From positions 1-64,000 of the forward strand of contig NZ_JACJPO010000045.1 of NCBI RefSeq assembly GCF_014696105.1: DNA of 64,000 bases. The letters run 5' to 3'. Under the pieces are notes generated by a model, which worked only from the letters and a program-made list of their open reading frames with translations, was not told where the DNA came from and did no database searches. Position 1 is the first letter of the stretch. Each line of letters opens with the position of its first letter. Origin of the DNA: Microcoleus sp. FACHB-1515. GTDB taxonomy: Bacteria; Cyanobacteriota; Cyanobacteriia; Elainellales; Elainellaceae. Both the position numbers and the translations under genes were made by a program. Positions 1 to 64,000 of the stretch are shown one piece after another.

Positions 1-201
1 AAAAGCCTACTGGTCACGGCCAATCAACCGTTTAGCCAATGGGACAGCATCTTTGCTGACTCGATGATGACAGTGGCTGCGGTCGATAGACTGGTGCATC
101 ATGCCGTGATTATCGAGATCCATACCGAAAGCTATCGCAAGCAGGCAGCAGCAGCGCGATCTGCCAGCGCTGGTTCACCAACGAGTGCTCCAGCCGCTTG
201 A
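1..201 (+). CDS. istB: IstB-like ATP-binding protein of an IS21-type element, C-terminal 66 residues
   Basis: The open frame enters from the left edge and ends at TGA 199-201. The visible tail reads LLVTANQPFSQWDSIFAD, then MMTVAAVDRLVHHAVIIEI and ESYR, which matches the end of IstB (sensor region 'TTNLPFSxW...DRLTHR...I...GESYR'). IstB is the AAA+ helper of IS21-family transposases; it binds ATP and selects targets for the IstA integrase. The Walker motifs and any istA lie outside the window, so it cannot be judged whether the copy is intact. The alanine/serine/proline-rich last 15 residues are typical of family tails. Confidence 0.8.
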   Translation, partial: KSLLVTANQPFSQWDSIFADSMMTVAAVDRLVHHAVIIEIHTESYRKQAAAARSASAGSPTSAPAA

Positions 202-216
202 GTGCGATCTGAATCG

Positions 217-275
217 TGTCATCTTGATCTTGGTTGTCATTTCGATCTGAGCATGTCATTTTGATCTCGGTTGTC
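217..275. repeat. Tandem end repeats of the IS21-type element
   Basis: Two imperfect 22-bp direct copies lie at 217-238 and 254-275. Both start TGTCAT, contain TTGATCT and end GGTTGTC, and a third partial TGTCAT/TCGATCT unit sits between them. Multiple short repeats of this kind just beyond istB are the usual right-end structure of IS21-family elements (transposase binding sites). The outer boundary of the IS was not fixed; it probably lies between 276 and 416. Confidence 0.55.
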
Positions 276-416
276 GCCAAGCGCTCAACCCAAATTTTGC
301 TGAGCTGTCGCGCTGGCGATTGGCTCAGGTGACCTGCTCACGCTGCGATGGCTGGTAGACAAGTTCAGTGTTCTTCCCGCCAAGGTGCTGTCGCGACAGG
401 CTACCCCCTTGACATT
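276..416. other. Non-coding junction between IS21 end and tniQ remnant
   Basis: No convincing reading frame is seen. The stretch contains several CGCTGGCGATTGG-like blocks and probably holds the outer end of the IS21-type element and the point where it cut the tniQ-like gene. Confidence 0.3.
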
Positions 417-1145
417 TCACACTCGATGAATTTCTAGCCGTCTCGCAACTTCTTCCATTGGGGGCAGTGGACACTCATGGTTGAGAAGAATGGCTTCTAA
501 TTGCTGTTTGAGATGAGTGGCGTCGATCGCCCTAGCTTCAGCTTTTGGTTCTGATCGTAGAGACATCAGCATTTTGTCCACACCCACACGGATATTTTGT
601 TCTGGTTCCTAAGTTATAAACTCTATTAAGGAGCGGTTAAGGCGATGGCAGATTTGTACTAAAGTATCTAGCTGCGGAAGATTCCTACCATTACACCAAA
701 GCCAAACAGTGTTTTTAGGTAGCTGAAGTTGACGAGCAAACTCTGCTTTGTTTCCACTGGAAACAACATTGATATGAGCTTTGAAGGCTTTTGCAAGATC
801 CTGTTTAGTGATAGCTGAAGCCATACTGGGTGTAGCAGCAATTAGCTCCCCAACTGATTTGCTTATCCAAAGTAATACTTCTAGTTCTTGCTCGGCAATA
901 TTTTTGAGATTGTTATGTGAGTTATCTGGCAATGAACCGAGCCACATCTGACACTGTGAACAGTATCCCAAGCGAGAGTGCCATCTTAAGAAAAGATCAT
1001 TTTTATGACAGTAGGGACAGACCTCTGCCAAGAGACAGTGATGCAACGAACAAACTTTAACAACAGCTAAGGACCAAAATAAGGGTTCATAAATCACTGA
1101 TCCTGTTGCCTGCCACTCTTGATAGCAAATTGGGCACCAAGACAC
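417..1145 (-). pseudogene. TniQ-like transposition protein, interrupted remnant
   Basis: The first part (609-1145) encodes MSWCPICYQEW, then LHHCLLAEVCPYC and LGYCSQCQMW. These are CxxC pairs and an H-x-CLL motif like the zinc-ribbon repeats of TniQ proteins, which direct Tn7-like, Tn5053-like and CRISPR-associated transposons to their target. A helix-turn-helix-like segment follows (AEFARQLQLPKNTVWLWCNG). The frame hits TAG at 609-611, yet the same frame continues to 417 with QQLEAILLNHE and MEEVARRLEIHR, the C-terminal HTH typical of cyanobacterial TniQ-like proteins, and then stops. The N-terminus begins at a GTG with a stop four codons upstream, close to the IS982-type end. Amber codon, missing ends and two flanking insertion sequences argue for a dead gene. 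No tnsA/B/C or cas12k is in the window. Confidence 0.6.
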
Positions 1146-1203
1146 GATGTCGCCTTAACAATTTCCTTTATGGCAGCAGTTCAGACCAGAATACCAGTGT
1201 AAG

Positions 1204-2178
1204 TAACGTGAGTTCTGGATAAGGCAATTAAGCAAACTCCAGTTTGAGTGATGGCTTTTTGGGTTGGTGACAGTAAGCGATCAAGCCGCACACCAGATTG
1301 ACGCAGAAATTCATCGGGCTGCGATGGCGTGAATGCTCAATTTGTGAGATGTTTTTGAGTTGATCAATAATCGACTCGATGATTGCGCGTTTGCGGGCAA
1401 GCAGTTTGTCAGTGAACTGCATCAAGCGCGGTTTCATGTTGCGGCGAGACTTGGCGAAGCACTCGATGTCACGTAGTCTAAGCTGCTCGACCAAGGGCTG
1501 AGAGACATAGCCGCGATCTGCAAACACTTTGCCAAACACGCCTTGGAGCACAAGGAACGGGCTTGCGGTCATCGGTGTTGCCGGGTGTCAGGGTCAAGTT
1601 GAGCAGTTCGCCTTGGTCATTGACCACCAGGTGGAGCTTAAATCCATAGAACCAATCGACCGAGGTTCTGCCTCGCATGGCAAGGAGTTTGAACACTCGG
1701 TGCTGCTTGATGCGGCGATTGTGGCAGACCTTGAGGCTCGTCGAATCAATGAAGCTAATGCCGCAACAGGTTCCAAAGCAGTGCCTGAGATAGGCACACA
1801 AGGGGACTAAAGCCGAGGGCATCCAACTGACGAAGCGCGTGTAACTGACTAATCGAGGAAAAGCATCGCGCCAGTAGACACTCACATGCTGAAGGTAGAA
1901 GTGCTTGAACGTCCGGTAGTGTTGCGGATGAAATGCAATCAGGATCGTCATGATTTCGCTCACGCACAGTTGCCGCGATCGGGGCTTCGCCTCCTGCGGG
2001 CGCGCTGGTGTAGCCTCTGCTTGAGCAGTTGCTTCTGCCAGAGCGGTTCAAAGCGTTGGCAGAAATCATCGACACTGCAAAAAAGTTCTTCTAAGCTAAG
2101 CATTGGGTTGGGGGTGCTGAATGATTTGGTGACTTTCAGCCTACTGCCCCCACCTTTCCTTATCCAGAACTCACGTTA
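1204..2178. mobile_element. IS982-type insertion sequence with perfect terminal inverted repeats
   Basis: The same 21-bp sequence starts the element at 1204-1224 and ends it, inverted, at 2158-2178 (core GAGTTCTGGATAAGG). The 975-bp length and the transposase inside fit the IS982 family. No clear target duplication is visible next to the ends. The element carries broken transposase frames and is probably inactive, although intact ends mean it could still be moved in trans. Confidence 0.85.
1228..2103 (-). pseudogene. IS982-family transposase, two frame disruptions
   Basis: Three consecutive minus-strand frames reconstruct one DDE transposase. The start at 2103 gives MLSLEELFCSVDDFCQRFEP. The middle frame (to 1963) gives SEIMTILIAFHPQHYRTFKHF, GISFIDSTSLKVCHNRR and FYGFKLHLVVNDQGE. 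The third frame (1228-1572) gives [30 protein letters not shown] and [10 protein letters not shown]. All are IS982 signatures, including the DDE-carrying segments DST, DRG and the IIDQLKN helix. The first break, near 1983-2005, coincides with a GC-rich 'GCGCCCGCAGGAGGCGAAGCCC'-type small repeat (written here in two parts: GCCCGCAGGAG, GCGAAGCCCC). The second is a one-base slip near 1560. Confidence 0.85.
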
Positions 2179-2231
2179 TCTTAGTTCAATTGTACTGCGA
2201 AAACAGTACATGGATAAAAAAGTTAAAATAA

Positions 2232-2275
2232 ACAATCACTGTGCGCTGATGAGTAATGCAGTACACAGTGATTGT
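2232..2275 (-). terminator. Hairpin terminator after the vWA/TROVE-like gene
   Basis: Perfect 12-bp arms (ACAATCACTGTG at 2232-2243 and its complement at 2264-2275) flank a 20-nt loop. On the minus strand the hairpin follows the stop codon at 2280 within a few bases and is followed by a T-rich run (TTATTTTAACTTTTTT), the layout of a factor-independent terminator. Confidence 0.6.
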
Positions 2276-2279
2276 AATG

Positions 2280-3785
<1,506 letters not shown>

Positions 3786-3804
3786 TCACATAACCGCGCA
3801 AGTT

Positions 3805-3857
3805 AGAAGAACTGAATTCACGGGTTTTGTCCCCTAAACAAATGTGTAAGTTCTTCT
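3805..3857 (-). other. Long-loop hairpin in the leader of the vWA gene
   Basis: AGAAGAACT (3805-3813) and its perfect complement (3849-3857) face each other across a 35-nt loop, about 70 nt upstream of the ATG on the minus strand. It may be a leader structure or part of a small RNA. Confidence 0.35.
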
Positions 3858-4004
3858 GGTTAGGGCGCGGCGATCGCGTTTTGAATGATTCAATTTATCG
3901 ATTGAGCAACAGGTGAATTCCCCAAACCCGCCCTCACCAAATGCAAATCAGTACGTGGTAGTGAGAAATACAGTACCCGATACGCTTGTCACAATACTGG
4001 GCGT

Positions 4005-4122
4005 AAATTGTAAATGGGAGTTGAACCCATCCGCACTGCCTCAGCGCGACCAAGTGGCGATTGGTAATACCAATCGAAATCCAACTTTCCCAGTTGGCGG
4101 GCTGTACTCGCTTTTGCAAATT
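4005..4122 (-). ncRNA. tRNA-like element (degenerate tRNA or Y-type RNA candidate)
   Basis: A perfect T arm lies at 4014-4030: stem ATGGG/CCCAT, loop TTCAACT. The strands outside it can pair as an A/T-rich acceptor-like stem (4113-4122 with 4005-4014, 8 of 10 pairs). A GCG/CGC D-like stem and an anticodon-like arm (stem CCAAC/GTTGG at 4081-4097, loop TGGGAAA) follow in the correct order. About 50 nt with two hairpins replace the variable loop. Position 33 is G instead of U, so it is unlikely to decode. It lies immediately upstream of the Ro60-like gene, the usual place of bacterial Y RNAs, whose YrlA type carries a tRNA-like module. A decayed serine tRNA is the alternative. Confidence 0.45.
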
Positions 4123-4136
4123 GGCTACCGCTGTTG

Positions 4137-4592
4137 CTACTCAATGAGATCAGTTGCCCAATTCATCGCTTGAATTTGGGCATCGAGTTCGCGATAGTCT
4201 CGCGAGAGTCGATCGATTTGTCGCTGCACATCCGCAACGTTGATGGTGCTAACCAGCCGCAGTTCCGATCGCATGTAGCGATCCGATCGAACAGTGGCAG
4301 CATCGATGACGCCCTCATAAGTTTCTCGCTTCAGCCGCAAAATATCTCGTTCTGCTAGCGCGTCAGAGAGCAATCGATCGCGCAATTCAGTCGTTGAATT
4401 TGTGCGATTGATGCGCTGAATTAGCTGTGTCAATTCAGCGGATAGTGTTTCTAATTCGGCAATCAATTCTTGCGGGTTTTCAGGGGGCTGTTCGCCTTCT
4501 TGCACTCTAGCGCTACGGCTCAAGCGCTGCCGAAGCTGAAAAATTCGCGTCTGATGATCTGCCCGCAAAATCAGGGCTTCTGCTAGTTTCAT
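4137..4592 (-). CDS. DIP1984 (septicolysin-like) family protein
   Basis: 151 residues, starting at ATG 4592 behind GGAGGT (about 4603-4608). The protein starts MKLAEALILRADHQTRI, continues LRQRLSRSARVQEGEQPPENP, INRTNSTT, LSDALAERDILRL, RYMRSELRLVSTI and ends DAQIQAMNWATDLIE. This is the full-length pattern of the DIP1984 family: charged, almost entirely helical, with a predicted long antiparallel coiled coil and the invariant 'INRTN...ALAERD' core. Its biochemical role is not established; the 'septicolysin' name is historical. It lies between the tRNA array and the Ro60-like gene on the same strand, so the three may be co-transcribed. Confidence 0.85.
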   Translation of the reverse strand: MKLAEALILRADHQTRIFQLRQRLSRSARVQEGEQPPENPQELIAELETLSAELTQLIQRINRTNSTTELRDRLLSDALAERDILRLKRETYEGVIDAATVRSDRYMRSELRLVSTINVADVQRQIDRLSRDYRELDAQIQAMNWATDLIE

Positions 4593-4707
4593 TTTATCTT
4601 TACCTCCGTTTGAATAATGTTGCCTTTAAGGTGAAGTCACCTGCGATCGAAGCGCGCCAACAACTGCCATTCTTTTAAGGCCACTTCATGCAAGTTAAAA
4701 AAGCCGT

Positions 4708-4781
4708 TGGTTCATACGCAGGATTTGAACCTGCAACCAATCGAGTAATAGTCGATCGCTCTACCATTGAGCAAGTATGTA
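4708..4781 (-). tRNA. tRNA-Asn-like, anticodon AUU
   Basis: D arm GCTC/GAGC, anticodon stem ATCGA/TCGAT with loop CTATTAC (anticodon ATT), and T arm GCAGG/CCTGC with loop TTCAAAT. The acceptor pairs TACATAC with GTATGAA, with one A/A mismatch, and ends CCA. A34 is very unusual for asparagine, normally read by GUU. The acceptor 5' strand coincides with the end of the 31-nt motif also found in the two interrupted tRNAs. Confidence 0.75.
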
Positions 4782-4804
4782 AGCTTTTTCGATCGGGGCA
4801 CGAA
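4774..4804 (-). repeat. 31-nt array motif, copy 3 (beside tRNA-Asn-like)
   Basis: On the minus strand the copy starts TTCGTGCCCC and ends AAAGCTTACATACT. The same 31-nt layout, first half TCGTryCC and second half AGCyTACATACT, occurs at 5404-5434 and 5624-5654 inside the interrupted tRNAs. Here it abuts a normal tRNA and its stem partner is missing. Confidence 0.6.
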
Positions 4805-4813
4805 GTGAAAGTT

Positions 4814-5131
<318 letters not shown>

Positions 5132-5137
5132 AATTGG

Positions 5138-5222
5138 CGGAAACTGGAGGAATCGAACCTCTACAGCACATAGCTGTACACCTGTTTTCGAGACAGGTTA
5201 TCGCCCAGGGATTGCAGCTTCC
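5138..5222 (-). tRNA. tRNA-Ser(CGA)
   Basis: Acceptor GGAAGCT/AGTTTCC, anticodon stem CCTGT/ACAGG with loop CTCGAAA, long variable arm TACAGC-TATGT-GCTGTA, T loop TTCGATT and discriminator G. Six bases separate it from tRNA-Ser(GGA). Confidence 0.87.
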
Positions 5223-5228
5223 ATTTGG

Positions 5229-5302
5229 GGTGACTGACGAGACTTCAACTCGTTAATACTGGTTTCACAGACCAGCCCCTCCATCACTTCGGGTTCAGTC
5301 AC
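5229..5302 (-). tRNA. tRNA-His(GUG)
   Basis: A perfect acceptor GTGACTG/CAGTCAC, anticodon stem CTGGT/ACCAG with loop CTGTGAA, T arm ACGAG/CTCGT with loop TTGAAGT and discriminator C. C73 fits histidine, but position -1 is T, not the G that bacterial tRNA-His genes normally encode. Confidence 0.85.
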
Positions 5303-5304
5303 AG

Positions 5305-5470
5305 TGGATCTGATCGGAATCGAACCGATTGCTTCCGGATGAGAATTTCACTCATCTCTCGTACAAGTTCACAAAGCTGTTTTTTACTTCTTAACAGGAA
5401 GTTAGTATGTAAGCTTTGCAGGTTGGGATACGAGTTGATTTCGGCGCTCTGCCACTAGAGCTACAGACCC
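5305..5470 (-). tRNA. Interrupted tRNA, about 93-nt insertion at the anticodon loop (unit I)
   Basis: The outer parts form a proper tRNA: acceptor GGGTCTG (5464-5470) with CAGATCC (5306-5312), D stem GCTC/GAGC and T arm ATCGG/CCGAT with loop TTCGATT. The anticodon stem CCGAA/TCCGG has one mismatch. Between the anticodon strands lie about 98 nt, seven of which should belong to the mature loop. The insertion holds the 31-nt motif (5404-5434), stem 1 (5428-5434 with 5358-5364), stem 2 (5412-5418 with 5372-5378, 7 bp) and an 18-nt spacer with a GATGAG/CTCATC hairpin. Neighbouring tRNAs are only 2 nt away on each side, which fixes the ends. The anticodon cannot be assigned. Confidence 0.7.
5404..5434 (-). 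repeat. 31-nt array motif, copy 1 (in interrupted tRNA I)
   Basis: Minus strand: CTCGTATCCC at the start and GCAAAGCTTACATACT at the end. The first seven bases are one strand of stem 1 and AAGCT is part of stem 2 of the insertion. Confidence 0.6.
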
Positions 5471-5472
5471 AT

Positions 5473-5687
5473 TGGTGAATTCGATCGGAGTCGAACCGAT
5501 ATTTTTCGAGTGAGCTAAATTGCTCTTTTCGTGTAAGTTTGTAGAGCATCATTTAACTTGTGCCTTCCCGCCCTCCAACCAAAACAGGCACAGATCAACT
5601 CACCATCAGCATGGATGATATGAAGTATGTAGGCTCGATCGATTTGGACACGAAACCCGAAACGCTTTTCCATTAAGCAACGAACTC
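5473..5687 (-). tRNA. Interrupted tRNA, about 139-nt insertion at the anticodon loop (unit H)
   Basis: Acceptor GAGTTCG (5681-5687) pairs fully with CGAATTC (5477-5483), followed by discriminator A and an encoded CCA. The D arm is GCTT/AAGC and the T arm ATCGG/CCGAT with loop TTCGACT. The anticodon stem is TTTCG/CGAAA. The insertion has the same order of parts as unit I: stem 1 (5648-5655 with 5527-5534, 8 bp), the 31-nt motif (5624-5654), a shorter stem 2 (GAGC/GCTC, 5633-5636 with 5544-5547), a conserved AACTT and an 18-nt spacer with a GAGC/GCTC hairpin. It also carries an extra GTGCCT/AGGCAC hairpin. The decoded amino acid cannot be read from the sequence. Confidence 0.7.
5624..5654 (-). 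repeat. 31-nt array motif, copy 2 (in interrupted tRNA H)
   Basis: Minus strand: TTCGTGTCC at the start and GAGCCTACATACT at the end, same length and layout as the copies at 5404 and 4774. Confidence 0.6.
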
Positions 5688-5694
5688 ATTTGGT

Positions 5695-5767
5695 GGATTC
5701 TGGTCAGAGTTGAACTGACATCTTTCTGCTTGCAAGGCAGACGCTTTTCCAATTAAGCTACAGACCC
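5695..5767 (-). tRNA. tRNA-Ala(UGC)
   Basis: Anticodon stem TCTGC/GCAGA with loop CTTGCAA; T arm GTCAG/CTGAC with loop TTCAACT. The acceptor GGGTCTG/CAGAATC has a G-U and a G/A mismatch near the end, so charging may be weak; alanine's G3-U70 determinant is not present. Confidence 0.75.
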
Positions 5768-5772
5768 AAGAT

Positions 5773-5847
5773 TGGTAGCCTCGGCAGGATTTGAACCCGC
5801 AACTCTCTGTTTGTAAGACAGATGCTCTACCGTTGAACTACGAGGCT
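5773..5847 (-). tRNA. tRNA-Val(UAC)
   Basis: Perfect acceptor AGCCTCG/CGAGGCT, anticodon stem TCTGT/ACAGA with loop CTTACAA, T arm GCGGG/CCTGC, discriminator A and encoded CCA. One of the best-formed members of the array. Confidence 0.9.
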
Positions 5848-5852
5848 ACGAA

Positions 5853-5924
5853 AGCGGAAGACGAGACTCGAACTCGTGCGCTGAGACTGGCAGACTCAGA
5901 TGCTAGCCACTACATCACATCCGC
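5853..5924 (-). tRNA. tRNA-Gly(GCC)
   Basis: Acceptor GCGGATG/CTTCCGC (six pairs), D stem GATG/CATC, T arm ACGAG/CTCGT. The anticodon arm TGAGT/TCTCA has a T/T at the top, loop CTGCCAG giving GCC. Confidence 0.8.
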
Positions 5925-5949
5925 AAAAGCGATTCCTTCGGGGCAGCAG

Positions 5950-6020
5950 GCTGAGCGATGAGACTCGAACTCATATCGTTAGTTTGGAAAACTGAAATGC
6001 TGCCATTACACCACGATCGC
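5950..6020 (-). tRNA. tRNA-Gly(UCC)-like, poor acceptor stem
   Basis: Anticodon loop TTTCCAA gives TCC; stem TCAGT/ACTAA has one mismatch; T arm ATGAG/CTCAT with loop TTCGAGT is perfect. The 5' strand GCGATCG does not pair with CGCTCAG at the 3' side, so the gene is probably decaying. The 5' strand contains a GCGATCG core like the dispersed HIP1 repeats. Confidence 0.6.
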
Positions 6021-6048
6021 AATTTGAAATAAACGTTGACATCAATGG

Positions 6049-6122
6049 GGCTGGTGACAGGAATTGAACCTGCAACCGACTGTTTACAAGACAGTTGCTC
6101 TGCCAAATTGAGCTACACCAGT
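6049..6122 (-). tRNA. tRNA-Thr(UGU)
   Basis: Acceptor ACTGGTG/CACCAGC (six pairs, first mismatched), anticodon stem ACTGT/ACAGT with loop CTTGTAA, T arm GCAGG/CCTGT with loop TTCAATT. Confidence 0.82.
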
Positions 6123-6125
6123 GTT

Positions 6126-6202
6126 TGGTAACGGAGGTAAGAATTGCACTTACTGATTTGCAGGGTATGAACCTGCCGAGCCGCTGTTGCTCCATCTCCG
6201 CA
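6126..6202 (-). tRNA. tRNA-Met(CAU)
   Basis: Acceptor GCGGAG/CTCCGT, D stem GAGC/GCTC, anticodon stem GCAGG/CCTGC with loop TTCATAC, T arm GTAAG/CTTAC with the unusual loop TGCAATT, discriminator A and encoded CCA. It starts directly where the previous tRNA ends. It could be elongator Met or, with lysidine, Ile(CAU). Confidence 0.78.
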
Positions 6203-6276
6203 TACCCCTGACAGGAATCGAACCTGCAATAAACTCGTTTTAAGCGAGCCATGTCTACCAATTGCATCACAGGGGC
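6203..6276 (-). tRNA. tRNA with UAA anticodon but short variable loop (Leu-like)
   Basis: Acceptor GCCCCTG/CAGGGGT, anticodon stem GCTCG/CGAGT with loop CTTAAAA (UAA), 5-nt variable loop TTATT, T arm GCAGG/CCTGT. Normal leucine tRNAs have a long variable arm, and the cyanobacterial tRNA-Leu(UAA) often carries a group I intron; neither is present. It is the promoter-proximal gene of the array. Confidence 0.72.
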
Positions 6277-6952
6277 GCAAGGACTTGTGGTGGAGTAATC
6301 TAGGGTAGCGATCGAACTTTTCACAAAATTTTGTCCTGTCTGTATAACTGTTGTCTTGAAGACAATTATTTTTGTCTTTCACTTTTGTCTGTTAGTGAAG
6401 GACAGATCTATTTATCTTGACCGTTCAATCTCTTCCAAGAGATTGTGCACTACAGCTTAGTTGTTGCTGTGCTTAATTCACAGATGGAAGAAATTGAACG
6501 ATCTCCTACAAAATTCATTAAGTTGTCAAGGTTCAGAAGATGGCTGCTGAGAATGAATTTCTTACGTTATTTCAGCCGATGTTTTGGCTGATTTCATTCT
6601 GAAGCGTTTTTAGAGAATCACTCCTAGAACACTTACGAGCATATGAATGTTCGATCAATGGTTTTTGGAAATTTCAGTAGAACGTAATCGCATCTTTTCT
6701 CCTTGTTTATTTCGTTATACTACTTATACTACACATATACTACATGGGTGTCAAGAGCATTCCAGAAAATTTTTGTGCAGTTCCGCATTGGAGCGAGATC
6801 AAGTCTTTTGCGCGTTCACAAGAATGCACGGACTGCCTCGATCGCACGACAATTGGAACTCAATCATCCTTGACCTTCTACCCCGACCAACTCAGCTATC
6901 CGTCGTATAGTTTTGTCAAAACCTTCTGGGACAGCCCAATTTCCGGTTACTG
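6277..6952. other. Gene-poor region upstream of the tRNA array
   Basis: No supported gene in 676 bases; the short frames lack ribosome sites. It holds the array's presumed promoter, a 20-bp near-palindrome (CAATCTCTT-CC-AAGAGATTG, 6426-6445), and a 15-bp inverted pair with one mismatch (6423-6437 against 6485-6499) that overlaps it. Tracts of TACTTATACTACACATATAC at 6717-6741 may contain promoter elements for the plus-strand gene. Confidence 0.45.
6351..6365 (-). promoter_or_regulatory. Palindrome and TTGTC repeats upstream of the tRNA array
   Basis: A perfect 15-bp palindrome (TTGTCTT-G-AAGACAA) lies about 75 nt upstream of the first tRNA, next to a TATACA that could be a -10 element on the minus strand (6341-6346 region). 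The pentamer TTGTC recurs at 6331, 6351, 6372 and 6385, suggesting a repeated operator. Confidence 0.35.
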
Positions 6953-8242
6953 ATGGCGCGGCAGAACGTGAAATCAAGCTACGAGCTGCCCCCTTTGAGG
7001 ATGTGTTATAAAGAGCACAAGCTTTTCCGAGTAGTGAAGATGAATTTTGATGCAAAGCCTAATGACGGTTTTTTTGCGATCGCGCTGACTGACTGGATGG
7101 GCATCACTGATAAGTTATGGCACCTCTCGAAGCTGCATCCTTTGGGAAGAGCGTTGTCATACAATTATGTTCACACTCCATTTAGCTGCGTCAGAAGTTC
7201 TGCCTCTAGCTATTGGGGCATGGCACTTCTCAGATATTCCAGAAACTTAGCGGCTGTAACTCATACTCAACCCTACAAATCTGACTATATTGGCAAGTTT
7301 TTAGCGCTTGAAAGAAGAGCGTTGAATATCAATGATTTAGCTTTCAAAAACTACAAGAAAGTAGAAATATCCCTGGATAATATCTTTCAGAATCAAAAAA
7401 TTACAAATCTAGATGAACTTAGAGAAATTATTAACAGTTTCGATCGCAGCAAAAACACAATTAAGGTATTTACGACCTATCAAGGAATTTATTCTTATGT
7501 TGATGCGATCGCTCAATTGCTAGAACAGGCAGGTGAGAAGAAAGATTACTTTAGGGAACTTGAAGTAGCAAAGTATTACTGGCTTGCTAGAAGTAAAAAA
7601 CCAATTAACTCTGGATTTTTACCAGGTAAAGTGAAGCTCTTGGTGCACATCAGAAATGGCGATATGGCAAGCTTTAAGATAGGCGGTAAAACACTGTCCA
7701 CTTTTTGCTATTCTGTCCAAATCATTGACTCAAAAGATGCTCTAGATAGCAGCCGTAAACCGATCGAACTGCAAAAAATCTTCAACCTCTTGGAAGCAAT
7801 CTTCCAAACTTATACTCCAGACAAATTTTCGGTTGTTGTCATCTCAGATGGCTACCACAGATCCTTGGAAGTGGTTTTTCGTGCGCTTCTTAGAAGAGAG
7901 ATTAAGCTCAATCCACTTGAAGTACTTGCATTGCTTAAAGAAGTTTACCGTTCTGAGCAGCGGCTAAAATCGTTTTCCAGCATCGGTAATACGTCCACGA
8001 TTATTGGTGAATCTCGGCAAAAACTACTCAAAAGTATTCATGCGATCGCTCAAGCAGATATTGTGATTCCAACTTCTGGATACTTCTCGCGCCACATTCA
8101 AAGATTTTTGCGGCAAGATGACTCCGCAATTTTCTTGAACATGAATTCGCTAAGCGAGCAAGATTTGGCAGCAATCGGCAACCTGATCAGTTCAAAAACC
8201 AATCAATCTGAAGATGAAAACGACTTGCAGGCCTATCCCTAG
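6953..8242 (+). CDS. Fucosyltransferase-like protein with HIRxGD motif
   Basis: 429 residues, or 400 if translation starts at ATG 7040; neither start has a strong ribosome site. DGFFAIALTDWMGITDKLWHL near the N-terminus resembles the G-x-(G/A)-(N/D) start region of GDP-fucose-using enzymes. LLVHIRNGDMASF at about residue 232 is the H-x-R-x-G-D motif of alpha-1,2/1,6- and O-fucosyltransferase superfamilies, where the Arg contacts the sugar nucleotide phosphate. The C-terminal third (VVVISDGYHRSLEVVF; AQADIVIPTSGYFSRHIQRFL) fits the donor-binding half. No signal peptide or membrane segment is evident, so it should be cytoplasmic. It stands alone and its GC content is lower than that of its neighbours. 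The exact family and acceptor are unknown. Confidence 0.55.
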   Translation: MARQNVKSSYELPPLRMCYKEHKLFRVVKMNFDAKPNDGFFAIALTDWMGITDKLWHLSKLHPLGRALSYNYVHTPFSCVRSSASSYWGMALLRYSRNLAAVTHTQPYKSDYIGKFLALERRALNINDLAFKNYKKVEISLDNIFQNQKITNLDELREIINSFDRSKNTIKVFTTYQGIYSYVDAIAQLLEQAGEKKDYFRELEVAKYYWLARSKKPINSGFLPGKVKLLVHIRNGDMASFKIGGKTLSTFCYSVQIIDSKDALDSSRKPIELQKIFNLLEAIFQTYTPDKFSVVVISDGYHRSLEVVFRALLRREIKLNPLEVLALLKEVYRSEQRLKSFSSIGNTSTIIGESRQKLLKSIHAIAQADIVIPTSGYFSRHIQRFLRQDDSAIFLNMNSLSEQDLAAIGNLISSKTNQSEDENDLQAYP

Positions 8243-8312
8243 GATGGTTAAAAACTGCATGATCCCCCCAACCCTTCTTACTAATGCTCAACTCCTCGGA
8301 TTAACCTGAGAC

Positions 8313-9338
8313 TCAGTACCGAATGCGTGGATCGACGTAGGCATTGAGAATATCGATCGCAATACTGGCAATTGCCACGATCGCCGCAAAAAACACAATC
8401 ACGCCTTGCACCACCGGATAGTCGCGCTGCTCGATCGCTTCATACAAACGGTTCGCGAGTCCCGGCCAGGAAAAGGTGACTTCGGTGAGAATTGCGCCGC
8501 CAAGGAGCGAGGCGATCGTCAACCCCAGCACGGTAATCACGGGAATTAAGGCATTTTTGAGCGCATGAGCCAGAACAATGCGGCGTTCGGGGATGCCTCT
8601 GGCGCGGGCAGCTTCGACGTAATCCGATCGCAAGGTTTGCTTGAGATTAACGCGCACCATTCGCTCAAAGATGCCGCTGAGCAAAATTCCCAAGGTCAAG
8701 CTGGGCAGCGTCAGATAGTACAAGCTGGTGAAGAACTGGCCGAGGTTGAAGGTGAGGAGGCTATCGATCGTGTACAGTCCCGTAATCCAAACAGGCGGTG
8801 CTTCGGTCAGCGGAAAGCGCGTTCCCAAAGGAAACCAGCGTAGCTGCACGGCAAAAATCAACTGCAAAATCATGCCAAACCAGTACATCGGCACCGCGTA
8901 AGTGAGGATGCCGAAGAGCCTGCCGCCTGCATCGATCGCGCTATTGGGTCGCGTCGCGGCAAACGTGCCGATCCCCACGCCTACTACAACCGAAACAATC
9001 ATGCTGAAGATCGTTAATTCGACGGTTGCAGGAAAATGCGTTTGCACAATCTCCCAAACCGTTTGCCCTTGACTGGTCAGCGAAGTTCCCAAATCAAACC
9101 TGAGCAAAGCCCCGATGTAGCGCAAATACTGAAGCCACAAGGGAGCATTTAGCCCTAGCTGTTCGCGCAACGCGGCTTTCGCGGATTCTGGCGCTCTCGC
9201 TCCCAAAACAATATCAACCGGATCGCCCGGAGTTGCCCGGAGGAGCAGGAAAACCAAAGTAACGATCGTCAGCACCATTAATGGCGCGAGGAGCAATCGG
9301 GAGAGGACGTAGGTGCGGAGGGCGCTCGATCGAGACAT
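8313..9338 (-). CDS. Oligopeptide/nickel-type ABC transporter permease (DppB-like)
   Basis: 341 residues of a type-I inner-membrane permease. It starts YVLSRLLLAPLMVLTIVTLVFLLLRATPGDP, the classical DppB/OppB first helix and P-G-D-P turn. The coupling helix region reads DYVEAARARGIPERRIVLAHALKNALIPVI, which contacts the ATPase. About six membrane segments are visible and the end AYVDPRIRY is typical. It lies 70 nt downstream of its binding-protein gene on the same strand. The DppC partner and the ATPases DppD/F are not in the window and must be encoded elsewhere or replaced. Confidence 0.92.
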   Translation of the reverse strand: MSRSSALRTYVLSRLLLAPLMVLTIVTLVFLLLRATPGDPVDIVLGARAPESAKAALREQLGLNAPLWLQYLRYIGALLRFDLGTSLTSQGQTVWEIVQTHFPATVELTIFSMIVSVVVGVGIGTFAATRPNSAIDAGGRLFGILTYAVPMYWFGMILQLIFAVQLRWFPLGTRFPLTEAPPVWITGLYTIDSLLTFNLGQFFTSLYYLTLPSLTLGILLSGIFERMVRVNLKQTLRSDYVEAARARGIPERRIVLAHALKNALIPVITVLGLTIASLLGGAILTEVTFSWPGLANRLYEAIEQRDYPVVQGVIVFFAAIVAIASIAIDILNAYVDPRIRY

Positions 9339-9408
9339 GATGCAAATGTTGGCAAAAAGTGAAATGAATTCTGGCAGGGACGTAAAATCTTACGTCCCTG
9401 AAATCAAG

Positions 9409-11046
9409 CTATTTGCTAATTTTCCAGAGGAGAAATTGCTGAGTGGGTTCGATCGCCACATTGCTCACTCCCTGACGCGCAAAAACAAAATCTTTGTTTT
9501 GCCAAAGGGGAATATAAGGCACATCAGTGGCGAGCAATTCTTGCAGTTCAGCAAAGATTTTGTCGCGGGCGGCTTGATCTGTTTCAGCTCGCTGATCGGC
9601 AATCAACTGATTGGCTTTTTCGCTGAAATAGAACGAGCCTTGCGATTGACTTTGGCCTGCTTCACACAAGCCATCCGTTGAACCTTTGGCGCAGCTCAAG
9701 AACGGTTCCACAAACGTATCTGCGTCGTAGAAATCAGGATACCAGTTGGAAAGCACAGCAGGATAAGTTCCCTTTTCGACGTTCTCCCAAAGCGTTGCGG
9801 CTTCTGCGCTGTTAATCGACACGGTGACGAGTCCAGGCAGGCCGCGCTCGATCGATTCTTTCAATGTATTGGCAACAATGCTTCTGGTTGTGGAGGAGGA
9901 AGGATACCAAATCTCCAGTTCAAACGGTTTCGATTCTGAAAATCCAGCAGCAGCCAAAAATTCTTTGGCTTTGGCAAAATCGCCATCACCAAATGCATCT
10001 TTGAACACAGGTTGATAGATGTCGAAACTGGTTGGAATCATGCTGTAGAGTGGTTCAGCTTGACCTTGAAAGACGCGATCGTTAATTAGGTTTCGATCGA
10101 TCATTGCGGCAACTGCTTTCCGCACATTGAGATCGTTCATTGGCGCTTGTTTTTGGTTCAACGGCATGTAGTTAATCACCGTCGTTCCTGCTTCGATCAC
10201 CTGCCAGCCGCCTTGACCTGCTTCGCGTTGAAGGCTGGCAATTTGATCGGGATCAAGCGTTTGGTAGGCAACATCTAAGCTGCCTGTTTTGAAGGCGTTG
10301 TAGAGGTTTGCCGCACTGGTATAAAGCTGAATGTCGATGCCTTGATTGGCGGGTTTTTCACCCCAATAGTTTTCGTTGACATCCAGGCGAATGGAATCTG
10401 TTGAAAAGGATGCAAGTTTGTAGGGACCTGTGCCAACGAACCTGTCGGGATTAAATTTGCCTGCGCCAATTTCATAGCCTTGCTGCGGAACGGGTGTGGT
10501 TCCCCAAAAGGTGAGCAGGGCAGGAAATGCGGCGAATGGCGTTTTGAGTTTGATGGTGATTTCGTTGTTGCCTGCGGTGATTGAATCAACTTTTTCAGAC
10601 AGCAAGAAAGCGGGGCGTCCGCCGTTTTGCATGAAGCGATCGAGCGAGAATTTCATCGCTTCGGCTGTAAACGGTGTGCCGTCGTGAAAGGTGACTTCGG
10701 TACGCAGCGGAATGGTGTAAGTTAAACCGTCGCTGCTGATTTGAGGAAGCTCGGTGGCGAGTTGCGGCTGAAGTTCGGTTGTTCCGGGTTTGTAGGTGTA
10801 GAGGCGATCGCCCATGTTGTAAAGCAAAATGCCCGGAAAGATTTCGTAGGCATCAGCCGGATCAACCGTTCGCGCTTTCAGCGTTGTTCCCATCGTGACG
10901 CGATCGCTGTTGGCGGCTGAACCTGCGGGCGCCTGGCTTTGGGGACGGGCGCAGCCGACAATCAACGCGAAGCAGACGGTAAAAAGGGTAACAAATTGCA
11001 GAAATCGTCGTCGGGAAAGCGATCGAGACAAGGGAAAGCCGTTCAT
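9409..11046 (-). CDS. Extracellular solute-binding lipoprotein for peptides (family 5, DppA/OppA-like)
   Basis: 545 residues starting at ATG 11046. The N-terminus is positively charged and hydrophobic and ends in a lipobox (ALIVGC, lipid-modified Cys about 32), so it should be anchored to the outer face of the plasma membrane. Family-5 signatures are present: TMGTTLKARTVDPADAYE, PLRTEVTFHDGTPFTAEAMKFSLDR, FVGTGPYKL and LNVRKAVAAMIDRNLI. It captures oligopeptides or related ligands for the permease encoded downstream. The substrate cannot be told from sequence alone. Confidence 0.92.
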   Translation of the reverse strand: MNGFPLSRSLSRRRFLQFVTLFTVCFALIVGCARPQSQAPAGSAANSDRVTMGTTLKARTVDPADAYEIFPGILLYNMGDRLYTYKPGTTELQPQLATELPQISSDGLTYTIPLRTEVTFHDGTPFTAEAMKFSLDRFMQNGGRPAFLLSEKVDSITAGNNEITIKLKTPFAAFPALLTFWGTTPVPQQGYEIGAGKFNPDRFVGTGPYKLASFSTDSIRLDVNENYWGEKPANQGIDIQLYTSAANLYNAFKTGSLDVAYQTLDPDQIASLQREAGQGGWQVIEAGTTVINYMPLNQKQAPMNDLNVRKAVAAMIDRNLINDRVFQGQAEPLYSMIPTSFDIYQPVFKDAFGDGDFAKAKEFLAAAGFSESKPFELEIWYPSSSTTRSIVANTLKESIERGLPGLVTVSINSAEAATLWENVEKGTYPAVLSNWYPDFYDADTFVEPFLSCAKGSTDGLCEAGQSQSQGSFYFSEKANQLIADQRAETDQAARDKIFAELQELLATDVPYIPLWQNKDFVFARQGVSNVAIEPTQQFLLWKISK

Positions 11047-11319
11047 GAGAAGCTACCTGGAGTTGCAAGGAAAAGCCGCATCAGAATTTTACACGCTCGA
11101 TCGCTTTTACTGTTCCAAACGCGACGACGTGCGGCAGTTTGCGATCGCCGTCAAACGTCACACGCCAAGAATGCCGGGCAGTTAATTGGCTGCATTGCTT
11201 GACAACTGGAGTTGAGTCTGTCGAAACCCAGCGATCGTGCAAGATAGCCGGACGAACTTTCCGACACCTGACATCCGAAAATCACGCGATAATAAAGGTG
11301 CCGATTTGCGATCGTTCAA
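11047..11319. other. Divergent promoter region
   Basis: 273 bases between the divergently read binding-protein gene and the DUF1574 gene. No coding frame is supported; it must hold both promoters. An ATAATAAAGG at about 11289-11298 lies close upstream of the plus-strand start. Confidence 0.35.
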
Positions 11320-12405
11320 ATGAGCGGCACGGTTTTAGTTGCGCTGCTGATGAAGCTGACGATGCTCACTCCCCTTCCGCTCATGCTGAAGGGCGATACG
11401 GCGGTGTCCGTTTCGACAGGAACAGATCCAGCCAGCGTTGCACAGGTCAGCAGTCCGCCGCAGGTGCTGCGTCCACCACAGCCCAGCTTTGGCAGCGATC
11501 GCCTCGACCAGCAAATCTGGCTGTATGAGCAGTATTTGCAGACGCAGGGACGCCCGGATGTGTTGATCGTGGGTAGTTCGCGATCGCTTCAGGGCATTGA
11601 TCCTGCTGCGCTAGAGCAAGCTTTGATTCAGCGCGGACATGCACCCCTACGGATTTACAACTTCAGCATCAATGGCGCGACGGCTCGCGTTGTCGATTTG
11701 GTGTTGACGCGCATTCTCACCGCCGATCAGCTTCCGCGCCTGATCATTTGGGGAGACGGACTGCGAGCGTTCAACAGCGGTCGCCCGGATTTAACGTACC
11801 GCAGCATTGCGGCCTCAGAAGGCTATCGATCGCTTGCACGGGGCGATCGGCCAATTCAAGCGAGTGCGACGCCTTCAGCCGAAAACTGCCAAACCGTTTC
11901 TAGCGTTCAGCTTTGCCTCGGTCAGGCCAATCTGTATTTGCCGGAAGTCAACGCCTTTAGCGTGGCGACGAACTTGCAGCCAAACGGATTTGAGCCGATC
12001 GCCACCCGCTTTGATCCCGCTAGCTACTATCGATCGCGGTCTCGCGTTCCCGGTCGATATGACAGCAGCTATGTTCCATTTAACCTAAACGGCGAACAGA
12101 TAGCGGCCACTGTGCAGGTCGCGCGGTTCGCTCGCAGTCAGCAGATTCCCTTGGTGGTGGTGAATCTACCGTTGACTCGCGACTATCTTGATGCGGCAAG
12201 GCAAAACTTTGAGCAGCAGTTTCGGCAGCGGATGCAGACGCTCGCCGCTCGCGAAGGCTTTGTGTTTCGCGATTACAGCTTGCGCTGGCCGACGCAAACT
12301 GGCAACTTTGCCGACCCTAGCCATCTCAATCAAGCCGGAGCGATCGCCGTTGCTCGCGATTTGGCGGCTGATCCCACAATTCCTTGGCCTCGCGATCGCT
12401 TTTAG
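11320..12405 (+). CDS. DUF1574-type SGNH-like protein
   Basis: 361 residues with an N-terminal hydrophobic stretch (VLVALLMKLTMLTPLPLML) that is a signal or membrane anchor, then a Pro/Gln-rich linker. DVLIVGSSRSLQGIDP carries the block-I Ser of SGNH hydrolases in the G-S-S-R form seen in DUF1574 and AlgX-like proteins. FSINGATARVVDL offers the block-II Gly/Asn, and FADPSHLNQAGA the D-x-x-H catalytic pair of block V. The fold would suit an acyl- or acetyltransferase/esterase acting on exported polysaccharide. It is divergent from the peptide-transport genes and lies alone. Confidence 0.75.
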   Translation: MSGTVLVALLMKLTMLTPLPLMLKGDTAVSVSTGTDPASVAQVSSPPQVLRPPQPSFGSDRLDQQIWLYEQYLQTQGRPDVLIVGSSRSLQGIDPAALEQALIQRGHAPLRIYNFSINGATARVVDLVLTRILTADQLPRLIIWGDGLRAFNSGRPDLTYRSIAASEGYRSLARGDRPIQASATPSAENCQTVSSVQLCLGQANLYLPEVNAFSVATNLQPNGFEPIATRFDPASYYRSRSRVPGRYDSSYVPFNLNGEQIAATVQVARFARSQQIPLVVVNLPLTRDYLDAARQNFEQQFRQRMQTLAAREGFVFRDYSLRWPTQTGNFADPSHLNQAGAIAVARDLAADPTIPWPRDRF

Positions 12406-12840
12406 GGCTAATGCAGATGAGCGGCTGAACCGTGCCAACTGCTTGAGCTTCAGCAAAAACTCAGCCAATCTAGATAAGTAGCTTCCCCTGATTAAAACCG
12501 GATTCAAAACTCAGTAGCACCTGCTAAGAGCGCTACTGGGTCTATTGGTTTTATGTTTGATCGTGTCTACCCACTCATCTTTACGAAAAGAGGAACTGCT
12601 AACTGCTCTTGCAGCTTTTTCGTGAGACTGCGGAGATTTCTGATGAAGGCAGCGCGATCGATTTCAATCGAAATATCCGTAATTCTCGCCTGACTTGATT
12701 TGAACTGTAAATCTATGATGAAGAGAGGGTGAGGGCTTGCGATCGTCTCGGCTCAGCAAGCTTTACCAAAAGGTTTTCCTGAAGTTGCACGGGTTGTTCC
12801 CGAATCGTCCTTTCAATCCACGCACCAATAAGGAGTTGCA
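12406..12840. other. Non-coding stretch before the small conserved gene
   Basis: 435 bases with no supported frame. It ends with AGGAG at 12831-12835, the ribosome site of the next gene. Nothing else recognisable was seen. Confidence 0.35.
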
Positions 12841-13062
12841 TTGACGATGTATTTGGCTGAATTTGCTTTTCCTGGCACTACAGAACTTGCGAACGAACTG
12901 CTGCTGCAAACTTCGTCCGAGGGCGAAGCGAAAGATTTTGCTGAGGCGTATGCTCAAAATTGGGGCATGGAGCTTTTTGCCTTAACGCCCGTGAGCGATC
13001 GCCAGGTACGCCAATATTTTCGGTTGGGAAAAGTTGTTGCGCTCGAACCGCTCAACTCATAG
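12841..13062 (+). CDS. Small conserved cyanobacterial protein
   Basis: 73 residues from TTG 12841 (5 nt after AGGAG) or 71 from ATG 12847 (11 nt after it); spacing favours the TTG. The sequence YLAEFAFPGTTELANELLLQ, SSEGEAKDFAEAYAQNWGMELFAL and YFRLGKVVALEPL reads like a single compact alpha/beta domain. I do not recognise a named family, but codon usage and the strong terminator directly after it support a real gene. Confidence 0.65.
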   Translation: MTMYLAEFAFPGTTELANELLLQTSSEGEAKDFAEAYAQNWGMELFALTPVSDRQVRQYFRLGKVVALEPLNS

Positions 13063-13102
13063 ACTGGTGCTTTCGTTCGCAGCGATTCTTGCAATTAAAG
13101 TG

Positions 13103-13134
13103 AACGCCAAGACAATTTGCCTTGGCGTTTTGTC
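13103..13134 (+). terminator. Rho-independent terminator
   Basis: Nine-bp perfect stem AACGCCAAG (13103-13111) with CTTGGCGTT (13121-13129), 9-nt loop, then TTGTC. It follows the stop of the small gene by about 40 nt. Confidence 0.6.
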
Positions 13135-13240
13135 GCGATCGATTGCTCGTTCTGACATGAGCGATCGCAGCAAAGCACTCAGCCAATTAGACGTGTTTTG
13201 CTGCGACGGCTAATATCGATACTCAAATCGCAATCTGTCA

Positions 13241-13645
13241 CTACTCTTCGATGTCTGCGGCAACAACGCCGTCCCCATCCAACTGACGCAGACGAATGTG
13301 TTTGCGTCCGAGCGAGATTTCAAATTCATCACCCGGATGGAGTTCCATCTGCTTGGTGTAGGCAGAGCCAATCAGCAAGTTGCCGTTTGACTGAACGCTA
13401 ATGCGATAGCTCGCACTGCGTCCGCCGCGACCATTGTTGTTCTGCTTGCCATCGAGTTGAATGCCTTCAGCATCGATGAGCGCGTTCAGAAACTTCATCA
13501 TGTTCACTCGCTCTACGCCGTTTTTGGTAACGGTGTAGTAGCCACATTCACGCGCTTTTTCTTCTTTGCTCAGATGCTCCAGTTCCTTTACCTTGGTCAG
13601 GAGCGCTTCACCCGTTAGCGGTTCGATCTTTTTCTTTTTACTCAT
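13241..13645 (-). CDS. cyAbrB-family transcriptional regulator
   Basis: 134 residues from ATG 13645. The opening SKKKKIEPLTGEALLTKVKE, LSKEEKARECGYYTVTKNG, RVNMMKFLNALIDAEGIQL is the cyanobacteria-specific N-terminal extension of the cyAbrB proteins. The C-terminal swapped-hairpin DNA-binding domain follows (SYRISVQSNGNLLIGSAYTKQM, PGDEFEISLGRKHIRLRQL). cyAbrB proteins are abundant dimeric DNA-binding regulators of carbon/nitrogen balance, hydrogenase and other genes. Whether this is cyAbrB1 (CalA) or cyAbrB2 cannot be decided here. Confidence 0.9.
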   Translation of the reverse strand: MSKKKKIEPLTGEALLTKVKELEHLSKEEKARECGYYTVTKNGVERVNMMKFLNALIDAEGIQLDGKQNNNGRGGRSASYRISVQSNGNLLIGSAYTKQMELHPGDEFEISLGRKHIRLRQLDGDGVVAADIEE

Positions 13646-13859
13646 CAACCTAACTCACACGCAACAAGGAGTCTATAGAAAAGCATTCTAACTGATAGCG
13701 ACAGAAATAATGTTGTTTTTGCCACGAATCAGCTTTGAACATCCTACACTGTAAAAAGCGAATTTTTAAGTTCTTTATTCAACAGTTCATCAAATTGATC
13801 GATTTACTCCAAGTCGATCGATCCGTTGGATTGCTTCACTGCCCCCTGATTGGTTGCTG

Positions 13860-14300
13860 ATGAAATTAACTACGCGAGGACACTACAGCGTTAAAGCTTT
13901 GCTTGACTTGAGTTTGCAGCCGAATCATCAGCCAGCTTCGGTGCGATCGATTGCCGCTCGTCAAAATCTGCCCGCTCCCTATCTCGAAAAACTGTTAATC
14001 GATCTGCGTCGAGCCGGAATTGTGATTTCAATTCGCGGCGCACAAGGCGGCTATCAGCTTGCGCGATCGCCCAGCCAAATTTCGCTTGGTCAAATTTTGG
14101 CGGCGGTGGGTGAAACGATCGAACCATTGCCGCATCTATCACCATCCACTGAAGCCGAAGATTGGGTGACGTTTGCGCTTTGGAAGCGAATGCACCAGAA
14201 ACTCAAAGAAGCCTTTCAAAGCATTACGCTGGCCGATCTTTATTACGATGCTCGCAGTTGGCAAGCGGCTCAAGGCGACACGACAAGTTTTGTCGTTTGA
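13860..14300 (+). CDS. Rrf2-family transcriptional regulator without iron-sulfur cysteines
   Basis: 146 residues from ATG 13860 (the upstream TTG is less likely). MKLTTRGHYSVKALLDLSLQ, SVRSIAARQNLPAPYLEKLL and IVISIRGAQGGYQLARSP form the winged-helix DNA-binding domain with the Rrf2 recognition helix and wing. The dimerisation helix follows (TFALWKRMHQKLKEAFQSITLADL). The three cysteines that hold the cluster in IscR are absent, so it should sense something else or act as a constitutive repressor. It sits upstream of rplU on the same strand, 305 nt away. Confidence 0.9.
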   Translation: MKLTTRGHYSVKALLDLSLQPNHQPASVRSIAARQNLPAPYLEKLLIDLRRAGIVISIRGAQGGYQLARSPSQISLGQILAAVGETIEPLPHLSPSTEAEDWVTFALWKRMHQKLKEAFQSITLADLYYDARSWQAAQGDTTSFVV

Positions 14301-14605
14301 ACGAAAGGCAAAAGGCAAATGGTTAAAAATAATTGTTTTCGGCCTTGCTGATGGCGAATAAGGGTATTGTTGATCGCGCGATCGGCGCGGTTTGCAAATC
14401 GCCCCTACGATCGTTTATTCCATCCACAAAGCCAAATATTTTGGCTTCTCTGTCGCTGCATCGACTCGCGTTCTAACAGTTTCTCGTTTCATCTCAGCAG
14501 CACCGATCGCTAAGCTATAATCGAAAGGTTGTTTATTGTGCTCGGATCAGGTTTTGTCCAAAACGCTGGTGCGCCAGCTACCTGTACGGCCAAACTGGAA
14601 AAATC
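14301..14605 (+). promoter_or_regulatory. Leader and promoter region of rplU
   Basis: No gene is seen. A consensus -10 TATAAT lies at 14516-14521, about 85 nt before the L21 start, leaving a leader that could hold an autoregulatory structure. The -35 at the usual spacing is weak (CTCAGC). Confidence 0.5.
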
Positions 14606-14995
14606 ATGGCTTACGCAATTATTGAAACGGGTGGCAAGCAAATTCGCGTTGAACCCGGTCGCTTCTATGATGTCGATCGCCTCGCGGTCGAAGCAGACGG
14701 CTCGCTGACGATCGATCGTGTCTTGTTTGTCGAAAATGACGGTGAATTCTCGGTTGGTCAGCCCACAGTGGAAGGCGCAGCGATCGAGGCGAAAGTCCTC
14801 AAGCACCTGCGCGGTCGCAAAGTGCTGGTCTACAAGATGAAGCCGAAGAAGAAAACACGCAAAAAGCGCGGCCATCGCCAAGAGCTAACCCGCATTCTTG
14901 TCAATTCGATTACGCTCAACGGCCAGTCGATCGGCGCGGCGGCAGCATCGGCTCCGACTGCGGAAACTGCTGAAACGGAAACCGCAGACGCTTAA
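14606..14995 (+). CDS. rplU: 50S ribosomal protein L21
   Basis: 129 residues. [43 protein letters not shown] and [23 protein letters not shown] are diagnostic of L21, which binds 23S rRNA in the large subunit. An alanine/glutamate-rich tail of about 20 residues extends beyond the usual ~103, as often in cyanobacteria. rpmA follows 27 nt later, the usual rplU-rpmA operon. Confidence 0.98.
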
Positions 14996-15022
14996 GCACA
15001 GTTCTATCAATCAGGAGAAATC

Positions 15023-15313
15023 ATGGCTCATAAGAAAGGAACAGGCAGTACGCGCAACGGGCGCGACTCGAATGCCCAGCGGCTCGGCGTCAAGCGCTAT
15101 GGCGGTCAGGTCGTTCGCGCGGGCAACATCTTGGTGCGGCAGCGCGGCACCAAAATTCACCCCGGTGAAAACGTAGGTCGTGGCGGCGATGACACGCTGT
15201 TTGCTCTAATTGACGGCATCGTCACCTTTGAGCGCAAAGGTAAAGACCGCAAAAAAGTGAGCATTTACCCCGCTCCGGCGGCGGCAGAAGCAGCAGAAAC
15301 GGTTACTGCATAG
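15023..15313 (+). CDS. rpmA: 50S ribosomal protein L27
   Basis: 96 residues. [49 protein letters not shown] and [10 protein letters not shown] define L27, whose N-terminal tail reaches the peptidyl-transferase centre. Ribosome site AGGAG lies just upstream (15012-15016). There is no cleavable N-terminal extension of the Firmicutes type. Confidence 0.98.
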
Positions 15314-15339
15314 AATTAGTTCACTGTCAACCGTGCTAG

Positions 15340-15365
15340 GCGGGTGGCGCGATCGCGCCACCCGC
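15340..15365 (+). terminator. Palindromic terminator after rpmA
   Basis: A perfect 26-bp palindrome whose centre is GCGATCGC (HIP1), with arms GCGGGTGGC/GCCACCCGC, followed by TTCTTGCT. It probably ends the rplU-rpmA transcript. Confidence 0.5.
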
Positions 15366-15417
15366 TTCTTGCTGTCTGGGTGTCCGTAGGGAAGCGGTAA
15401 CGCAGAATACAAATTCA

Positions 15418-15699
15418 ATGATATTTTTCGGGAAACAGTTGCGCTACGGTTGGATCTCCATGCTGCTTTCGATGCGTCAAGACCCGATGCTTGAATATCC
15501 TGACCCGATCCAGGCACAATCGCTGGAAGCCTGGGTGCGAACCGCGATCGCCTTTGGCGAACTTTCCCCCGCTGCTGAAGCCCACCTCAACCACATCGTT
15601 GCGGAAGGCGTCAGCGAAGTCGAGCGCCGCCTGCTTGCCCTGCTTAATGACGCGATCCAAGCGGGCTGTGTGCGTCGGGTTTATCCGTCTTGGGGCTGA
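15418..15699 (+). CDS. Hypothetical small cyanobacterial protein
   Basis: 93 residues from ATG 15418, or 80 from ATG 15457-15460 region. The sequence [68 protein letters not shown] predicts a mostly helical soluble protein. I cannot assign a family. It runs towards glmU and overlaps its 3' end by 19 nt. Confidence 0.6.
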
Positions 15700-17045
15700 T
15701 CGCGCTTCGGTCGCCATCCGGGTTTGACGACCTGACGGGCACGAGCGATCGCCAAACAGTCATTGGGCAAGTCGTCGGTAATCGTTGAACCCGCCGCGAT
15801 CGTGACATCTTCACCAATTTTCAGCGGCGCGACCAGCGAATTATTCACTCCGGTTTTGCTGCGATCGCCAATTTCCGTCCGGTGCTTTTTCACGCCATCA
15901 TAGTTGGCCGTAATTGTGCCGCCGCCAATGTTGACCTTCGTTCCCAGCGTCGCGTCTCCCAGGTAGGACAGGTGAGCGACGTTCGTGCGATCGCCCAAGA
16001 TCGCATTCTTCAATTCCACAAAATTTCCCAGTCGGCAATTGCTCCCCACGTCTGCATGGCCGCGCAAATGGGCATAGGGACCCACTCGCGTATTGTTCGC
16101 AATTCGACTATCCGTAATCACCGAATAGAGAACAGTCGAATTTTCGCCAATTTCGCTGTTTTCGATCAGGCTGCCGGGGCCAATGCGACTGCCCGACCCG
16201 ATCGCTGTTTGGCCGCGCAGGTGCGTTTGCGGTTCGATGATCACGTCGGGCTGAAGTTGCACCGTGTCATCGATCGTGATGCTGTTGGGGTCGATTAAGG
16301 TGACGCCTGCTCGCATCCAGTCGATTTTGACGCGGGCTTGCAGAATCTCGTAGGCGGCGGCTAGCTGTTGGCGATCGTTGATCCCCAGAATTTCCTGATA
16401 GTCTTCTACGTCGATCGCCATGACGGGACTCATCTGGCTGACGGCATCGGTGAGGTAGAACTCTTTTTGATCGTTGTTGCTTTGCAGGCGCGGCAAGACT
16501 TCGGCCAAGGTTGACCAGCGGAAGCAGTAGACTCCCGCATTGATGCGGCGATTTTGCTTTTGGGCGGTTGTGCAGTCGCGGTCTTCAACAATTTGCGTGA
16601 CTAGGTTGCTGCCGTCACAAAAAACGCGCCCGTAGCCTTTGGGATCAGGCATTTGCGCGGTCAAGATCGTTGCGGCGTTGTTGTTTTGCGTGTGCGTATC
16701 GAGCAGGAGTTTTAGCGTTTGCGGGCGCAACAGCGGCACATCGCCATTCAAAATTAGCAGATTGCCTTCAAATCCTTGCAGGTGCGGCAAAAGCTGCTGG
16801 GCGGCATGTCCAGTTCCCAATTGCTCGGTTTGTTCGACAAATTCGACGGCTTCCCCGTTGAGTGCTTCGCGTACCGCATCGGCTGCGTAGCCCACAATGA
16901 TTAGCCGACGCTGCGGCTGGATTTGCGCGAGGCTGTCGAGGACACGCTGCACGAGCGATCGCCCGCCGAGTGAGTGCAACACCTTGGGCAGGTGAGACTT
17001 CATGCGGGTTCCTTTTCCCGCCGCCAAGATTGCGACCGCTACCAT
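15681..17045 (-). CDS. glmU: Bifunctional UDP-N-acetylglucosamine pyrophosphorylase / glucosamine-1-phosphate acetyltransferase
   Basis: 454 residues from ATG 17045; a TTG six codons upstream is less likely. The N-terminal uridyltransferase domain has [18 protein letters not shown] (nucleotide loop), [14 protein letters not shown] and [10 protein letters not shown]. The C-terminal half is a left-handed beta-helix of hexapeptides ([19 protein letters not shown]) with [25 protein letters not shown], the acetyl-CoA-site region. GlmU makes UDP-GlcNAc for peptidoglycan and surface sugars in the cytoplasm. Length is normal and key motifs are intact. Confidence 0.97.
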
Positions 17046-17118
17046 GCTTTGAATTGGAGTCAAATTTCACAACGGAGTATAGCGCGGTTCGAGTCCCCTC
17101 CATGACAAAAAACAAGAC

Positions 17119-17146
17119 AAAAAATCGCCCTGCCGAAACAGAGCGA
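17119..17146 (-). terminator. Terminator of the DUF2267 gene
   Basis: Minus strand: 8-bp stem TCGCTCTG/CAGGGCGA with a 6-nt loop, followed directly by TTTTTTG. Classic factor-independent form. Confidence 0.75.
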
Positions 17147-17193
17147 TACTTTCGGTGCGCTGAAGCGATCGACTTTTGGGGTTTAGTTCAGAA

Positions 17194-18054
17194 TTACGCT
17201 TGCTCCCACATCGTGCGAATTTCGCCAGGCAGGTAGCTGGCAATTTCCTGGATGCGATCGTCTGTCAGTTCTTCTTTGGTTGCCGAGAAAACGGCGGTGA
17301 CGGCGCTTTCGGGAGTCACGTGCAGCGGCAGCCCGGCTTCTTGCTTGATGCGGAAGAGAAAAGTTTCCGGCTTGATGTGCAGAATCGGACGAATGCGGCT
17401 GAGGAAAGCGACGATCGGATTGGTGTCCGTCCACAGATCCGCGATTTCGTTGTTGATTGCTTTGTCTTCGGTCGGCAAGGCTTCTTCGTGTAGTTCGCCA
17501 GCGACGCGATCGATCGTTTCAGTGGGCATCACGTCGCGCATGGTGCGGAAGACGACTTCAACCACATCGCGAGCATCAAACAAATCTTCCAGTTCTGCCT
17601 TGATCATCACTTTTTCCAGGAACGGCATACTTTCAGTGACGATCGGTACGCTGGGACCTTCCATCAGCGCTTTGGGCGGATTGGCCTCCATTTTTTCCAA
17701 CAGCTTTTTGCCCTTTTCGGTCAGCATCGCGCTTTTGAACGTGATCAAGTGCGGCAGTGGGCCATCCGGTGCGCCAAAGGAATTGGCAACTCGGAATTCA
17801 ACTTCATCGGAATTCACAACATCGGGCACGTCTTCCTGGTTGGCGTAGGCGTTGCCCGTAAATTCGGCCTGCACATACTGCTTTTGGTTCAGATAGTCGA
17901 GATGCGCCATGAGATCAATTTCGGTGACGCTGCGACCTGTGAAATCGCCTTGCTCAAATCGCAATTCGTGCTGTTTGTGACCTTCTTGCTGTTCAAATTC
18001 GTCAATTTTTTTTAGTAGCAAATAGGCCACATCTTCCCGAAGGTTGATTGTCAT
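17194..18054 (-). CDS. DUF2267-domain protein
   Basis: 286 residues from ATG 18054, chosen because AAGGAG lies just upstream (18061-18066 complement); the longer frame has no such site. A short N-terminal region (MTINLREDVAYLLLKKIDEFE, HKQHELRFEQGDFTGRSVTEIDLMAHLDYLNQK) is followed by DUF2267-like helices (DARDVVEVVFRTMRDVMPTETIDRVAGELHEEAL and ESAVTAVFSATKEELTDDRIQEIASYLPGEIRTMWE). DUF2267 proteins form helical bundles of unknown biochemical role and often appear in stress-related loci. It has its own terminator. Confidence 0.8.
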   Translation of the reverse strand: MTINLREDVAYLLLKKIDEFEQQEGHKQHELRFEQGDFTGRSVTEIDLMAHLDYLNQKQYVQAEFTGNAYANQEDVPDVVNSDEVEFRVANSFGAPDGPLPHLITFKSAMLTEKGKKLLEKMEANPPKALMEGPSVPIVTESMPFLEKVMIKAELEDLFDARDVVEVVFRTMRDVMPTETIDRVAGELHEEALPTEDKAINNEIADLWTDTNPIVAFLSRIRPILHIKPETFLFRIKQEAGLPLHVTPESAVTAVFSATKEELTDDRIQEIASYLPGEIRTMWEQA

Positions 18055-18216
18055 GTGAATCTCCTTAGTAGTTTCGTTAGGCAGCGATCGATCTTTCAGC
18101 CAGGCTGAATTTCGAGGGCGCTGTAGTTTTGTTAGCAACGAACATACTGGGAAAGATTCATCCAAAGCATCTACTTGAAGTTGCATTTCGATCGAGCGAT
18201 CTCGCAGTGGGGATCG

Positions 18217-19047
18217 CTAGCCCTTGACGCCGCTTCCGGCCTCGGTCGGTACGATGTAGCGCTGCATGATGAGGAAAAAGAGCAGAATGGGCGCGATCGA
18301 AATTATCGATCCCGCTGCAATTAAGCGCCAGTCGAGCGAGAATGCGCCTGCGAGTTTGGCGACGCCGAGCGGCAAGGTGTAGTATTCGGGGCGATCGAGA
18401 ATCAACAGCGGCCAAAGAAAATCGCTCCACGACCCGATAAACACAAAAATTGCCAGCGTCACTAGTGCTGGACGAATTGAGGGCAGCATGACGCACCACC
18501 AGATTTCAAGCTCTGAACAACCGTCCATCCGGGCGGCTTCTTCGAGTTCTTTGGGGACGGCTTGGAAGGCTTGACGAAGCAGAAAAATTCCGAAGGCAGA
18601 GGCGATCGCAGGAAACAATAATCCTAAATAGCTGTTGCGTAAATCAAGCTGAACCGCCAGCACATACAGCGGGATCATCACAATCTGAAACGGGATCAAA
18701 ATTGTGGCAACGACTAGGGCAAATAAAGCATCGCGTCCGCGAAAATTGAGTCGGGCGAGTGGGTAAGCGGCGAGCGAGCAAAATAGCAGATTCAAGGCAA
18801 CGGTGAGGACGGCGACGATCGTGCTGTTGAATAAGTATTGGCTGAAGGGATTGGTTTGCCAAACGGTGACGAAGTTGGCGATCGTGGGTTCGGCTGGAAT
18901 CAAGCGCGGCGGAAATTGAAAGATGTCTTCACCGGACGATTTGAAGGCGGTGCTGAGAAGCCACAGCAGCGGTAGGAGCATGGCGATCGCGATGCTGCTC
19001 AGGAGCGAATAGGTTCCTAGGTTTCGGAGTGCGTTCTGCCGCTGCAT
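18217..19047 (-). CDS. Carbohydrate ABC transporter permease (MalG-like), stand-alone
   Basis: 276 residues with six predicted membrane helices. ALLPLLWLLSTAFKS-type start, YLFNSTIVAVLTVALNLLFCSLAAYPLARL, and the EAA coupling motif ELEEAARMDGCSELEIWWCVMLPSIRPAL with the ending VPTEAGSGVKG are typical of MalG/UgpE-type permeases. The partner permease, binding protein and ATPase are not adjacent; the importer genes at 52264-56574 have their own permeases. It probably serves a transporter whose other parts lie elsewhere. Confidence 0.9.
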   Translation of the reverse strand: MQRQNALRNLGTYSLLSSIAIAMLLPLLWLLSTAFKSSGEDIFQFPPRLIPAEPTIANFVTVWQTNPFSQYLFNSTIVAVLTVALNLLFCSLAAYPLARLNFRGRDALFALVVATILIPFQIVMIPLYVLAVQLDLRNSYLGLLFPAIASAFGIFLLRQAFQAVPKELEEAARMDGCSELEIWWCVMLPSIRPALVTLAIFVFIGSWSDFLWPLLILDRPEYYTLPLGVAKLAGAFSLDWRLIAAGSIISIAPILLFFLIMQRYIVPTEAGSGVKG

Positions 19048-19331
19048 AAAAAATTTGGAAGAAGGAATTTTCTGATTCTAAGCGGGGCGATCGTGATTTT
19101 TTGGAGGGGAAGGGATCGATCGAGGTTTCGATTGCTCTTTGATCCGAACCAGTGGAGGCTAGGGGCGTTGCCCCTCCTCCACACCTCCAACCCCAGCAGG
19201 GAGAGTGCCTTTCCCTTTGCTACGCAAGGGGTTACTCGTATGTGTCAATGTAGCGCTTCGCATTGGCTTTCCCGCCGCGTCCCTCGTGTTGCTCGCTGCC
19301 CCCACTTCTACCCTCTGCCTCCTGTCTCCCC
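19048..19331. other. Non-coding stretch with C/T-rich tract
   Basis: 284 bases; no supported gene. 19160-19330 on the plus strand is rich in CCCCTCCTCC, CCTCCTGTCTCCC and GCCCCCAC motifs, resembling the low-complexity spacers common between cyanobacterial genes. Confidence 0.3.
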
Positions 19332-19733
19332 TCAAGGAACGATCAAGACGGGACAAGGCGACAAATTGATTACTCGGCTGGTAACGCTTTCGGTTGCGCC
19401 TTCGTCGGTGAGGCCGAGGCCGCGACAGCCCATGACGATTAGATCGGCTTCGAGTTCGTCGGCTATGTCGCAGATGGTGAAAGCGGGTTTGCCTTCGCGT
19501 TCGATCGTTTCGGCTTCAATGCCCTGGTCGGCAAAGAGGGCTTTGGCGGTGTCAAGCAGCTTGGCGACGGCATCGGGAGAAGCCATTTCGGGGGCGCGGT
19601 TGGGGTCGGGCGGCTCGACAACAGACAGGACGATCAGGCGGCTGCGGTGAGTTTTGACGACTTGGACGACCATTTCGGCGGCTTCGCGGGATTCGCGGCT
19701 CTGGTCGATCGGAAATAAAACAGTTTCAAACAT
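19332..19733 (-). CDS. Universal stress protein
   Basis: 133 residues from ATG 19733; the longer frame adds 31 unrelated residues. MFETVLFPIDQSRESREAAEMV, RLIVLSVVEPPD, CDIADELEADLIVMGCRGLG and the end SPCPVLIVP match UspA-fold proteins. The phosphate loop G-x2-G-x9-G-(S/T) appears as GCRGLGLTDEG...ESVTSRV, a slightly altered ATP-binding form. Cytoplasmic, general stress adaptation. It is divergent from pgk. Confidence 0.92.
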   Translation of the reverse strand: MFETVLFPIDQSRESREAAEMVVQVVKTHRSRLIVLSVVEPPDPNRAPEMASPDAVAKLLDTAKALFADQGIEAETIEREGKPAFTICDIADELEADLIVMGCRGLGLTDEGATESVTSRVINLSPCPVLIVP

Positions 19734-19905
19734 AGCAGTTCTTCTTACGCCGTTTGGGGACGGGGACTCCGGTAAAATATGGACGGGATCGCAATGTGAG
19801 CCATTGGGCGAAATGCCATTAGGCAAAATGCAATTTGCGAATTCACTTGTTCATCGAGAAATGCTTCAATAAGTATAAAGACTCATTTAGGGGGAAGCGT
19901 AGGCT

Positions 19906-21126
19906 GTGTCAAAAAAAACTCTAGCAAATTTATCAGCGGCGGATTTGTCGGGCAAAAAGGTTCTGGTGCGGGCAGACTTCAATGTGCCGCTCGATGATCA
20001 AGGGGCAATCACCGACGATACGCGCATTCGGGCTGCGCTGCCGACCATTCAAGACTTGACTTCTAAGGGTGCGATCGTCATTTTGACCAGCCACTTCGGT
20101 CGTCCCAAAGGCGATACCTATGAAGCGCGTGTTTCCGACAAGTATCGCCTCACTCCGGTTGCCAAGCGGCTTTCCGATTTGCTCGGTCAAGGGGTCACCA
20201 AAACGGATGACTGCATCGGTGAGGCTGTGCAAAGCACGATCGCCTCAATGCAGCCCGGTCAAGTTGCGCTCCTAGAAAATGTCCGCTTTCATCCGGGTGA
20301 AGAAGCCAACGATCCCGAATTTGCAAAAGAATTGGCGTCGATCGCGGATCTCTACGTCAACGATGCGTTTGGCACAGCCCACCGCGCTCACGCTTCCACC
20401 GAGGGCGTGACGCACTACCTCAAGCCTTCAGTCGCCGGATTTTTGATCGAAAAGGAACTGCAATATCTGCAAAATGCGATCGAAAATCCGCAGCGTCCCC
20501 TTGCGGCGATCGTCGGCGGCTCCAAAGTTTCCAGCAAAATTGGCGTGATCGAAACGCTGCTGGAAAAAGTTGATAAGCTGCTGATCGGCGGCGGCATGAT
20601 CTTCACCTTCTACAAAGCGCGTGGCCTGAATGTCGGTAAGTCGCTGGTCGAAGAAGACAAACTGGAACTGGCGAAAACGCTGGAAGCCAAAGCGAAGGAA
20701 AAAGGCGTGGATCTGCTGCTTCCCACCGACGTGGTCGTGGCCGATAACTTCGCCGCTGATGCCAACGCCCAAACCGTCAGCATCGAAAATATCCCCGATG
20801 GCTGGATGGGGTTGGACATTGGCCCGGATTCGATCAAGGTGTTTGAAGATGCGCTGAAGCAGTGCAAGTCAGTGATCTGGAACGGACCGATGGGCGTGTT
20901 TGAGTTTGACCAGTTTGCCAAAGGCACAGAAGCGATCGCGCGTACCCTGGCCGATCTGACCAGTCAGGGCGTTGTCACGATCATTGGCGGCGGCGATTCG
21001 GTTGCGGCAGTCGAAAAAGTCGGCGTGGCCGAAAAGATGAGCCACATCTCGACGGGTGGCGGCGCCAGCCTCGAACTGCTTGAAGGCAAAGAGCTTCCGG
21101 GAATTGCTGCCCTCGACGAAGCCTAA
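19906..21126 (+). CDS. pgk: Phosphoglycerate kinase
   Basis: 406 residues starting at GTG behind [86 protein letters not shown] and [11 protein letters not shown] cover the complete 3-phosphoglycerate and ATP sites. The enzyme interconverts 1,3-bisphosphoglycerate and 3-phosphoglycerate in glycolysis and the Calvin cycle. Full length, single-gene unit with its own hairpin terminator. Confidence 0.99.
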
Positions 21127-21131
21127 TGTAA

Positions 21132-21180
21132 ATGAACAAAGGCGCGATCGACTACAGGTTTCGATCGCGCCTTTGTTCAT
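21132..21180 (+). terminator. Hairpin after pgk
   Basis: 19-bp perfect arms (21132-21150 and 21162-21180) with an 11-nt loop; the stem contains GCGCGATCG. It starts 6 nt after the stop codon. There is no long T-run after it, but the lower stem ends CTTTGTTCAT. Confidence 0.6.
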
Positions 21181-21293
21181 CAAGCCGATGCTCTTTGGTG
21201 CGATCTGATGCTGCGATCAATGCGCGATGCCATTCGATGCGTTTGCCCTGAGAGATTGGTAGAATCGACCGCAATAGCTTCAGCATTAAGGGT

Positions 21294-22511
21294 GTGCCTC
21301 AGAGTAGCAAGCGAGCGGGTGTAAATTGGCTAATTGGCTCTGGTGTGCTGGCGATCGTCAGCATTGGTGGCTGGTGGGTTTATGCCGTTGCCCTGAATCG
21401 TCCGGCTAATCCGCTTAGTGTTCGTCTGTTGACCGTCGAGCGCGGCACAGTGGAAACGACGATCAACGAAAGCGGCACGGTGGAATTGGGCAATCAGCAG
21501 ACGCTCAGTTCTCCCGCCGAAGGAGCAGTCGATCGCGTCCTTGTCCAGCCTGGGGATACCGTGCGGCAAGGGCAAATCCTGCTAACCTTGCGAAATCCCG
21601 ATCGCCAAACGGCACTGGTCAATCAGCAAATTCAAATTGCACAGCAGCAAGTGACGCTCTCGCGCAGCCGCCAGCAAATTGCCGAAGCGCAAGCGCAACT
21701 GACGGCCAATCAACGACGACGCGCAACGCTGCTGCCGCTGGCGCGAGAAGGAGCAATTCCGCAAACGCAAATTCAAGACATTGAAGACCAAATTCGCACC
21801 ACGATCGCCGCGCTCAACACCGCGCAGGCCGAAGCTCGCACTGCCGCACTGGAACTGCAAAGCTTGCAGCTTGAACAGCAGCGCATCGAGCAAGAACTGC
21901 AAGGAACGGTTGTAACTGCACCCACCAGCGGCGTGATTTTGGGCGTCAGCGTCAAGGATGGAGATGGAGTCGATCGCCGCACCGAACTGTTAACGCTGGG
22001 CAATCCCGCTCAAGAACTGGTGCAGCTTCAGCTTTCGACGCTCAATGCCGCGCAGGTGCAGCCGAACCAACCTGCTCGCGTCAGCGTGATTGGGGCAAAT
22101 CCACAAATTTACACTGCACGCATACAAAGTCTGTATCCACAGGCGATCGCTCCAGCCGAAGCAGACAGTTCTGAGCAGGCCAGCGCCACTGTTCCCACGA
22201 CTGTCCGGCTCGATCGCCCCACCCGCCGTTTGATTCCTGGCAGTCAGGTAAATGTCGAGATTGTGCTAGAGCAGCGGCAAAACGTGGTGGCGATCGACAT
22301 TGAAGCAATTCAGCAGGCCGAGGCGAATCCGTTTGTTTGGGTGATGAACGGCGATCAGCAGGTGGAGCAGCGATCGATTGATTTGGGACTGGAAGGATTA
22401 ACGAGTGTCGAAGTGCGATCGGGTCTGCGTCCGGGTGAACAGGTCGTTTTGCCCACGCCCGATCAAACTTTGGAGCCGGGAATGCAGGTGTCTCCCGCCG
22501 AGGAGTCGTAA
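21294..22511 (+). CDS. HlyD/MacA-type periplasmic adaptor protein
   Basis: 405 residues from GTG 21294. One N-terminal membrane anchor (LIGSGVLAIVSIGGWWVYAVAL) precedes a lipoyl half-motif (VDRVLVQPGDTVRQGQILLTL). A long coiled coil of Q-rich heptads follows (residues ~110-205), then the second lipoyl half (GTVVTAPTSGVILGVSVKDGD) and a beta-barrel end (LIPGSQVNVEIVLEQ). Such adaptors bridge an inner-membrane ABC or RND pump and an outer-membrane channel. The FtsX-type permease gene starts 4 nt after its stop. No MacB-type ATPase is nearby. Confidence 0.92.
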   Translation: MPQSSKRAGVNWLIGSGVLAIVSIGGWWVYAVALNRPANPLSVRLLTVERGTVETTINESGTVELGNQQTLSSPAEGAVDRVLVQPGDTVRQGQILLTLRNPDRQTALVNQQIQIAQQQVTLSRSRQQIAEAQAQLTANQRRRATLLPLAREGAIPQTQIQDIEDQIRTTIAALNTAQAEARTAALELQSLQLEQQRIEQELQGTVVTAPTSGVILGVSVKDGDGVDRRTELLTLGNPAQELVQLQLSTLNAAQVQPNQPARVSVIGANPQIYTARIQSLYPQAIAPAEADSSEQASATVPTTVRLDRPTRRLIPGSQVNVEIVLEQRQNVVAIDIEAIQQAEANPFVWVMNGDQQVEQRSIDLGLEGLTSVEVRSGLRPGEQVVLPTPDQTLEPGMQVSPAEES

Positions 22512-22515
22512 TGCG

Positions 22516-23703
22516 ATGAGCCTTTCCCCAATCGATCTGCTGCACTTTACCTATCGATCGCTGCGCGGCAATCCGGTGCGATCGATTTTGACGACAGTGG
22601 GTGTATTTATGGGCGTGACGGCAGTGAGCGCAACGCTGCAAGTGGGCAGCATCAGTCGGGCGATCGTGGCGCGACGATTAGCCGCACGGCAAGCTCCGCA
22701 GGTGACGCTCTTTCCAGAGTGGCGATCGCCTTCGGGTGTGCGAGCGCAACTGAAACAGGACGATATGGAATTTTTGCAGCAGCGGCTGGTGGGGGTAGAA
22801 GCCATCAGCGCAGTGAACTGGAATCGATCGATGCCCGTTGTTTTTCAAGGCCAGCAGGCACAGCCCGACATCATCGCGGTTTCTCAGGCCTATCTGCAAA
22901 CATCGGGGCAGTCGATCGTCGCAGGCCGATTTTTTACAGGCGCTGATTTTGCTCACTTCCGTCCGGTGGTTGTGATTGACGAACTGCTAGCAACTGAACT
23001 GTTTCAAGCCCAAAATCCGATCGGCCAGCGCATCTATGCCAGTCGTCAGCCCTACACGGTCATTGGCGTGATTGCGAGCAAAAATAACTACGACGAGGAA
23101 CAGCCAACTGGTCAACTGATTCTGACGCTGACCTTTTTGAGTGCGCTTACAGGCAGCCGCGAGATTGATTCATTTCGCATCCGCCCCACTCAACTGCAAG
23201 ACCTTGAAGCAGTCGGCGATCGCGCCGAAAAGCTTTTGATGCAGCGGTTTCCCGGCCAGCAGTTTTACCAGTTCAACAATGTTGAAGATATTTTGGAACA
23301 GCAGCGGCTCTTGGAGTTGACTTCACGCGGACTGGCAGTGGTGGGCGCAATTTCGCTGCTGGTCGGCGGCATCGGCATCGCCAACATCATGATCGCTTCT
23401 GTCACCGAACGCACGGCTGAGATCGGACTACGGCGGGCGATCGGCGCGACGCGCATCGAAATTTTGCTGCAATTCATCTTGGAAGCGGCCTTGCTCAGTT
23501 TGGTGGGTGGAACAGTGGCGATCGCCACTGTTCATGGTCTGACGCTGGTCGTCTCCAAACAGTTCAACCTCCCCTACCGATTTGAAATTGCAACAGCGGG
23601 ACTGACGCTCGCCGCCGCTTTTGGCGTGGGAATTGGGGCAAGTCTGTTGCCTGCGATCCGAGCCAGCCAGCTTGATCCGGTGCAGGCGTTGCGATCGCAG
23701 TAG
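22516..23703 (+). CDS. MacB/FtsX-type ABC transporter permease subunit
   Basis: 395 residues from ATG 22516, immediately after the HlyD-like gene. NPVRSILTTVGVFMGVTAVSATL is the MacB-type first transmembrane helix; a large periplasmic domain (MacB-PCD: LFPEWRSPSGVRA, YLQTSGQSIVAGRFFTGADF) follows. Three C-terminal helices come last, with the FtsX signature LVGGIGIANIMIASVTERTAEIGLRRAIGAT and the end LLPAIRASQLDPVQALR. It exports a small molecule or peptide, or couples force to the adaptor. The ATPase that should drive it is missing from this locus. Confidence 0.93.
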   Translation: MSLSPIDLLHFTYRSLRGNPVRSILTTVGVFMGVTAVSATLQVGSISRAIVARRLAARQAPQVTLFPEWRSPSGVRAQLKQDDMEFLQQRLVGVEAISAVNWNRSMPVVFQGQQAQPDIIAVSQAYLQTSGQSIVAGRFFTGADFAHFRPVVVIDELLATELFQAQNPIGQRIYASRQPYTVIGVIASKNNYDEEQPTGQLILTLTFLSALTGSREIDSFRIRPTQLQDLEAVGDRAEKLLMQRFPGQQFYQFNNVEDILEQQRLLELTSRGLAVVGAISLLVGGIGIANIMIASVTERTAEIGLRRAIGATRIEILLQFILEAALLSLVGGTVAIATVHGLTLVVSKQFNLPYRFEIATAGLTLAAAFGVGIGASLLPAIRASQLDPVQALRSQ

Positions 23704-24084
23704 AAAATCTCGCAACCTTCTTGAGTCTGAGCGTTCCAGCAGATCGATCGCAGACAGATCAACTCTGCCAACCTTCAAACTACCTAGATTCACCTGTGCC
23801 CAAGCGAATGCTTCAGCCATCAAAATTGGGTCGCCAGATTCGAGAAACTGCTGCATTCGAGCAATTTGCTTTGCTTGCGTCGCTTCAGGTTGAAAACGCT
23901 GCTTGGCGGATTTAGCAATGCTCACAGTCTCTCGACTATCCCTGTTCCATCACTTTGAGCGGAGTCAAATAAGAACAAACTCCTCGAAAGTCAGAGCAAT
24001 AACTACACCTCGTGAATGTTAATTGTTAAAGGGTCGTAGTAGGATCTTGAAGTAATGTTTCGCATTGAGGAAAGGGTTGACCCA
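23704..24084. other. Intergenic stretch with one doubtful minus-strand frame
   Basis: A minus-strand frame from 23925 (MSIAKSAKQRFQPEATQAKQIARM...) has a sensible composition for about 70 residues but then runs antisense into the FtsX-type gene. It may be the truncated start of a gene. No other feature is seen; GAGGAAAGG at about 24066 serves the next gene. Confidence 0.3.
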
Positions 24085-24579
24085 ATGACAGCAAAAGCAC
24101 CTGCATCGATTTACGACCTCTCTGCAACAAGCATTGATGGCGAGTCAGTGTCATTCAACACTTACAAAGATAAAGTTTTATTGATTGTCAATACGGCGAG
24201 TCAGTGCGGTTTTACGCCTCAATACAAAGGACTACAAGCGTTGTACGATCGATATGCCAGCCAAGGATTGGTTGTTTTAGGATTTCCCTGTAATCAATTT
24301 GGACAGCAAGAACCAGGAAACTCAAACCAGATTCAGTCCTTTTGTGAAACTAACTTTGGCGTCTCCTTTCCACTGTTTCAGAAAATCGAGGTGAATGGGA
24401 GCAATGCCCATCCGCTCTATCAATATTTAACTAAAGCTGCACCTGGCATTTTTGGGACTGAAGGAATTAAGTGGAACTTCACCAAATTTCTGGTCGATCG
24501 CAGCGGAAAGGTTGTTAAACGCTATCCTTCCACTGCAAAGCCGGAAGATTTGGCAAAAGATATTCAGGCATTGCTGTAA
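24085..24579 (+). CDS. Glutathione peroxidase (Cys type)
   Basis: 164 residues from ATG 24085; an upstream ATG would add ten atypical residues. DKVLLIVNTASQCGFTPQYKGLQALYDRY carries the catalytic Cys in the place of selenocysteine. FPCNQFGQQEPG supplies the Gln and WNFTKFLVDRSGKVVKRY the Trp/Asn of the catalytic tetrad. It reduces lipid or organic peroxides, in cyanobacteria mostly with NADPH or thioredoxin. Cytoplasmic and full length. Confidence 0.96.
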   Translation: MTAKAPASIYDLSATSIDGESVSFNTYKDKVLLIVNTASQCGFTPQYKGLQALYDRYASQGLVVLGFPCNQFGQQEPGNSNQIQSFCETNFGVSFPLFQKIEVNGSNAHPLYQYLTKAAPGIFGTEGIKWNFTKFLVDRSGKVVKRYPSTAKPEDLAKDIQALL

Positions 24580-24581
24580 GT

Positions 24582-24729
24582 GCTAACGGACTTTACAGGG
24601 CATTGAATCACATTACGCAAACAGAAGCGGTTGCGCCACCCAACAACCCGCTTGCATAGCGATCGTATTACAGATTTCTCGGTCAAGAACGAAAGTTGAT
24701 AGCGACGGATGAAGCGGAACGTTAGGCGG
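24582..24729 (+). repeat. attC-like flank upstream of the HAD gene (candidate)
   Basis: The stretch starts GTGCTAACGG and ends GGAACGTTAGGC; the last seven bases, GTTAGGC, fit the integron core site GTTRRRY and the ends are complementary (CTAACG/CGTTAG). The centre is 145 nt without obvious perfect symmetry. A weak call. Confidence 0.3.
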
Positions 24730-24736
24730 CGCAAAA

Positions 24737-25345
24737 GTGAAAGCAACGATTTTCGACATAGATGGCACGCTCTTGCAGTCGGACGCTAATGATGACGCGC
24801 TCTACTTGGCATCAGTCCGCGATGTCCTTGGCGATGTCAGCTTGCGTCCGTCCTGGGGGATGTATACCCAATTCACCGCCGCTGGCATCTTGACCGAGAT
24901 TCTCAATGACAACGCGATCGACGCAACATCACAGAGAGTGGCCGCCGTTCGAGATCGCTTTATTGAAAGTGTCCGTCGTCATGTCTCTGAGTACGGCCCG
25001 TTCACGGAAATTCCGGGCGCGAGAGCCTTTGTGCAGTCTCTGCACCATTCGACCACGCATCGAATTGCTTATGCAACAGGCGGTTGGCGTGAATCGGCAC
25101 TCCTAAAACTGTCGCGCTCAGGCTTTCCGGTGACGGGCGTTCCGCTAGCCACCTGCGATGACCATTTCCAGCGGCAGGAAATCATGCTTCACGCGCTCCG
25201 GCAACTGAATGGCAGCTTTGAAAGCGTGACGTACTATGGGGACGGACACTGTGATGCCGTCGCTGCCAAAGCGCTGGGATGGCAGTTTGTTCCCGTTGGT
25301 GCAAAGCTCAATGGGTTAAGCAGGTATGAGTCGAGTGCTACCTAA
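24737..25345 (+). CDS. HAD-superfamily hydrolase (phosphatase-like)
   Basis: 202 residues from GTG 24737. KATIFDIDGTLLQSD carries motif I (DxDGT) with the nucleophile Asp. IAYATGGWRESALLKLSRSGF carries motif II (Thr) and the motif III helix (Lys), and YYGDGHCDAVAAKALGW is motif IV (GDGxxD). The cap is small and helical. Likely substrate: a small phosphorylated metabolite; phosphoglycolate phosphatase-like enzymes are nearest in style. The gene is flanked by CTAAC...ACGTTA sequences resembling integron recombination sites and may have arrived as a cassette. Confidence 0.88.
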   Translation: MKATIFDIDGTLLQSDANDDALYLASVRDVLGDVSLRPSWGMYTQFTAAGILTEILNDNAIDATSQRVAAVRDRFIESVRRHVSEYGPFTEIPGARAFVQSLHHSTTHRIAYATGGWRESALLKLSRSGFPVTGVPLATCDDHFQRQEIMLHALRQLNGSFESVTYYGDGHCDAVAAKALGWQFVPVGAKLNGLSRYESSAT

Positions 25346-25385
25346 CCTGTCGGTCAACCGAACCCGCCACGTTATCCTGCTGATG
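25338..25385 (+). repeat. attC-like flank downstream of the HAD gene (candidate)
   Basis: The stop codon lies inside CCTAACC, followed by a TCGGT-CA-ACCGA hairpin and CCGCCACGTTATCC. The CTAAC...ACGTTA spacing is only about 35 nt, shorter than known attC sites. Confidence 0.25.
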
Positions 25386-25482
25386 TTTCGGGTGAATCAC
25401 CCTGGTTTATCGCCAACTTGTGGATATTGAATGTTTGGATGACGCAATCGTGAGAGTCATACAGCAAGGTGGAAGCATGACT

Positions 25483-25530
25483 TGACAATTAAGCAAATGC
25501 TTAAGTACGCTTTGGCTAAGCGTTTGCTTA
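25483..25530 (+). promoter_or_regulatory. Promoter and twin palindromic operators of the arsR-like gene
   Basis: TTGACA at 25483-25488 is followed by the palindromes TTAAGCA-AA-TGCTTAA (25489-25504) and TAAGC-GTTT-GCTTA (25517-25530). Their centres are 27 bp apart and the second one touches the start codon. This is the form of an ArsR/SmtB-type operator, implying autorepression. Confidence 0.6.
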
Positions 25531-25539
25531 ATGATTTCC

Positions 25540-25863
25540 ATGAGTCGATCGACTGCCAGTGCCGACATCTTTCATGCGATCGCCGATCCCACGCGTCGCG
25601 CGATTCTCGATCAGTTGCAGCGAGGCGAACAGCCTGTCAAACACCTTGCTGAACCCTTCGGGATGTCTTTACCCGCCATCTCGCAGCATCTGCAAGTGTT
25701 GTGTGCAGCGGGTTTAGTCACCCAGCAGCGCCGGGGACGACAGCGCATCTATCGACTCAATCCCACCTCACTCAAGCCCATATCGGACTGGGTCAGCCAG
25801 TATGAACAGTTTTGGACGGCGAAACTGGATGCGTTAGGGCAGTATTTGGAGGAACAATCATGA
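25540..25863 (+). CDS. ArsR-family winged-helix regulator
   Basis: 107 residues from the second ATG (25540); the first, at 25531, adds three. DIFHAIADPTRRAILDQLQRG, QPVKHLAEPFGMSLPAISQHLQVLCAAGLVTQQRRGRQRIYRLNP is the complete HTH and wing. No metal-binding Cys cluster is present, as in the SRPBCC-associated ArsR group. Its stop codon overlaps the start of the next gene (ATGA), so the two are translated together. The palindromes just upstream are its likely operators. Confidence 0.93.
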   Translation: MSRSTASADIFHAIADPTRRAILDQLQRGEQPVKHLAEPFGMSLPAISQHLQVLCAAGLVTQQRRGRQRIYRLNPTSLKPISDWVSQYEQFWTAKLDALGQYLEEQS

Positions 25864-26411
25864 GTCAGGACGTTGTGCTGGAGATGTTCTATCCCCATCC
25901 ACCGGAGCGAGTTTGGCAAGCCCTTACCGATCGCCGGACTCTGAGTGTCTGGATGATGAATAACGATTTTGAACTCCAGTTGGGGCATCGGTTTCGGTTT
26001 CACAGTTGTCCGCTACCGGAGCTAGAAGTCACGATTCACTGCGAAGTGCTCGAAGTGGAAGCACCCAAACGTCTGGTGTATAGCTGGAAAGCGCATCCCT
26101 CGGACGCAGCATCACGAGTGATATGGACATTATCTCCAGTAGAAGGCGGGACGCAAGTTCGGCTTCAGCACCGGGCGATCGGGTCTGCGCCGATTCCTGG
26201 ATTGGGTATGCCAGTATTCGATCGATCGATGCGTAGGACAATTGACTCTCAACTCACATCTACAACAGCGCTCATCCATCCCTTACAAACGCTTTCTTCT
26301 ACCTCAAAAGACGGCTTACCTCGACCTTCAAAATTGTTGAACCGCCAAACCAACTGGCATTACTGGCTGCAACAAAAATTACCTGAAGTACTAGCACAAT
26401 CTAGTGTGTAA
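25860..26411 (+). CDS. SRPBCC/AHSA1-domain protein
   Basis: 183 residues starting at the ATGA overlap. EMFYPHPPERVWQALTDRRTLSVWMMNNDFELQLGHRF, LEVEAPKRLVYSWKAHPS and VIWTLSPVEGGTQVRL match the START-like AHSA1 fold, a hydrophobic cavity that binds small lipophilic ligands. ArsR-AHSA1 pairs are a common two-gene unit in which the regulator responds to an unknown small molecule. The C-terminal ~60 residues (ALIHPLQTLSSTSKDGLPRPS...) look unrelated and may come from a frame change. Confidence 0.85.
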   Translation: MSQDVVLEMFYPHPPERVWQALTDRRTLSVWMMNNDFELQLGHRFRFHSCPLPELEVTIHCEVLEVEAPKRLVYSWKAHPSDAASRVIWTLSPVEGGTQVRLQHRAIGSAPIPGLGMPVFDRSMRRTIDSQLTSTTALIHPLQTLSSTSKDGLPRPSKLLNRQTNWHYWLQQKLPEVLAQSSV

Positions 26412-26450
26412 TTATCCAGCTTGTTCGCTGTTATTTTATGAGGAACAATC

Positions 26451-26849
26451 ATGAGTTCAAATCAGCAGTTTCTGCAAAATTTATACGAAGCCTTCAACAA
26501 AGGCGAGCTTGAAACAATCATCTCGCTGATGCAACCGGACGTGAAATGGGCGAACGGGGTGGAAGGCGGTTTCGTTTATGGACGCGACGCGGTGCGCGAC
26601 TACTGGACGAATCAATATCAGGTGATTCAGGTGCAGCTTGAGACCTTGAAGTTTGAGACGGATGAACACAATCGAGATGTCGTTACCGTTCATCAAATCG
26701 TCAAAGATTTGCAAGGCAATTTGCTCGCAGATACAACCATTGAGCAAATCTTCACCATTGAGAATGGTTTGATCAGTCTTTATGAAATTGGCGAAACCGA
26801 AACCATTCAAGAGAAGATTCAAAAAACGAGAACTGCCAGTGAGCAATGA
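26451..26849 (+). CDS. SnoaL/NTF2-like protein
   Basis: 132 residues. FLQNLYEAFNKGELETIISLMQPDVKW, YGRDAVRDYWTNQYQVIQVQLETLKFE, VVTVHQIVKDLQGNLLADTTIEQIFTIENGLISLYEIGE matches the SnoaL-like cone-shaped fold (ketosteroid isomerase/NTF2 superfamily). Catalysis cannot be inferred. It follows the AHSA1 gene by 39 nt and its translation start (AGGAACAATCATGAGT) is identical over 16 bases to that of the AHSA1 gene, suggesting local duplication. Confidence 0.85.
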   Translation: MSSNQQFLQNLYEAFNKGELETIISLMQPDVKWANGVEGGFVYGRDAVRDYWTNQYQVIQVQLETLKFETDEHNRDVVTVHQIVKDLQGNLLADTTIEQIFTIENGLISLYEIGETETIQEKIQKTRTASEQ

Positions 26850-27226
26850 TGTTTCGGTTGTCAGTTTGAGCGATCGCGCTTCACCAAACATCGGCTTTTG
26901 AAATGAACAGCGCAGCACAGCAAATCAATAGGCGTGAGGGCAAAACAGCGACTTTCTGCTCAAATTCCGTGAAATCTAAAGTTGTGTGCTGGCGATTTCG
27001 CCCATATCAGCTTGATCTGTCTGGAGCCGTGCTTGCCGATGAGCACGTGGGCTACCGTTTCACCTATGCATCGCTTGGTTCAAGCAATGCAATTGGGCAC
27101 ACTTTCATCGTCCGACCTCGGTGATTAACACCGCCCCTACACATCGATCGTTGAGCGTTGATTCAGTATGCTACAAAGGTAATCTGCGGCGGGAGATGGG
27201 CAATGTTATGCCTTTAGGAGAAAAAT
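26850..27226. other. Non-coding stretch
   Basis: 377 bases. A 73-codon plus-strand frame at 26903-27124 has no ribosome site and an unconvincing composition. Nothing else is recognisable before the GFA remnant. Confidence 0.3.
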
Positions 27227-27387
27227 ATGTCTTTAGAAGAGAAGATGGTAAGAGGTAGCTGTCTTTGCGGTCAGATTGAATACGAAGTAGAAATAATTCC
27301 GGAGAAAACATTGGAAACCACACCGGGTCGGCCTTTGTCACTGTCTCGACTGGCGCAAACATCATGAAGCACTTTGTCACGCTTCTA
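27227..27387 (+). pseudogene. GFA-family (glutathione-dependent formaldehyde-activating type) gene remnant
   Basis: After AGGAG and ATG 27227 the frame gives VRGSCLCGQIEYEVEII, the first zinc-binding CxCG motif of GFA proteins. It then runs out at TGA 27367. The +1 frame of the same stretch encodes LCHCLDWRKHHEALCHAS, the second motif CHCxxCRKxxG of the family, with Trp in place of one Cys. A deletion or frameshift near 27318 thus joined two non-adjacent parts. The remnant ends exactly where the CRISPR-like repeat begins. Confidence 0.6.
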
Positions 27388-27553
27388 GGGTTTAGGTGAA
27401 ATTGTCGCCCAACTGATGCAAGAGCAGGAAGAACTGTTGCACGTTTCAATCCTTGAAAGGGTTTAGGTGAAATTGTCGCGAGCTAACTAGAACCTCCAAT
27501 CGCTGGAAGGCGGCGAAGCGCGACCAACTCGAAACCCCTTCAGGGATTGAAAG
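27388..27553. CRISPR. CRISPR relic: one full 37-nt repeat plus degenerate copies
   Basis: 27443-27479 is a 37-nt unit starting GTTTCAATCC and ending GAAATTGTCGC, the length and start typical of cyanobacterial CRISPR repeats. Its last 21 nt recur at 27388-27408, leaving a 34-nt spacer between, with a degenerate 5' half upstream. A third, inverted, partly matching copy ends GGATTGAAAG at 27553 (27520-27553). No cas gene is in the window, so this is an orphan remnant. Confidence 0.65.
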
Positions 27554-27573
27554 CTGAATAGCTTCACTTATGG

Positions 27574-28560
27574 CTATTTGATCTGCTGCGGTGTCCAGGT
27601 AGGACCGTCACAGCGCGGACCTTCTGCCGTCCAGACGAGGCGATCGAGACACATCCGCCTGGCCGATCGCTGACTATCCCAAGCATGATAGACAATGTAT
27701 TCTTCGCCATTAGGACTGAGGACGATCGAATTATGACCGGGGCCAAAAACGCGATCGGGAACGGTTCGCAGCACTCGCGCTCCGGTTTCGTTGCCTGCGT
27801 CGGAATAGTCGCCCATGACGCGATCGGCCACACCATAATCAACGCCGTAATCTTCGGTTTCCCAGCGTCCGCTGCTGTAAAAACAGTAGTAGCGCCCTTC
27901 ATGCTTGCGAACGCAGGCTCCTTCGAGCGTATGCCAATCGTAGACGCCGCCGTACATCGATCGATCGGCGAGAAACCGCTGCCAGTTCGATCGCGCCCGC
28001 AGGACAACTTTTGCTTCACCTGCAAGCTCACTCATAGTGACGAGGCGATCGACCATCAGCGCCGTTCCCGCCCGAACTTCGTCATCACTATCCAAAAAAT
28101 CCTGAGCGTAGAACAAATACCACTGCCCATCATCATCGCGAAACGGATGCGGATCGATCGCAAACGGACAGGTACTTGGATCAATTAACGCTTTGCCGCA
28201 GTCCACATAAGCACCAAGCGGGCGATCGCTGGCCGCAACTCGAAGCTGATGATGTTTATCTTCATGCCCAACAGAGTAATAAAGGTAAAACTTGCCGTCT
28301 TCAAACGCAATTTCAGGTGCCCAAAAGTGCGTTCCTAAATCGGCATCGGGACGCTGCAAAGCATTTCCAGCAAACTGCCAGGTGACGAAATCTTCAGAGC
28401 GCAGGAGGGGAAAAACAGGTTGTTTGTGAACGTCTTGGACTGCGCCTTCGGCTTCCGGTTCGCCTGTACCGATCGCGTAGTAAATGCCTTCATGCTGCCA
28501 AACAAACGGATCGGCAAAGTAACCGGAATACACCGGATTTGTGTAGGTACGAACTTCCAT
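27574..28560 (-). CDS. Glycoside hydrolase family 43-like protein
   Basis: 328 residues from ATG 28560 (the longer frame adds four). The five-bladed beta-propeller shows YFADPFVWQHEGIYYAIGTG with the catalytic base Asp, FAIDPHPFRDDDGQWYLFYAQDF with the second Asp, and DWHTLEGACVRKHEGRYYCFYS with the acid Glu. GPGHNSIVLSPNGEEYIVYHAW is the family's GPGH metal/loop motif. No signal peptide, so it should work in the cytoplasm on imported or storage oligosaccharides (arabino- or xylo-type). It lies 21 nt downstream of the PhyH gene and is probably co-transcribed. Confidence 0.92.
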   Translation of the reverse strand: MEVRTYTNPVYSGYFADPFVWQHEGIYYAIGTGEPEAEGAVQDVHKQPVFPLLRSEDFVTWQFAGNALQRPDADLGTHFWAPEIAFEDGKFYLYYSVGHEDKHHQLRVAASDRPLGAYVDCGKALIDPSTCPFAIDPHPFRDDDGQWYLFYAQDFLDSDDEVRAGTALMVDRLVTMSELAGEAKVVLRARSNWQRFLADRSMYGGVYDWHTLEGACVRKHEGRYYCFYSSGRWETEDYGVDYGVADRVMGDYSDAGNETGARVLRTVPDRVFGPGHNSIVLSPNGEEYIVYHAWDSQRSARRMCLDRLVWTAEGPRCDGPTWTPQQIK

Positions 28561-28581
28561 AAATAACCGCAATCAAGCAAA

Positions 28582-29385
28582 CTAATACTTGAAGTTGATG
28601 TAGGTTTCAGTTTTGTCTATCGGCAGTCGATCGACCACTTCGCAGCGCAACATCTGCTGAAGCTGTTCCGGCAGCGATTCGTAATAGTCGCGTGGCAAAG
28701 TCAGTTCAACTTTCGGCGTGTGCAGCCAGTGCATCACGTAGCCCATCACCACCATCGGTCGAGGCTGAGCGGTAGTATTGGGTGAGCCGCGATGCAGCGC
28801 GAAAGGCGATCGAATCATCACATCTCCCGGCTGCATGTAGAATGATTCGATCGCAATTTCACCCGCAGCAATCTTCTCCAATCCCACTTCACGTGGCAGC
28901 AGATGCGTTCCTCGCGCCATCTGAAACGGGCCATTCTCAGCAGTTACTTCGACCAGGGGAAAATTCACGGCCAGCGCATACAGCGGCGTGACAATTTCGT
29001 CAGAGAATAATGGACGAAAATCGCGATGCGTTTCCTGATAGGTTGACCCCTGAAAGGGTGTATCCGTACCAAGCTGTACCATGCGGTATTCCTGATGAAA
29101 AACGCGATCGAGAATACCCAAAATCACCGGATGAGCGAAGACGGAACTATCAGCAAACGGAGCAATCCAAGGCAAGGTTAAATAGTAGCGAGATTGCTCA
29201 CGGGGGGCTAGGCCTCCAGGCTGATTTTGCCGCTGCTCAAACAAATCACCGAATGCTTTTGCCCAGGTTTCGATCAGGTCACGATCGAAAAGATTGCGGA
29301 TGACGCAAATGCCATCGCGGTTGAGATCGAAGGCAAATCGATCGAGGTCTGAAGTCGTGAAAGAATTTTGAAGTGCTTGCACCAT
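28582..29385 (-). CDS. Phytanoyl-CoA dioxygenase (PhyH) family protein
   Basis: 267 residues from ATG 29385. FAFDLNRDGICVIRNLFDRDLIETW is the usual start. YQETHRDFRPLF carries the iron-binding H-x-D, and SPFALHRGSPNTTAQPRPMVVMGY has the distal His and the 2-oxoglutarate-binding Arg. These non-haem Fe(II)/2-oxoglutarate oxygenases hydroxylate small molecules; the substrate is unknown. Upstream gene of a two-gene unit with GH43. Confidence 0.9.
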   Translation of the reverse strand: MVQALQNSFTTSDLDRFAFDLNRDGICVIRNLFDRDLIETWAKAFGDLFEQRQNQPGGLAPREQSRYYLTLPWIAPFADSSVFAHPVILGILDRVFHQEYRMVQLGTDTPFQGSTYQETHRDFRPLFSDEIVTPLYALAVNFPLVEVTAENGPFQMARGTHLLPREVGLEKIAAGEIAIESFYMQPGDVMIRSPFALHRGSPNTTAQPRPMVVMGYVMHWLHTPKVELTLPRDYYESLPEQLQQMLRCEVVDRLPIDKTETYINFKY

Positions 29386-29799
29386 TCTTGTTGCGTCTTA
29401 ACTCAGGCGCGGTAGAAAAATTCAACATTGTTTACAGTGAAAATTGCAAACAATGTATTGCTCAATACGATCTAAATTATTTTCTTTGAAAGAGGCGATC
29501 GATCGTACTTTATACAAATCGTAAAGAACAAGACTACGCTGCTAAAACTTCGTGAGTATTCTTACCTTAGATGGGAAGGTTCTGGGCACAGTCTCGTGAG
29601 CTTTACATTAATCACGCTACTTTGAGTGCTGTATGATTTGTCACTTTGTATTACAAACTACTTGCAAACTTATCGTCATCTTCTACCTCTGGTAGACCAT
29701 TCAAAATTAGTTCTCACTTAGCCTAGTTAAGAATGCAGCTTGTGCAGATGCAATGCATCAAGTGCTGTCTTCGCCACACCGTAACAGGTTTTCTTCGCT
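29386..29799. other. Divergent promoter region of PhyH and ndhK
   Basis: 414 A/T-rich bases without a supported gene, between divergent start codons. Contains short inverted pairs (for example TTTACAGTGAAAATTGCAAACAA around 29431) but nothing assignable; must hold both promoters. Confidence 0.3.
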
Positions 29800-30588
29800 A
29801 TGTCTCTCAGCCCTCTTGATTCAGTTAACCCAGACGCAGATTCGACTACTAATCCGATTGGCTATCCTCAAATCACAAAACAGCTTTCAGAAAACATTAT
29901 TCTCACCACCGTAGATGATCTTTACAACTGGGCACGGCTGTCGAGTTTGTGGCCGATGCTGTATGGAACCGCCTGCTGTTTTATCGAGTTTGCTGCGCTG
30001 ATTGGCTCGCGCTTTGACTTCGATCGTTACGGCCTCATTCCCCGCTCTAGCCCGCGTCAAGCTGACCTGATTATTCTGGCTGGAACGCTGAATATGAAAA
30101 TGGCTCCCGCCACCCTGCGGCTGTATGAACAGATGCCCGATCCGAAGTATGTGATTGCAATGGGAGCCTGCATGATTACAGGCGGAATGTTTAGCGCCGA
30201 TTCGCCAACGACGGTGCGCGGTGCAGACAAAATTTTGCCGATCGATGTTTATATCCCCGGTTGCCCGCCGCGCCCCGAAGCGATTATGGACGGCATTATC
30301 AAGCTGCGTAAAAAGATTTCTGCTGAGGCAATAGAAGAGCGCGGCATGGTGGGACAAACACATCGCTACTACACGATTTCTCACAAAATGAAACCGATCG
30401 AGGCCATTCATACAGGCGACTATGTACGCAGTTTGAGTCGGCAAGCACCACCGCCAGAACTGGCGCAAGCCATCGGAATGCCAGTTCCACCTGCGCTACA
30501 AACTGAGCCAGCAGAGCGCAAAATCGTTGATACTGAAACGCCATTGAATGTCGATCGCGGCATTGGCACAGCAGAAGAAGGTGCGTAA
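29800..30588 (+). CDS. ndhK: NDH-1 subunit K (NdhK), isolated copy
   Basis: 262 residues. [65 protein letters not shown] and [22 protein letters not shown] carry all four cysteines of iron-sulfur cluster N2 (CC, C, C). The subunit sits in the peripheral arm of photosynthetic complex I, at the plastoquinone site. Some normally invariant positions differ ([14 protein letters not shown] instead of the usual GTITMKMAPALVRL-type sequence). Cyanobacterial ndhK normally lies in ndhC-K-J; here no ndhC or ndhJ is adjacent, so this is probably a second, diverged copy. Confidence 0.92.
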
Positions 30589-30632
30589 CTTTTGGTTGAA
30601 ACAATTAAAACAGCGTTATCAAATATCGAGCA

Positions 30633-31040
30633 ATGGATATCAAAGAATTTCTGCAACGCTACGCAGCGAGCAACTACAATTTCAAAAACTTGAATTTGGC
30701 AGGTGCAAGACTAAGCTACACGAATTTGACTGATGCAGATTTGTCCGGCGCAAACCTGAGCAATGCACGACTCAACGGTGTAAATTTGCGGCGAGCCAAT
30801 CTTTGCGGAGCAGATTTACGAGGTGCAGATTTGTGTGATGCTGACCTGAGTGAAAGTAATCTTGCAGATGCCAATTTAGAAGGCTCTGTTTTATTACGAG
30901 CGAATCTGACGAATGCTAAGCTATCCGGCGCAAATTTGCGATGGGCCTCTCTAACAGATGTGACGCCGATCGACATCAATTTAAGTGAGGCGATCGTGAA
31001 TCGAACCGTTGTGCCGAGAGGCTACGTTTCTTATCCATGA
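30633..31040 (+). CDS. Pentapeptide-repeat protein
   Basis: 135 residues, of which about 85 are A(D/N)Lxx-type pentapeptides (LTDADLSGANLSNARLNGVNL, RANLCGADLRGADLCDADL). They should fold as a right-handed quadrilateral beta-helix. No signal peptide. Function unknown; some relatives mimic DNA and inhibit gyrase. It begins 44 nt after ndhK and may share its transcript. Confidence 0.92.
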   Translation: MDIKEFLQRYAASNYNFKNLNLAGARLSYTNLTDADLSGANLSNARLNGVNLRRANLCGADLRGADLCDADLSESNLADANLEGSVLLRANLTNAKLSGANLRWASLTDVTPIDINLSEAIVNRTVVPRGYVSYP

Positions 31041-31375
31041 GAAGTGGCAACAAAGATTGAAGAGGAATTCGCTTTCTACCAATACTCAAATGATTCGCAT
31101 GAACTGATATTCGATCGAGTGAACGCAAGCTAAAACAAAAATGCCGCTCAATTAGTACAGCTTTGAGTTTGCTGTCGTCATGTGACTAGAGTTACAAAGC
31201 AATTTAACATCAGGCTACTTCTTTTACACGAGGTTAATCGAAATTCTCAAAGCTATGTTTGTTGATCGGCAGTCATTCATTAAAAAGTGATTGCAATAGT
31301 TCTTCATCAGGTCGATCGCTTGCTGCATCGCAACAACTAACGGTAAAAACTGAAATAAAAACACTTATCCGGTTT
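31041..31375. other. Non-coding stretch before the isoaspartyl peptidase gene
   Basis: 335 bases. The reading frame of the next gene stays open upstream (from 31259) but the extension does not resemble the family. No promoter element stands out. Confidence 0.3.
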
Positions 31376-32302
31376 ATGACGATCGCAATTATTGTGCATG
31401 GTGGCGCAAAAACAATCAGTGACGATAAAACCCAGGCCAATACAGAAGGATGTTTAACTGCCGTTCAAGCAGGCTGGGAGATTCTACAACGCGGTGGAGA
31501 TGCCAAAGATGCCGTTGAAGCTGCGATTCGCACTTTGGAAGCGGATGCCACGTTCAACGCCAGCATTGGGGCAACGCTCGATCGCGAAGGTCAGGTATAT
31601 CTCGATGCCGGAATGATGGAAAGTAAGGGGCTTCGATGGGGAGGCGTCGCCGCCGTGCAGCGGGTCGCGCATCCGATTTCAGTCGCTCGAAAAATTCTAG
31701 AGAAAAAGTCTTACTTTCTAGTCGCGCATGGGGCAGAACAATTTGCCGAAGAACAAAGCTGTGAAATGTGCGAACCCGACAGCTTGATCAGCGAAGAACA
31801 GCGGCAGATGTGGGAACAAGAACAGATGCCAGAAGACCGCTCCTCAACGGTCGGTTGCGTCGCACTCGACATTCACGGCAATTTGGTGGCTGGAACTTCA
31901 ACGGGCGGTCTGGAAAATCAACCACCGGGGCGCGTTGGCGATACGGCGATCGTGGGTTGCGGCCTCTATGCGGATAGTCGGGGTGCTTGCTCAACCACAG
32001 GTGACGGCGAATCAGTGATTCCGGTTGTGTTGGCAAAAACTGCGGTTGATTTGCTGTCAGGTGATACAGCAAGTCAGGATGGAATTGTTGCCCGTCATCC
32101 AGAACAAGCAGCGCAACAGGCGATCGAAGTATTGAAACAGAAAGTTCCTGGTGAAGCGGGCTGCATTCTGCTCGATCGCGACGGGCGCATGGGCTGGACA
32201 CACAACTCGCAAGACATGGCCGTTGCCTACATGAGCGAGGCATTACATCAGCCTGCTGTCTTCACCTGCAAACAGCAAGAAGCTGTGAATGCGCTGTCAT
32301 GA
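31376..32302 (+). CDS. Isoaspartyl peptidase / plant-type L-asparaginase
   Basis: 308 residues from ATG 31376, which aligns with the family start (TIAIIVHGGAKTI). ILQRGGDAKDAVEAAIRTLE and FNASIGATLDREGQVYLDAGMM belong to the alpha chain. The self-cleavage site is EDRSSTVGCVALD, with Thr as the new N-terminal nucleophile of the beta chain. GRVGDTAIVGCGLYAD follows, the substrate loop. Such Ntn hydrolases cleave beta-aspartyl dipeptides, including the beta-Asp-Arg released from cyanophycin. Its stop overlaps the start of an ATP-grasp gene (ATGA), so synthesis of the two is coupled. Confidence 0.93.
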   Translation: MTIAIIVHGGAKTISDDKTQANTEGCLTAVQAGWEILQRGGDAKDAVEAAIRTLEADATFNASIGATLDREGQVYLDAGMMESKGLRWGGVAAVQRVAHPISVARKILEKKSYFLVAHGAEQFAEEQSCEMCEPDSLISEEQRQMWEQEQMPEDRSSTVGCVALDIHGNLVAGTSTGGLENQPPGRVGDTAIVGCGLYADSRGACSTTGDGESVIPVVLAKTAVDLLSGDTASQDGIVARHPEQAAQQAIEVLKQKVPGEAGCILLDRDGRMGWTHNSQDMAVAYMSEALHQPAVFTCKQQEAVNALS

Positions 32303-33564
32303 TCGCTCAACCATTGACTTTTTTCCAAGGCAATTCGCTCTCGGATTTATTTGCTCAAGACTGCGACGATCGCCATGCATTGATGTTGAACTATCCGGCA
32401 ACAGCAAGTTGGGCAGCTTACCCGAATACGCAGAAGTATTTTCTGCAAGATGGCAGCAGTGAAGCGACGAAAACATCATTCGATAAGATCTGCCAAAAAG
32501 AGCCTTGGAAAAACTTAGCCGTCTTGGGCAATGCGCTAGCTGGAATTGTGATTCGTCGGCCTCAAGATTTGCTGATGCACTACTGGCGCGAGCATTTCGG
32601 CTTCAATTCTGAGCATTTGGAATGGATGGACTGTTCCACTTATCTAGACGATCTCAATCAAAGCGATCGCATCGATCGAGTCATGACTTTATTTCCCTTC
32701 GATCGATTGCGGCCTGAAAAACACGCCGTCCATCCCGATACTCACTACCGTTTGCTCAGTAAAGCAACCCTTGCTCAGCTTGGCGTACCTTGTCCAAATT
32801 ATCAAACCTATCATTTGGATCAAATCAGTCTTGAGCAAATTCCCCTGCCTTCCCAATTTCCTTATTTGATCAAAACATCACATGGACTTTCAGGAGAAGG
32901 AACCTACATCATCCGCAGCCACAGCGATCTCAACTATTGCCTGGAAGAACTGAAGAAATATTTGATCATTCAACTTCTTGAAACAATCATCGTTTCAGAA
33001 TTTGTCAAACACGAAGTTTGCAACTACTGCGTTCAGTTCTACGTCAACAAACAAGGAGAAATTTCTTTAATTGGCGTCACTCAGCAACTCGTCAGTTCTG
33101 AAGGTGAATACTTAGGAGGTGTTATTGACTATACGGATGATTTAAGTCGATTTTCGAAGATGATTGCGGCGATCGCTCGATATGCCCATCAGCAAGGATA
33201 TTTTGGCGTGATTGGCTTTGATGTGTTGGAAGATCGAGACGGGCAACTTTACGCGATCGATGCCAATTTTCGCATCAATGGTTCCACGCCGCTTTGTCTA
33301 CAGCGACATCAGTTGCTGAAGTTGGGTAAGGCGATCGCAAAATACTTCAGCGACTACCGAATGTCAGGAACGCTTGATTCCATTCTCACTACCTTGAAGC
33401 CAGAACTAGCGCGAAAAGACTTTCTGATTCTCTCCGCTTTAGAGAAGGTGAAATATGGCAAAATTTACACGGAAATTTACGGCATTGTCACGGGAGAAAC
33501 GCTTGATAATATGCGGCAAATCGAGCAACATTTGCGCGATCGAGGATTACAGTTAACAAGTTAA
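32299..33564 (+). CDS. ATP-grasp ligase-like protein
   Basis: 421 residues starting in the ATGA overlap. An N-terminal pre-ATP-grasp region (LNYPATASWAAYPNTQKYF; VMTLFPFDRLRPEKHAVHPDTHYRLLSKATLAQLGVPCP) precedes the ATP-grasp core. PYLIKTSHGLSGEGTYIIRS is the ATP-binding loop with Lys and Gly-rich turn, VSEFVKHEVCNYCVQFYV follows, and GVIGFDVLEDRDGQLYAIDANFRINGST has the Asp/Asn metal ligands. The family forms amide or peptide bonds through acyl-phosphates. Pairing with a beta-aspartyl peptidase suggests a beta-linked peptide or peptide tag, but the substrate is unknown. Confidence 0.8.
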   Translation: MIAQPLTFFQGNSLSDLFAQDCDDRHALMLNYPATASWAAYPNTQKYFLQDGSSEATKTSFDKICQKEPWKNLAVLGNALAGIVIRRPQDLLMHYWREHFGFNSEHLEWMDCSTYLDDLNQSDRIDRVMTLFPFDRLRPEKHAVHPDTHYRLLSKATLAQLGVPCPNYQTYHLDQISLEQIPLPSQFPYLIKTSHGLSGEGTYIIRSHSDLNYCLEELKKYLIIQLLETIIVSEFVKHEVCNYCVQFYVNKQGEISLIGVTQQLVSSEGEYLGGVIDYTDDLSRFSKMIAAIARYAHQQGYFGVIGFDVLEDRDGQLYAIDANFRINGSTPLCLQRHQLLKLGKAIAKYFSDYRMSGTLDSILTTLKPELARKDFLILSALEKVKYGKIYTEIYGIVTGETLDNMRQIEQHLRDRGLQLTS

Positions 33565-33751
33565 TCTTCGAGTTTTCAATTCTTGAACGACCTTACGCAG
33601 CAAAGTAGAACTGCATCAAACTTTATGGTTTTAGCTGTAACTCTGATCACAATGCAGCTTAATATAAGATCCCTCAAAAAGCTGACGTGATCTCAATGGT
33701 TTAATCCTACTGTTTACTAATAAATCCTTTCTCCATAAAAAAAACCAACTT
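33565..33751. other. Spacer before the truncated glycosyltransferase
   Basis: 187 A/T-rich bases; no gene or clear terminator seen. Confidence 0.25.
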
Positions 33752-34435
33752 GTGAAGCATTCTAAGCAAAACCAGTCAATTGTTGACTACACTCCGATCG
33801 ATATCACTGAAAATATTTTGCTTGGTGGTCGCGATTTGGTCTATTTGGCTGGCTTGCAGTGGAATTCGATCGATGATCGATCGCACCATCTTCTCAGCTA
33901 TCTTGCCCAAACGCATCGCGTCTTTTTTATTGCTGAACCTGTTCTGGAATTTATTAGTTCCTGGTGGCTTGAAATTCGTCGAGATGAGTGTGGTGTGTGG
34001 GTAGTTGTCGCCCATCTGCCAGATTGGGTAAGTGAAGCTTTAGTGAGCGCAATGCACCACAGCTTGATAGACGAACTCATTGAAAAATATGCGATCGACA
34101 ATCCAATTCTTTGGTACTGCACACCTGCCGCATTGCCTTTTACCCGTCATGTAAAATCCGCCGCGATCGTGTACGACTGTGTGAATGAGCGACCTGATGA
34201 GGCAACTTCGTCTATCTTACAAGAATTAGAACAGCAACTATTGAACCAAGCGCATCTTGTCCTTTTCAAAGAGCGCAATCTGTACAAATCGACGCAGCAC
34301 TCTAATGTTTATATTTTTTCCAACAGCGGAAATCAAACTTGGAATGAGATGAATGAGTTCATCGAGGCTGCGATCGCAAACGTTCAGACAGCCGATTGCA
34401 GCAAAGATTACTGTCCTATTTCCAAGCAGGTTTGA
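33752..34435 (+). CDS. N-terminal half of a TuaH-type glycosyltransferase
   Basis: 227 residues from GTG 33752. GGRDLVYLAGLQWNSIDDRSHHLLSYLAQTHRVFFIAEPV is the opening of GT4-like proteins that start 'DLVCFSHLRWDFVYQRPQHLL'. ILWYCTPAALPFTRHVKSAAIVYDCVNERPDE matches the 'YDCMDEL' segment of the acceptor domain. The C-terminal donor-binding domain (~170 residues with the EX7E motif) is missing; the end (NSGNQTWNEMNEFIEAAIAN) is unrelated. So either a truncated gene or a stand-alone acceptor domain. GC content is below that of the next gene, 67 nt on. Confidence 0.65.
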   Translation: MKHSKQNQSIVDYTPIDITENILLGGRDLVYLAGLQWNSIDDRSHHLLSYLAQTHRVFFIAEPVLEFISSWWLEIRRDECGVWVVVAHLPDWVSEALVSAMHHSLIDELIEKYAIDNPILWYCTPAALPFTRHVKSAAIVYDCVNERPDEATSSILQELEQQLLNQAHLVLFKERNLYKSTQHSNVYIFSNSGNQTWNEMNEFIEAAIANVQTADCSKDYCPISKQV

Positions 34436-34502
34436 ACCGCTTGATAAAGGCACTAAATGAATTGAAATCGTCACAACAACTCTTTTTAAAAATACGAGTT
34501 CT

Positions 34503-36746
34503 ATGAGTTCAAAGCAAGCTTCACCGCTGGAACTTTGGGGTGGAATTGAATGTACAGTCAATCGCGTCGGCGATCGCTATCTTGATCAGCTAGAGCGCAA
34601 TGGTCATGCGACCAGAATTGAAGACCTCGATCGATTTGCGGCTTTGGGTGTGCAAACGATTCGCTATCCAATTTTGTGGGAGCGCATTGCTCCCAACGGA
34701 CTCGCTCAAGCCAATTGGTCTTGGGCAGATCAGCGGTTAACTCGCCTGCATGATCTGGGCATTCGAGCGATCGCCGGACTCATCCATCATGGCAGCGGCC
34801 CCCGTCACACCAATTTGCTTAATCCAACTTTTCCAGAACAATTAGCCGAATTTGCGTTTGCGGTGGCTCAGCGTTATCCTCGGCTGGAGTATTACACCCC
34901 TGTTAATGAACCGTTAACAACCGCACGTTTTAGCGGCCTGTATGGGCACTGGTATCCGCATGGTCGCGATGATTTGAGCTTCTTCAAAGCATTACTGAAT
35001 CAGTGTCGAGCAACCGTGCTGGCAATGCGGGCAATTCGGCAAGTCAATCCGCGTGCCCAACTGGTGCAAACTGAGGATTTAGGCTCAACACGCAGTACGC
35101 CGTTACTGACCTATCAAGCAGAACTAGAGAACGATCGCCGCTGGCTCTCACTCGATTTGCTGTGTGGCCGCATCGATCGCAATCATCCGCTGTGGCGCTA
35201 TCTACTCGATGCTGGCATTGAAGAAGGTGAATTACTGTGGTTTCAAGACAATCCCTGTCCGCCCGATATCATCGGCATTAATCGCTATGTCTGTAGCGAT
35301 CGCTTCTTGGATGAACGGCTCGATCGCTATCCTGCCCATACGCACGGCGGCAACGGCCAGCATCAATACGCGGATGTGGAAGCGGTTTGGGTCTGTGCGG
35401 AAGGACTCTACGATCATGTCGCGCTGCTGAGGGAAGTGTGGGAGCGTTATCATCGACCGATCGCCATTACCGAGGCGCATCTCGGCTGCACCCGTGAAGA
35501 ACAATTGCGCTGGCTCAAGCAAATTTGGCAGATTGCCCAAACGCTTCGCAATCAAGGCGTTGACTTTCGTGCGGTTGCCGTTTGGTCGCTGCTGGGAACC
35601 TATGACTGGAATAGCCTCGTCACTCGCGATGATGGCTTCTATGAGCCAGGCGTGTTTGATGTGCGATCGCCCCAACCGCGATCAACCGCGATCGCCCAAA
35701 TGGTGCAGTGTTTGACAGCAGGACGATCGTACAACCATCCGCTGCTCAATCTACCGGGATGGTGGCAGCGATCGCAACGCTTGCTCTATCCGCCTGTGCG
35801 CTACACCCCAGAACTCGGAGGTTGGACAGATTTAGATGCAGCGATTTTTAGCACACCGGAAATGCGGCAGGTCAAAGGCATCCACAGGGCAGCGATCGCC
35901 TCAACTCCTCCACTGCTGATCACCGGAGCAACCGGAACATTAGGTCAAGCTTTTGCTCGCATCTGCGAACTGCGCGGCATTCCTTACTATTTACTCTCGC
36001 GTCAGGAAATGGACATCACCCAGCCCAATATTGTTGAGCAGGTGTTGGATGAGTTGCAGCCTTGGGCAGTGGTAAACGCCGCTGGATATGTGCGTGTTGA
36101 TGATGCCGAACGAGAACCGCATTTGTGTCGCCGCATCAATGCAGACGGAGCAGCAATTTTGGCAGGTGCCTGCGCTGAACGCAACGTTGGGCTGGTCAAT
36201 TTTTCTTCTGATCTGGTGTTTAGTGGCGATCGCAATCAGCCGTATCTCGAAAGCGATCCGGTCGCCCCGCTCAACGTCTACGGCCACAGCAAAGCGCAAG
36301 CAGAACGATGGGTGTTGCAGCAGCATCCTTGTTCACTTGTGATTCGCACCAGCGCGTTCTTTGGCCCTTGGGATGAATACAACTTCTTGACAATCGCCCT
36401 GCGTACCATTCAATCGGGACAGGTTTTTGTGGCGGCTGAAGATGCGATCGTCTCTCCCACTTACGTTCCTGATCTGGTCAACGTCAGCCTCGATTTGCTG
36501 ATTGATGGCGAGTGCGGCCTATGGCATTTGGCAAATCCGGGTGCGATCGCCTGGGCAGATTTAGCGCGGGAGGCAGCGACGCTCGCAGGGCTAGACAGCA
36601 GGCGCATTCGAGCTTGTCCTACGAAAGAACTCAACTGGGTTGCGCCTCGCCCTGCCTACAGTGCCTTGACAAGTGAACGCGGGGTTTTGCTGCCGAAGCT
36701 CGATCGAGCAATCGATCGTTACCTGAGCGATCGCATTGCTGGATAG
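34503..36746 (+). CDS. Fusion of GH1-like glycosidase and RmlD-like sugar-nucleotide reductase
   Basis: 747 residues. Residues 1-~440 are a (beta/alpha)8 barrel of glycoside-hydrolase family 1 type: ELWGGIECTVNRVGDRY, YYTPVNEPLTTARFSGLYGHWYPHG (acid/base Glu in the NEP motif) and RPIAITEAHLGC (likely nucleophile Glu, ITEN-like). Residues ~460-747 are a Rossmann short-chain reductase: PPLLITGATGTLGQAFARICE (NAD(P) loop), VVNAAGYVRVDDAE, LVNFSSDLVFSG and YGHSKAQAE (Y-x3-K), as in dTDP-4-dehydrorhamnose reductase. The fusion points to joint action on a rhamnose- or deoxysugar-containing surface glycan. No signal peptide; cytoplasmic. Confidence 0.9.
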   Translation: MSSKQASPLELWGGIECTVNRVGDRYLDQLERNGHATRIEDLDRFAALGVQTIRYPILWERIAPNGLAQANWSWADQRLTRLHDLGIRAIAGLIHHGSGPRHTNLLNPTFPEQLAEFAFAVAQRYPRLEYYTPVNEPLTTARFSGLYGHWYPHGRDDLSFFKALLNQCRATVLAMRAIRQVNPRAQLVQTEDLGSTRSTPLLTYQAELENDRRWLSLDLLCGRIDRNHPLWRYLLDAGIEEGELLWFQDNPCPPDIIGINRYVCSDRFLDERLDRYPAHTHGGNGQHQYADVEAVWVCAEGLYDHVALLREVWERYHRPIAITEAHLGCTREEQLRWLKQIWQIAQTLRNQGVDFRAVAVWSLLGTYDWNSLVTRDDGFYEPGVFDVRSPQPRSTAIAQMVQCLTAGRSYNHPLLNLPGWWQRSQRLLYPPVRYTPELGGWTDLDAAIFSTPEMRQVKGIHRAAIASTPPLLITGATGTLGQAFARICELRGIPYYLLSRQEMDITQPNIVEQVLDELQPWAVVNAAGYVRVDDAEREPHLCRRINADGAAILAGACAERNVGLVNFSSDLVFSGDRNQPYLESDPVAPLNVYGHSKAQAERWVLQQHPCSLVIRTSAFFGPWDEYNFLTIALRTIQSGQVFVAAEDAIVSPTYVPDLVNVSLDLLIDGECGLWHLANPGAIAWADLAREAATLAGLDSRRIRACPTKELNWVAPRPAYSALTSERGVLLPKLDRAIDRYLSDRIAG

Positions 36747-37181
36747 CAACTGAAACGACGCAGAGGTTGAAAATATTGTCTTCACGACGTAACAGCAATC
36801 GTCTGCATTCGATCGCAACCTGATCGGATGCAGACGATCGCTGATTGCAGCAGAAATCGCAATACGGTCTAACCAAACTCCAAAAAGAGAGGAATCAAAT
36901 AGCCGCCAACCTCGAGGGCTATTGAAAAACTGCTCGATCGATTCCTGCTGATCATTGCAGCCATTGCAGTGCAGGCTAAGCGTGAGTTTTTAAAGAAATC
37001 GATTCCGGAATTCCCTCTCTATCTTTCGATAGAGAAGGCAAATAGGCGAGTGTTAGTCATAATGTTTTAGAGCTTGATGGCGATACAAACGTGAATTTAA
37101 GCTTCCACCGTTAAGCCGCCATTTTTCCCTCAAAAGAGTTAAGTCGCCTCTTGGATTTTGGTTTCTAAAAAGGATGATTCA
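36747..37181. other. Leader of the hybrid kinase gene
   Basis: 435 bases with no supported frame. It has a short GATCGAACG/TTCGATCG-like inverted pair around 36800-36830 and AAAAAGGA at about 37168-37175, the ribosome site of the kinase. Confidence 0.3.
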
Positions 37182-40100
37182 ATGACCTCTGCTTCAGCAA
37201 CAACCGATGCCGATCGCCTTGATTTGAAACAGCTTCTCAATGTTTTGACGGAGGTGAAGAAGGGCAACTTCTCTGCGCGGATGCCAATCGAACAGACTGG
37301 CATTGCTGGAAAAATCTCGGATGTGCTCAACGACATCATCGATCGCAACGAGCAGATGACAGCCGAGCTAGAGCGGATCAGTACGGTCGTCGGCAAAGAA
37401 GGCAAAATCAATGAACGCGCCTCGCTCGGCGGCGCGGCGCGTGGCGGCTGGCGATCGGGCATTGAGTCAGTGAACACGCTGATTACTGATTTGATGCAGC
37501 CAACGGCAGAAACCGCACGGGTACTCAGAGCCGTCGCACATGGAGATTTGTCGCAGACGATCGCCACCGAGATCGACGGCAAACCGCTTCAGGGCGAATT
37601 TTTGCAGACGGCGCGAGTGGTCAACACAATGGTCGATCAGCTCAACTCGTTCGCTTCAGAAGTGACCAGAGTGGCGCGGGAAGTCGGAACTGAGGGCAAG
37701 CTGGGCGTGCAGGCCGAAGTTCCTGGTGTGGCGGGAACCTGGAAGGATTTGACCGATTCAGTCAATTCGATGGCGGGCAACTTGACGGCGCAAGTCCGCA
37801 ATATTGCCGAAGTGACAACAGCGGTGGCAAACGGCAATCTCTCGAAGAAGATCACGGTGGATGTGAAAGGCGAAATTCTGGAGTTGAAGAACACGATCAA
37901 CACAATGGTCGATCAGCTCAACTCGTTCGCCTCGGAAGTCACACGAGTAGCGCGAGATGTGGGCAGTGAAGGCAAGCTGGGTGTGCAGGCGGATGTGCGC
38001 GGCGTGGCGGGAACCTGGAAAGACTTGACCGATAGCGTCAACTTCATGGCGGGCAATCTGACGGCGCAAGTCCGCAATATCGCGGAAGTGACGACAGCGG
38101 TGGCGAATGGCGATCTCTCGAAAAAGATCACGGTGAGCGTGAAAGGCGAAATTCTGGAGTTGAAGAACACGGTCAACACGATGGTCGATCAGCTTAACTC
38201 GTTCGCTTCAGAAGTAACGCGAGTGGCGCGGGAAGTCGGAGCAGAAGGCAAGCTGGGCGGACAGGCGGATGTGCGCGGCGTGGCGGGAACCTGGAAGGAT
38301 TTGACCGACAGCGTCAACTCAATGGCGGGTAACTTGACCGGACAGGTGCGGAACATCGCCGAAGTCGCAACAGCGATCGCCAACGGCGACCTGTCGCGCA
38401 AAATTACGGTCGATGTCAAAGGTGAAATTCTTGAACTCAAAAACACGATCAACACAATGGTCGATCAGTTGAGTTCATTCGCCTCGGAAGTGACCAGAGT
38501 GGCGCGGGAAGTGGGAACTGAGGGCAAATTGGGCGTTCAGGCCGAAGTGCGCGGTGTGGCCGGAACTTGGAAGGACTTAACCGATAACGTCAACTTCATG
38601 GCAAGCAACCTGACCGGACAGGTGCGAAACATTGCCGAAGTCGCGACGGCGATCGCCAGCGGCGACCTCTCCAAGAAAATCACCGTGCAGGTCAAGGGCG
38701 AAATTCTCGAACTGAAAAATACGATCAACACAATGGTCGACCAGTTGAGTTCGTTTGCCTCGGAAGTGACTAGAGTGGCGCGGGAAGTCGGCAGTGAAGG
38801 CAAGCTGGGCGTTCAAGCGGATGTCCGGGGCGTTGATGGAACCTGGAAAGATTTGACCGATTCGGTCAACTTCATGGCGGGCAGCTTGACGGCACAAGTC
38901 CGCAACATTGCCACCGTCACAACCGCTGTTGCCAATGGCGATCTATCCAAGAAGATCACGGTTGACGTGAAAGGCGAAATTCTGGAGTTGAAAAATACGA
39001 TCAACACGATGGTCGATCAGCTTAACTCGTTCGCCTCGGAAGTGACCAGAGTGGCGCGAGAGGTCGGAACCGAGGGCAAACTGGGCGTTCAGGCAGAAGT
39101 GCGCGGCGTGGGCGGAACCTGGAAAGACTTAACCGACAACGTTAACTTCATGGCGAGCAGCTTGACCGCACAAGTCCGCAATATCGCGGAAGTGACGACA
39201 GCGGTGGCAAACGGCGACTTGTCGAAGAAGATTACGGTGGACGTGAAGGGCGAAATTCTCGAACTGAAAAACACGATCAACACGATGGTCGATCAGCTTA
39301 GTGCCTTTGCCTCAGAAGTGACCAGAGTGGCGCGGGAAGTGGGAACGGATGGCAAATTAGGCGCACAGGCGTTTGTGCGGGGCGTGGGTGGAACCTGGAA
39401 GGACTTGACCGATAACGTCAACTTCATGGCGAGCAACCTGACCGGACAGGTACGCAACATTGCGGAAGTGACGAAAGCGGTTGCCAATGGCGACTTGTCC
39501 AAGAAGATTACGGTTGACGTGAAGGGCGAAATTCTTGACCTCAAAGACACGATCAACACGATGGTCGATCAGCTCAACTCGTTCGCCTCGGAAGTAACGC
39601 GAGTTGCCCGTGAGGTGGGGTCAGAAGGTAAGCTCGGCGGACAGGCGGAAGTGCGCGGTGTGGCGGGAACCTGGAAAGACTTGACCGACAGCGTTAATCT
39701 GATGGCGGGCAACCTCACGGCTCAGGTACGCGGGATTGCCAAAGTGGTGACAGCCGTTGCAAATGGCGATCTCAAGCGTAAGCTGATGCTGGAGGCGAAG
39801 GGCGAAATCGAAACGCTGGCGGACACGATTAACGAAATGACCGACACGCTGGCAACCTTTGCCGAACAGGTGACGACCGTGGCGCGAGAAGTCGGCATCG
39901 AAGGCAAGCTGGGAGGACAGGCGAAAGTACCTGGTGCATCGGGAACTTGGCGCGATCTAACCGACAACGTCAACGAACTCGCTGCCAACCTCACGACTCA
40001 GGTTCGAGCGATCGCTGAAGTCGCCACCGCCGTGACTAAAGGCGATTTGACTCGATCGATCGCGGTTGAAGCCTTGGGCGAAGTCGCTGCCCTCAAAGAC

Positions 40101-43025
40101 AACATCAACCAGATGATCGCGAACCTGCGCGAAACGACGCAGAAAAACACCGAGCAAGACTGGCTCAAGACAAACTTGGCAAGATTTACGCGAATGCTGC
40201 AAGGTCAGCGCGACCTGGAAACCGTCTCAAAACTGATCTTGTCGGAACTTGCGCCCCTCGTCGCGGCTCAGCAAGGCGTCTTCTACCTGATGGAAACGAC
40301 CGACCATCATTCACCACTGCTCAAACTGCTCAGCAGTTACGCCTACCGCGAACGCAAGCATCTGTCGAACCGCTTCCAATTGGGTGAAGGCATCGTCGGG
40401 CAGTGCGCTTTGGAAAAAGAGCGAATCTTAATCAGCAGCGTTCCCGACGACTACATCAAAATTAGCTCTGGTTTGGGAGAATCTACGCCTGCCAACGTCG
40501 TCGTTTTGCCTGTCGTGTTTGAAGGACAGGTGACAGCCGTAATTGAGCTAGCCTCTTTCCGTCACTTCAGCGAAATTCATCTGAACTTCCTCGATCAGCT
40601 TACCGAAAGTATCGGTATCGTTCTCAATACGATCGCCGCCAGTATGCGAACCGAAGAACTGCTCAAACAGTCACAATCGCTCGCAGAAGAATTGCAGGCG
40701 CAGCAAAAAGAACTGACTGAAACCAACACCCGCCTCGAACAGCAGGCGCAATCGCTCACCGCTTCAGAAGAACTGCTCAAAGAGCAGCAAGAACAGCTAC
40801 AGCAAACGAACGCCGAACTAGAAGAAAAAGCCGAACTGCTTGCAGAGCAAAACCGCGAAGTTGAACGCAAAAATACTGAAATTGAACAGGCACGGCGATC
40901 GCTTGAAGAAAAAGCCGAACAGCTTTCGCTCACTTCGCGCTACAAATCAGAATTCCTCGCGAATATGTCGCACGAACTGCGAACGCCGCTCAACAGCTTG
41001 CTGATCTTAGCGCGACTGCTCTCTGAAAATAGCGGCAATAACTTAACTGAGAAACAGGTCGAATATGCTCGGACAATTTACTCGTCTGGCAACGATTTGT
41101 TAGCGCTAATTAATGACATTCTCGACCTGGCAAAGATCGAGTCGGGCACGATGTCGGTGGACGTGGATCAAATTCTATTTAACGACTTGAGAGAATATCT
41201 CGATCGCACCTTTAGCCAAACGGCTCAAGAGAAAAAACTCAACTTCTCGATCGACCTTGATCCACAGCTACCGCGATCGATCGACAGCGATTCAAAGCGT
41301 CTCCAGCAAGTACTAAAAAACCTGCTCGCCAACGCATTCAAATTCACAGAAAAAGGACAAGTCAAACTAGAAATTCGTACAGTCACGAGTGGATGGAGTG
41401 CTGATCACAACACGCTCAATCGTGCCGATCGCGTCATTGCCTTCTCTGTGATCGATACAGGCATCGGCATCGCGCCCGACAAGCAACAAATTATCTTTGA
41501 AGCTTTCCAGCAGGCGGACGGCACAACCAGCCGTCGATACGGAGGCACAGGTTTAGGTTTATCAATCAGTCGCGAAATCACTCGACTTTTGGGCGGTGAA
41601 TTGCGACTCGTCAGTACATTAGGCCGAGGCAGCACCTTTACGCTTTATCTGCCCCAAACCTACCTATTACCAGAAACGAACCCTCAAGAAACACAGAGCA
41701 AAAATTCAGGTCACTTTATTAGCATTCGTCGGGAAACGTTGAATCAAGATCGTCTGACCGACATCGCGATCGCTCCAATTTCATCTTTTGCTGAATCGAA
41801 AATCAATGACGATCGCGAAACCATTCAAGCAGGCGATCAGGTGCTGCTGATCATCGAAGATGATGACAATTTTGCTCAGATTTTGCTGGATATGGCGCGA
41901 CAGCAGGGATTCAAAGGCATTGTTGCCCATCGCGGCGATTTGGGCGTCGCGATGGCGCGTGAATTCAAACCTGCCGCCATCATGCTCGATATTCGTCTTC
42001 CGGCAATGGACGGCTGGATGGTGCTCGATCGCCTCAAGCACGACCCCGCCACACGCCACATTCCTGTGCACACCATGTCAGTTGAAGACGGACAGCAGCG
42101 CAGTTTAAAACAGGGCGCGATCGCTTATTTACAAAAGCCTATCAGTAGCGAAATGCTGTCTGCTGCACTCAGCAACATCAAGCAGTTCATCGAACGTCCA
42201 GTCAGGCGTTTATTGATTGTTGAAGACGATGAAATTCAGCGCAGCAGCATTGCAGATTTGATTGGCAGTGGCGATGTCTCCAGCACTGCGGTCGGGACAG
42301 GAGCCGCCGCCCTCGAAGCTTTGAAGACAGGCCACTATGACTGTATTGTGCTGGATTTAGGCTTGCCAGACATGACGGGATTTGAACTCATTGAGCGCAT
42401 TAAGCAAGAAGCAAATCTACGCTTTCTTCCCATCATTGTTTACACCGGAAAAGACCTGACGCCGCAAGAAGAAACTGAACTGCGGCGAGTATCTGAAACC
42501 ATCATTGTAAAAGATGTGCGATCGCCAGAACGTCTCCTCGATGAAACGGCTTTGTTCTTGCATCGCGTTCAGGCAAACTTGCCCGCTTCACAGCGGCAAA
42601 TGCTAGAAAGCCTGTACCAAAACGACCCAATTTTAGCAGGCAAAAAAGTTTTAATTATTGATGACGATGTACGGAATATCTTCGCGCTCACCAGCCTGCT
42701 AGAACACTATCAAATTGAAGTTTCTTACGCAGAAAATGGACAAGATGGCATTGTAGCATTGCAAAATCAGCCTGATATCAACGTTGCACTCGTCGATATC
42801 ATGATGCCAGAAATGGACGGCTATGAAACAATGCGTACTATTCGCCAGATGGAGCAGTTTAAGCAACTGCCAATGATCGCATTGACGGCCAAAGCAATGA
42901 AGGGCGATCGCGAAAAATGCCTTGAAGCAGGAGCCTCTGACTATATTACAAAGCCAGTTGATATTGAGCAGCTACTCTCTCTCCTGCGCGTTTGGCTCTA
43001 CTCGCGATCAGAATCAGCGCTGTAA
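37182..43025 (+). CDS. Giant soluble multi-HAMP hybrid histidine kinase with three receiver domains
   Basis: 1,947 residues from ATG 37182 (AAGGA seven bases upstream; the longer frame is not needed). No membrane segment or PAS domain. Residues ~20-145 are HAMP-like; ~148-975 contain nine 92-residue units ([52 protein letters not shown]). A GAF domain (~1010-1155) and a coiled coil (~1160-1255) follow, then HisKA with [14 protein letters not shown] (phospho-His 1264) and HATPase ending [10 protein letters not shown] (~1454). Receiver Asp residues are at 1603, 1725 and 1872. The plan resembles fungal group III (Nik1/Hog1-pathway) kinases, whose HAMP arrays sense osmotic stress. Nearby compatible-solute import genes at 52264-56574 make an osmotic role plausible but unproven. 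Confidence 0.95.
37621..40000 (+). repeat. Nine tandem 276-bp repeats inside the kinase gene
   Basis: The block starting TCAACACAATGGTCGATCAG occurs at 37621 and 37897 and so on at a 276-bp period. Units are near-identical in protein and highly similar in DNA, with the last two the most diverged, so recombination could change copy number. Confidence 0.85.
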
Positions 43026-43962
43026 GATTTTTAGCAAGTCAAAGATGAAATTTAATCGGTTGAATCAGAAACAAAATATGAAGCTGTTTCGATTCAATGG
43101 GTACATGGCTTGCATATTTCCAAGGTAAATTTCTACCTTGGAAATGTCGGTTGGAAAAAGCCAGATCAACAGTTAGAAAAAGCAAGGGCTTCATTGGGCT
43201 GGTCGATCGACGCAATCGGGCGAACAAGGCACATGAAATTTCAATCCTCAAACGCTACGGCAATGCGCGTGGAACGTCAAACAGAAACACGCTTCATGCA
43301 GCAAATGTGCTTGCACTACAGGGTTCACGCTCGATCGCCTGCGGCCAAATAGCGGCGAATCAAGGCCAATGTGCGTGGAACACGACATCTAGTTTGGCGA
43401 GTTTGGCGACGCAGACAATGTGTGAATTTCTCTCAGGTACGTCTGATGCCTGTTTCACTGCACCAAAGGGCCGTAGGGTTAAACAGAACGTTGGTAGTCA
43501 TGTAGAAGTAGGATCGATCGCCCTAAATCCTCCCTTGCAAGGCAGCCTTCGAGCGATTCGGCTCCCTCCTTGTTAAGGAGGGCTGGGGAGGATCAGGTGG
43601 TTTGAAAACACGGCCTAGAGCGATGGAAGAGGGTCATTCTGCTTCTACCGTTCCCGGACTTACTTCATTTCTCCAGAACGGGTAAGGTCAAGCTGAACTG
43701 GTTGAAAGACCGATGCGAAAATGAAGATTTTATGAACTTCAGCAGAAGATCTTGAGATACTCAGCAACTCCACTTAATGATTAAGAAGTTAGCAATTCGT
43801 CGAAATGTAAGGTGAATGTCATCCGTAATACCACTGATATAAAAAGCCTTTCCAGCCAAGCTGATGAAAGGAGTTTAGAAATTTGACTGTCTGTGGGCGG
43901 GGACTATCTCAACTGCATTGCCATTCAGGATAAGCATCACCCTTAGTACCATTTTATTAAGA
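43026..43962. other. Long gene-free region between kinase and ebo cluster
   Basis: 937 bases. It holds the 43116-43145 hairpin and a composite inverted repeat at about 43527-43594 with inner stem CCCTCCTT/AAGGAGGG (43564-43582) and outer ATCCTCCC/GGGGAGGAT, a form common in dispersed cyanobacterial intergenic repeats. A 159-codon frame at 43097-43576 runs through both structures and looks non-coding. The promoter of eboA must lie near the right end. Confidence 0.45.
43116..43145 (+). terminator. Terminator-like hairpin after the kinase gene
   Basis: A perfect 12-bp stem (ATTTCCAAGGTA with TACCTTGGAAAT) with a 6-nt loop, about 90 nt after the stop codon. There is no T-run. Confidence 0.45.
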
Positions 43963-44877
43963 ATGCAACGAACAACCTTAGTACCTGTGCTAGATCCGGC
44001 AGCAAAATTCTTGTATTCCTGCCTGGAGCGGCACCTGAATGACAATGCCTTTCAATGGTTCAGTGAAACGGTTGATCAGGTCAAAGAAACCGCCGAGAAG
44101 ATTTTTGTCGCTCGCTTTAGTGCCGTTCCTCGATATTTGGGTAAAGCTGACCTCGATGTGTCTGACGCCGAGAAGCAAACGGCTGCTCAAATTCATCCCA
44201 ATTGGAACCTTCAGCACTGGAGTGTTGATCAAGCGGGTCGGGCAGTGCTGATTCTGGCCTGGGCAGCCCATCACCCAGATTCGTATGTCAGTACAGTTGC
44301 AAAACTTTTTTCAGCGGCAGATGTGGGCGAACTCGTCGCCCTGTATCAGGTCTTGCCCCTGCTGCCCCAGCCCGATGTTCCCAAAGGGGAAAGTGCTTCG
44401 CATCACTTTCTGAATCAAGCACTCGACGGTATTCGCACCAACATGACGGCAGTGTTTCATGCGATCGCCCTCAATAATTCCTATCCCGCCCAGCATTTCA
44501 GCGAAGATGCCTGGAATCAGCTTGTGCTGAAGGCGCTGTTTGTGGGCAGTCCGCTCCATCCGATCGTCGGTTTGGATCGTCGTGCCAATCCCAAGCTGTC
44601 GCGTATGCTGTCGGACTATGCCCATGAGCGCTGGGCGGCAGGGCGATCCATTAACCCGGAACTATGGCGGGTCGCGGCTCCCTTTCTAGAAGTCGATCGG
44701 ATTGGAGATTTGGCAAAGCTGTTAGCCAGTACAGATGAACAAGAGCAAAAAGCTGGTGCCCTTGCCTGTGCGAGTTGTCCCCTGCCAGATGCAAAAGACC
44801 TCCTGGCACAAGTGCCCCATTTGCAACAGCAAATTCAGCGCGGCGAATTGTCTTGGGACTTCCTCTCTGCCTCCTGA
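43963..44877 (+). CDS. eboA: EboA-domain protein
   Basis: 304 residues from ATG 43963; the upstream TTG would add 15 atypical residues. FQWFSETVDQVKETAEKIFVARFSAVPRYLGK, LDVSDAEKQTAAQIHPNWNLQHWSVDQAGRAVLIL, FVGSPLHPIVGLDRRANPKLSRMLSDYAHERWAAGR is the EboA pattern, an all-helical protein without catalytic motifs. It is the first gene of the six-gene ebo cluster, which in Nostoc punctiforme is needed to move the scytonemin precursor to the periplasm and occurs in many other bacteria. Its own molecular role is unknown. Confidence 0.9.
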   Translation: MQRTTLVPVLDPAAKFLYSCLERHLNDNAFQWFSETVDQVKETAEKIFVARFSAVPRYLGKADLDVSDAEKQTAAQIHPNWNLQHWSVDQAGRAVLILAWAAHHPDSYVSTVAKLFSAADVGELVALYQVLPLLPQPDVPKGESASHHFLNQALDGIRTNMTAVFHAIALNNSYPAQHFSEDAWNQLVLKALFVGSPLHPIVGLDRRANPKLSRMLSDYAHERWAAGRSINPELWRVAAPFLEVDRIGDLAKLLASTDEQEQKAGALACASCPLPDAKDLLAQVPHLQQQIQRGELSWDFLSAS

Positions 44878-44965
44878 AGCTTGTCCTTCAGTGTACGCAT
44901 TCAATCCTTTCAAGTTTTCATTTCCCCAGTCCTCCTCATAGCGTTCAACCCATTGCAAAGGTGTT

Positions 44966-45889
44966 ATGCTGCCAAACTCCATGATGTTTATTGACCCGCA
45001 TGTCCATATGTCATCCCGCACAACCTATGACTATCTGGTGATGCGGCAGTATGGGGTGGTTGCCCTGATCGAACCTGCTTTTTGGCTGGGGCAACCGCGT
45101 ACTAATGTCGGGTCATTTAAAGACTATTTCAGTAGTCTTGTGGGTTGGGAACGATTCCGTGCTGGTCAGTTTGGGGTGCGCCACTATTGCACTCTGTCTA
45201 TCAATCCCAAAGAAGCGAATAATCAGCCTCTAGCGGAGGAAGTGCTGGATCTCCTGCCCCTCTTTGCTTGCAAGGAAGGGGTTGTGGCGATCGGCGAAAT
45301 TGGCTTTGACGAAATGACGAAAGCCGAAGAGAAGTATTTCCGGCTTCAGCTTGAACTGGCGAAGGAATTGGATAAGCCTGTGCTGGTTCACACGCCCCAC
45401 CGCAACAAGAAAGAAGGCACCACCCTCAGCATGGATATTTGCCTGGAACACGGTATCGATCCGCAAAAGGTGATTATCGACCACTGCAACGAGGAAACGG
45501 TGCAGGAAGTGCTAGATCGCGGGTTCTGGTGTGCCTTCTCGATTTACCCGAATACCAAAATGGGCAATGAGCGCATGGTGGAGATTGTGCGGCGATATGG
45601 CAGTCAGCGAGTCATCATTGACAGTGCGGCGGATTGGGGCATGAGCGATCCCTTGGCCGTTCCCAAAACCGCCCAGCTCATGATTCAAAGCGGCATTCCT
45701 CAGGAACAGGTGCGAGCTGTTTCCTATGGCAATGCCCTGGCTGCCTACGGACAGAGCGGCGAAATGAAAGAAGAAGATTGGCTGAATCCGTCTCCTGTGG
45801 ATCAACGGCAGCTTTACAACGGTAACTCGGTTCTGCGGGGACAAATGCCCGTTTACGAAGTTGAGCAGGAGTCTTTGATTATTCGATAA
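44966..45889 (+). CDS. eboB: EboB-type TatD-like metal-dependent hydrolase
   Basis: 307 residues from ATG 44966 (another ATG at 44981). MFIDPHVHMSSRTTYDYLVMRQYGVVALIEPAFW has the metal-binding H-x-H, VVAIGEIGFDEMTKAEEKYFRLQLELAKELDKPVLVHTPHR gives the Glu and His ligands, and KVIIDHCNEET and VIIDSAADWG the remaining His and Asp. This is an amidohydrolase/TatD TIM barrel. The substrate in the ebo pathway is not known. Confidence 0.9.
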   Translation: MLPNSMMFIDPHVHMSSRTTYDYLVMRQYGVVALIEPAFWLGQPRTNVGSFKDYFSSLVGWERFRAGQFGVRHYCTLSINPKEANNQPLAEEVLDLLPLFACKEGVVAIGEIGFDEMTKAEEKYFRLQLELAKELDKPVLVHTPHRNKKEGTTLSMDICLEHGIDPQKVIIDHCNEETVQEVLDRGFWCAFSIYPNTKMGNERMVEIVRRYGSQRVIIDSAADWGMSDPLAVPKTAQLMIQSGIPQEQVRAVSYGNALAAYGQSGEMKEEDWLNPSPVDQRQLYNGNSVLRGQMPVYEVEQESLIIR

Positions 45890-45994
45890 GCAGTTTTTGA
45901 TCGGGCGATCGCCTGATCGAATGGGCGTCTGATTCACGTGCAAACTCAAAAGCCGAACTGAAAAAACAAATTGCTAAATTTAACACCCAATGCC

Positions 45995-46927
45995 ATGAAT
46001 ACAACCCGCGTGCAGGCTACCTCATTGTGGGCTTATCTTCAGCTAACCCGACCCGCCAATGTGTTAACTGCATGGGCAGACATTCTGCTGGGCTATGCGG
46101 CGGCAGGGGAAACCAATCAGATTCAGTCAGTATGGGCTGGACAAGCATCCCTCTTGACGTTAGCGCCGCTGGGCTGGCTGCTGCTAGCAACAACTGGACT
46201 TTATGCCGGAGGCGTCGTGTTCAACGACGTGTTTGACGCCGAACTTGATGCGATCGAACGTCCAGAGCGTCCCATTCCCAGCGGTCGGGCTTCACTGCAA
46301 GGAGCAGCACTTTTGGGCAGTGCGCTTCTGGTGGGTGGTGTGCTGGCGGCGGCACAGGTGTCGCTGATCAGTGCCCTACTCGCGATCGGCATAGCCATTG
46401 CAGCCTTACTCTACGACAGTGGAGGCAAGCATCAGGACACTTGGGGTCCCATCAATATGGGGCTTTGCCGAGGCGGAAATCTGCTTCTAGGGGTGAGTGC
46501 GGCAACAGAGCTACTGCCTGAACGCTGGTTTCTGGCACTACTTCCGATCGCTTATATTGCTGCGGTCACGGCCATCAGTCGGGGAGAAGTTCAGGGTGGC
46601 AAGCGTGAAACGGGTATCTTGGCATTAGTCCTCGCTGGGATTGTGATTTCAGGGCTGTTGGGGCTGGGATTTCTGCCAGTGTATCGTCTGTCTGTGGCGG
46701 TGCCGTTTATTCTGCTATTCGCAGCATTAATTCTGCCCGCATTTGTGAAAGCCACGCGCGATCCCAGCGCGGAAACTATTCGGAATGCGGTGAGATCCGG
46801 AGTGCTGTCGCTGATTGTGATGGATGCGGCGATCGCGGCTGGCTTTGCCGGATGGATCTACGGAGCGATCGTACTGCTATTACTTCCTGTCTCCATTTCC
46901 CTAGCACGTGTCTTTGCTGTCACTTGA
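45995..46927 (+). CDS. eboC: EboC, UbiA-like prenyltransferase
   Basis: 310 residues from ATG 45995. About eight membrane helices. YLQLTRPANVLTAWADILLGYAA, then FNDVFDAELDAIERPERPIPSGRAS, the N-D-x-x-D-x-x-x-D metal-diphosphate motif, and ALLYDSGGKHQDTWGPINMGLCRGGNLLLGVS in place of the second Asp-rich loop. It should join a prenyl chain to a polar acceptor within the plasma membrane. Confidence 0.92.
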   Translation: MNTTRVQATSLWAYLQLTRPANVLTAWADILLGYAAAGETNQIQSVWAGQASLLTLAPLGWLLLATTGLYAGGVVFNDVFDAELDAIERPERPIPSGRASLQGAALLGSALLVGGVLAAAQVSLISALLAIGIAIAALLYDSGGKHQDTWGPINMGLCRGGNLLLGVSAATELLPERWFLALLPIAYIAAVTAISRGEVQGGKRETGILALVLAGIVISGLLGLGFLPVYRLSVAVPFILLFAALILPAFVKATRDPSAETIRNAVRSGVLSLIVMDAAIAAGFAGWIYGAIVLLLLPVSISLARVFAVT

Positions 46928-47020
46928 TTCATCATGTTGCCGGATTAATCAATTCTTGATTTGATTTCGTTTTACCTGATTTCAACTTTCATTCTCAACC
47001 AAACTACTTTCAAATAAACC

Positions 47021-48217
47021 ATGACATTCTTGCTGAATCGGCGTTCCGCTCAGTCGCTGCTGCCTGCTCTCAATCAGCGGTTTGAAGTTAGCTTTCGATA
47101 TGATGTTCACTTTACCGAAGGCTTGTTTCGGACGGAGAATCCGCTCCTTGCCCAAGTGGTCGCCGAGAATGGTGACGCAACGCCCAAGAAAATGTTTGTC
47201 ATTGTTGATGATGGTCTGCTGCCGCACCATTCTCAGCTTTTAAATCAGATTCAAGCTTACAGCGAGCATTATCCCAGTCTGACCTTACCTGTTCCCCCGA
47301 TGGTGGTGCCGGGGGGCGAGGCTGCGAAGAATAATTCGTTGCTCATTGAACAACTGCATCGGACAATGGACGCGATCGGCTTATGTCGTCATTCCTATGT
47401 GGTCGCGATCGGCGGTGGGGCTGTCCTCGACATGGCAGGCTATGCCGCTGCAACGGCGCATCGGGGAATTCGGCTGATTCGCGTACCCACAACGGTTCTG
47501 GCGCAGAACGATTCGGGGATCGGCGTCAAGAATGGCATCAATGCCTTTGATAAAAAGAACTTCTTGGGCACCTTTGCGCCGCCCTATGCCGTGCTGAACG
47601 ACTTTGAGTTCTTAACGACGCTAGACGATCGCGACTGGCGAGCAGGCATGGCAGAAGCGATCAAAGTGGCACTGATTAAAGATCCTCAGTTTTTTGCGGC
47701 GATCGAAACTCGATCAGAAGCATTGGCACAGCGGGACATGGGCGCGATGCAGCAGTTCATCTATCGGTGTGCTCAGCTTCACCTAGAGCATATTGCCGGA
47801 CATGGCGATCCGTTTGAGTTGGGGTCATCCCGTCCCCTGGATTTCGGGCACTGGGCAGCCCATCGGCTGGAGCGGCTGACCCAATACGAACTGCGGCACG
47901 GCGAGGCGGTGGCGATCGGGATTGCCCTGGATGCTACCTATTCCTATCTGGTCGATCTGCTGCCAGAAACGGATTGGCAGCGCATCTGCAACACTTTGAA
48001 GACCTTGGGATTTAATCTGTTTGTGCCAGAGCTGACCAGTTACCTATCTGAACCAGAGCATCCGCTATCGCTGTTTCGAGGGCTGATCGAATTTCAAGAG
48101 CATTTGGGTGGAGAACTGACGCTGATGCTGTTAACCCAGGTAGGTAAAGGCGTCGAAGTTCATCAGGTTGACCTGGAGCAATACCGTAGAGCGATCGTCT
48201 ACCTGTCGCGTTTCTAA
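47021..48217 (+). CDS. eboD: EboD, sugar-phosphate cyclase of the dehydroquinate synthase superfamily
   Basis: 398 residues. FVIVDDGLLPHH, VPGGEAAKNN, VVAIGGGAVLDMAGYAAATAHRGIRLIRVPTTVLAQNDSGIGVKNGINAFDKKNFLGTFAPP and the metal ligands in ELRHGEAVAIG and the DFGHWAAHRLE region define the NAD-dependent cyclase fold. In place of the AroB lysine/arginine pattern it has the 'KKNFLGTFAPP' form of 2-epi-5-epi-valiolone-like cyclases. It probably cyclises a heptulose phosphate-type sugar to a cyclitol head group for EboC. Confidence 0.92.
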   Translation: MTFLLNRRSAQSLLPALNQRFEVSFRYDVHFTEGLFRTENPLLAQVVAENGDATPKKMFVIVDDGLLPHHSQLLNQIQAYSEHYPSLTLPVPPMVVPGGEAAKNNSLLIEQLHRTMDAIGLCRHSYVVAIGGGAVLDMAGYAAATAHRGIRLIRVPTTVLAQNDSGIGVKNGINAFDKKNFLGTFAPPYAVLNDFEFLTTLDDRDWRAGMAEAIKVALIKDPQFFAAIETRSEALAQRDMGAMQQFIYRCAQLHLEHIAGHGDPFELGSSRPLDFGHWAAHRLERLTQYELRHGEAVAIGIALDATYSYLVDLLPETDWQRICNTLKTLGFNLFVPELTSYLSEPEHPLSLFRGLIEFQEHLGGELTLMLLTQVGKGVEVHQVDLEQYRRAIVYLSRF

Positions 48218-48259
48218 TCGCTCATTCTTCTGGTTCTCATTTCCTCACTCATAACATCC

Positions 48260-49471
48260 ATGCATCTTTCCACTCCCTCACCGCTGCATCTCACGTATTG
48301 CACGAACATTCATCCAGGCGAAAGCTGGGATGCGATCGATCGCAACCTGAAAACCTACCTGCCGATTTTGAAACAGCGGCTCAGCCCGCATCAGCCTTTT
48401 GGCGTCGGATTGCGGTTGGCGGATGCTGCGACAGATGATTTGTTAGCCAAGGATACTCTGAGTCAGTTTCAAACCTGGTTGCAGGAGCAGGGTCTATATG
48501 TGTTCACGGTGAATGGTTTTCCCTTCGGCGGATTCCATCATCAAGTTGTGAAAGATCGGGTTTATGCGCCGGACTGGTCGATCCAGGAACGCCTGACCTA
48601 TACGCAACGCTTGATTCGCATCTTGGCAGTTCTGCTGCCCGAAGGCATGGACGGCGGAATTTCAACCCTGCCTCTGTCTTACAAACCTTGGTGGCAGGAG
48701 GATGCAATGGAGCGGGTGTTTCAGCACAGCACGCTCCATCTGGCGCAGGCGGTGATGACAATGGCGCAGGTTCATCAGGAAACGGGGAAACTGATTCACC
48801 TGGATTTGGAGCCGGAACCGGATGGGCTGATTGAAAACGCACAGGAGACAATCGCCTTTTTCCAGAACTGGCTGCTGCCGATCGGCATTCCTGCCTTGAT
48901 GAAGCGTTTAGGAGTTCATGCGGAGACGGCAGAAACCTTGCTGCGACGGCACATTCGCCTCTGCTATGATACCTGCCACTTTGCGGTAGAGTACGAGGAG
49001 CCAAAGTCTGCCCTGACAGCACTGCAACAGGCTGGGATTGCGATCGGTAAGTTTCAGCTCAGTGCTGCCCTCAAAATTGCCCTGCCAGATCTGGCTCAGC
49101 GTCAATCCTTGGTGGAAGCCCTGTCTCCCTTTGCAGAATCGACCTATCTGCATCAGGTGATTAGCCGCTCCGCAGACGGCACGCTCCAGCACTATACCGA
49201 CTTGACAAATGCTCTGCCGTCTCTCAATACCGATGAGGCGATCGAATGGCGTATTCATTTTCATGTACCTATTTTTATTGACCAGTATTCTACGTTTGCT
49301 TCTACGCAGGATCATATCTGTCATGTTTTGGAAAATTTATCGCTTGCGCCCGAATGTACTCATCTAGAAATCGAAACCTACACCTGGGATGTGTTACCTG
49401 CTGACATGAAGGTTGACATTCTTGATTCGATCGAACGGGAATATCTTTGGGTGATGAAAACGCTGCTTTAA
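48260..49471 (+). CDS. eboE: EboE, metabolite traffic protein (TIM-barrel type)
   Basis: 403 residues. LHLTYCTNIHPGESWDAIDRNLKTYLPILKQRL, VFTVNGFPFGGFHHQVVKDRVYAPDWSIQERLTYTQRL, LHLDLEPEPDGLIENAQETIAFF and LCYDTCHFAVEYEEP fit the EboE branch of the xylose-isomerase-like superfamily, with Glu, Asp and His that may bind metal. It may isomerise or hydrolyse the cyclitol intermediate. It lies 42 nt after eboD. Confidence 0.9.
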   Translation: MHLSTPSPLHLTYCTNIHPGESWDAIDRNLKTYLPILKQRLSPHQPFGVGLRLADAATDDLLAKDTLSQFQTWLQEQGLYVFTVNGFPFGGFHHQVVKDRVYAPDWSIQERLTYTQRLIRILAVLLPEGMDGGISTLPLSYKPWWQEDAMERVFQHSTLHLAQAVMTMAQVHQETGKLIHLDLEPEPDGLIENAQETIAFFQNWLLPIGIPALMKRLGVHAETAETLLRRHIRLCYDTCHFAVEYEEPKSALTALQQAGIAIGKFQLSAALKIALPDLAQRQSLVEALSPFAESTYLHQVISRSADGTLQHYTDLTNALPSLNTDEAIEWRIHFHVPIFIDQYSTFASTQDHICHVLENLSLAPECTHLEIETYTWDVLPADMKVDILDSIEREYLWVMKTLL

Positions 49472-49685
49472 TACATCATTTTCATCATCTTCAATGCTGT
49501 TCCAAACAAATGCTGTTTCAAACAAGTGTTCTTCACCGAACAGATATTATCGATCGGGTTAAGGGCGAAGCATTTGCAGCAATAAGCTTACATCGAAATA
49601 CCCCAACGCAGATGAATAATTCAGATTAAATTCAACTCCATCCACTGATTCCTGTACTTTTCTCTGTTCTTCTCTGAGCGATTTT

Positions 49686-51059
49686 ATGAAAAAAACTGTT
49701 GTCATCAATGTTGTTGGACTGAGTTCAAGACTGTTAGGAGAACATACCCCGCAATTAAACAAATGGATTGCTCAGGGACATCTTGCCACCATTCAGCCCG
49801 TTTTGCCTGCTGTCACCTGCACGGCACAGTCAACTTATTTGACAGGACGTTATCCTGCTGAGCATGGCATTGTTGCAAATGGCTGGTATTTCCACGATGA
49901 CTGTGAAGTCAAGTTTTGGCGGCAGTCGAATAAATTGGTGCAGAGTCCGAAGATCTGGGATATTGCCCGCAGCATCGACCCCAGCTTTACCTGTGCCAAT
50001 CTGTTCTGGTGGTACAACATGTATTCCACTGTGGACTATGCGGTGACACCGCGCCCCATGTATCCCGCTGATGGTCGGAAACTGCCCGACATCTACACCC
50101 AGCCGACTGAACTGCGATCGGTGCTCAACGCTGAATTCGGTGAGTTTCCCCTGTTCAAATTCTGGGGTCCGGCGACTTCAGCAGAATCGAGCGAATGGAT
50201 CGCAAAGTCGGCAAAGCGAGTGGAGGAAATGTACAGCCCCACGCTGACGCTAATCTACCTGCCCCATCTCGACTATTGTTTGCAAAAGATCGGCTGTCAG
50301 CCGCATGAAATTGCTCAGGATTTAGGCGAAATTGACGCAATTTGTGGCGACCTGATTGCTTACTACGAGCAGCGCGGCGCACAGGTGATTGTCCTGTCGG
50401 AGTATGGCATTACCCCGGTAGATCAGCCAATTCACCTGAATCGAGTCCTGCGCGAGGCGGGACTGCTGCAAGTGCGGGAAGAGCTAGGTCGGGAACTGCT
50501 GGATGCGGGCGCGAGCAAGGCATTTGCCGTAGCGGATCACCAGATTGCCCATGTGTATGTCAACGATCCGAGTTGTCTAGAGAAGGTCAAACAACTGCTG
50601 GAACAAACGGAGGGCATCGATCGAGTGCTAGATGAGGCAGGGAAGGAAGCGTATCATCTGGCTCACCCGCGATCGGGTGATTTAGTGGCCGTTGCCAAGC
50701 CGAATGCCTGGTTTACCTACTACTACTGGCTAGACGATCGCAAAGCCCCGGATTTCGCCAGAACAGTTGATATTCACCGCAAACCGGGCTACGACCCTGC
50801 CGAACTCTTTATCGATCCCAAACTCAAATTGCCAAAGCTAAAGCTTGGCTTGACGCTGCTAAAGAAGAAACTGGGATTCCGATATCTGATGGATGTCATT
50901 CCTCTGGATGCGAGTGTCGTCAAAGGATCGCATGGTCACATAACGCCATCCCCCGCAGATTGTCCTTTGCTGATCACTCGTCAAACTGGCCTGCTGCAAA
51001 AGGATTCCCTAGAGGCGATCGACGTTTTCAATGTGATTTTGAGTCATTTGAAAGGTTAG
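49686..51059 (+). CDS. eboF: EboF, alkaline-phosphatase/phosphodiesterase-superfamily protein
   Basis: 457 residues. VVINVVGLSSRLLGEHTPQLNKWI, PAVTCTAQSTYLTGRYPAEHGIVANGW carries the nucleophile Thr in 'TCTAQS' with the surrounding nucleotide pyrophosphatase pattern. LIYLPHLDYCLQKIG (D-x-x-x), VIVLSEYGITPVDQPIHLNRVL and KGSHGHITPSPADCPLLI (His) supply metal ligands. It probably removes a phosphate or alkylphosphate group from the pathway product. Last gene of the ebo cluster; 214 nt separate it from eboE. Confidence 0.92.
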   Translation: MKKTVVINVVGLSSRLLGEHTPQLNKWIAQGHLATIQPVLPAVTCTAQSTYLTGRYPAEHGIVANGWYFHDDCEVKFWRQSNKLVQSPKIWDIARSIDPSFTCANLFWWYNMYSTVDYAVTPRPMYPADGRKLPDIYTQPTELRSVLNAEFGEFPLFKFWGPATSAESSEWIAKSAKRVEEMYSPTLTLIYLPHLDYCLQKIGCQPHEIAQDLGEIDAICGDLIAYYEQRGAQVIVLSEYGITPVDQPIHLNRVLREAGLLQVREELGRELLDAGASKAFAVADHQIAHVYVNDPSCLEKVKQLLEQTEGIDRVLDEAGKEAYHLAHPRSGDLVAVAKPNAWFTYYYWLDDRKAPDFARTVDIHRKPGYDPAELFIDPKLKLPKLKLGLTLLKKKLGFRYLMDVIPLDASVVKGSHGHITPSPADCPLLITRQTGLLQKDSLEAIDVFNVILSHLKG

Positions 51060-51144
51060 AAGCGATCGCGGCGTTTAACAAAGCGATCGAAAGCAGATGC
51101 GGCAGCGATTGGGCAGGTAGCTTGCGGCTGTCTGGGCGATCGAG

Positions 51145-51603
51145 CTAACCCTCGCTCCGACCGTTCCCGTTGAATTGCTGGGTTAGTACTTCAAGAAGCT
51201 GAGTCACCGTGCTGCGAAATTCAGCGCGATCGATTTCTGCTTGGCTGCGGTCTTGCACAGCTTGCTGAGCTAAAGATTCAACCGTGATGCTCAACTCTGA
51301 AACTTGCGTACTCAACTGGTCAACCCGTTCTGTCAACTGGTCAACTCGTTCTGTCAACTGGTCAACTCGTTCTGTCAACTGGTCAACCCGATCGCCCAAC
51401 CGATCGAGCTTGATTGCAAGTACGTCTAATTGCTGCTGGGTGCGGTCTTGCCGCTCTCCCAATAGCGCGATCGCGCTGGTGTTGAGTTCTTGCTGAGCGG
51501 CCACGCGATCGAGCCTGGCATTTGCTGATTCTGCGTAGCGAGCCGCAGACGCAAGCAATTCTTTTACGTCTTCAAATTCGTCTCGCGTTACTGTCGCTGT
51601 CAT
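51145..51603 (-). CDS. Coiled-coil protein with QLTERVD heptads
   Basis: 152 residues from ATG 51603. After TRDEFEDVKELLASAARYAESANARLDRVAAQQELNTSA the middle is a pure heptad coiled coil: RLGDRVDQLTERVDQLTERV, with four copies of DQLTERV and a fifth, DQLSTQV. The DNA repeats at 21 bp on the minus strand (51310-51390). It should form a rod or trimeric stalk without a membrane anchor. Proteins of this type are frequent in cyanobacteria and have no defined function. Confidence 0.85.
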   Translation of the reverse strand: MTATVTRDEFEDVKELLASAARYAESANARLDRVAAQQELNTSAIALLGERQDRTQQQLDVLAIKLDRLGDRVDQLTERVDQLTERVDQLTERVDQLSTQVSELSITVESLAQQAVQDRSQAEIDRAEFRSTVTQLLEVLTQQFNGNGRSEG

Positions 51604-51702
51604 GTTAATTGAGCCTCACTTGCTTCAATTCTACGGTTGATGCGGCTGAACGAATTGATGGTGCAGATGCAAAGCTAGCGATCGAGCGAATGAAGCAGTT
51701 GC

Positions 51703-52206
51703 TTACTCAGCTTTTAAAACAGAATCGTTGTTGGCACCGAGCGTGAGGCTGAGCGATCGCTCGTCTTGCAGGCCGCGCACCGCTTGGCGATACACATCGT
51801 AATTCGTCGGCAGCGTTTGCGTCCGGCCTTCGGCTTCAAACGTCAAGGCGTAATCTTCGCTTTTGATCAGTTCGGGCTGCGTCATTTCTTCGCTGCTGGT
51901 GCGGCGACGCGCTTCGAGTTCATCCACAGTCGGACGGGGCGGCAGTTCCGGCCAGTAGAGTCCGCGATCGTCTGGCCCGGTTACTGCTCGATCGGGTCGT
52001 TCCCCGTTGCGAATTTCCAGCGTGGTCGAGGCAAATTTTTCGATGCGCGGACGGCGATCGCCACCCAAATTTGGTGAATACTGCACCTGCCAGGTGTAGC
52101 TGACTTGGGCGATCGGTTCATAGCGGTTGGTTGTGACCGTATCGCAGCCGACCAATAGCGCCGACAGGCCAGCGAATAAAGCGATCGATCGAGCTTTCGG
52201 ATGCAT
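51703..52206 (-). CDS. Putative lipoprotein of unknown function
   Basis: 167 residues from ATG 52206. IALFAGLSALLVGCDTV is a lipoprotein signal with the lipobox LVGC. The rest (QVSYTWQVQYSPNLGGDRRPRIEKF, ASTTLEIRNGERPDRAVTG, YWPELPPRPTVDELEARRR, YALTFEAEGRTQTLPTNYDVYRQAVRG) reads as a small beta-rich domain exposed outside the membrane. I cannot assign a family. It lies just downstream of the sugar importer genes, on the same strand. Confidence 0.75.
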   Translation of the reverse strand: MHPKARSIALFAGLSALLVGCDTVTTNRYEPIAQVSYTWQVQYSPNLGGDRRPRIEKFASTTLEIRNGERPDRAVTGPDDRGLYWPELPPRPTVDELEARRRTSSEEMTQPELIKSEDYALTFEAEGRTQTLPTNYDVYRQAVRGLQDERSLSLTLGANNDSVLKAE

Positions 52207-52263
52207 AAGCGTCAAAATGGGGCGACGGTAAAGTTGACACCCTTCGCCCCAGTATAGTTGCCG

Positions 52264-53427
52264 TTAGCGAGCGACTGCCGCCCGCCGCCGACTAAAAACC
52301 GCATCTCCAGTTTCGACATCAAACCAGTGCAGATTTTCCGCAGGCAGTGCCAGATTGAGCGTTTGATTTTGCCAGTTGCGATCGGGCGGCAACAAAGCCC
52401 GCAGCACAACGGCAGCGGTGTCCGTCGAGTCGAGATGTTCGGGGCGCATCGTACTCATCAGTGGACGATTGGAGCTGTTGCGATCGCTCAGCACTTCGAC
52501 ACTGACCAAATTGTGCATTCCCAAGTTTTCTACTAAGAAGACGCGACCTTGAACAACCTGCTGATCGCTGGCTTCGGCCAGACGCACATGTTCCGGACGA
52601 ATGCCCATGACAACTTGGCGCGGGGCAGAGCCGCCCTGCAAAGGAAGCGGAATGCGGAAGTTGCCAACAATGGCCGATCGCCCATCGCAGGGAACCGTCA
52701 CCAAGTTCATCTGGGGACTGCCGACAAATCCGGCCACAAAGCGGTTGGCAGGATTGTTGTAGATTTCGTGGGGCGGAGCAAGCTGCTGCACCAAGCCTTG
52801 ATTGAGAACGGCCACTTTTGAGGAAAGCGTCATCGCCTCGGTTTGGTCGTGCGTTACATAAACAACAGGAACTTGCTGCGCGTCGAATAGCTGCTTGAGT
52901 TCTGCCCGGACTCGTTCGCGCAATAGGGCATCCAGGTTCGACAGCGGTTCATCCAGCAAGAAAATATCCGACTGGCGCACCAGAGCGCGACCCAGCGCGA
53001 CCCGCTGCCGCTGACCTCCCGATAGCTGTCCGGGTTTGCGATCCATCAGGCCACCCAGGTCGAGCGACTGAGCAGCGTGGGCGACGCGCTGTTTAATTTC
53101 CGCTTCAGGAACATGCTTGAGCCGCAGACCCGATCGCAAGTTGTCATATACGCTCAGGTGCGGATAGAGCGCGTAGCTTTGGAACACCATTGCAATGTTG
53201 CGATCGCCCGGACGCAAATTCGTCACGTCGCGCCCGCCGATCAAAACTTGTCCTTGTGTGGGCTGTTCCAATCCGGCAATCAACCGCAAAACAGTGGATT
53301 TTCCGCAGCCCGACGGCCCCAGCAGCGTCAGAAATTCGTTGTCGTCAACCGTCAAGCTGACATCGCGAACGGGCACGACTTTGGGCGAATAGGTTTTGTT
53401 GAGGTGGACTAATTCGAGTTTTGCCAT
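52264..53427 (-). CDS. Sugar ABC transporter ATPase (MalK/UgpC/GgtA type)
   Basis: 387 residues. Walker A GPSGCGKST, Q-loop MVFQSYALYPHLSV, signature LSGGQRQRVALGRALVRQ, Walker B IFLLDEPLSNLDA and H-loop VVYVTHDQTEAM are all intact. The C-terminal ~130 residues form the TOBE-type regulatory domain (MGIRPEHVRLAEASDQQVVQGRV) of MalK-like ATPases. It powers the permeases encoded directly upstream, completing a one-operon importer for trehalose, maltose or glucosylglycerol. It starts 33 nt after the second permease gene. Confidence 0.96.
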   Translation of the reverse strand: MAKLELVHLNKTYSPKVVPVRDVSLTVDDNEFLTLLGPSGCGKSTVLRLIAGLEQPTQGQVLIGGRDVTNLRPGDRNIAMVFQSYALYPHLSVYDNLRSGLRLKHVPEAEIKQRVAHAAQSLDLGGLMDRKPGQLSGGQRQRVALGRALVRQSDIFLLDEPLSNLDALLRERVRAELKQLFDAQQVPVVYVTHDQTEAMTLSSKVAVLNQGLVQQLAPPHEIYNNPANRFVAGFVGSPQMNLVTVPCDGRSAIVGNFRIPLPLQGGSAPRQVVMGIRPEHVRLAEASDQQVVQGRVFLVENLGMHNLVSVEVLSDRNSSNRPLMSTMRPEHLDSTDTAAVVLRALLPPDRNWQNQTLNLALPAENLHWFDVETGDAVFSRRRAAVAR

Positions 53428-53460
53428 GATTTTTTCCCAGATAAATGAATTGCGATTGGA

Positions 53461-54348
53461 TTAGCCTTTGACTGCGCCTGCGGTCAGCCCTTGAACGATC
53501 TTGCGCTGGAAGAACAGCACCAGGAGGACAAGCGGCAACGTGCCCACGACGGTGGCAGCAGCGATCGCCCCATACGGAATTTCAAACGACGACGCGCCAC
53601 CAAGCTGCGAGGCTGCAACTGGAATCGTCTTCATGTTCTCGTCGGTGATGAAGGTCAAGGCGAAGATGAATTCGTTCCAGGCGAAGATGAACGTTAAAAT
53701 TCCGGTCGTCACCAAAGCAGGGACAGTCATCGGCAGCAGAATTTTGGTGAGCATCTGCGTGGTGTTGTAGCCGTCTACTTTTGCGGCGTCTTCGAGATCT
53801 TTTGGCAGTTGCTCAAAAAACGATCGCAGCACCAAAATCGTCAGCGGCAGGTTAATCGCCGTGTAGGGAATGATCAAGGCGAGGTAGTTGTTGCCCAGGT
53901 GCAGCAGTTGAATAATTTCCAGCAAACCGAGAAACAAGAGCACACCGGGGAACAACGTCACGATCAGAACGCCTGCCAGAATCGCTCTTTGTCCGCGTGG
54001 GCGCAGTCGGGCAAGTGCATAGGCGGCAGGCGTTCCCAAAGCCAAACACAGCAAGGTCGAAACGATCGACACAAACGCACTGTTGAGGATATATCGCCAG
54101 AAGGGACGCCGCTCAAACAGTTCGGCATAGTGCTGAAAGGTGAAGCGGGTCGGAAAGTACACCGTCGGCACAGCCGTGATGTCTTCGTTGACCTTAAAAG
54201 AAGTCAAAAGCTGCCACAGAATCGGCGCAAGACAAAAGATTACAACCCCAACGATCGCAATCCACCGCAAAATTTCGCCGATTCGGGCGCTGGTTGGTTT
54301 GCCTGTGGGAGCCGCCGCGCTGCGACGGTCTTGAATCGTAGTTGCCAT
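53461..54348 (-). CDS. Sugar ABC transporter permease 2 (MalG/GgtD type)
   Basis: 295 residues, six membrane helices. LLTSFKVNEDITAVPTVYFPTRFTFQHY, YILNSAFVSIVSTLLCLALGTPAAYALARL, the coupling segment LPKDLEDAAKVDGYNTTQMLTKILLPMTVPALVT and the ending VQGLTAGAVKG are diagnostic of MalG-like permeases. Three nt separate it from the other permease gene. Confidence 0.95.
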   Translation of the reverse strand: MATTIQDRRSAAAPTGKPTSARIGEILRWIAIVGVVIFCLAPILWQLLTSFKVNEDITAVPTVYFPTRFTFQHYAELFERRPFWRYILNSAFVSIVSTLLCLALGTPAAYALARLRPRGQRAILAGVLIVTLFPGVLLFLGLLEIIQLLHLGNNYLALIIPYTAINLPLTILVLRSFFEQLPKDLEDAAKVDGYNTTQMLTKILLPMTVPALVTTGILTFIFAWNEFIFALTFITDENMKTIPVAASQLGGASSFEIPYGAIAAATVVGTLPLVLLVLFFQRKIVQGLTAGAVKG

Positions 54349-54351
54349 TGG

Positions 54352-55269
54352 TTATGCGACTCCTGTCGTGTGTTTGCGCGATCGATTGAGCAAGAAGGCA
54401 GCGATCGCCACCGCCAAAACGAGCAGCAAAAACGTGACGACCACGAGTGCCGCCCCATAGCCAAAGTCGAGATAGCGCATGATCGTGGCGTAGATGTAGA
54501 GCGACACCACCTCGGTTGCACCGCCGGGACCACCTCCCGTCATCACCTGAATCAGGTCGAAGATGCCAAACGCCTGCGCGAAGCGGAACAGCATTGAAAT
54601 CACGATTTGCGGCATCAGCAGCGGCACGGTGATTCGCCGGAAGCTTTGCCAGGCCGATGCTCCGTCAAGCGCGTGCGCTTCGTACAAATCAGGCGAGATC
54701 GATTGCAGTCCGGCCAGAAGCAAGATGCTGATGAACGGCGTCGTCTTCCACACGTCCGCAAAGATGACGGCCAGCAATGCCAGCGTTGGTTCACCCAGCC
54801 AGTTGATGCCTGTTTCAATCAGTCCCAGGCGTCGGAGGATGTCGTTGACCACGCCGAACTGGTCGTTAAAAATCCACGCCCAAGCCAGGCCAATCAGCGC
54901 GGTGGGCAGTGCCCAAGGCAAAATTGCAGAGGTGCGGACGAACGATCGCCCTCGAAAGGCATGATTCAAAATCAAAGCGATGCACATGCCGATCGCGAGT
55001 TCTGTCAACACGGAAGCAGTTGTGAAAATTGCGGTTGTGCCAAAGGACTGCCAAAAGCGGCCATCGCCCATCATCCGCCCGTAGTTGAACAGGCCGGAAA
55101 ACTGGGGTTGCAGTTGCGTTCCCAAGTTGCGCGTAAACAAACTCAGCCAGAAGGCTCGCAGAATCGGATAAAGATAAACCAGCGCCAGCAGCAGCAGTGC
55201 AGGCGTCATCAAGATCCAGGCGGTTTTTTGTTCCCGCGATCGAATCGTGTCCATGAATGTTCTCTTCAA
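54352..55269 (-). CDS. Sugar ABC transporter permease 1 (MalF/GgtC type)
   Basis: 305 residues (300 if Met 6, at 55254, is used). TAWILMTPALLLLALVYLYPILRAFWLSLF, SVLTELAIGMCIALILNHAF, LPWALPTALIGLAWAWIFNDQFGVVN and the coupling helix SPDLYEAHALDGASAWQSFRRITVPLLMPQI are MalF-like; GGPGGATEVVSLYIY is also typical. It forms the membrane pore with the MalG-type partner. Confidence 0.95.
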   Translation of the reverse strand: MKRTFMDTIRSREQKTAWILMTPALLLLALVYLYPILRAFWLSLFTRNLGTQLQPQFSGLFNYGRMMGDGRFWQSFGTTAIFTTASVLTELAIGMCIALILNHAFRGRSFVRTSAILPWALPTALIGLAWAWIFNDQFGVVNDILRRLGLIETGINWLGEPTLALLAVIFADVWKTTPFISILLLAGLQSISPDLYEAHALDGASAWQSFRRITVPLLMPQIVISMLFRFAQAFGIFDLIQVMTGGGPGGATEVVSLYIYATIMRYLDFGYGAALVVVTFLLLVLAVAIAAFLLNRSRKHTTGVA

Positions 55270-55272
55270 GGG

Positions 55273-56574
55273 TTAGGTTTTCAGCAGAGTGCGCGTTTCA
55301 TTGGCGGCTGCCCGCATCGCCTCTTCAGGACTCATGCGATTGGTCAAAGCGGCACTGAGATAGCGCTGCAAAATGTCGGAGGCCTGAGCGTACTGAGCGA
55401 TCGGCGGGCGCAAAACCGCTGTTCCCACAATTTCCAACAGTTGCGGATAGTGCGGAAACTTTTGGACGACTTGCGGATCGCTAAACAGGACTTTGCGGCT
55501 GGGCACATAGCCCGCTTCCAGGATGTAGTTGCGCTGCGGCTCGACGCTGCTGAAGAACTGCACCGCCTGCCAAGCTTCTTCCTGGTGGCGCGAACTTTTC
55601 GAGATTGCCAAACCCCATCCGCCTAAGCAGGCTCCGCTCTCTTGACCCTGCGCGTGCAGCATCGGCTTAATGCCAATCTTGCCTTTGATTTCAGAATCAT
55701 CTGCATTTGCCAGCGGCCAAACATACGGCCAACTCCGCAAGAAAGCTGCCTGTCCGCTTTGAAAAAATCGGCGGGTTTCTTCTTCTTGATAGGTCGTTAC
55801 ACCGGGAGGCGACACGCCTTCACTGACCGTACTGCGGAGCCAGTTGATTGCGTTGATCGTTTCGGGGCGATCGAGTCCCACCTCCAAGGTGTCTGGATTC
55901 ACCCAAAAGCCGCCGAAGCCTTCCAAGACTTCGACGAACATCGCCGCTAAGCCTTCGTATTGCCGACCTTGCCAAACATAGCCCCAAGGCACATCGCCGC
56001 TTTCTTGCAGCAGCTTGGATTGCTCCATCAGTTCGTCAAAGGTTTCCGGCGGCTGAAGACCGTGTTTGTCTAACAGGTCTTTGCGGTAGTAGAACACGCC
56101 AGCATCCGATCGCAGCGGCAGACGATACAGCCGATCGTTGTACTTACCGCCTTCAATATCAACGGTGGAAAAGCCCTCTAGCTGTTCGGGCGTAACGCGA
56201 TCGGTCAGATCTACTAGCCAGCCAGCAGCGGCAAACTTGGGCGTCCAAATCACGTCCATGTTCACCAAATCGTAAGGCGAATCACCCAGCAAAAAGGCCG
56301 ACGTATACAAGTCTTCGATCAAGTTGGTGGCGTTTGGCCCTTCCACCACTTCGATGCGAATGTTGGGATATTTCTGCTCAAACTCAGCGACCATTGCTTC
56401 TCGCCAGGGCTGAGCATCCGGAGCAGTCATCAGCAGCCGCAGCGTGACGGGCTGCTGCGCCATCACTGCCCAGCTAATTAGAATGCTGCTGAGCGCGGCG
56501 ATCGCAACTGCCAAAAAGCGCCAGCGCTTGAATCGAAATATTGATAAAAATGGAAATCGCCTAGAGAACAGCAT
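55273..56574 (-). CDS. Sugar ABC transporter substrate-binding protein (GgtB/trehalose-maltose type)
   Basis: 433 residues. A long basic leader followed by FLAVAIAALSSILISWAVMAQQ gives a signal peptide or anchor; no lipobox Cys is seen. QPWREAMVAEFEQKYPNIRIEVVEGPNAT, YDLVNMDVIWTPKFAAAGWLVDLTD, GKYNDRLYRLPLRSDAGVFYYRKDLLDKHGLQPPETFDEL, GACLGGWGLAISKSSRHQEEAWQAVQFF are type-1 sugar-binding motifs. Gene order B-C-D-A suits the glucosylglycerol/trehalose/sucrose importers of salt-stressed cyanobacteria. The ligand cannot be determined here. Confidence 0.93.
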   Translation of the reverse strand: MLFSRRFPFLSIFRFKRWRFLAVAIAALSSILISWAVMAQQPVTLRLLMTAPDAQPWREAMVAEFEQKYPNIRIEVVEGPNATNLIEDLYTSAFLLGDSPYDLVNMDVIWTPKFAAAGWLVDLTDRVTPEQLEGFSTVDIEGGKYNDRLYRLPLRSDAGVFYYRKDLLDKHGLQPPETFDELMEQSKLLQESGDVPWGYVWQGRQYEGLAAMFVEVLEGFGGFWVNPDTLEVGLDRPETINAINWLRSTVSEGVSPPGVTTYQEEETRRFFQSGQAAFLRSWPYVWPLANADDSEIKGKIGIKPMLHAQGQESGACLGGWGLAISKSSRHQEEAWQAVQFFSSVEPQRNYILEAGYVPSRKVLFSDPQVVQKFPHYPQLLEIVGTAVLRPPIAQYAQASDILQRYLSAALTNRMSPEEAMRAAANETRTLLKT

Positions 56575-57386
56575 GGTTAATTTGTGAACTCGAATTTGAT
56601 TTGAGCGATCGCAATTCCAAGTTTTGACTTCCTTAATAAATCTTCAAATCTTACTTGCTTCGCTAGCAATCTTTAGCAGTAAGAAAAAATACTTAATCTA
56701 CTTTGATTGAGGCGCTTTGCTGTTTGAGATTGAATGATTTCTGCCTTTTTGAAAGCCAAAAACTGCGTAAATTAAAACATAATACTAACGCTTAAACCTT
56801 CAAAACGGTCTGAAGATAGACTGAAGATTTGCATCCGGGGATCAAGCAAAAACACAGCTCATAATGTTAGAATTCTAAAAGTTTTGCGCCGATGAACGCA
56901 GCTTAGTTTTTATTAAAACTTAACATTTGAAGTCGTGATTCTGCCGCTCAGTCCGGCGTTCTCCAGCGATCGAGATGCAGCGTTGCAAGTTTCACCGATG
57001 AATCGAGTCAATCTAGAGCAACAATCGACTTTTCTTAATTGTTCTTGTTCAGTTTGCTACAGGCACTCTTAACAAACAGCCTATCTTCAGTTTTATTAGC
57101 AGTAAGCTCTCTCTTTTGGTAGACAGTGAGTTTTCGACCAAAAAATTAAATTAAAGATTGTCGGTGTTCCAGCAATGGGTGGAAGTGGGAGAACCAGCGA
57201 AAGCTGTTACTCTCGATCGATGTTTGCGCTGCAAATTTTCCTGAGCTGAAACATTCGACAATTCACCTGTTTGCTGTGGTGTTTACCCCGCAATTTTAAG
57301 AATCTTTGCGGTCTTTAATTGCAGGGTGTGCCCGTTAGCAAGTGACAGGAGGAGTGAATTTTCGTCTCTTGCAATCTTTATAGATA
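56575..57386. promoter_or_regulatory. Divergent promoter region of the sugar importer and the porin
   Basis: 812 A/T-rich bases with no supported gene. CTGAAGAT occurs twice, at 56810-56817 and 56821-56828, 11 bp apart, the spacing of OmpR/PhoB-type response-regulator half sites. CTTAAACCT just upstream (56791-56799) resembles a cyanobacterial Pho-box half. These lie about 240 bases from the importer start. CAGGAGGAG at about 57345 is 33 nt before the porin ATG. Confidence 0.4.
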
Positions 57387-59225
57387 ATGAACACTTTATT
57401 TGCTCGACCGATTCTCTTCGCGCTGGCGATCGCCTCGGTTTCACTGCCCGCACAAGCCAATGTCACTGATACAAATTTGGATGCTGCCGCTGCATCTTCA
57501 GAAGAAACTGCAACGGTTAGCAACACCAGCCTTTTAGCCGACGAAACTGAGCCGACGATCGCAGAGGCGATCGCACCCTCCCAAACCGATCTGGCTCAAG
57601 CGGATTTGGAAATTCCGGCGCAGCCTGATCTTGTCAGTCAAACTGTTTTGCCGCTGCCTGCCGCTGCACCAAACCCGATGTCGCAAGTCCAGTCGGTTTC
57701 TGACTTAACGCAGCCTGCGCCTGCCGCTACCCCGTCGAGCATGAGTCAGGTGACATCGATCTCGCAACTGTCGGACGTGCAGCCGACCGATTGGGCATTT
57801 CAGGCGTTGCAGTCGCTCGTTGAGCGCTACGGCTGTATTGCCGGATATCCCGATGGAACCTATCGGGGACAGCGGGCACTGACACGCTTCGAGTTTGCGG
57901 CAGGATTGAATGCCTGTCTCGATCGCATCAATGAAATCATTCAAGCCGGACTTGCTGATGCCGTCACGCAAGACGATCTGGCAGCCCTCCAGCGCTTGCA
58001 AGACGAATTTGCCGCAGAACTCGCCACGATTCGCGGTCGCGTTGATGCGCTCGAAGCTCGCACAGCAGAACTCGAAGCCAACCAGTTCTCAACTACGACG
58101 ACGTTGCGGGGCGACACGCTGTTTGGCCTCTATAGCATTTTGGGGGGCGACAGCGCCACAGGTGAAGAGCTAGAGCGCGTTCCGGTTTTTGGCTATCGCG
58201 TTGAACTGAACTTCAACACCAGCTTTACGGGCGAAGATTTGCTGACGGCTCGCTTGCAGTCGAACAACAACCAGCCGCTCGGCGGCACAGAATCTGGCGA
58301 ACTCGGCACGAACATGGGACGAATCGAGTTTGACGGAACCAGCGATAACAATGTGCGGCTGTCACTTTTGCGCTATCGACTGCCGCTCGGTGAAGACAGC
58401 ACGCTCTACATTGCCGCGCAGGGTAACGGCTTCGTCGATCTCGACGCTTCTGCTCAGCTCACGCCCTACACTGACGGCAGCGCAGTCGGTCTATTTGCGC
58501 TCCGCAACCCGATCTATAACTACTCATCCGGAACGGGCATCGGCTTTCGGCAGTTCTTCTTTGATGATTTTGTCGAGTTGAACTTGGGCTATCTCGCTTC
58601 GGATGCCAACAACCCAAACGATCGCGGCGGTTTGTTCAACGGCAGATACGCTGCGCTCGCCCAGATCATTTTGCATCCCAGCGACGAGTTTCGGCTTGGT
58701 TTCACCTACATCAACAGCTACACTCCAGCGACGCGCAGTGAAGGAACTCAATCGCCCGATTTGGTCAACCCGATCTTCGGGACGGCAACGGGCAGCAACT
58801 TGTCGAACGATGCGTTTGGGCGACCTGTCGTCGTGAATGCATACGGCATTTCTGGCACGTTTGACATTTCTGACAATTTTGCGATCGGCGGCTGGGTCGG
58901 CTATGCCCATCACACCTATATTGGACGCGGCGATGCAGACGTGTGGAACTGGGCAGTGAATTTGGCATTCCCAGATCTCTTTGGTGAAGGCAACATCGGC
59001 GGCATCGTGGTGGGGATGGAACCGCGCGTGACGGAAATCAGCAACAACCTCAACAACGGTCAGCCGGATGAGGATGTGGGTCTGCACATCGAAGGCTACT
59101 ATCGCTATCGCATCAACGACAACATCGACATCACGCCTGGAATCATCTGGATTACCTCACCTGATCACAACGCGGATAATGACGATGCCGTCCTCGGCGT
59201 TGTGCGGACGCGATTCTTCTTCTAG
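57387..59225 (+). CDS. SLH-domain porin of the OprB/'iron uptake porin' family
   Basis: 612 residues. A cleavable signal ends PAQA (LFALAIASVSLPAQA). A Ala/Glu/Pro-rich spacer leads to an SLH domain (SQLSDVQPTDWAFQALQSLVERYGCIAGYPDGTYRGQRALTRFEFAAGLNACLDRI) that anchors to the cell wall. A short coiled coil (DEFAAELATIRGRVDALEARTAELE) comes next, then a beta-barrel of amphipathic strands (TTTTLRGDTLFGLYS, FGYRVELNFNTSFTG) ending in the aromatic FFF (VRTRFFF). These trimeric porins are the main outer-membrane channels of cyanobacteria for inorganic ions and small solutes. Single-gene unit. Confidence 0.96.
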   Translation: MNTLFARPILFALAIASVSLPAQANVTDTNLDAAAASSEETATVSNTSLLADETEPTIAEAIAPSQTDLAQADLEIPAQPDLVSQTVLPLPAAAPNPMSQVQSVSDLTQPAPAATPSSMSQVTSISQLSDVQPTDWAFQALQSLVERYGCIAGYPDGTYRGQRALTRFEFAAGLNACLDRINEIIQAGLADAVTQDDLAALQRLQDEFAAELATIRGRVDALEARTAELEANQFSTTTTLRGDTLFGLYSILGGDSATGEELERVPVFGYRVELNFNTSFTGEDLLTARLQSNNNQPLGGTESGELGTNMGRIEFDGTSDNNVRLSLLRYRLPLGEDSTLYIAAQGNGFVDLDASAQLTPYTDGSAVGLFALRNPIYNYSSGTGIGFRQFFFDDFVELNLGYLASDANNPNDRGGLFNGRYAALAQIILHPSDEFRLGFTYINSYTPATRSEGTQSPDLVNPIFGTATGSNLSNDAFGRPVVVNAYGISGTFDISDNFAIGGWVGYAHHTYIGRGDADVWNWAVNLAFPDLFGEGNIGGIVVGMEPRVTEISNNLNNGQPDEDVGLHIEGYYRYRINDNIDITPGIIWITSPDHNADNDDAVLGVVRTRFFF

Positions 59226-59399
59226 CGATCGACAGAGATTGGTAGGGGCGCGGCGTGCCATGCCCCTGCGGAGGTTGCTCGGCAGCGAAGCGATCGCCCT
59301 TTGTAAAGATTCAGTAAATTTTCGGAGGTTGTAACTTCAAGAACACCACTGGGAACGGCTCAAGCTGGAAAATAAAGGCTTGCTTTCACCTGTTGCTAC

Positions 59400-60476
59400 A
59401 TGATTGCTTTTCAAAATCGGGTTGTACTGTCGGCGGCGATCGGGCTAGGCTTGGCGATCGCGGCAACGTCTGCGGCAAGAGCAGGATTGCTCGTGGGAAA
59501 CACGGAAGCCAATAACATTGTGATTTTTGATGAGCGCACGGGTCGCTTTGGCGGCGAGTTCATTCCGGCCAAAGGTGCGTTCTATGAGCTAAATTCGCCC
59601 GACGATTTGACGTTTGGGCAAGACGGCAACCTCTACATCAGCGTTGGCGACAACACCTCTGGCGCGATTTTGCGGTTTGATGGCACAACGGGCGAATTCA
59701 TCGATCGCTTCGATCAAGGCGGAATGCTGATGCGGCCTTATGGCACAGCGTTTGGACCAGACGGCAATCTGTATGTCAGCAGCTTTCGATCGGATGAAAT
59801 CTTGCGCTACAGCGGCACAACCGGAGAATTTTTGGATGTGTTTGCAGCCGGAACCGGAACGGCGAATGGACTGAATGGCCCCAACGATCTGCTGTTTGCC
59901 GACAATGGCGACCTCTATGTGACCACGCAGGGCAGCGTCGCCGACGGCACAGGCGAAATTAGCTACCAGTTTGCCAGCCAAATTTTGCGCTACAACATTT
60001 TTGCACCAGAGCAAGGGGCGATCGTGTTTGATGAACCGGACGTTGCGCCCAACAGCACCGGATTTGTCAGCCTGCTCGGTTTAACGTTTGGCACGCAAAA
60101 CGATTTGATCGTCAGCGATTTTGCCAACGCCATTCGCCGCTATGATCTGGCAACGGGCGATCTGCTGACCGAAGTTTCGAGCAGCTATCCGGGCTTTATG
60201 GGCAACGTGGCGATCAATCCCGACGGCAACATCTACACGCCCGGATTTGACTTTCTCAACAAAAATATCGGCGGCGTTTCCCGCTTCGATGCTGACGGCA
60301 ATCCGCTACCTGCAACCGATGAATCAGGTTCAATTTTCATTCCGGCCACCAACAATCTCAAACGTCCGATCGGAATTGCCTACACGCCCGCACAAGTGCC
60401 GGAGCCAAGCATCGTGTTTGGCTTGGTCGGTGCTGCCGCGCTGGGTTGGAAGGTTCGCCGCAAACGGGTGAGTTAA
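59400..60476 (+). CDS. Secreted beta-propeller protein with PEP-CTERM sorting signal
   Basis: 358 residues. Signal peptide LSAAIGLGLAIAATSAARA. At least five NHL/SMP-30-like repeats follow (SPDDLTFGQDGNLYISVGD, PYGTAFGPDGNLYVSSFRSDEILRY, GPNDLLFADNGDLYVTT, GNVAINPDGNIYTPGF), probably a six-bladed propeller. The end VPEPSIVFGLVGAAALGWKVRRKRV is a PEP-CTERM signal: V-P-E-P, one hydrophobic helix and Arg/Lys tail. Such proteins are cleaved by an exosortase and sent to the surface or matrix. No exosortase gene is in the window. Confidence 0.93.
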   Translation: MIAFQNRVVLSAAIGLGLAIAATSAARAGLLVGNTEANNIVIFDERTGRFGGEFIPAKGAFYELNSPDDLTFGQDGNLYISVGDNTSGAILRFDGTTGEFIDRFDQGGMLMRPYGTAFGPDGNLYVSSFRSDEILRYSGTTGEFLDVFAAGTGTANGLNGPNDLLFADNGDLYVTTQGSVADGTGEISYQFASQILRYNIFAPEQGAIVFDEPDVAPNSTGFVSLLGLTFGTQNDLIVSDFANAIRRYDLATGDLLTEVSSSYPGFMGNVAINPDGNIYTPGFDFLNKNIGGVSRFDADGNPLPATDESGSIFIPATNNLKRPIGIAYTPAQVPEPSIVFGLVGAAALGWKVRRKRVS

Positions 60477-60560
60477 ATCGATCGCGTCTGCGGTAGCGGC
60501 TTGGGGGCACGGCAGGTCATGCCCCTGTGGGGGATTGGGTGATCGTCGTCTTCCCAAGTC

Positions 60561-61346
60561 CTACTCGATGTTAATCGAGGTGGGAGAGGAAGTGGAGGGT
60601 GAGGTGTAGGAACTGGTTGAAGACAGTTTGCGGTAGTCGGCATAGAGGCGATCGCGCCAGCGGAAGAACGGCTCGAAGACCGCGACATCGGCAATTCCCG
60701 GTGTGCCTTTGCCCTGAATGCCTGCGGGCAAATCGAGGTAAGAACCTGTGGGAAACTTGACGTACATGGTCATCGCGGCAACGGCGAAGTCGGCCAGGGT
60801 TGGATAGTCGGTCACGAGGTACGGCTGTTCGTCCAGAATGAAGCACAAGGCAGTGAGATCGCGCTTCATTGCCTCGATCGCATCCTTGAGGCCGACCGTT
60901 GGCCCGACCACGTTAATTAATTCACTTGGAACCGCGCCGACAATGTTCTTCAGCACATCCGGGACGTTGCTGGGCACAAGTGAGCGGCGGAAGGTAGAAT
61001 CTTGAGCGATCGTACCGATCAGACATTTGCGGGCGTTGAGGCCGATCGATTCATCTGCCCACTGTTCCATCAGCAGCGTTAGGCCGCGCAGCTTCGGTTC
61101 GGTGGGAATCAGCGGGCGATCGGGATATTGCTTGTCGAGATAGTCAGCGATCGCCGTTGAATCACCGACATAGCGCGAACCGTCTTTGAGAACCGGAACT
61201 TGTCGCTGGCCGGACGCCCGCAGCAAATCAATTTGGCCGACGCCCGGAGTCACTTCAACTTTACGGTAGGCCAAGCCTTTGTAATCCAGCAGAAACCGCA
61301 CTTTTTCGCAATAGTGCGACAGCTCAAATTGGTACAGTTCCAGCAT
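60561..61346 (-). CDS. Glutathione S-transferase family protein
   Basis: 261 residues. MLELYQFELSHYCEKVRFLLDYKGLAYRKVEV is a thioredoxin-like N-domain with the S-x-Y-C-x-K motif, and QRQVPVLKDGSRYVGDSTAIADYLDKQYP has the cis-Pro and the Asp/Ser that hold the glutathione gamma-Glu. The helical C-domain follows (DYPTLADFAVAAMTMYVKF, with N-cap S/T-x-x-D). The last ~15 Ser/Thr-rich residues are low complexity. The Cys at residue 13 suggests an omega- or beta-like class acting in reduction. Confidence 0.92.
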   Translation of the reverse strand: MLELYQFELSHYCEKVRFLLDYKGLAYRKVEVTPGVGQIDLLRASGQRQVPVLKDGSRYVGDSTAIADYLDKQYPDRPLIPTEPKLRGLTLLMEQWADESIGLNARKCLIGTIAQDSTFRRSLVPSNVPDVLKNIVGAVPSELINVVGPTVGLKDAIEAMKRDLTALCFILDEQPYLVTDYPTLADFAVAAMTMYVKFPTGSYLDLPAGIQGKGTPGIADVAVFEPFFRWRDRLYADYRKLSSTSSYTSPSTSSPTSINIE

Positions 61347-61420
61347 TGGCGTTTCTCCTGCGATCGATGCAAGCTTGCACTGCGATATTACCGAGGAACC
61401 GCAAAGCGAGAGATCTGACT

Positions 61421-62422
61421 TTAGGTGGATTGCTTGCCGTGTCGCTTCAGATGCCAGTTCCAGGCATCTGCCAGGATTTCTTTAATGTCGGAGTGCTGGG
61501 GTTGCCAGCCGAGGACGCGCATGGCTTTGTCGCTGCTGCCCACCAGCGCAGGCGGATCTCCCGGACGGCGATCGCTCTCAACAACGGGAATTGATTTGCC
61601 CGTCACGGCTTCTGCTGCCTGAATCACTTCGCGGACGGAGAAGCCATTGCCGTTACCCAAGTTGAAGACATCGGTTTCGCCGCCTTTGAGCAGATATTCG
61701 AGTCCCAGAACATGGGCAGCAGCCAGATCGGTGACGTGGATGTAGTCACGAATGCAGGTTCCATCCGGCGTGGGATAGTCAGTGCCAAAAACGGCAATGG
61801 AGTCGCGCTTGCCAAGGGCCGTCAGCAAAACTAGCGGGATCAGGTGCGTTTCCGGCTCGTGGTCTTCTCCGGCTAAACCGCTGCGATCGGCTCCAGCGGC
61901 GTTGAAGTAGCGAAAATAAACTGATTTGAAGTCGTAGGCCGCATTGAAATCACGCAGCATACGTTCGACCATGAGCTTGCTTTCGCCGTAAGGATTGATC
62001 GGCGCTTGCGGATGATCTTCGGCGATCGGCACCGCGTTGGGAACGCCATAAGTCGCGCAGGTCGAAGAGAACACAAACTTGCGGATGTCTGCCGCGAGCA
62101 TTGCTTCCAACAGGGTTAGTGTGCCAACCACGTTGTTGCGGTAATATTTTGCTGGATCGGTCACGGACTCGCCCACATAGGCATAGGCGGCGAAGTGCAT
62201 GACGGCACTGATGTCGTGTGTGGAAAAGATTGAGTCAAGTAGGGCGCGATCGTTGGTATCCCCCACGATTAGCTCAGCTTTGAGTGCTTCTTCAACGATC
62301 TCCCGATGCCCGTAAACCAAGTTATCGAGTACAACAACGCCATAGCCTGCCTGCTGCAATGCGAGAACCGCGTGAGAGCCGATGTATCCGGCTCCGCCAG
62401 TCACGAGAATAGTGGGAGACAT
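61421..62422 (-). CDS. galE: UDP-glucose 4-epimerase
   Basis: 333 residues. ILVTGGAGYIGSHAVLALQQAGY is the NAD loop, VMHFAAYAYVGESV and FVFSSTCATYGVPN bring the catalytic Ser/Thr, and INPYGESKLMVERML the Y-x3-K. YFNAAGAD, YPTPDGTCIRDYIHVTDLAAAH and NLGNGNGFSVREVI complete a GalE-type short-chain enzyme. It interconverts UDP-glucose and UDP-galactose for surface glycans and lipids. Confidence 0.96.
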   Translation of the reverse strand: MSPTILVTGGAGYIGSHAVLALQQAGYGVVVLDNLVYGHREIVEEALKAELIVGDTNDRALLDSIFSTHDISAVMHFAAYAYVGESVTDPAKYYRNNVVGTLTLLEAMLAADIRKFVFSSTCATYGVPNAVPIAEDHPQAPINPYGESKLMVERMLRDFNAAYDFKSVYFRYFNAAGADRSGLAGEDHEPETHLIPLVLLTALGKRDSIAVFGTDYPTPDGTCIRDYIHVTDLAAAHVLGLEYLLKGGETDVFNLGNGNGFSVREVIQAAEAVTGKSIPVVESDRRPGDPPALVGSSDKAMRVLGWQPQHSDIKEILADAWNWHLKRHGKQST

Positions 62423-62497
62423 AAGCTGTGAATTGGTGAACTGTTTCTTCAGTTATAGTCGGGCACGATCGAAAACTTTTAATTTTCGGGTCAAACT

Positions 62498-64000
62498 TCA
62501 TTCAGAAATTACATAGCGAACAAGCTGTAACAAACGCTGCCGGAGTGTTTCTAGCCCCAAGCGATCGCTGGCCGAAATAAAAACCGCCTGCGGAAATTCT
62601 TCTTGCGCTAAGGTGAGCGTATCGCCATCAACCTGATCAATTTTGTTGAACGCAACTAAAGCGGGACCAGGAGCGATCGGCATACCGCTCAAGATGCTCA
62701 TCACCGATCGAATTTGGCTTTGCCAAGCCGGATGCGACAAATCCACCACATGCAAAAGCGCATCTGCCTCGGTGACTTCTTCCAGCGTGGCGCGAAAGGC
62801 ATCCATCAGCGAAGGTGGCAGTTCGTGGATGAACCCGACCGTATCCGTGAGAACGATCGCCCTTGATTCTTGCGTGATCGGGTCGGTGAGCATCAGGCGG
62901 CGCGTCGTTGGGTCGAGCGTGGCAAAAAGCTGATCGGCAGCGTAGACTTCTGAATTGGTCAGGACATTGAGCAGCGTCGATTTTCCGGCATTCGTGTAGC
63001 CAACAACCGCGATCGACGGCACGTCGTGATGCTGTCGCTGCTGCCGCAGTCGCGATCGATGCGCTTGAAGCTGATTGACTTCCTGCTGAAGGCGCGTAAT
63101 CCGCCGCTGAATTGCTCGCCGCTCAGTTTCCAATTTTGTTTCGCCAGGACCGCGTGTGCCGATGCCACCGCCCAATCGAGACATGGCGCGTCCGCGTCCG
63201 GTCAAGCGCGGCATCATGTACTCAAGCTGCGCGAGTTCCACCTGCAATTTTCCTGCACCGGACTGAGCACGCTGAGCAAAAATGTCGAGAATGACTTCGG
63301 TGCGATCGACCACGCGCACGCCGATTTGATTTTCCAGATTGCGAACTTGGGCCGGAGACAAATCGCGATCGAACACGATCAAATTCGCCCCAACCGTTTG
63401 CGCGGCCAAGGTGATTTCCTGCACTTTACCTTCACCGACGACGGTTTGCGGATGCGGAGCCGATCGCTTTTGCTTCACGACTTGCAGCACTTCGCCGCCT
63501 GCGGTGTCGATCAAGCGTTCGACTTCGGCCAAGCCATCTTCAAAGCGCTGGAGTGTTTTGTCTTGCGTCATCAGGCCAACTAGCAGAACGCGATCGTGGT
63601 CGGCGTCTACCTGCTGGGCAACATATTCGCGCCGAAATTCTTCTTCTAGTCCCTCGGTGAGATCAACAAAGTCCTGCTGCGAAATGACATCCAGGCTCAA
63701 CGGTGGCGAAACCGTCCAGGTGGCTTCTGGATGCGGCACGAGATGCGCCAGATAGCATTCCTTCACATATCCGGTTGCACCACCGCCGCGTCGCTCAAAG
63801 CCGCTGCCCGACACGCTCAGCACCAGGAGCGCATCAAGCCGCTGAATTGCCATTGCCGTCAAGGTGGCAGCACTGGGCGCTTCTGTTTTGATTTGGGTAG
63901 CGATGCAGCGAATGCCGCTGAGTCGTTCTGCGCCATAGCGTGGCAGTTCTGATGGCGGAATTTGCGTTTGAATGGGCGAACCGACACCGACGCGAATAAT
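62498..64000 (-). CDS. hflX: GTPase HflX, 5' end beyond the window
   Basis: The frame is open to the right edge (the upstream part reads IRVGVGSPIQTQIPPSELPRY, SGIRCIATQIKTEAP), so at least 500 residues are visible and an internal Met at 63862 is not the true start. The glycine-rich HflX domain (GEGKVQEITLAAQTVGANLIVFDRDLSPAQVRNLE; AQRAQSGAGKLQVELAQLEYMMPRLTGRG) precedes the G domain: G1 GYTNAGKST, G2 FATLDPT, G3 DTVGF, G4 FNKID and the C-terminal helix. HflX binds the 50S subunit and splits stalled ribosomes. The extra N-terminal part is the long form usual in cyanobacteria. Confidence 0.96.
   Translation of the reverse strand: MIRVGVGSPIQTQIPPSELPRYGAERLSGIRCIATQIKTEAPSAATLTAMAIQRLDALLVLSVSGSGFERRGGGATGYVKECYLAHLVPHPEATWTVSPPLSLDVISQQDFVDLTEGLEEEFRREYVAQQVDADHDRVLLVGLMTQDKTLQRFEDGLAEVERLIDTAGGEVLQVVKQKRSAPHPQTVVGEGKVQEITLAAQTVGANLIVFDRDLSPAQVRNLENQIGVRVVDRTEVILDIFAQRAQSGAGKLQVELAQLEYMMPRLTGRGRAMSRLGGGIGTRGPGETKLETERRAIQRRITRLQQEVNQLQAHRSRLRQQRQHHDVPSIAVVGYTNAGKSTLLNVLTNSEVYAADQLFATLDPTTRRLMLTDPITQESRAIVLTDTVGFIHELPPSLMDAFRATLEEVTEADALLHVVDLSHPAWQSQIRSVMSILSGMPIAPGPALVAFNKIDQVDGDTLTLAQEEFPQAVFISASDRLGLETLRQRLLQLVRYVISE

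Follow-up and report, generated by a model that had tools for sequence, protein, structure and literature searches.

The window analysed here, a stretch of 64,000 nucleotides from a cyanobacterial assembly of 5.8 Mb in 96 contigs, contains two overlapping genes that encode an isoaspartyl peptidase, called ASP2 in the following, and an LdmS-like ATP-grasp ligase. The preliminary description had reported both genes together with an ATGA overlap, and their coordinates and strand were confirmed; both proteins pass the respective Pfam cut-off. The features are as follows:

31376..32302, plus strand: ASP2, isoaspartyl peptidase / plant-type asparaginase of 308 aa (PF01112, 260.7 bits; start matches that of its relatives; catalytic and Asp-binding residues present)
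31847..31849, plus strand: codon for the predicted nucleophile of ASP2, Thr158 (conserved as Thr in 52 of 52 aligned relatives; spacing matches that of the IaaA catalytic Thr)
32003..32005, plus strand: codon of Asp210, an acidic residue common to ASP2 and the cyanophycin-operon clade in the alignments
32299..32302, plus strand: ATGA in the sequence, where the ASP2 stop overlaps the ligase start
32299..33564, plus strand: LdmS-like ATP-grasp ligase of 421 aa (PF02655, 34.6 bits; LdmS is the best NCBIfam model and 7r8q the closest solved structure)
34503..36746, plus strand: GH1-RmlD fusion (PF00232 and PF04321), a recurrent neighbour of ASP2 that probably lies outside the pair

On the 5' side the pair is flanked by genes for the 20 kD subunit of NADH dehydrogenase and a pentapeptide-repeat protein, and on the 3' side by genes for a 227-aa protein with no confident family and the GH1-RmlD fusion. 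The scanned flanks as a whole comprise these four, a PhyH and a GH43 protein and a histidine kinase. Scans for promoters and terminators revealed nothing above chance. The genome encodes CphA1 and two cyanophycinases; the cphA (CphA1) and cyanophycinase (CphB) genes are located on contigs C58 and C3, apart from the pair, and neither kind of gene was found among the scanned neighbours. The pair is therefore not simply a cyanophycin operon, and the reading as a cyanophycin operon proper was ruled out.

Linkage and co-occurrence of peptidase and ligase

The contigs of named genomes were scanned with an alignment of 12 ligases, and the best 80 of 105 relatives were kept; all of them come from cyanobacteria, mostly filamentous ones. 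An ASP2 gene is present in the fetched flanks of 46 of these 80 loci, on the same strand every time, and is located upstream of the ligase in 39 cases and downstream of it in the other 7. The 46 include two partial cases: L025 has a decayed ASP2 beside an intact ligase, and L039 is truncated by a contig end. As several of the 34 loci without ASP2 have short flanks, 46 is a lower bound. The pairing, on whose conservation the preliminary description had made its reading depend, is thus conserved; it is real, widespread in cyanobacteria and far above chance.

A tree of 81 ligases requires 21 changes among the states upstream, downstream and absent, fewer of which are forced by well-supported branches. 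Linkage was therefore gained, lost or inverted more than once. The related loci L078 and L082 have the same neighbours with ASP2 between them in just one, and a Gloeothece plasmid carries the pair in reversed order, ligase then peptidase. In five loci (L069, L071, L073, L077 and L084) a 79-aa HflX-like remnant lies just 5' of the ligase, in the place that HflX plus ASP2 occupy in related Nostoc loci; most of these two genes was probably lost there in a single deletion.

For counts over whole genomes, a protein was taken as ASP2 when at least 60% identical to that of the window; the peptidase matches that came next and passed the cut-offs reach at most 45% (one short match) or, over the full length, at most 41%. 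Within the window's order (36 genomes) the ligase occurs in 13 and ASP2 in 9 genomes, in a sample spread evenly over the phylum (386 genomes) in 16 and 9, and in one large family sampled around genome G201 (217 genomes) in 86 and 49. In the union of the three samples the ligase is present in 106 genomes and ASP2 in 63, and the co-occurrence check proposed in the preliminary description showed that 63 of 63 ASP2 genomes carry the ligase. Conversely, 43 of the 106 ligase genomes have no ASP2. These counts include fragments or split matches (ASP2 of G416; ligases of G431, G477, G549, G587 and G592) as well as the ligase of G058, which is interrupted by stops. Fisher tests of ASP2 against the ligase gave p values of 2e-25 for the family, 7.6e-6 for the order and 2.4e-14 for the phylum, which ignore phylogeny and come from non-independent samples. 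The ligase gene is located within 5 kb of ASP2, always on the same strand, in 49 of the 63 genomes. The remaining 14 are unlinked; in three of them both genes share a contig at a distance of 3.7 to 4.3 Mb, and no ligase gene was found in any of the 14 regions fetched around an unlinked ASP2.

The GH1-RmlD gene was used as a control. Of the 217 family genomes 68 carry it, and 12 of these 68 have no ligase, compared with 0 of the 49 that have ASP2. The dependence of ASP2 on the ligase persists in the strata with CphA2, with GH1-RmlD, without GH1-RmlD, and with CphA2 and no GH1-RmlD. ASP2 depends on the ligase one way, and not vice versa. This pattern fits a dedicated hydrolase of the ligase product better than a supplier of the ligase substrate. 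A CphA2-like gene was found in 13 of 13 and 86 of 86 ligase genomes in two samples; it is common without the ligase too. Since the control is nearly as strict (67 of 68 GH1-RmlD genomes have the CphA2-like gene), this association was given little weight and a CphA2 dependence of the ligase was set aside. The genome studied here encodes a CphA2-like protein of 636 aa on contig C30 (L148:970-2877). The structures 8fxh and 7ta5, which we take to be CphA2, are named in the PDB as RimK domain-containing protein and glutathione synthase.

The fixed stoichiometry read from the ATGA overlap in the preliminary description found no support: the overlap is a local feature of this genome, the two genes sometimes stand in the opposite order, and in 14 of 63 genomes they are unlinked. 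Measured between match ends with stop codons excluded, the spacing exceeds 100 bases in 31 of the 49 linked genomes, and just two of them, the window's own and another with -4, have a spacing of zero or less. As spacing, order and linkage all vary, the overlap was ruled out as a general stoichiometry device.

Part of the co-occurrence signal may come from a shared gene island, since ASP2 also co-occurs with GH1-RmlD (42 of 49 ASP2 genomes of the family versus 68 of 217 overall). Leptolyngbya-like and Nostoc-like loci repeatedly have GH1-RmlD close to ASP2, and in 6 genomes with the ligase elsewhere ASP2 is still 1.3 to 5.4 kb from GH1-RmlD. Many members of the sampled family have a longer island with Glf, GH1-RmlD, GalE, HflX, ASP2, the ligase, a hemerythrin-domain protein and others. 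The clusters called HflX, GalE and Glf are presumably these proteins, as judged by recognition; Pfam gives GTPase domains for the HflX cluster, and one Deinococcus record names glf. The island allows for a larger system around the pair, perhaps a stress-related one, and keeps alive the explanation by hitchhiking discussed below.

Relatives of the two proteins

The ligase scores 34.6 bits with PF02655 (ATP-grasp_3; cut-off 23.2). Its top NCBIfam model is LdmS (NF047900) with 95.6 bits, which is far below the equivalog cut-off of 475, and the cyanophycin synthetase model TIGR02068 is absent among the families listed at E 0.1 or better. With a profile of 33 ligases, the sole PDB matches at E 0.01 or better were 7r8p/7r8q (4e-19), which we take to be LdmS structures. 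The predicted structure of the ligase (pLDDT 82.6, pTM 0.84) aligns to 7r8q with a Z score of 32.5 and an rmsd of 3.6 over 369 residues, at 22% identity over the fold. LdmS ranks first in both fold searches; in the one that gave this alignment it is followed by 3wvq (Z 25.4), the ATP-grasp peptide ligase 8ynd (Z 24.3) and BesA (Z 22.9). The closest known relative in both sequence and fold is thus LdmS (SAOUHSC_02373, L-aspartate--L-methionine ligase), and both proteins contain the conserved core motifs NYCVQF, GFD and AID.NFR.NGST. By its best fold and profile match the ligase qualifies for the broader LdmS-like ATP-grasp group, and because profile search and fold matches both point there, it most likely belongs with the amino-acid ligases of the LdmS group. 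From this kinship aspartate would be predicted as its acyl donor. The product of LdmS is reportedly an ordinary alpha-linked Asp-Met dipeptide, a bond that ASP2 should not cut.

In the single neighbourhood of a Staphylococcus LdmS-like gene that was viewed, no peptidase of the ASP2 kind is present, whereas the ligase studied here has one adjoining. This gene, on a plasmid of Staphylococcus gallinarum (L098), lies amid genes for a general stress protein, a manganese catalase and a GlsB-family protein. On a plasmid of Gemmobacter aquarius (L096) a distant LdmS-like gene has a 4-base overlap with a GNAT acetyltransferase gene, which may hint at an acetylated dipeptide.

ASP2 matches PF01112 with 260.7 bits (cut-off 27) and stays below the cut-off of the equivalog for the beta-aspartyl-peptidase of the E. 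coli type (NF007589; 133.4 of 567 bits). The alignment was matched against the active-site residues named for IaaA in PMC10206079, and T158, T176, R186, D189, T190, T208 and G209 are all present. By its spacing to the residues named there, Thr158 is the counterpart of the catalytic Thr of IaaA, and it is Thr in 52 of 52 aligned relatives. Self-cleavage and beta-aspartyl hydrolysis are predicted from these intact residues. In 26 of 26 ASP2 proteins (and in 17 of 17 of those in the tree alignment) Asp stands at position 210, which adjoins the Thr-Gly that binds the substrate; the position is acidic in 13 of 14 cyanophycin-operon relatives versus 0 of 21 others. An acidic residue here weakly suggests a basic partner such as Arg, Lys or similar, weakly because the predicted ASP2 structure was poor (pLDDT 54) and left unused. 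The PDB matches of ASP2 include asparaginases and glycosylasparaginases, both of which belong to PF01112. A second PF01112 gene of the same genome (contig C32), of a type found across cyanobacteria, encodes an ordinary IaaA / plant-type asparaginase that is about 33% identical to ASP2 and shares its family and catalytic residues. The ordinary cyanobacterial copies differ in having Ile at position 210 (8 of 8), and, unlike ASP2, they are carried by many genomes without the ligase.

The closest non-cyanobacterial relatives of ASP2, obtained in a search of plasmids, show 38-46% identity. In 12 of 12 inspected (H9-H20; H21, another record from the same species as H20, was left out) the peptidase gene is located directly between cphA and cyanophycinase. 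Among six further relatives at 34-36%, a Legionella adelaidensis gene lies beside a Mur-ligase and a cyanophycinase gene, and the other five do not. Both ASP2 (17 rows) and the cphA-operon group (12 rows) form supported groups in the tree; joined with L130, which adjoins CphA and CphB genes, they reach 93/74. The clade of ASP2 and the cphA-operon group is supported with 97/95 once the long-branch rows L130 and L124 are removed; with both retained, the split of these 29 rows from the rest has 79/29. The trees show ASP2 as a descendant of the cyanophycin-operon peptidase clade, its sister group being the peptidases of the cphA-peptidase-cyanophycinase operons on plasmids of Deinococcus, rhizobia, Sphingobium and Pelagibacterium. 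These keep the catalytic residues of ASP2, except that Ser replaces Thr208 in 11 of 12; their residue 210 is mostly acidic. Their operons pair the peptidase with cyanophycin synthetase and cyanophycinase, whereas ASP2 is paired with a small LdmS-like ligase. IaaA enzymes of cyanophycin clusters are described as still promiscuous in PMC10206079, so ancestry alone leaves the substrate of ASP2 unfixed.

Proposed function of the pair

Gene structure, conserved pairing, one-way dependence, ancestry and intact catalytic residues are established by the above analyses. As an explanation of them we propose that the pair is a make-and-break module dedicated to one soluble compound, an aspartyl dipeptide that the LdmS-like ligase makes and ASP2 recycles, and we consider the chances of this reading to be about even. 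The ligase would activate a carboxylate of aspartate with ATP and join it to an amine partner, and ASP2 would hydrolyse the resulting beta-aspartyl bond, giving back aspartate and the partner. As aspartate is common to an Asp ligase and a beta-aspartyl peptidase, an aspartyl isopeptide would be the simplest joint compound. That both enzymes act on one common compound is what we infer; its linkage is probably beta, and a basic partner (Arg, Lys or similar) seems rather more probable than another one. Against this reading stand the alpha bond reported for LdmS, the low LdmS score of the ligase, the 79/29 support of the ASP2 grouping with the long branches retained, the promiscuity of IaaA enzymes, the kinship among the sampled genomes and the co-occurrence of ASP2 with GH1-RmlD. 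The beta-aspartyl or cyanophycin-like metabolite suggested in the preliminary description stands as a reasonable guess, given the kinship of the ligase to LdmS and the origin of ASP2 from the cyanophycin-operon clade. In a more specific and unlikely form, the ligase would join free amino acids directly into beta-Asp-Arg, or into a basic analogue of it, by a route around CphA1, and ASP2 would be the private hydrolase of this dipeptide. The dipeptide could then be a soluble nitrogen carrier, a stress solute or a feed for polymerisation by CphA2, and the private route would form a second, polymer-independent branch of cyanophycin metabolism.

The pair could also be read as a converter from the storage polymer to another peptide, with no cycle: ASP2 would split beta-Asp-Arg derived from cyanophycin, and the ligase would turn the freed Asp (or Arg) into a different, alpha-linked dipeptide. 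The grouping of ASP2 with cyanophycin-operon peptidases, the CphA1 and two cyanophycinase genes of the genome, the CphA2-like gene in all ligase genomes of two samples (86/86 and 13/13) and the naming of LdmS as an aspartate-methionine ligase agree with such sequential use. We nevertheless regard it as unlikely, as an ordinary peptidase is already there to handle cyanophycin dipeptides, the association with CphA2 is weak next to the control and a supply role needs no strict dependence of ASP2 on the ligase. A supply of aspartate to the ligase by ASP2 acting as L-asparaginase or as amidase of N4-substituted asparagine would be in line with the asparaginases and glycosylasparaginases in its family and among its PDB matches; with cyanophycin-operon peptidases as its sister group and 43 of 106 ligase genomes lacking ASP2, it appears quite improbable.

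The two genes might have no joint pathway and ride together in an island whose genes concern stress or the cell envelope (HflX, hemerythrin, GH1-RmlD, GalE, Glf). The proximity of ASP2 to GH1-RmlD in the family around G201, including the 6 genomes with the ligase elsewhere, speaks for this explanation, but 12 of 68 GH1-RmlD genomes have no ligase, against 0 of 49 ASP2 genomes, and the pair is kept in other neighbourhoods and, in reversed order, on the Gloeothece plasmid. Hitchhiking is therefore rather improbable in our estimation.

Returning to the make-and-break module, an operon with a comparable arrangement is that of Anbu, in which, according to PMC6376114, an Ntn hydrolase gene adjoins an ATP-grasp gene as in our pair, but Anbu is proteasome-like and its operon adds alphaE and transglutaminase-like genes. 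Neither of these two was found among the scanned flanks of the pair. In the system of glutathione and gamma-glutamyl transpeptidase, an ATP-grasp ligase builds a side-chain-linked peptide that an Ntn hydrolase opens; its enzymes are unrelated to those of the pair and handle glutamyl instead of aspartyl compounds, which makes it an analogy only. In the literature searched, mostly outside subscription papers, neither the pair nor the dependence of ASP2 on the ligase was found described, and the interest of the system lies in this strict dependence together with a directly testable prediction. Cyanophycin dipeptides are a major nitrogen currency in these organisms, and their metabolism would gain a branch through a conserved gene pair that seemingly builds and splits an aspartyl dipeptide independently of the known synthetase. 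The pair points to a small aspartate-containing metabolite, so far unstudied, that cyanobacteria would make and recycle.

Further genes in the window

On the minus strand (27574-29385) a gene for a PhyH-family oxygenase adjoins that of the GH43 protein, and L094 has the same PhyH and GH43 neighbours beside its pair. PhyH, a possible third member of the module, occurs in 6 of 81 loci and falls into two subgroups that are 42 to 45% identical to each other; a protein of the second subgroup is encoded next to ASP2 or to the ligase in L050, L058, L065 and L095. The histidine kinase (37158-43025) is a hybrid protein of 1955 aa with 9 to 10 HAMP stretches, GAF and three receiver domains.
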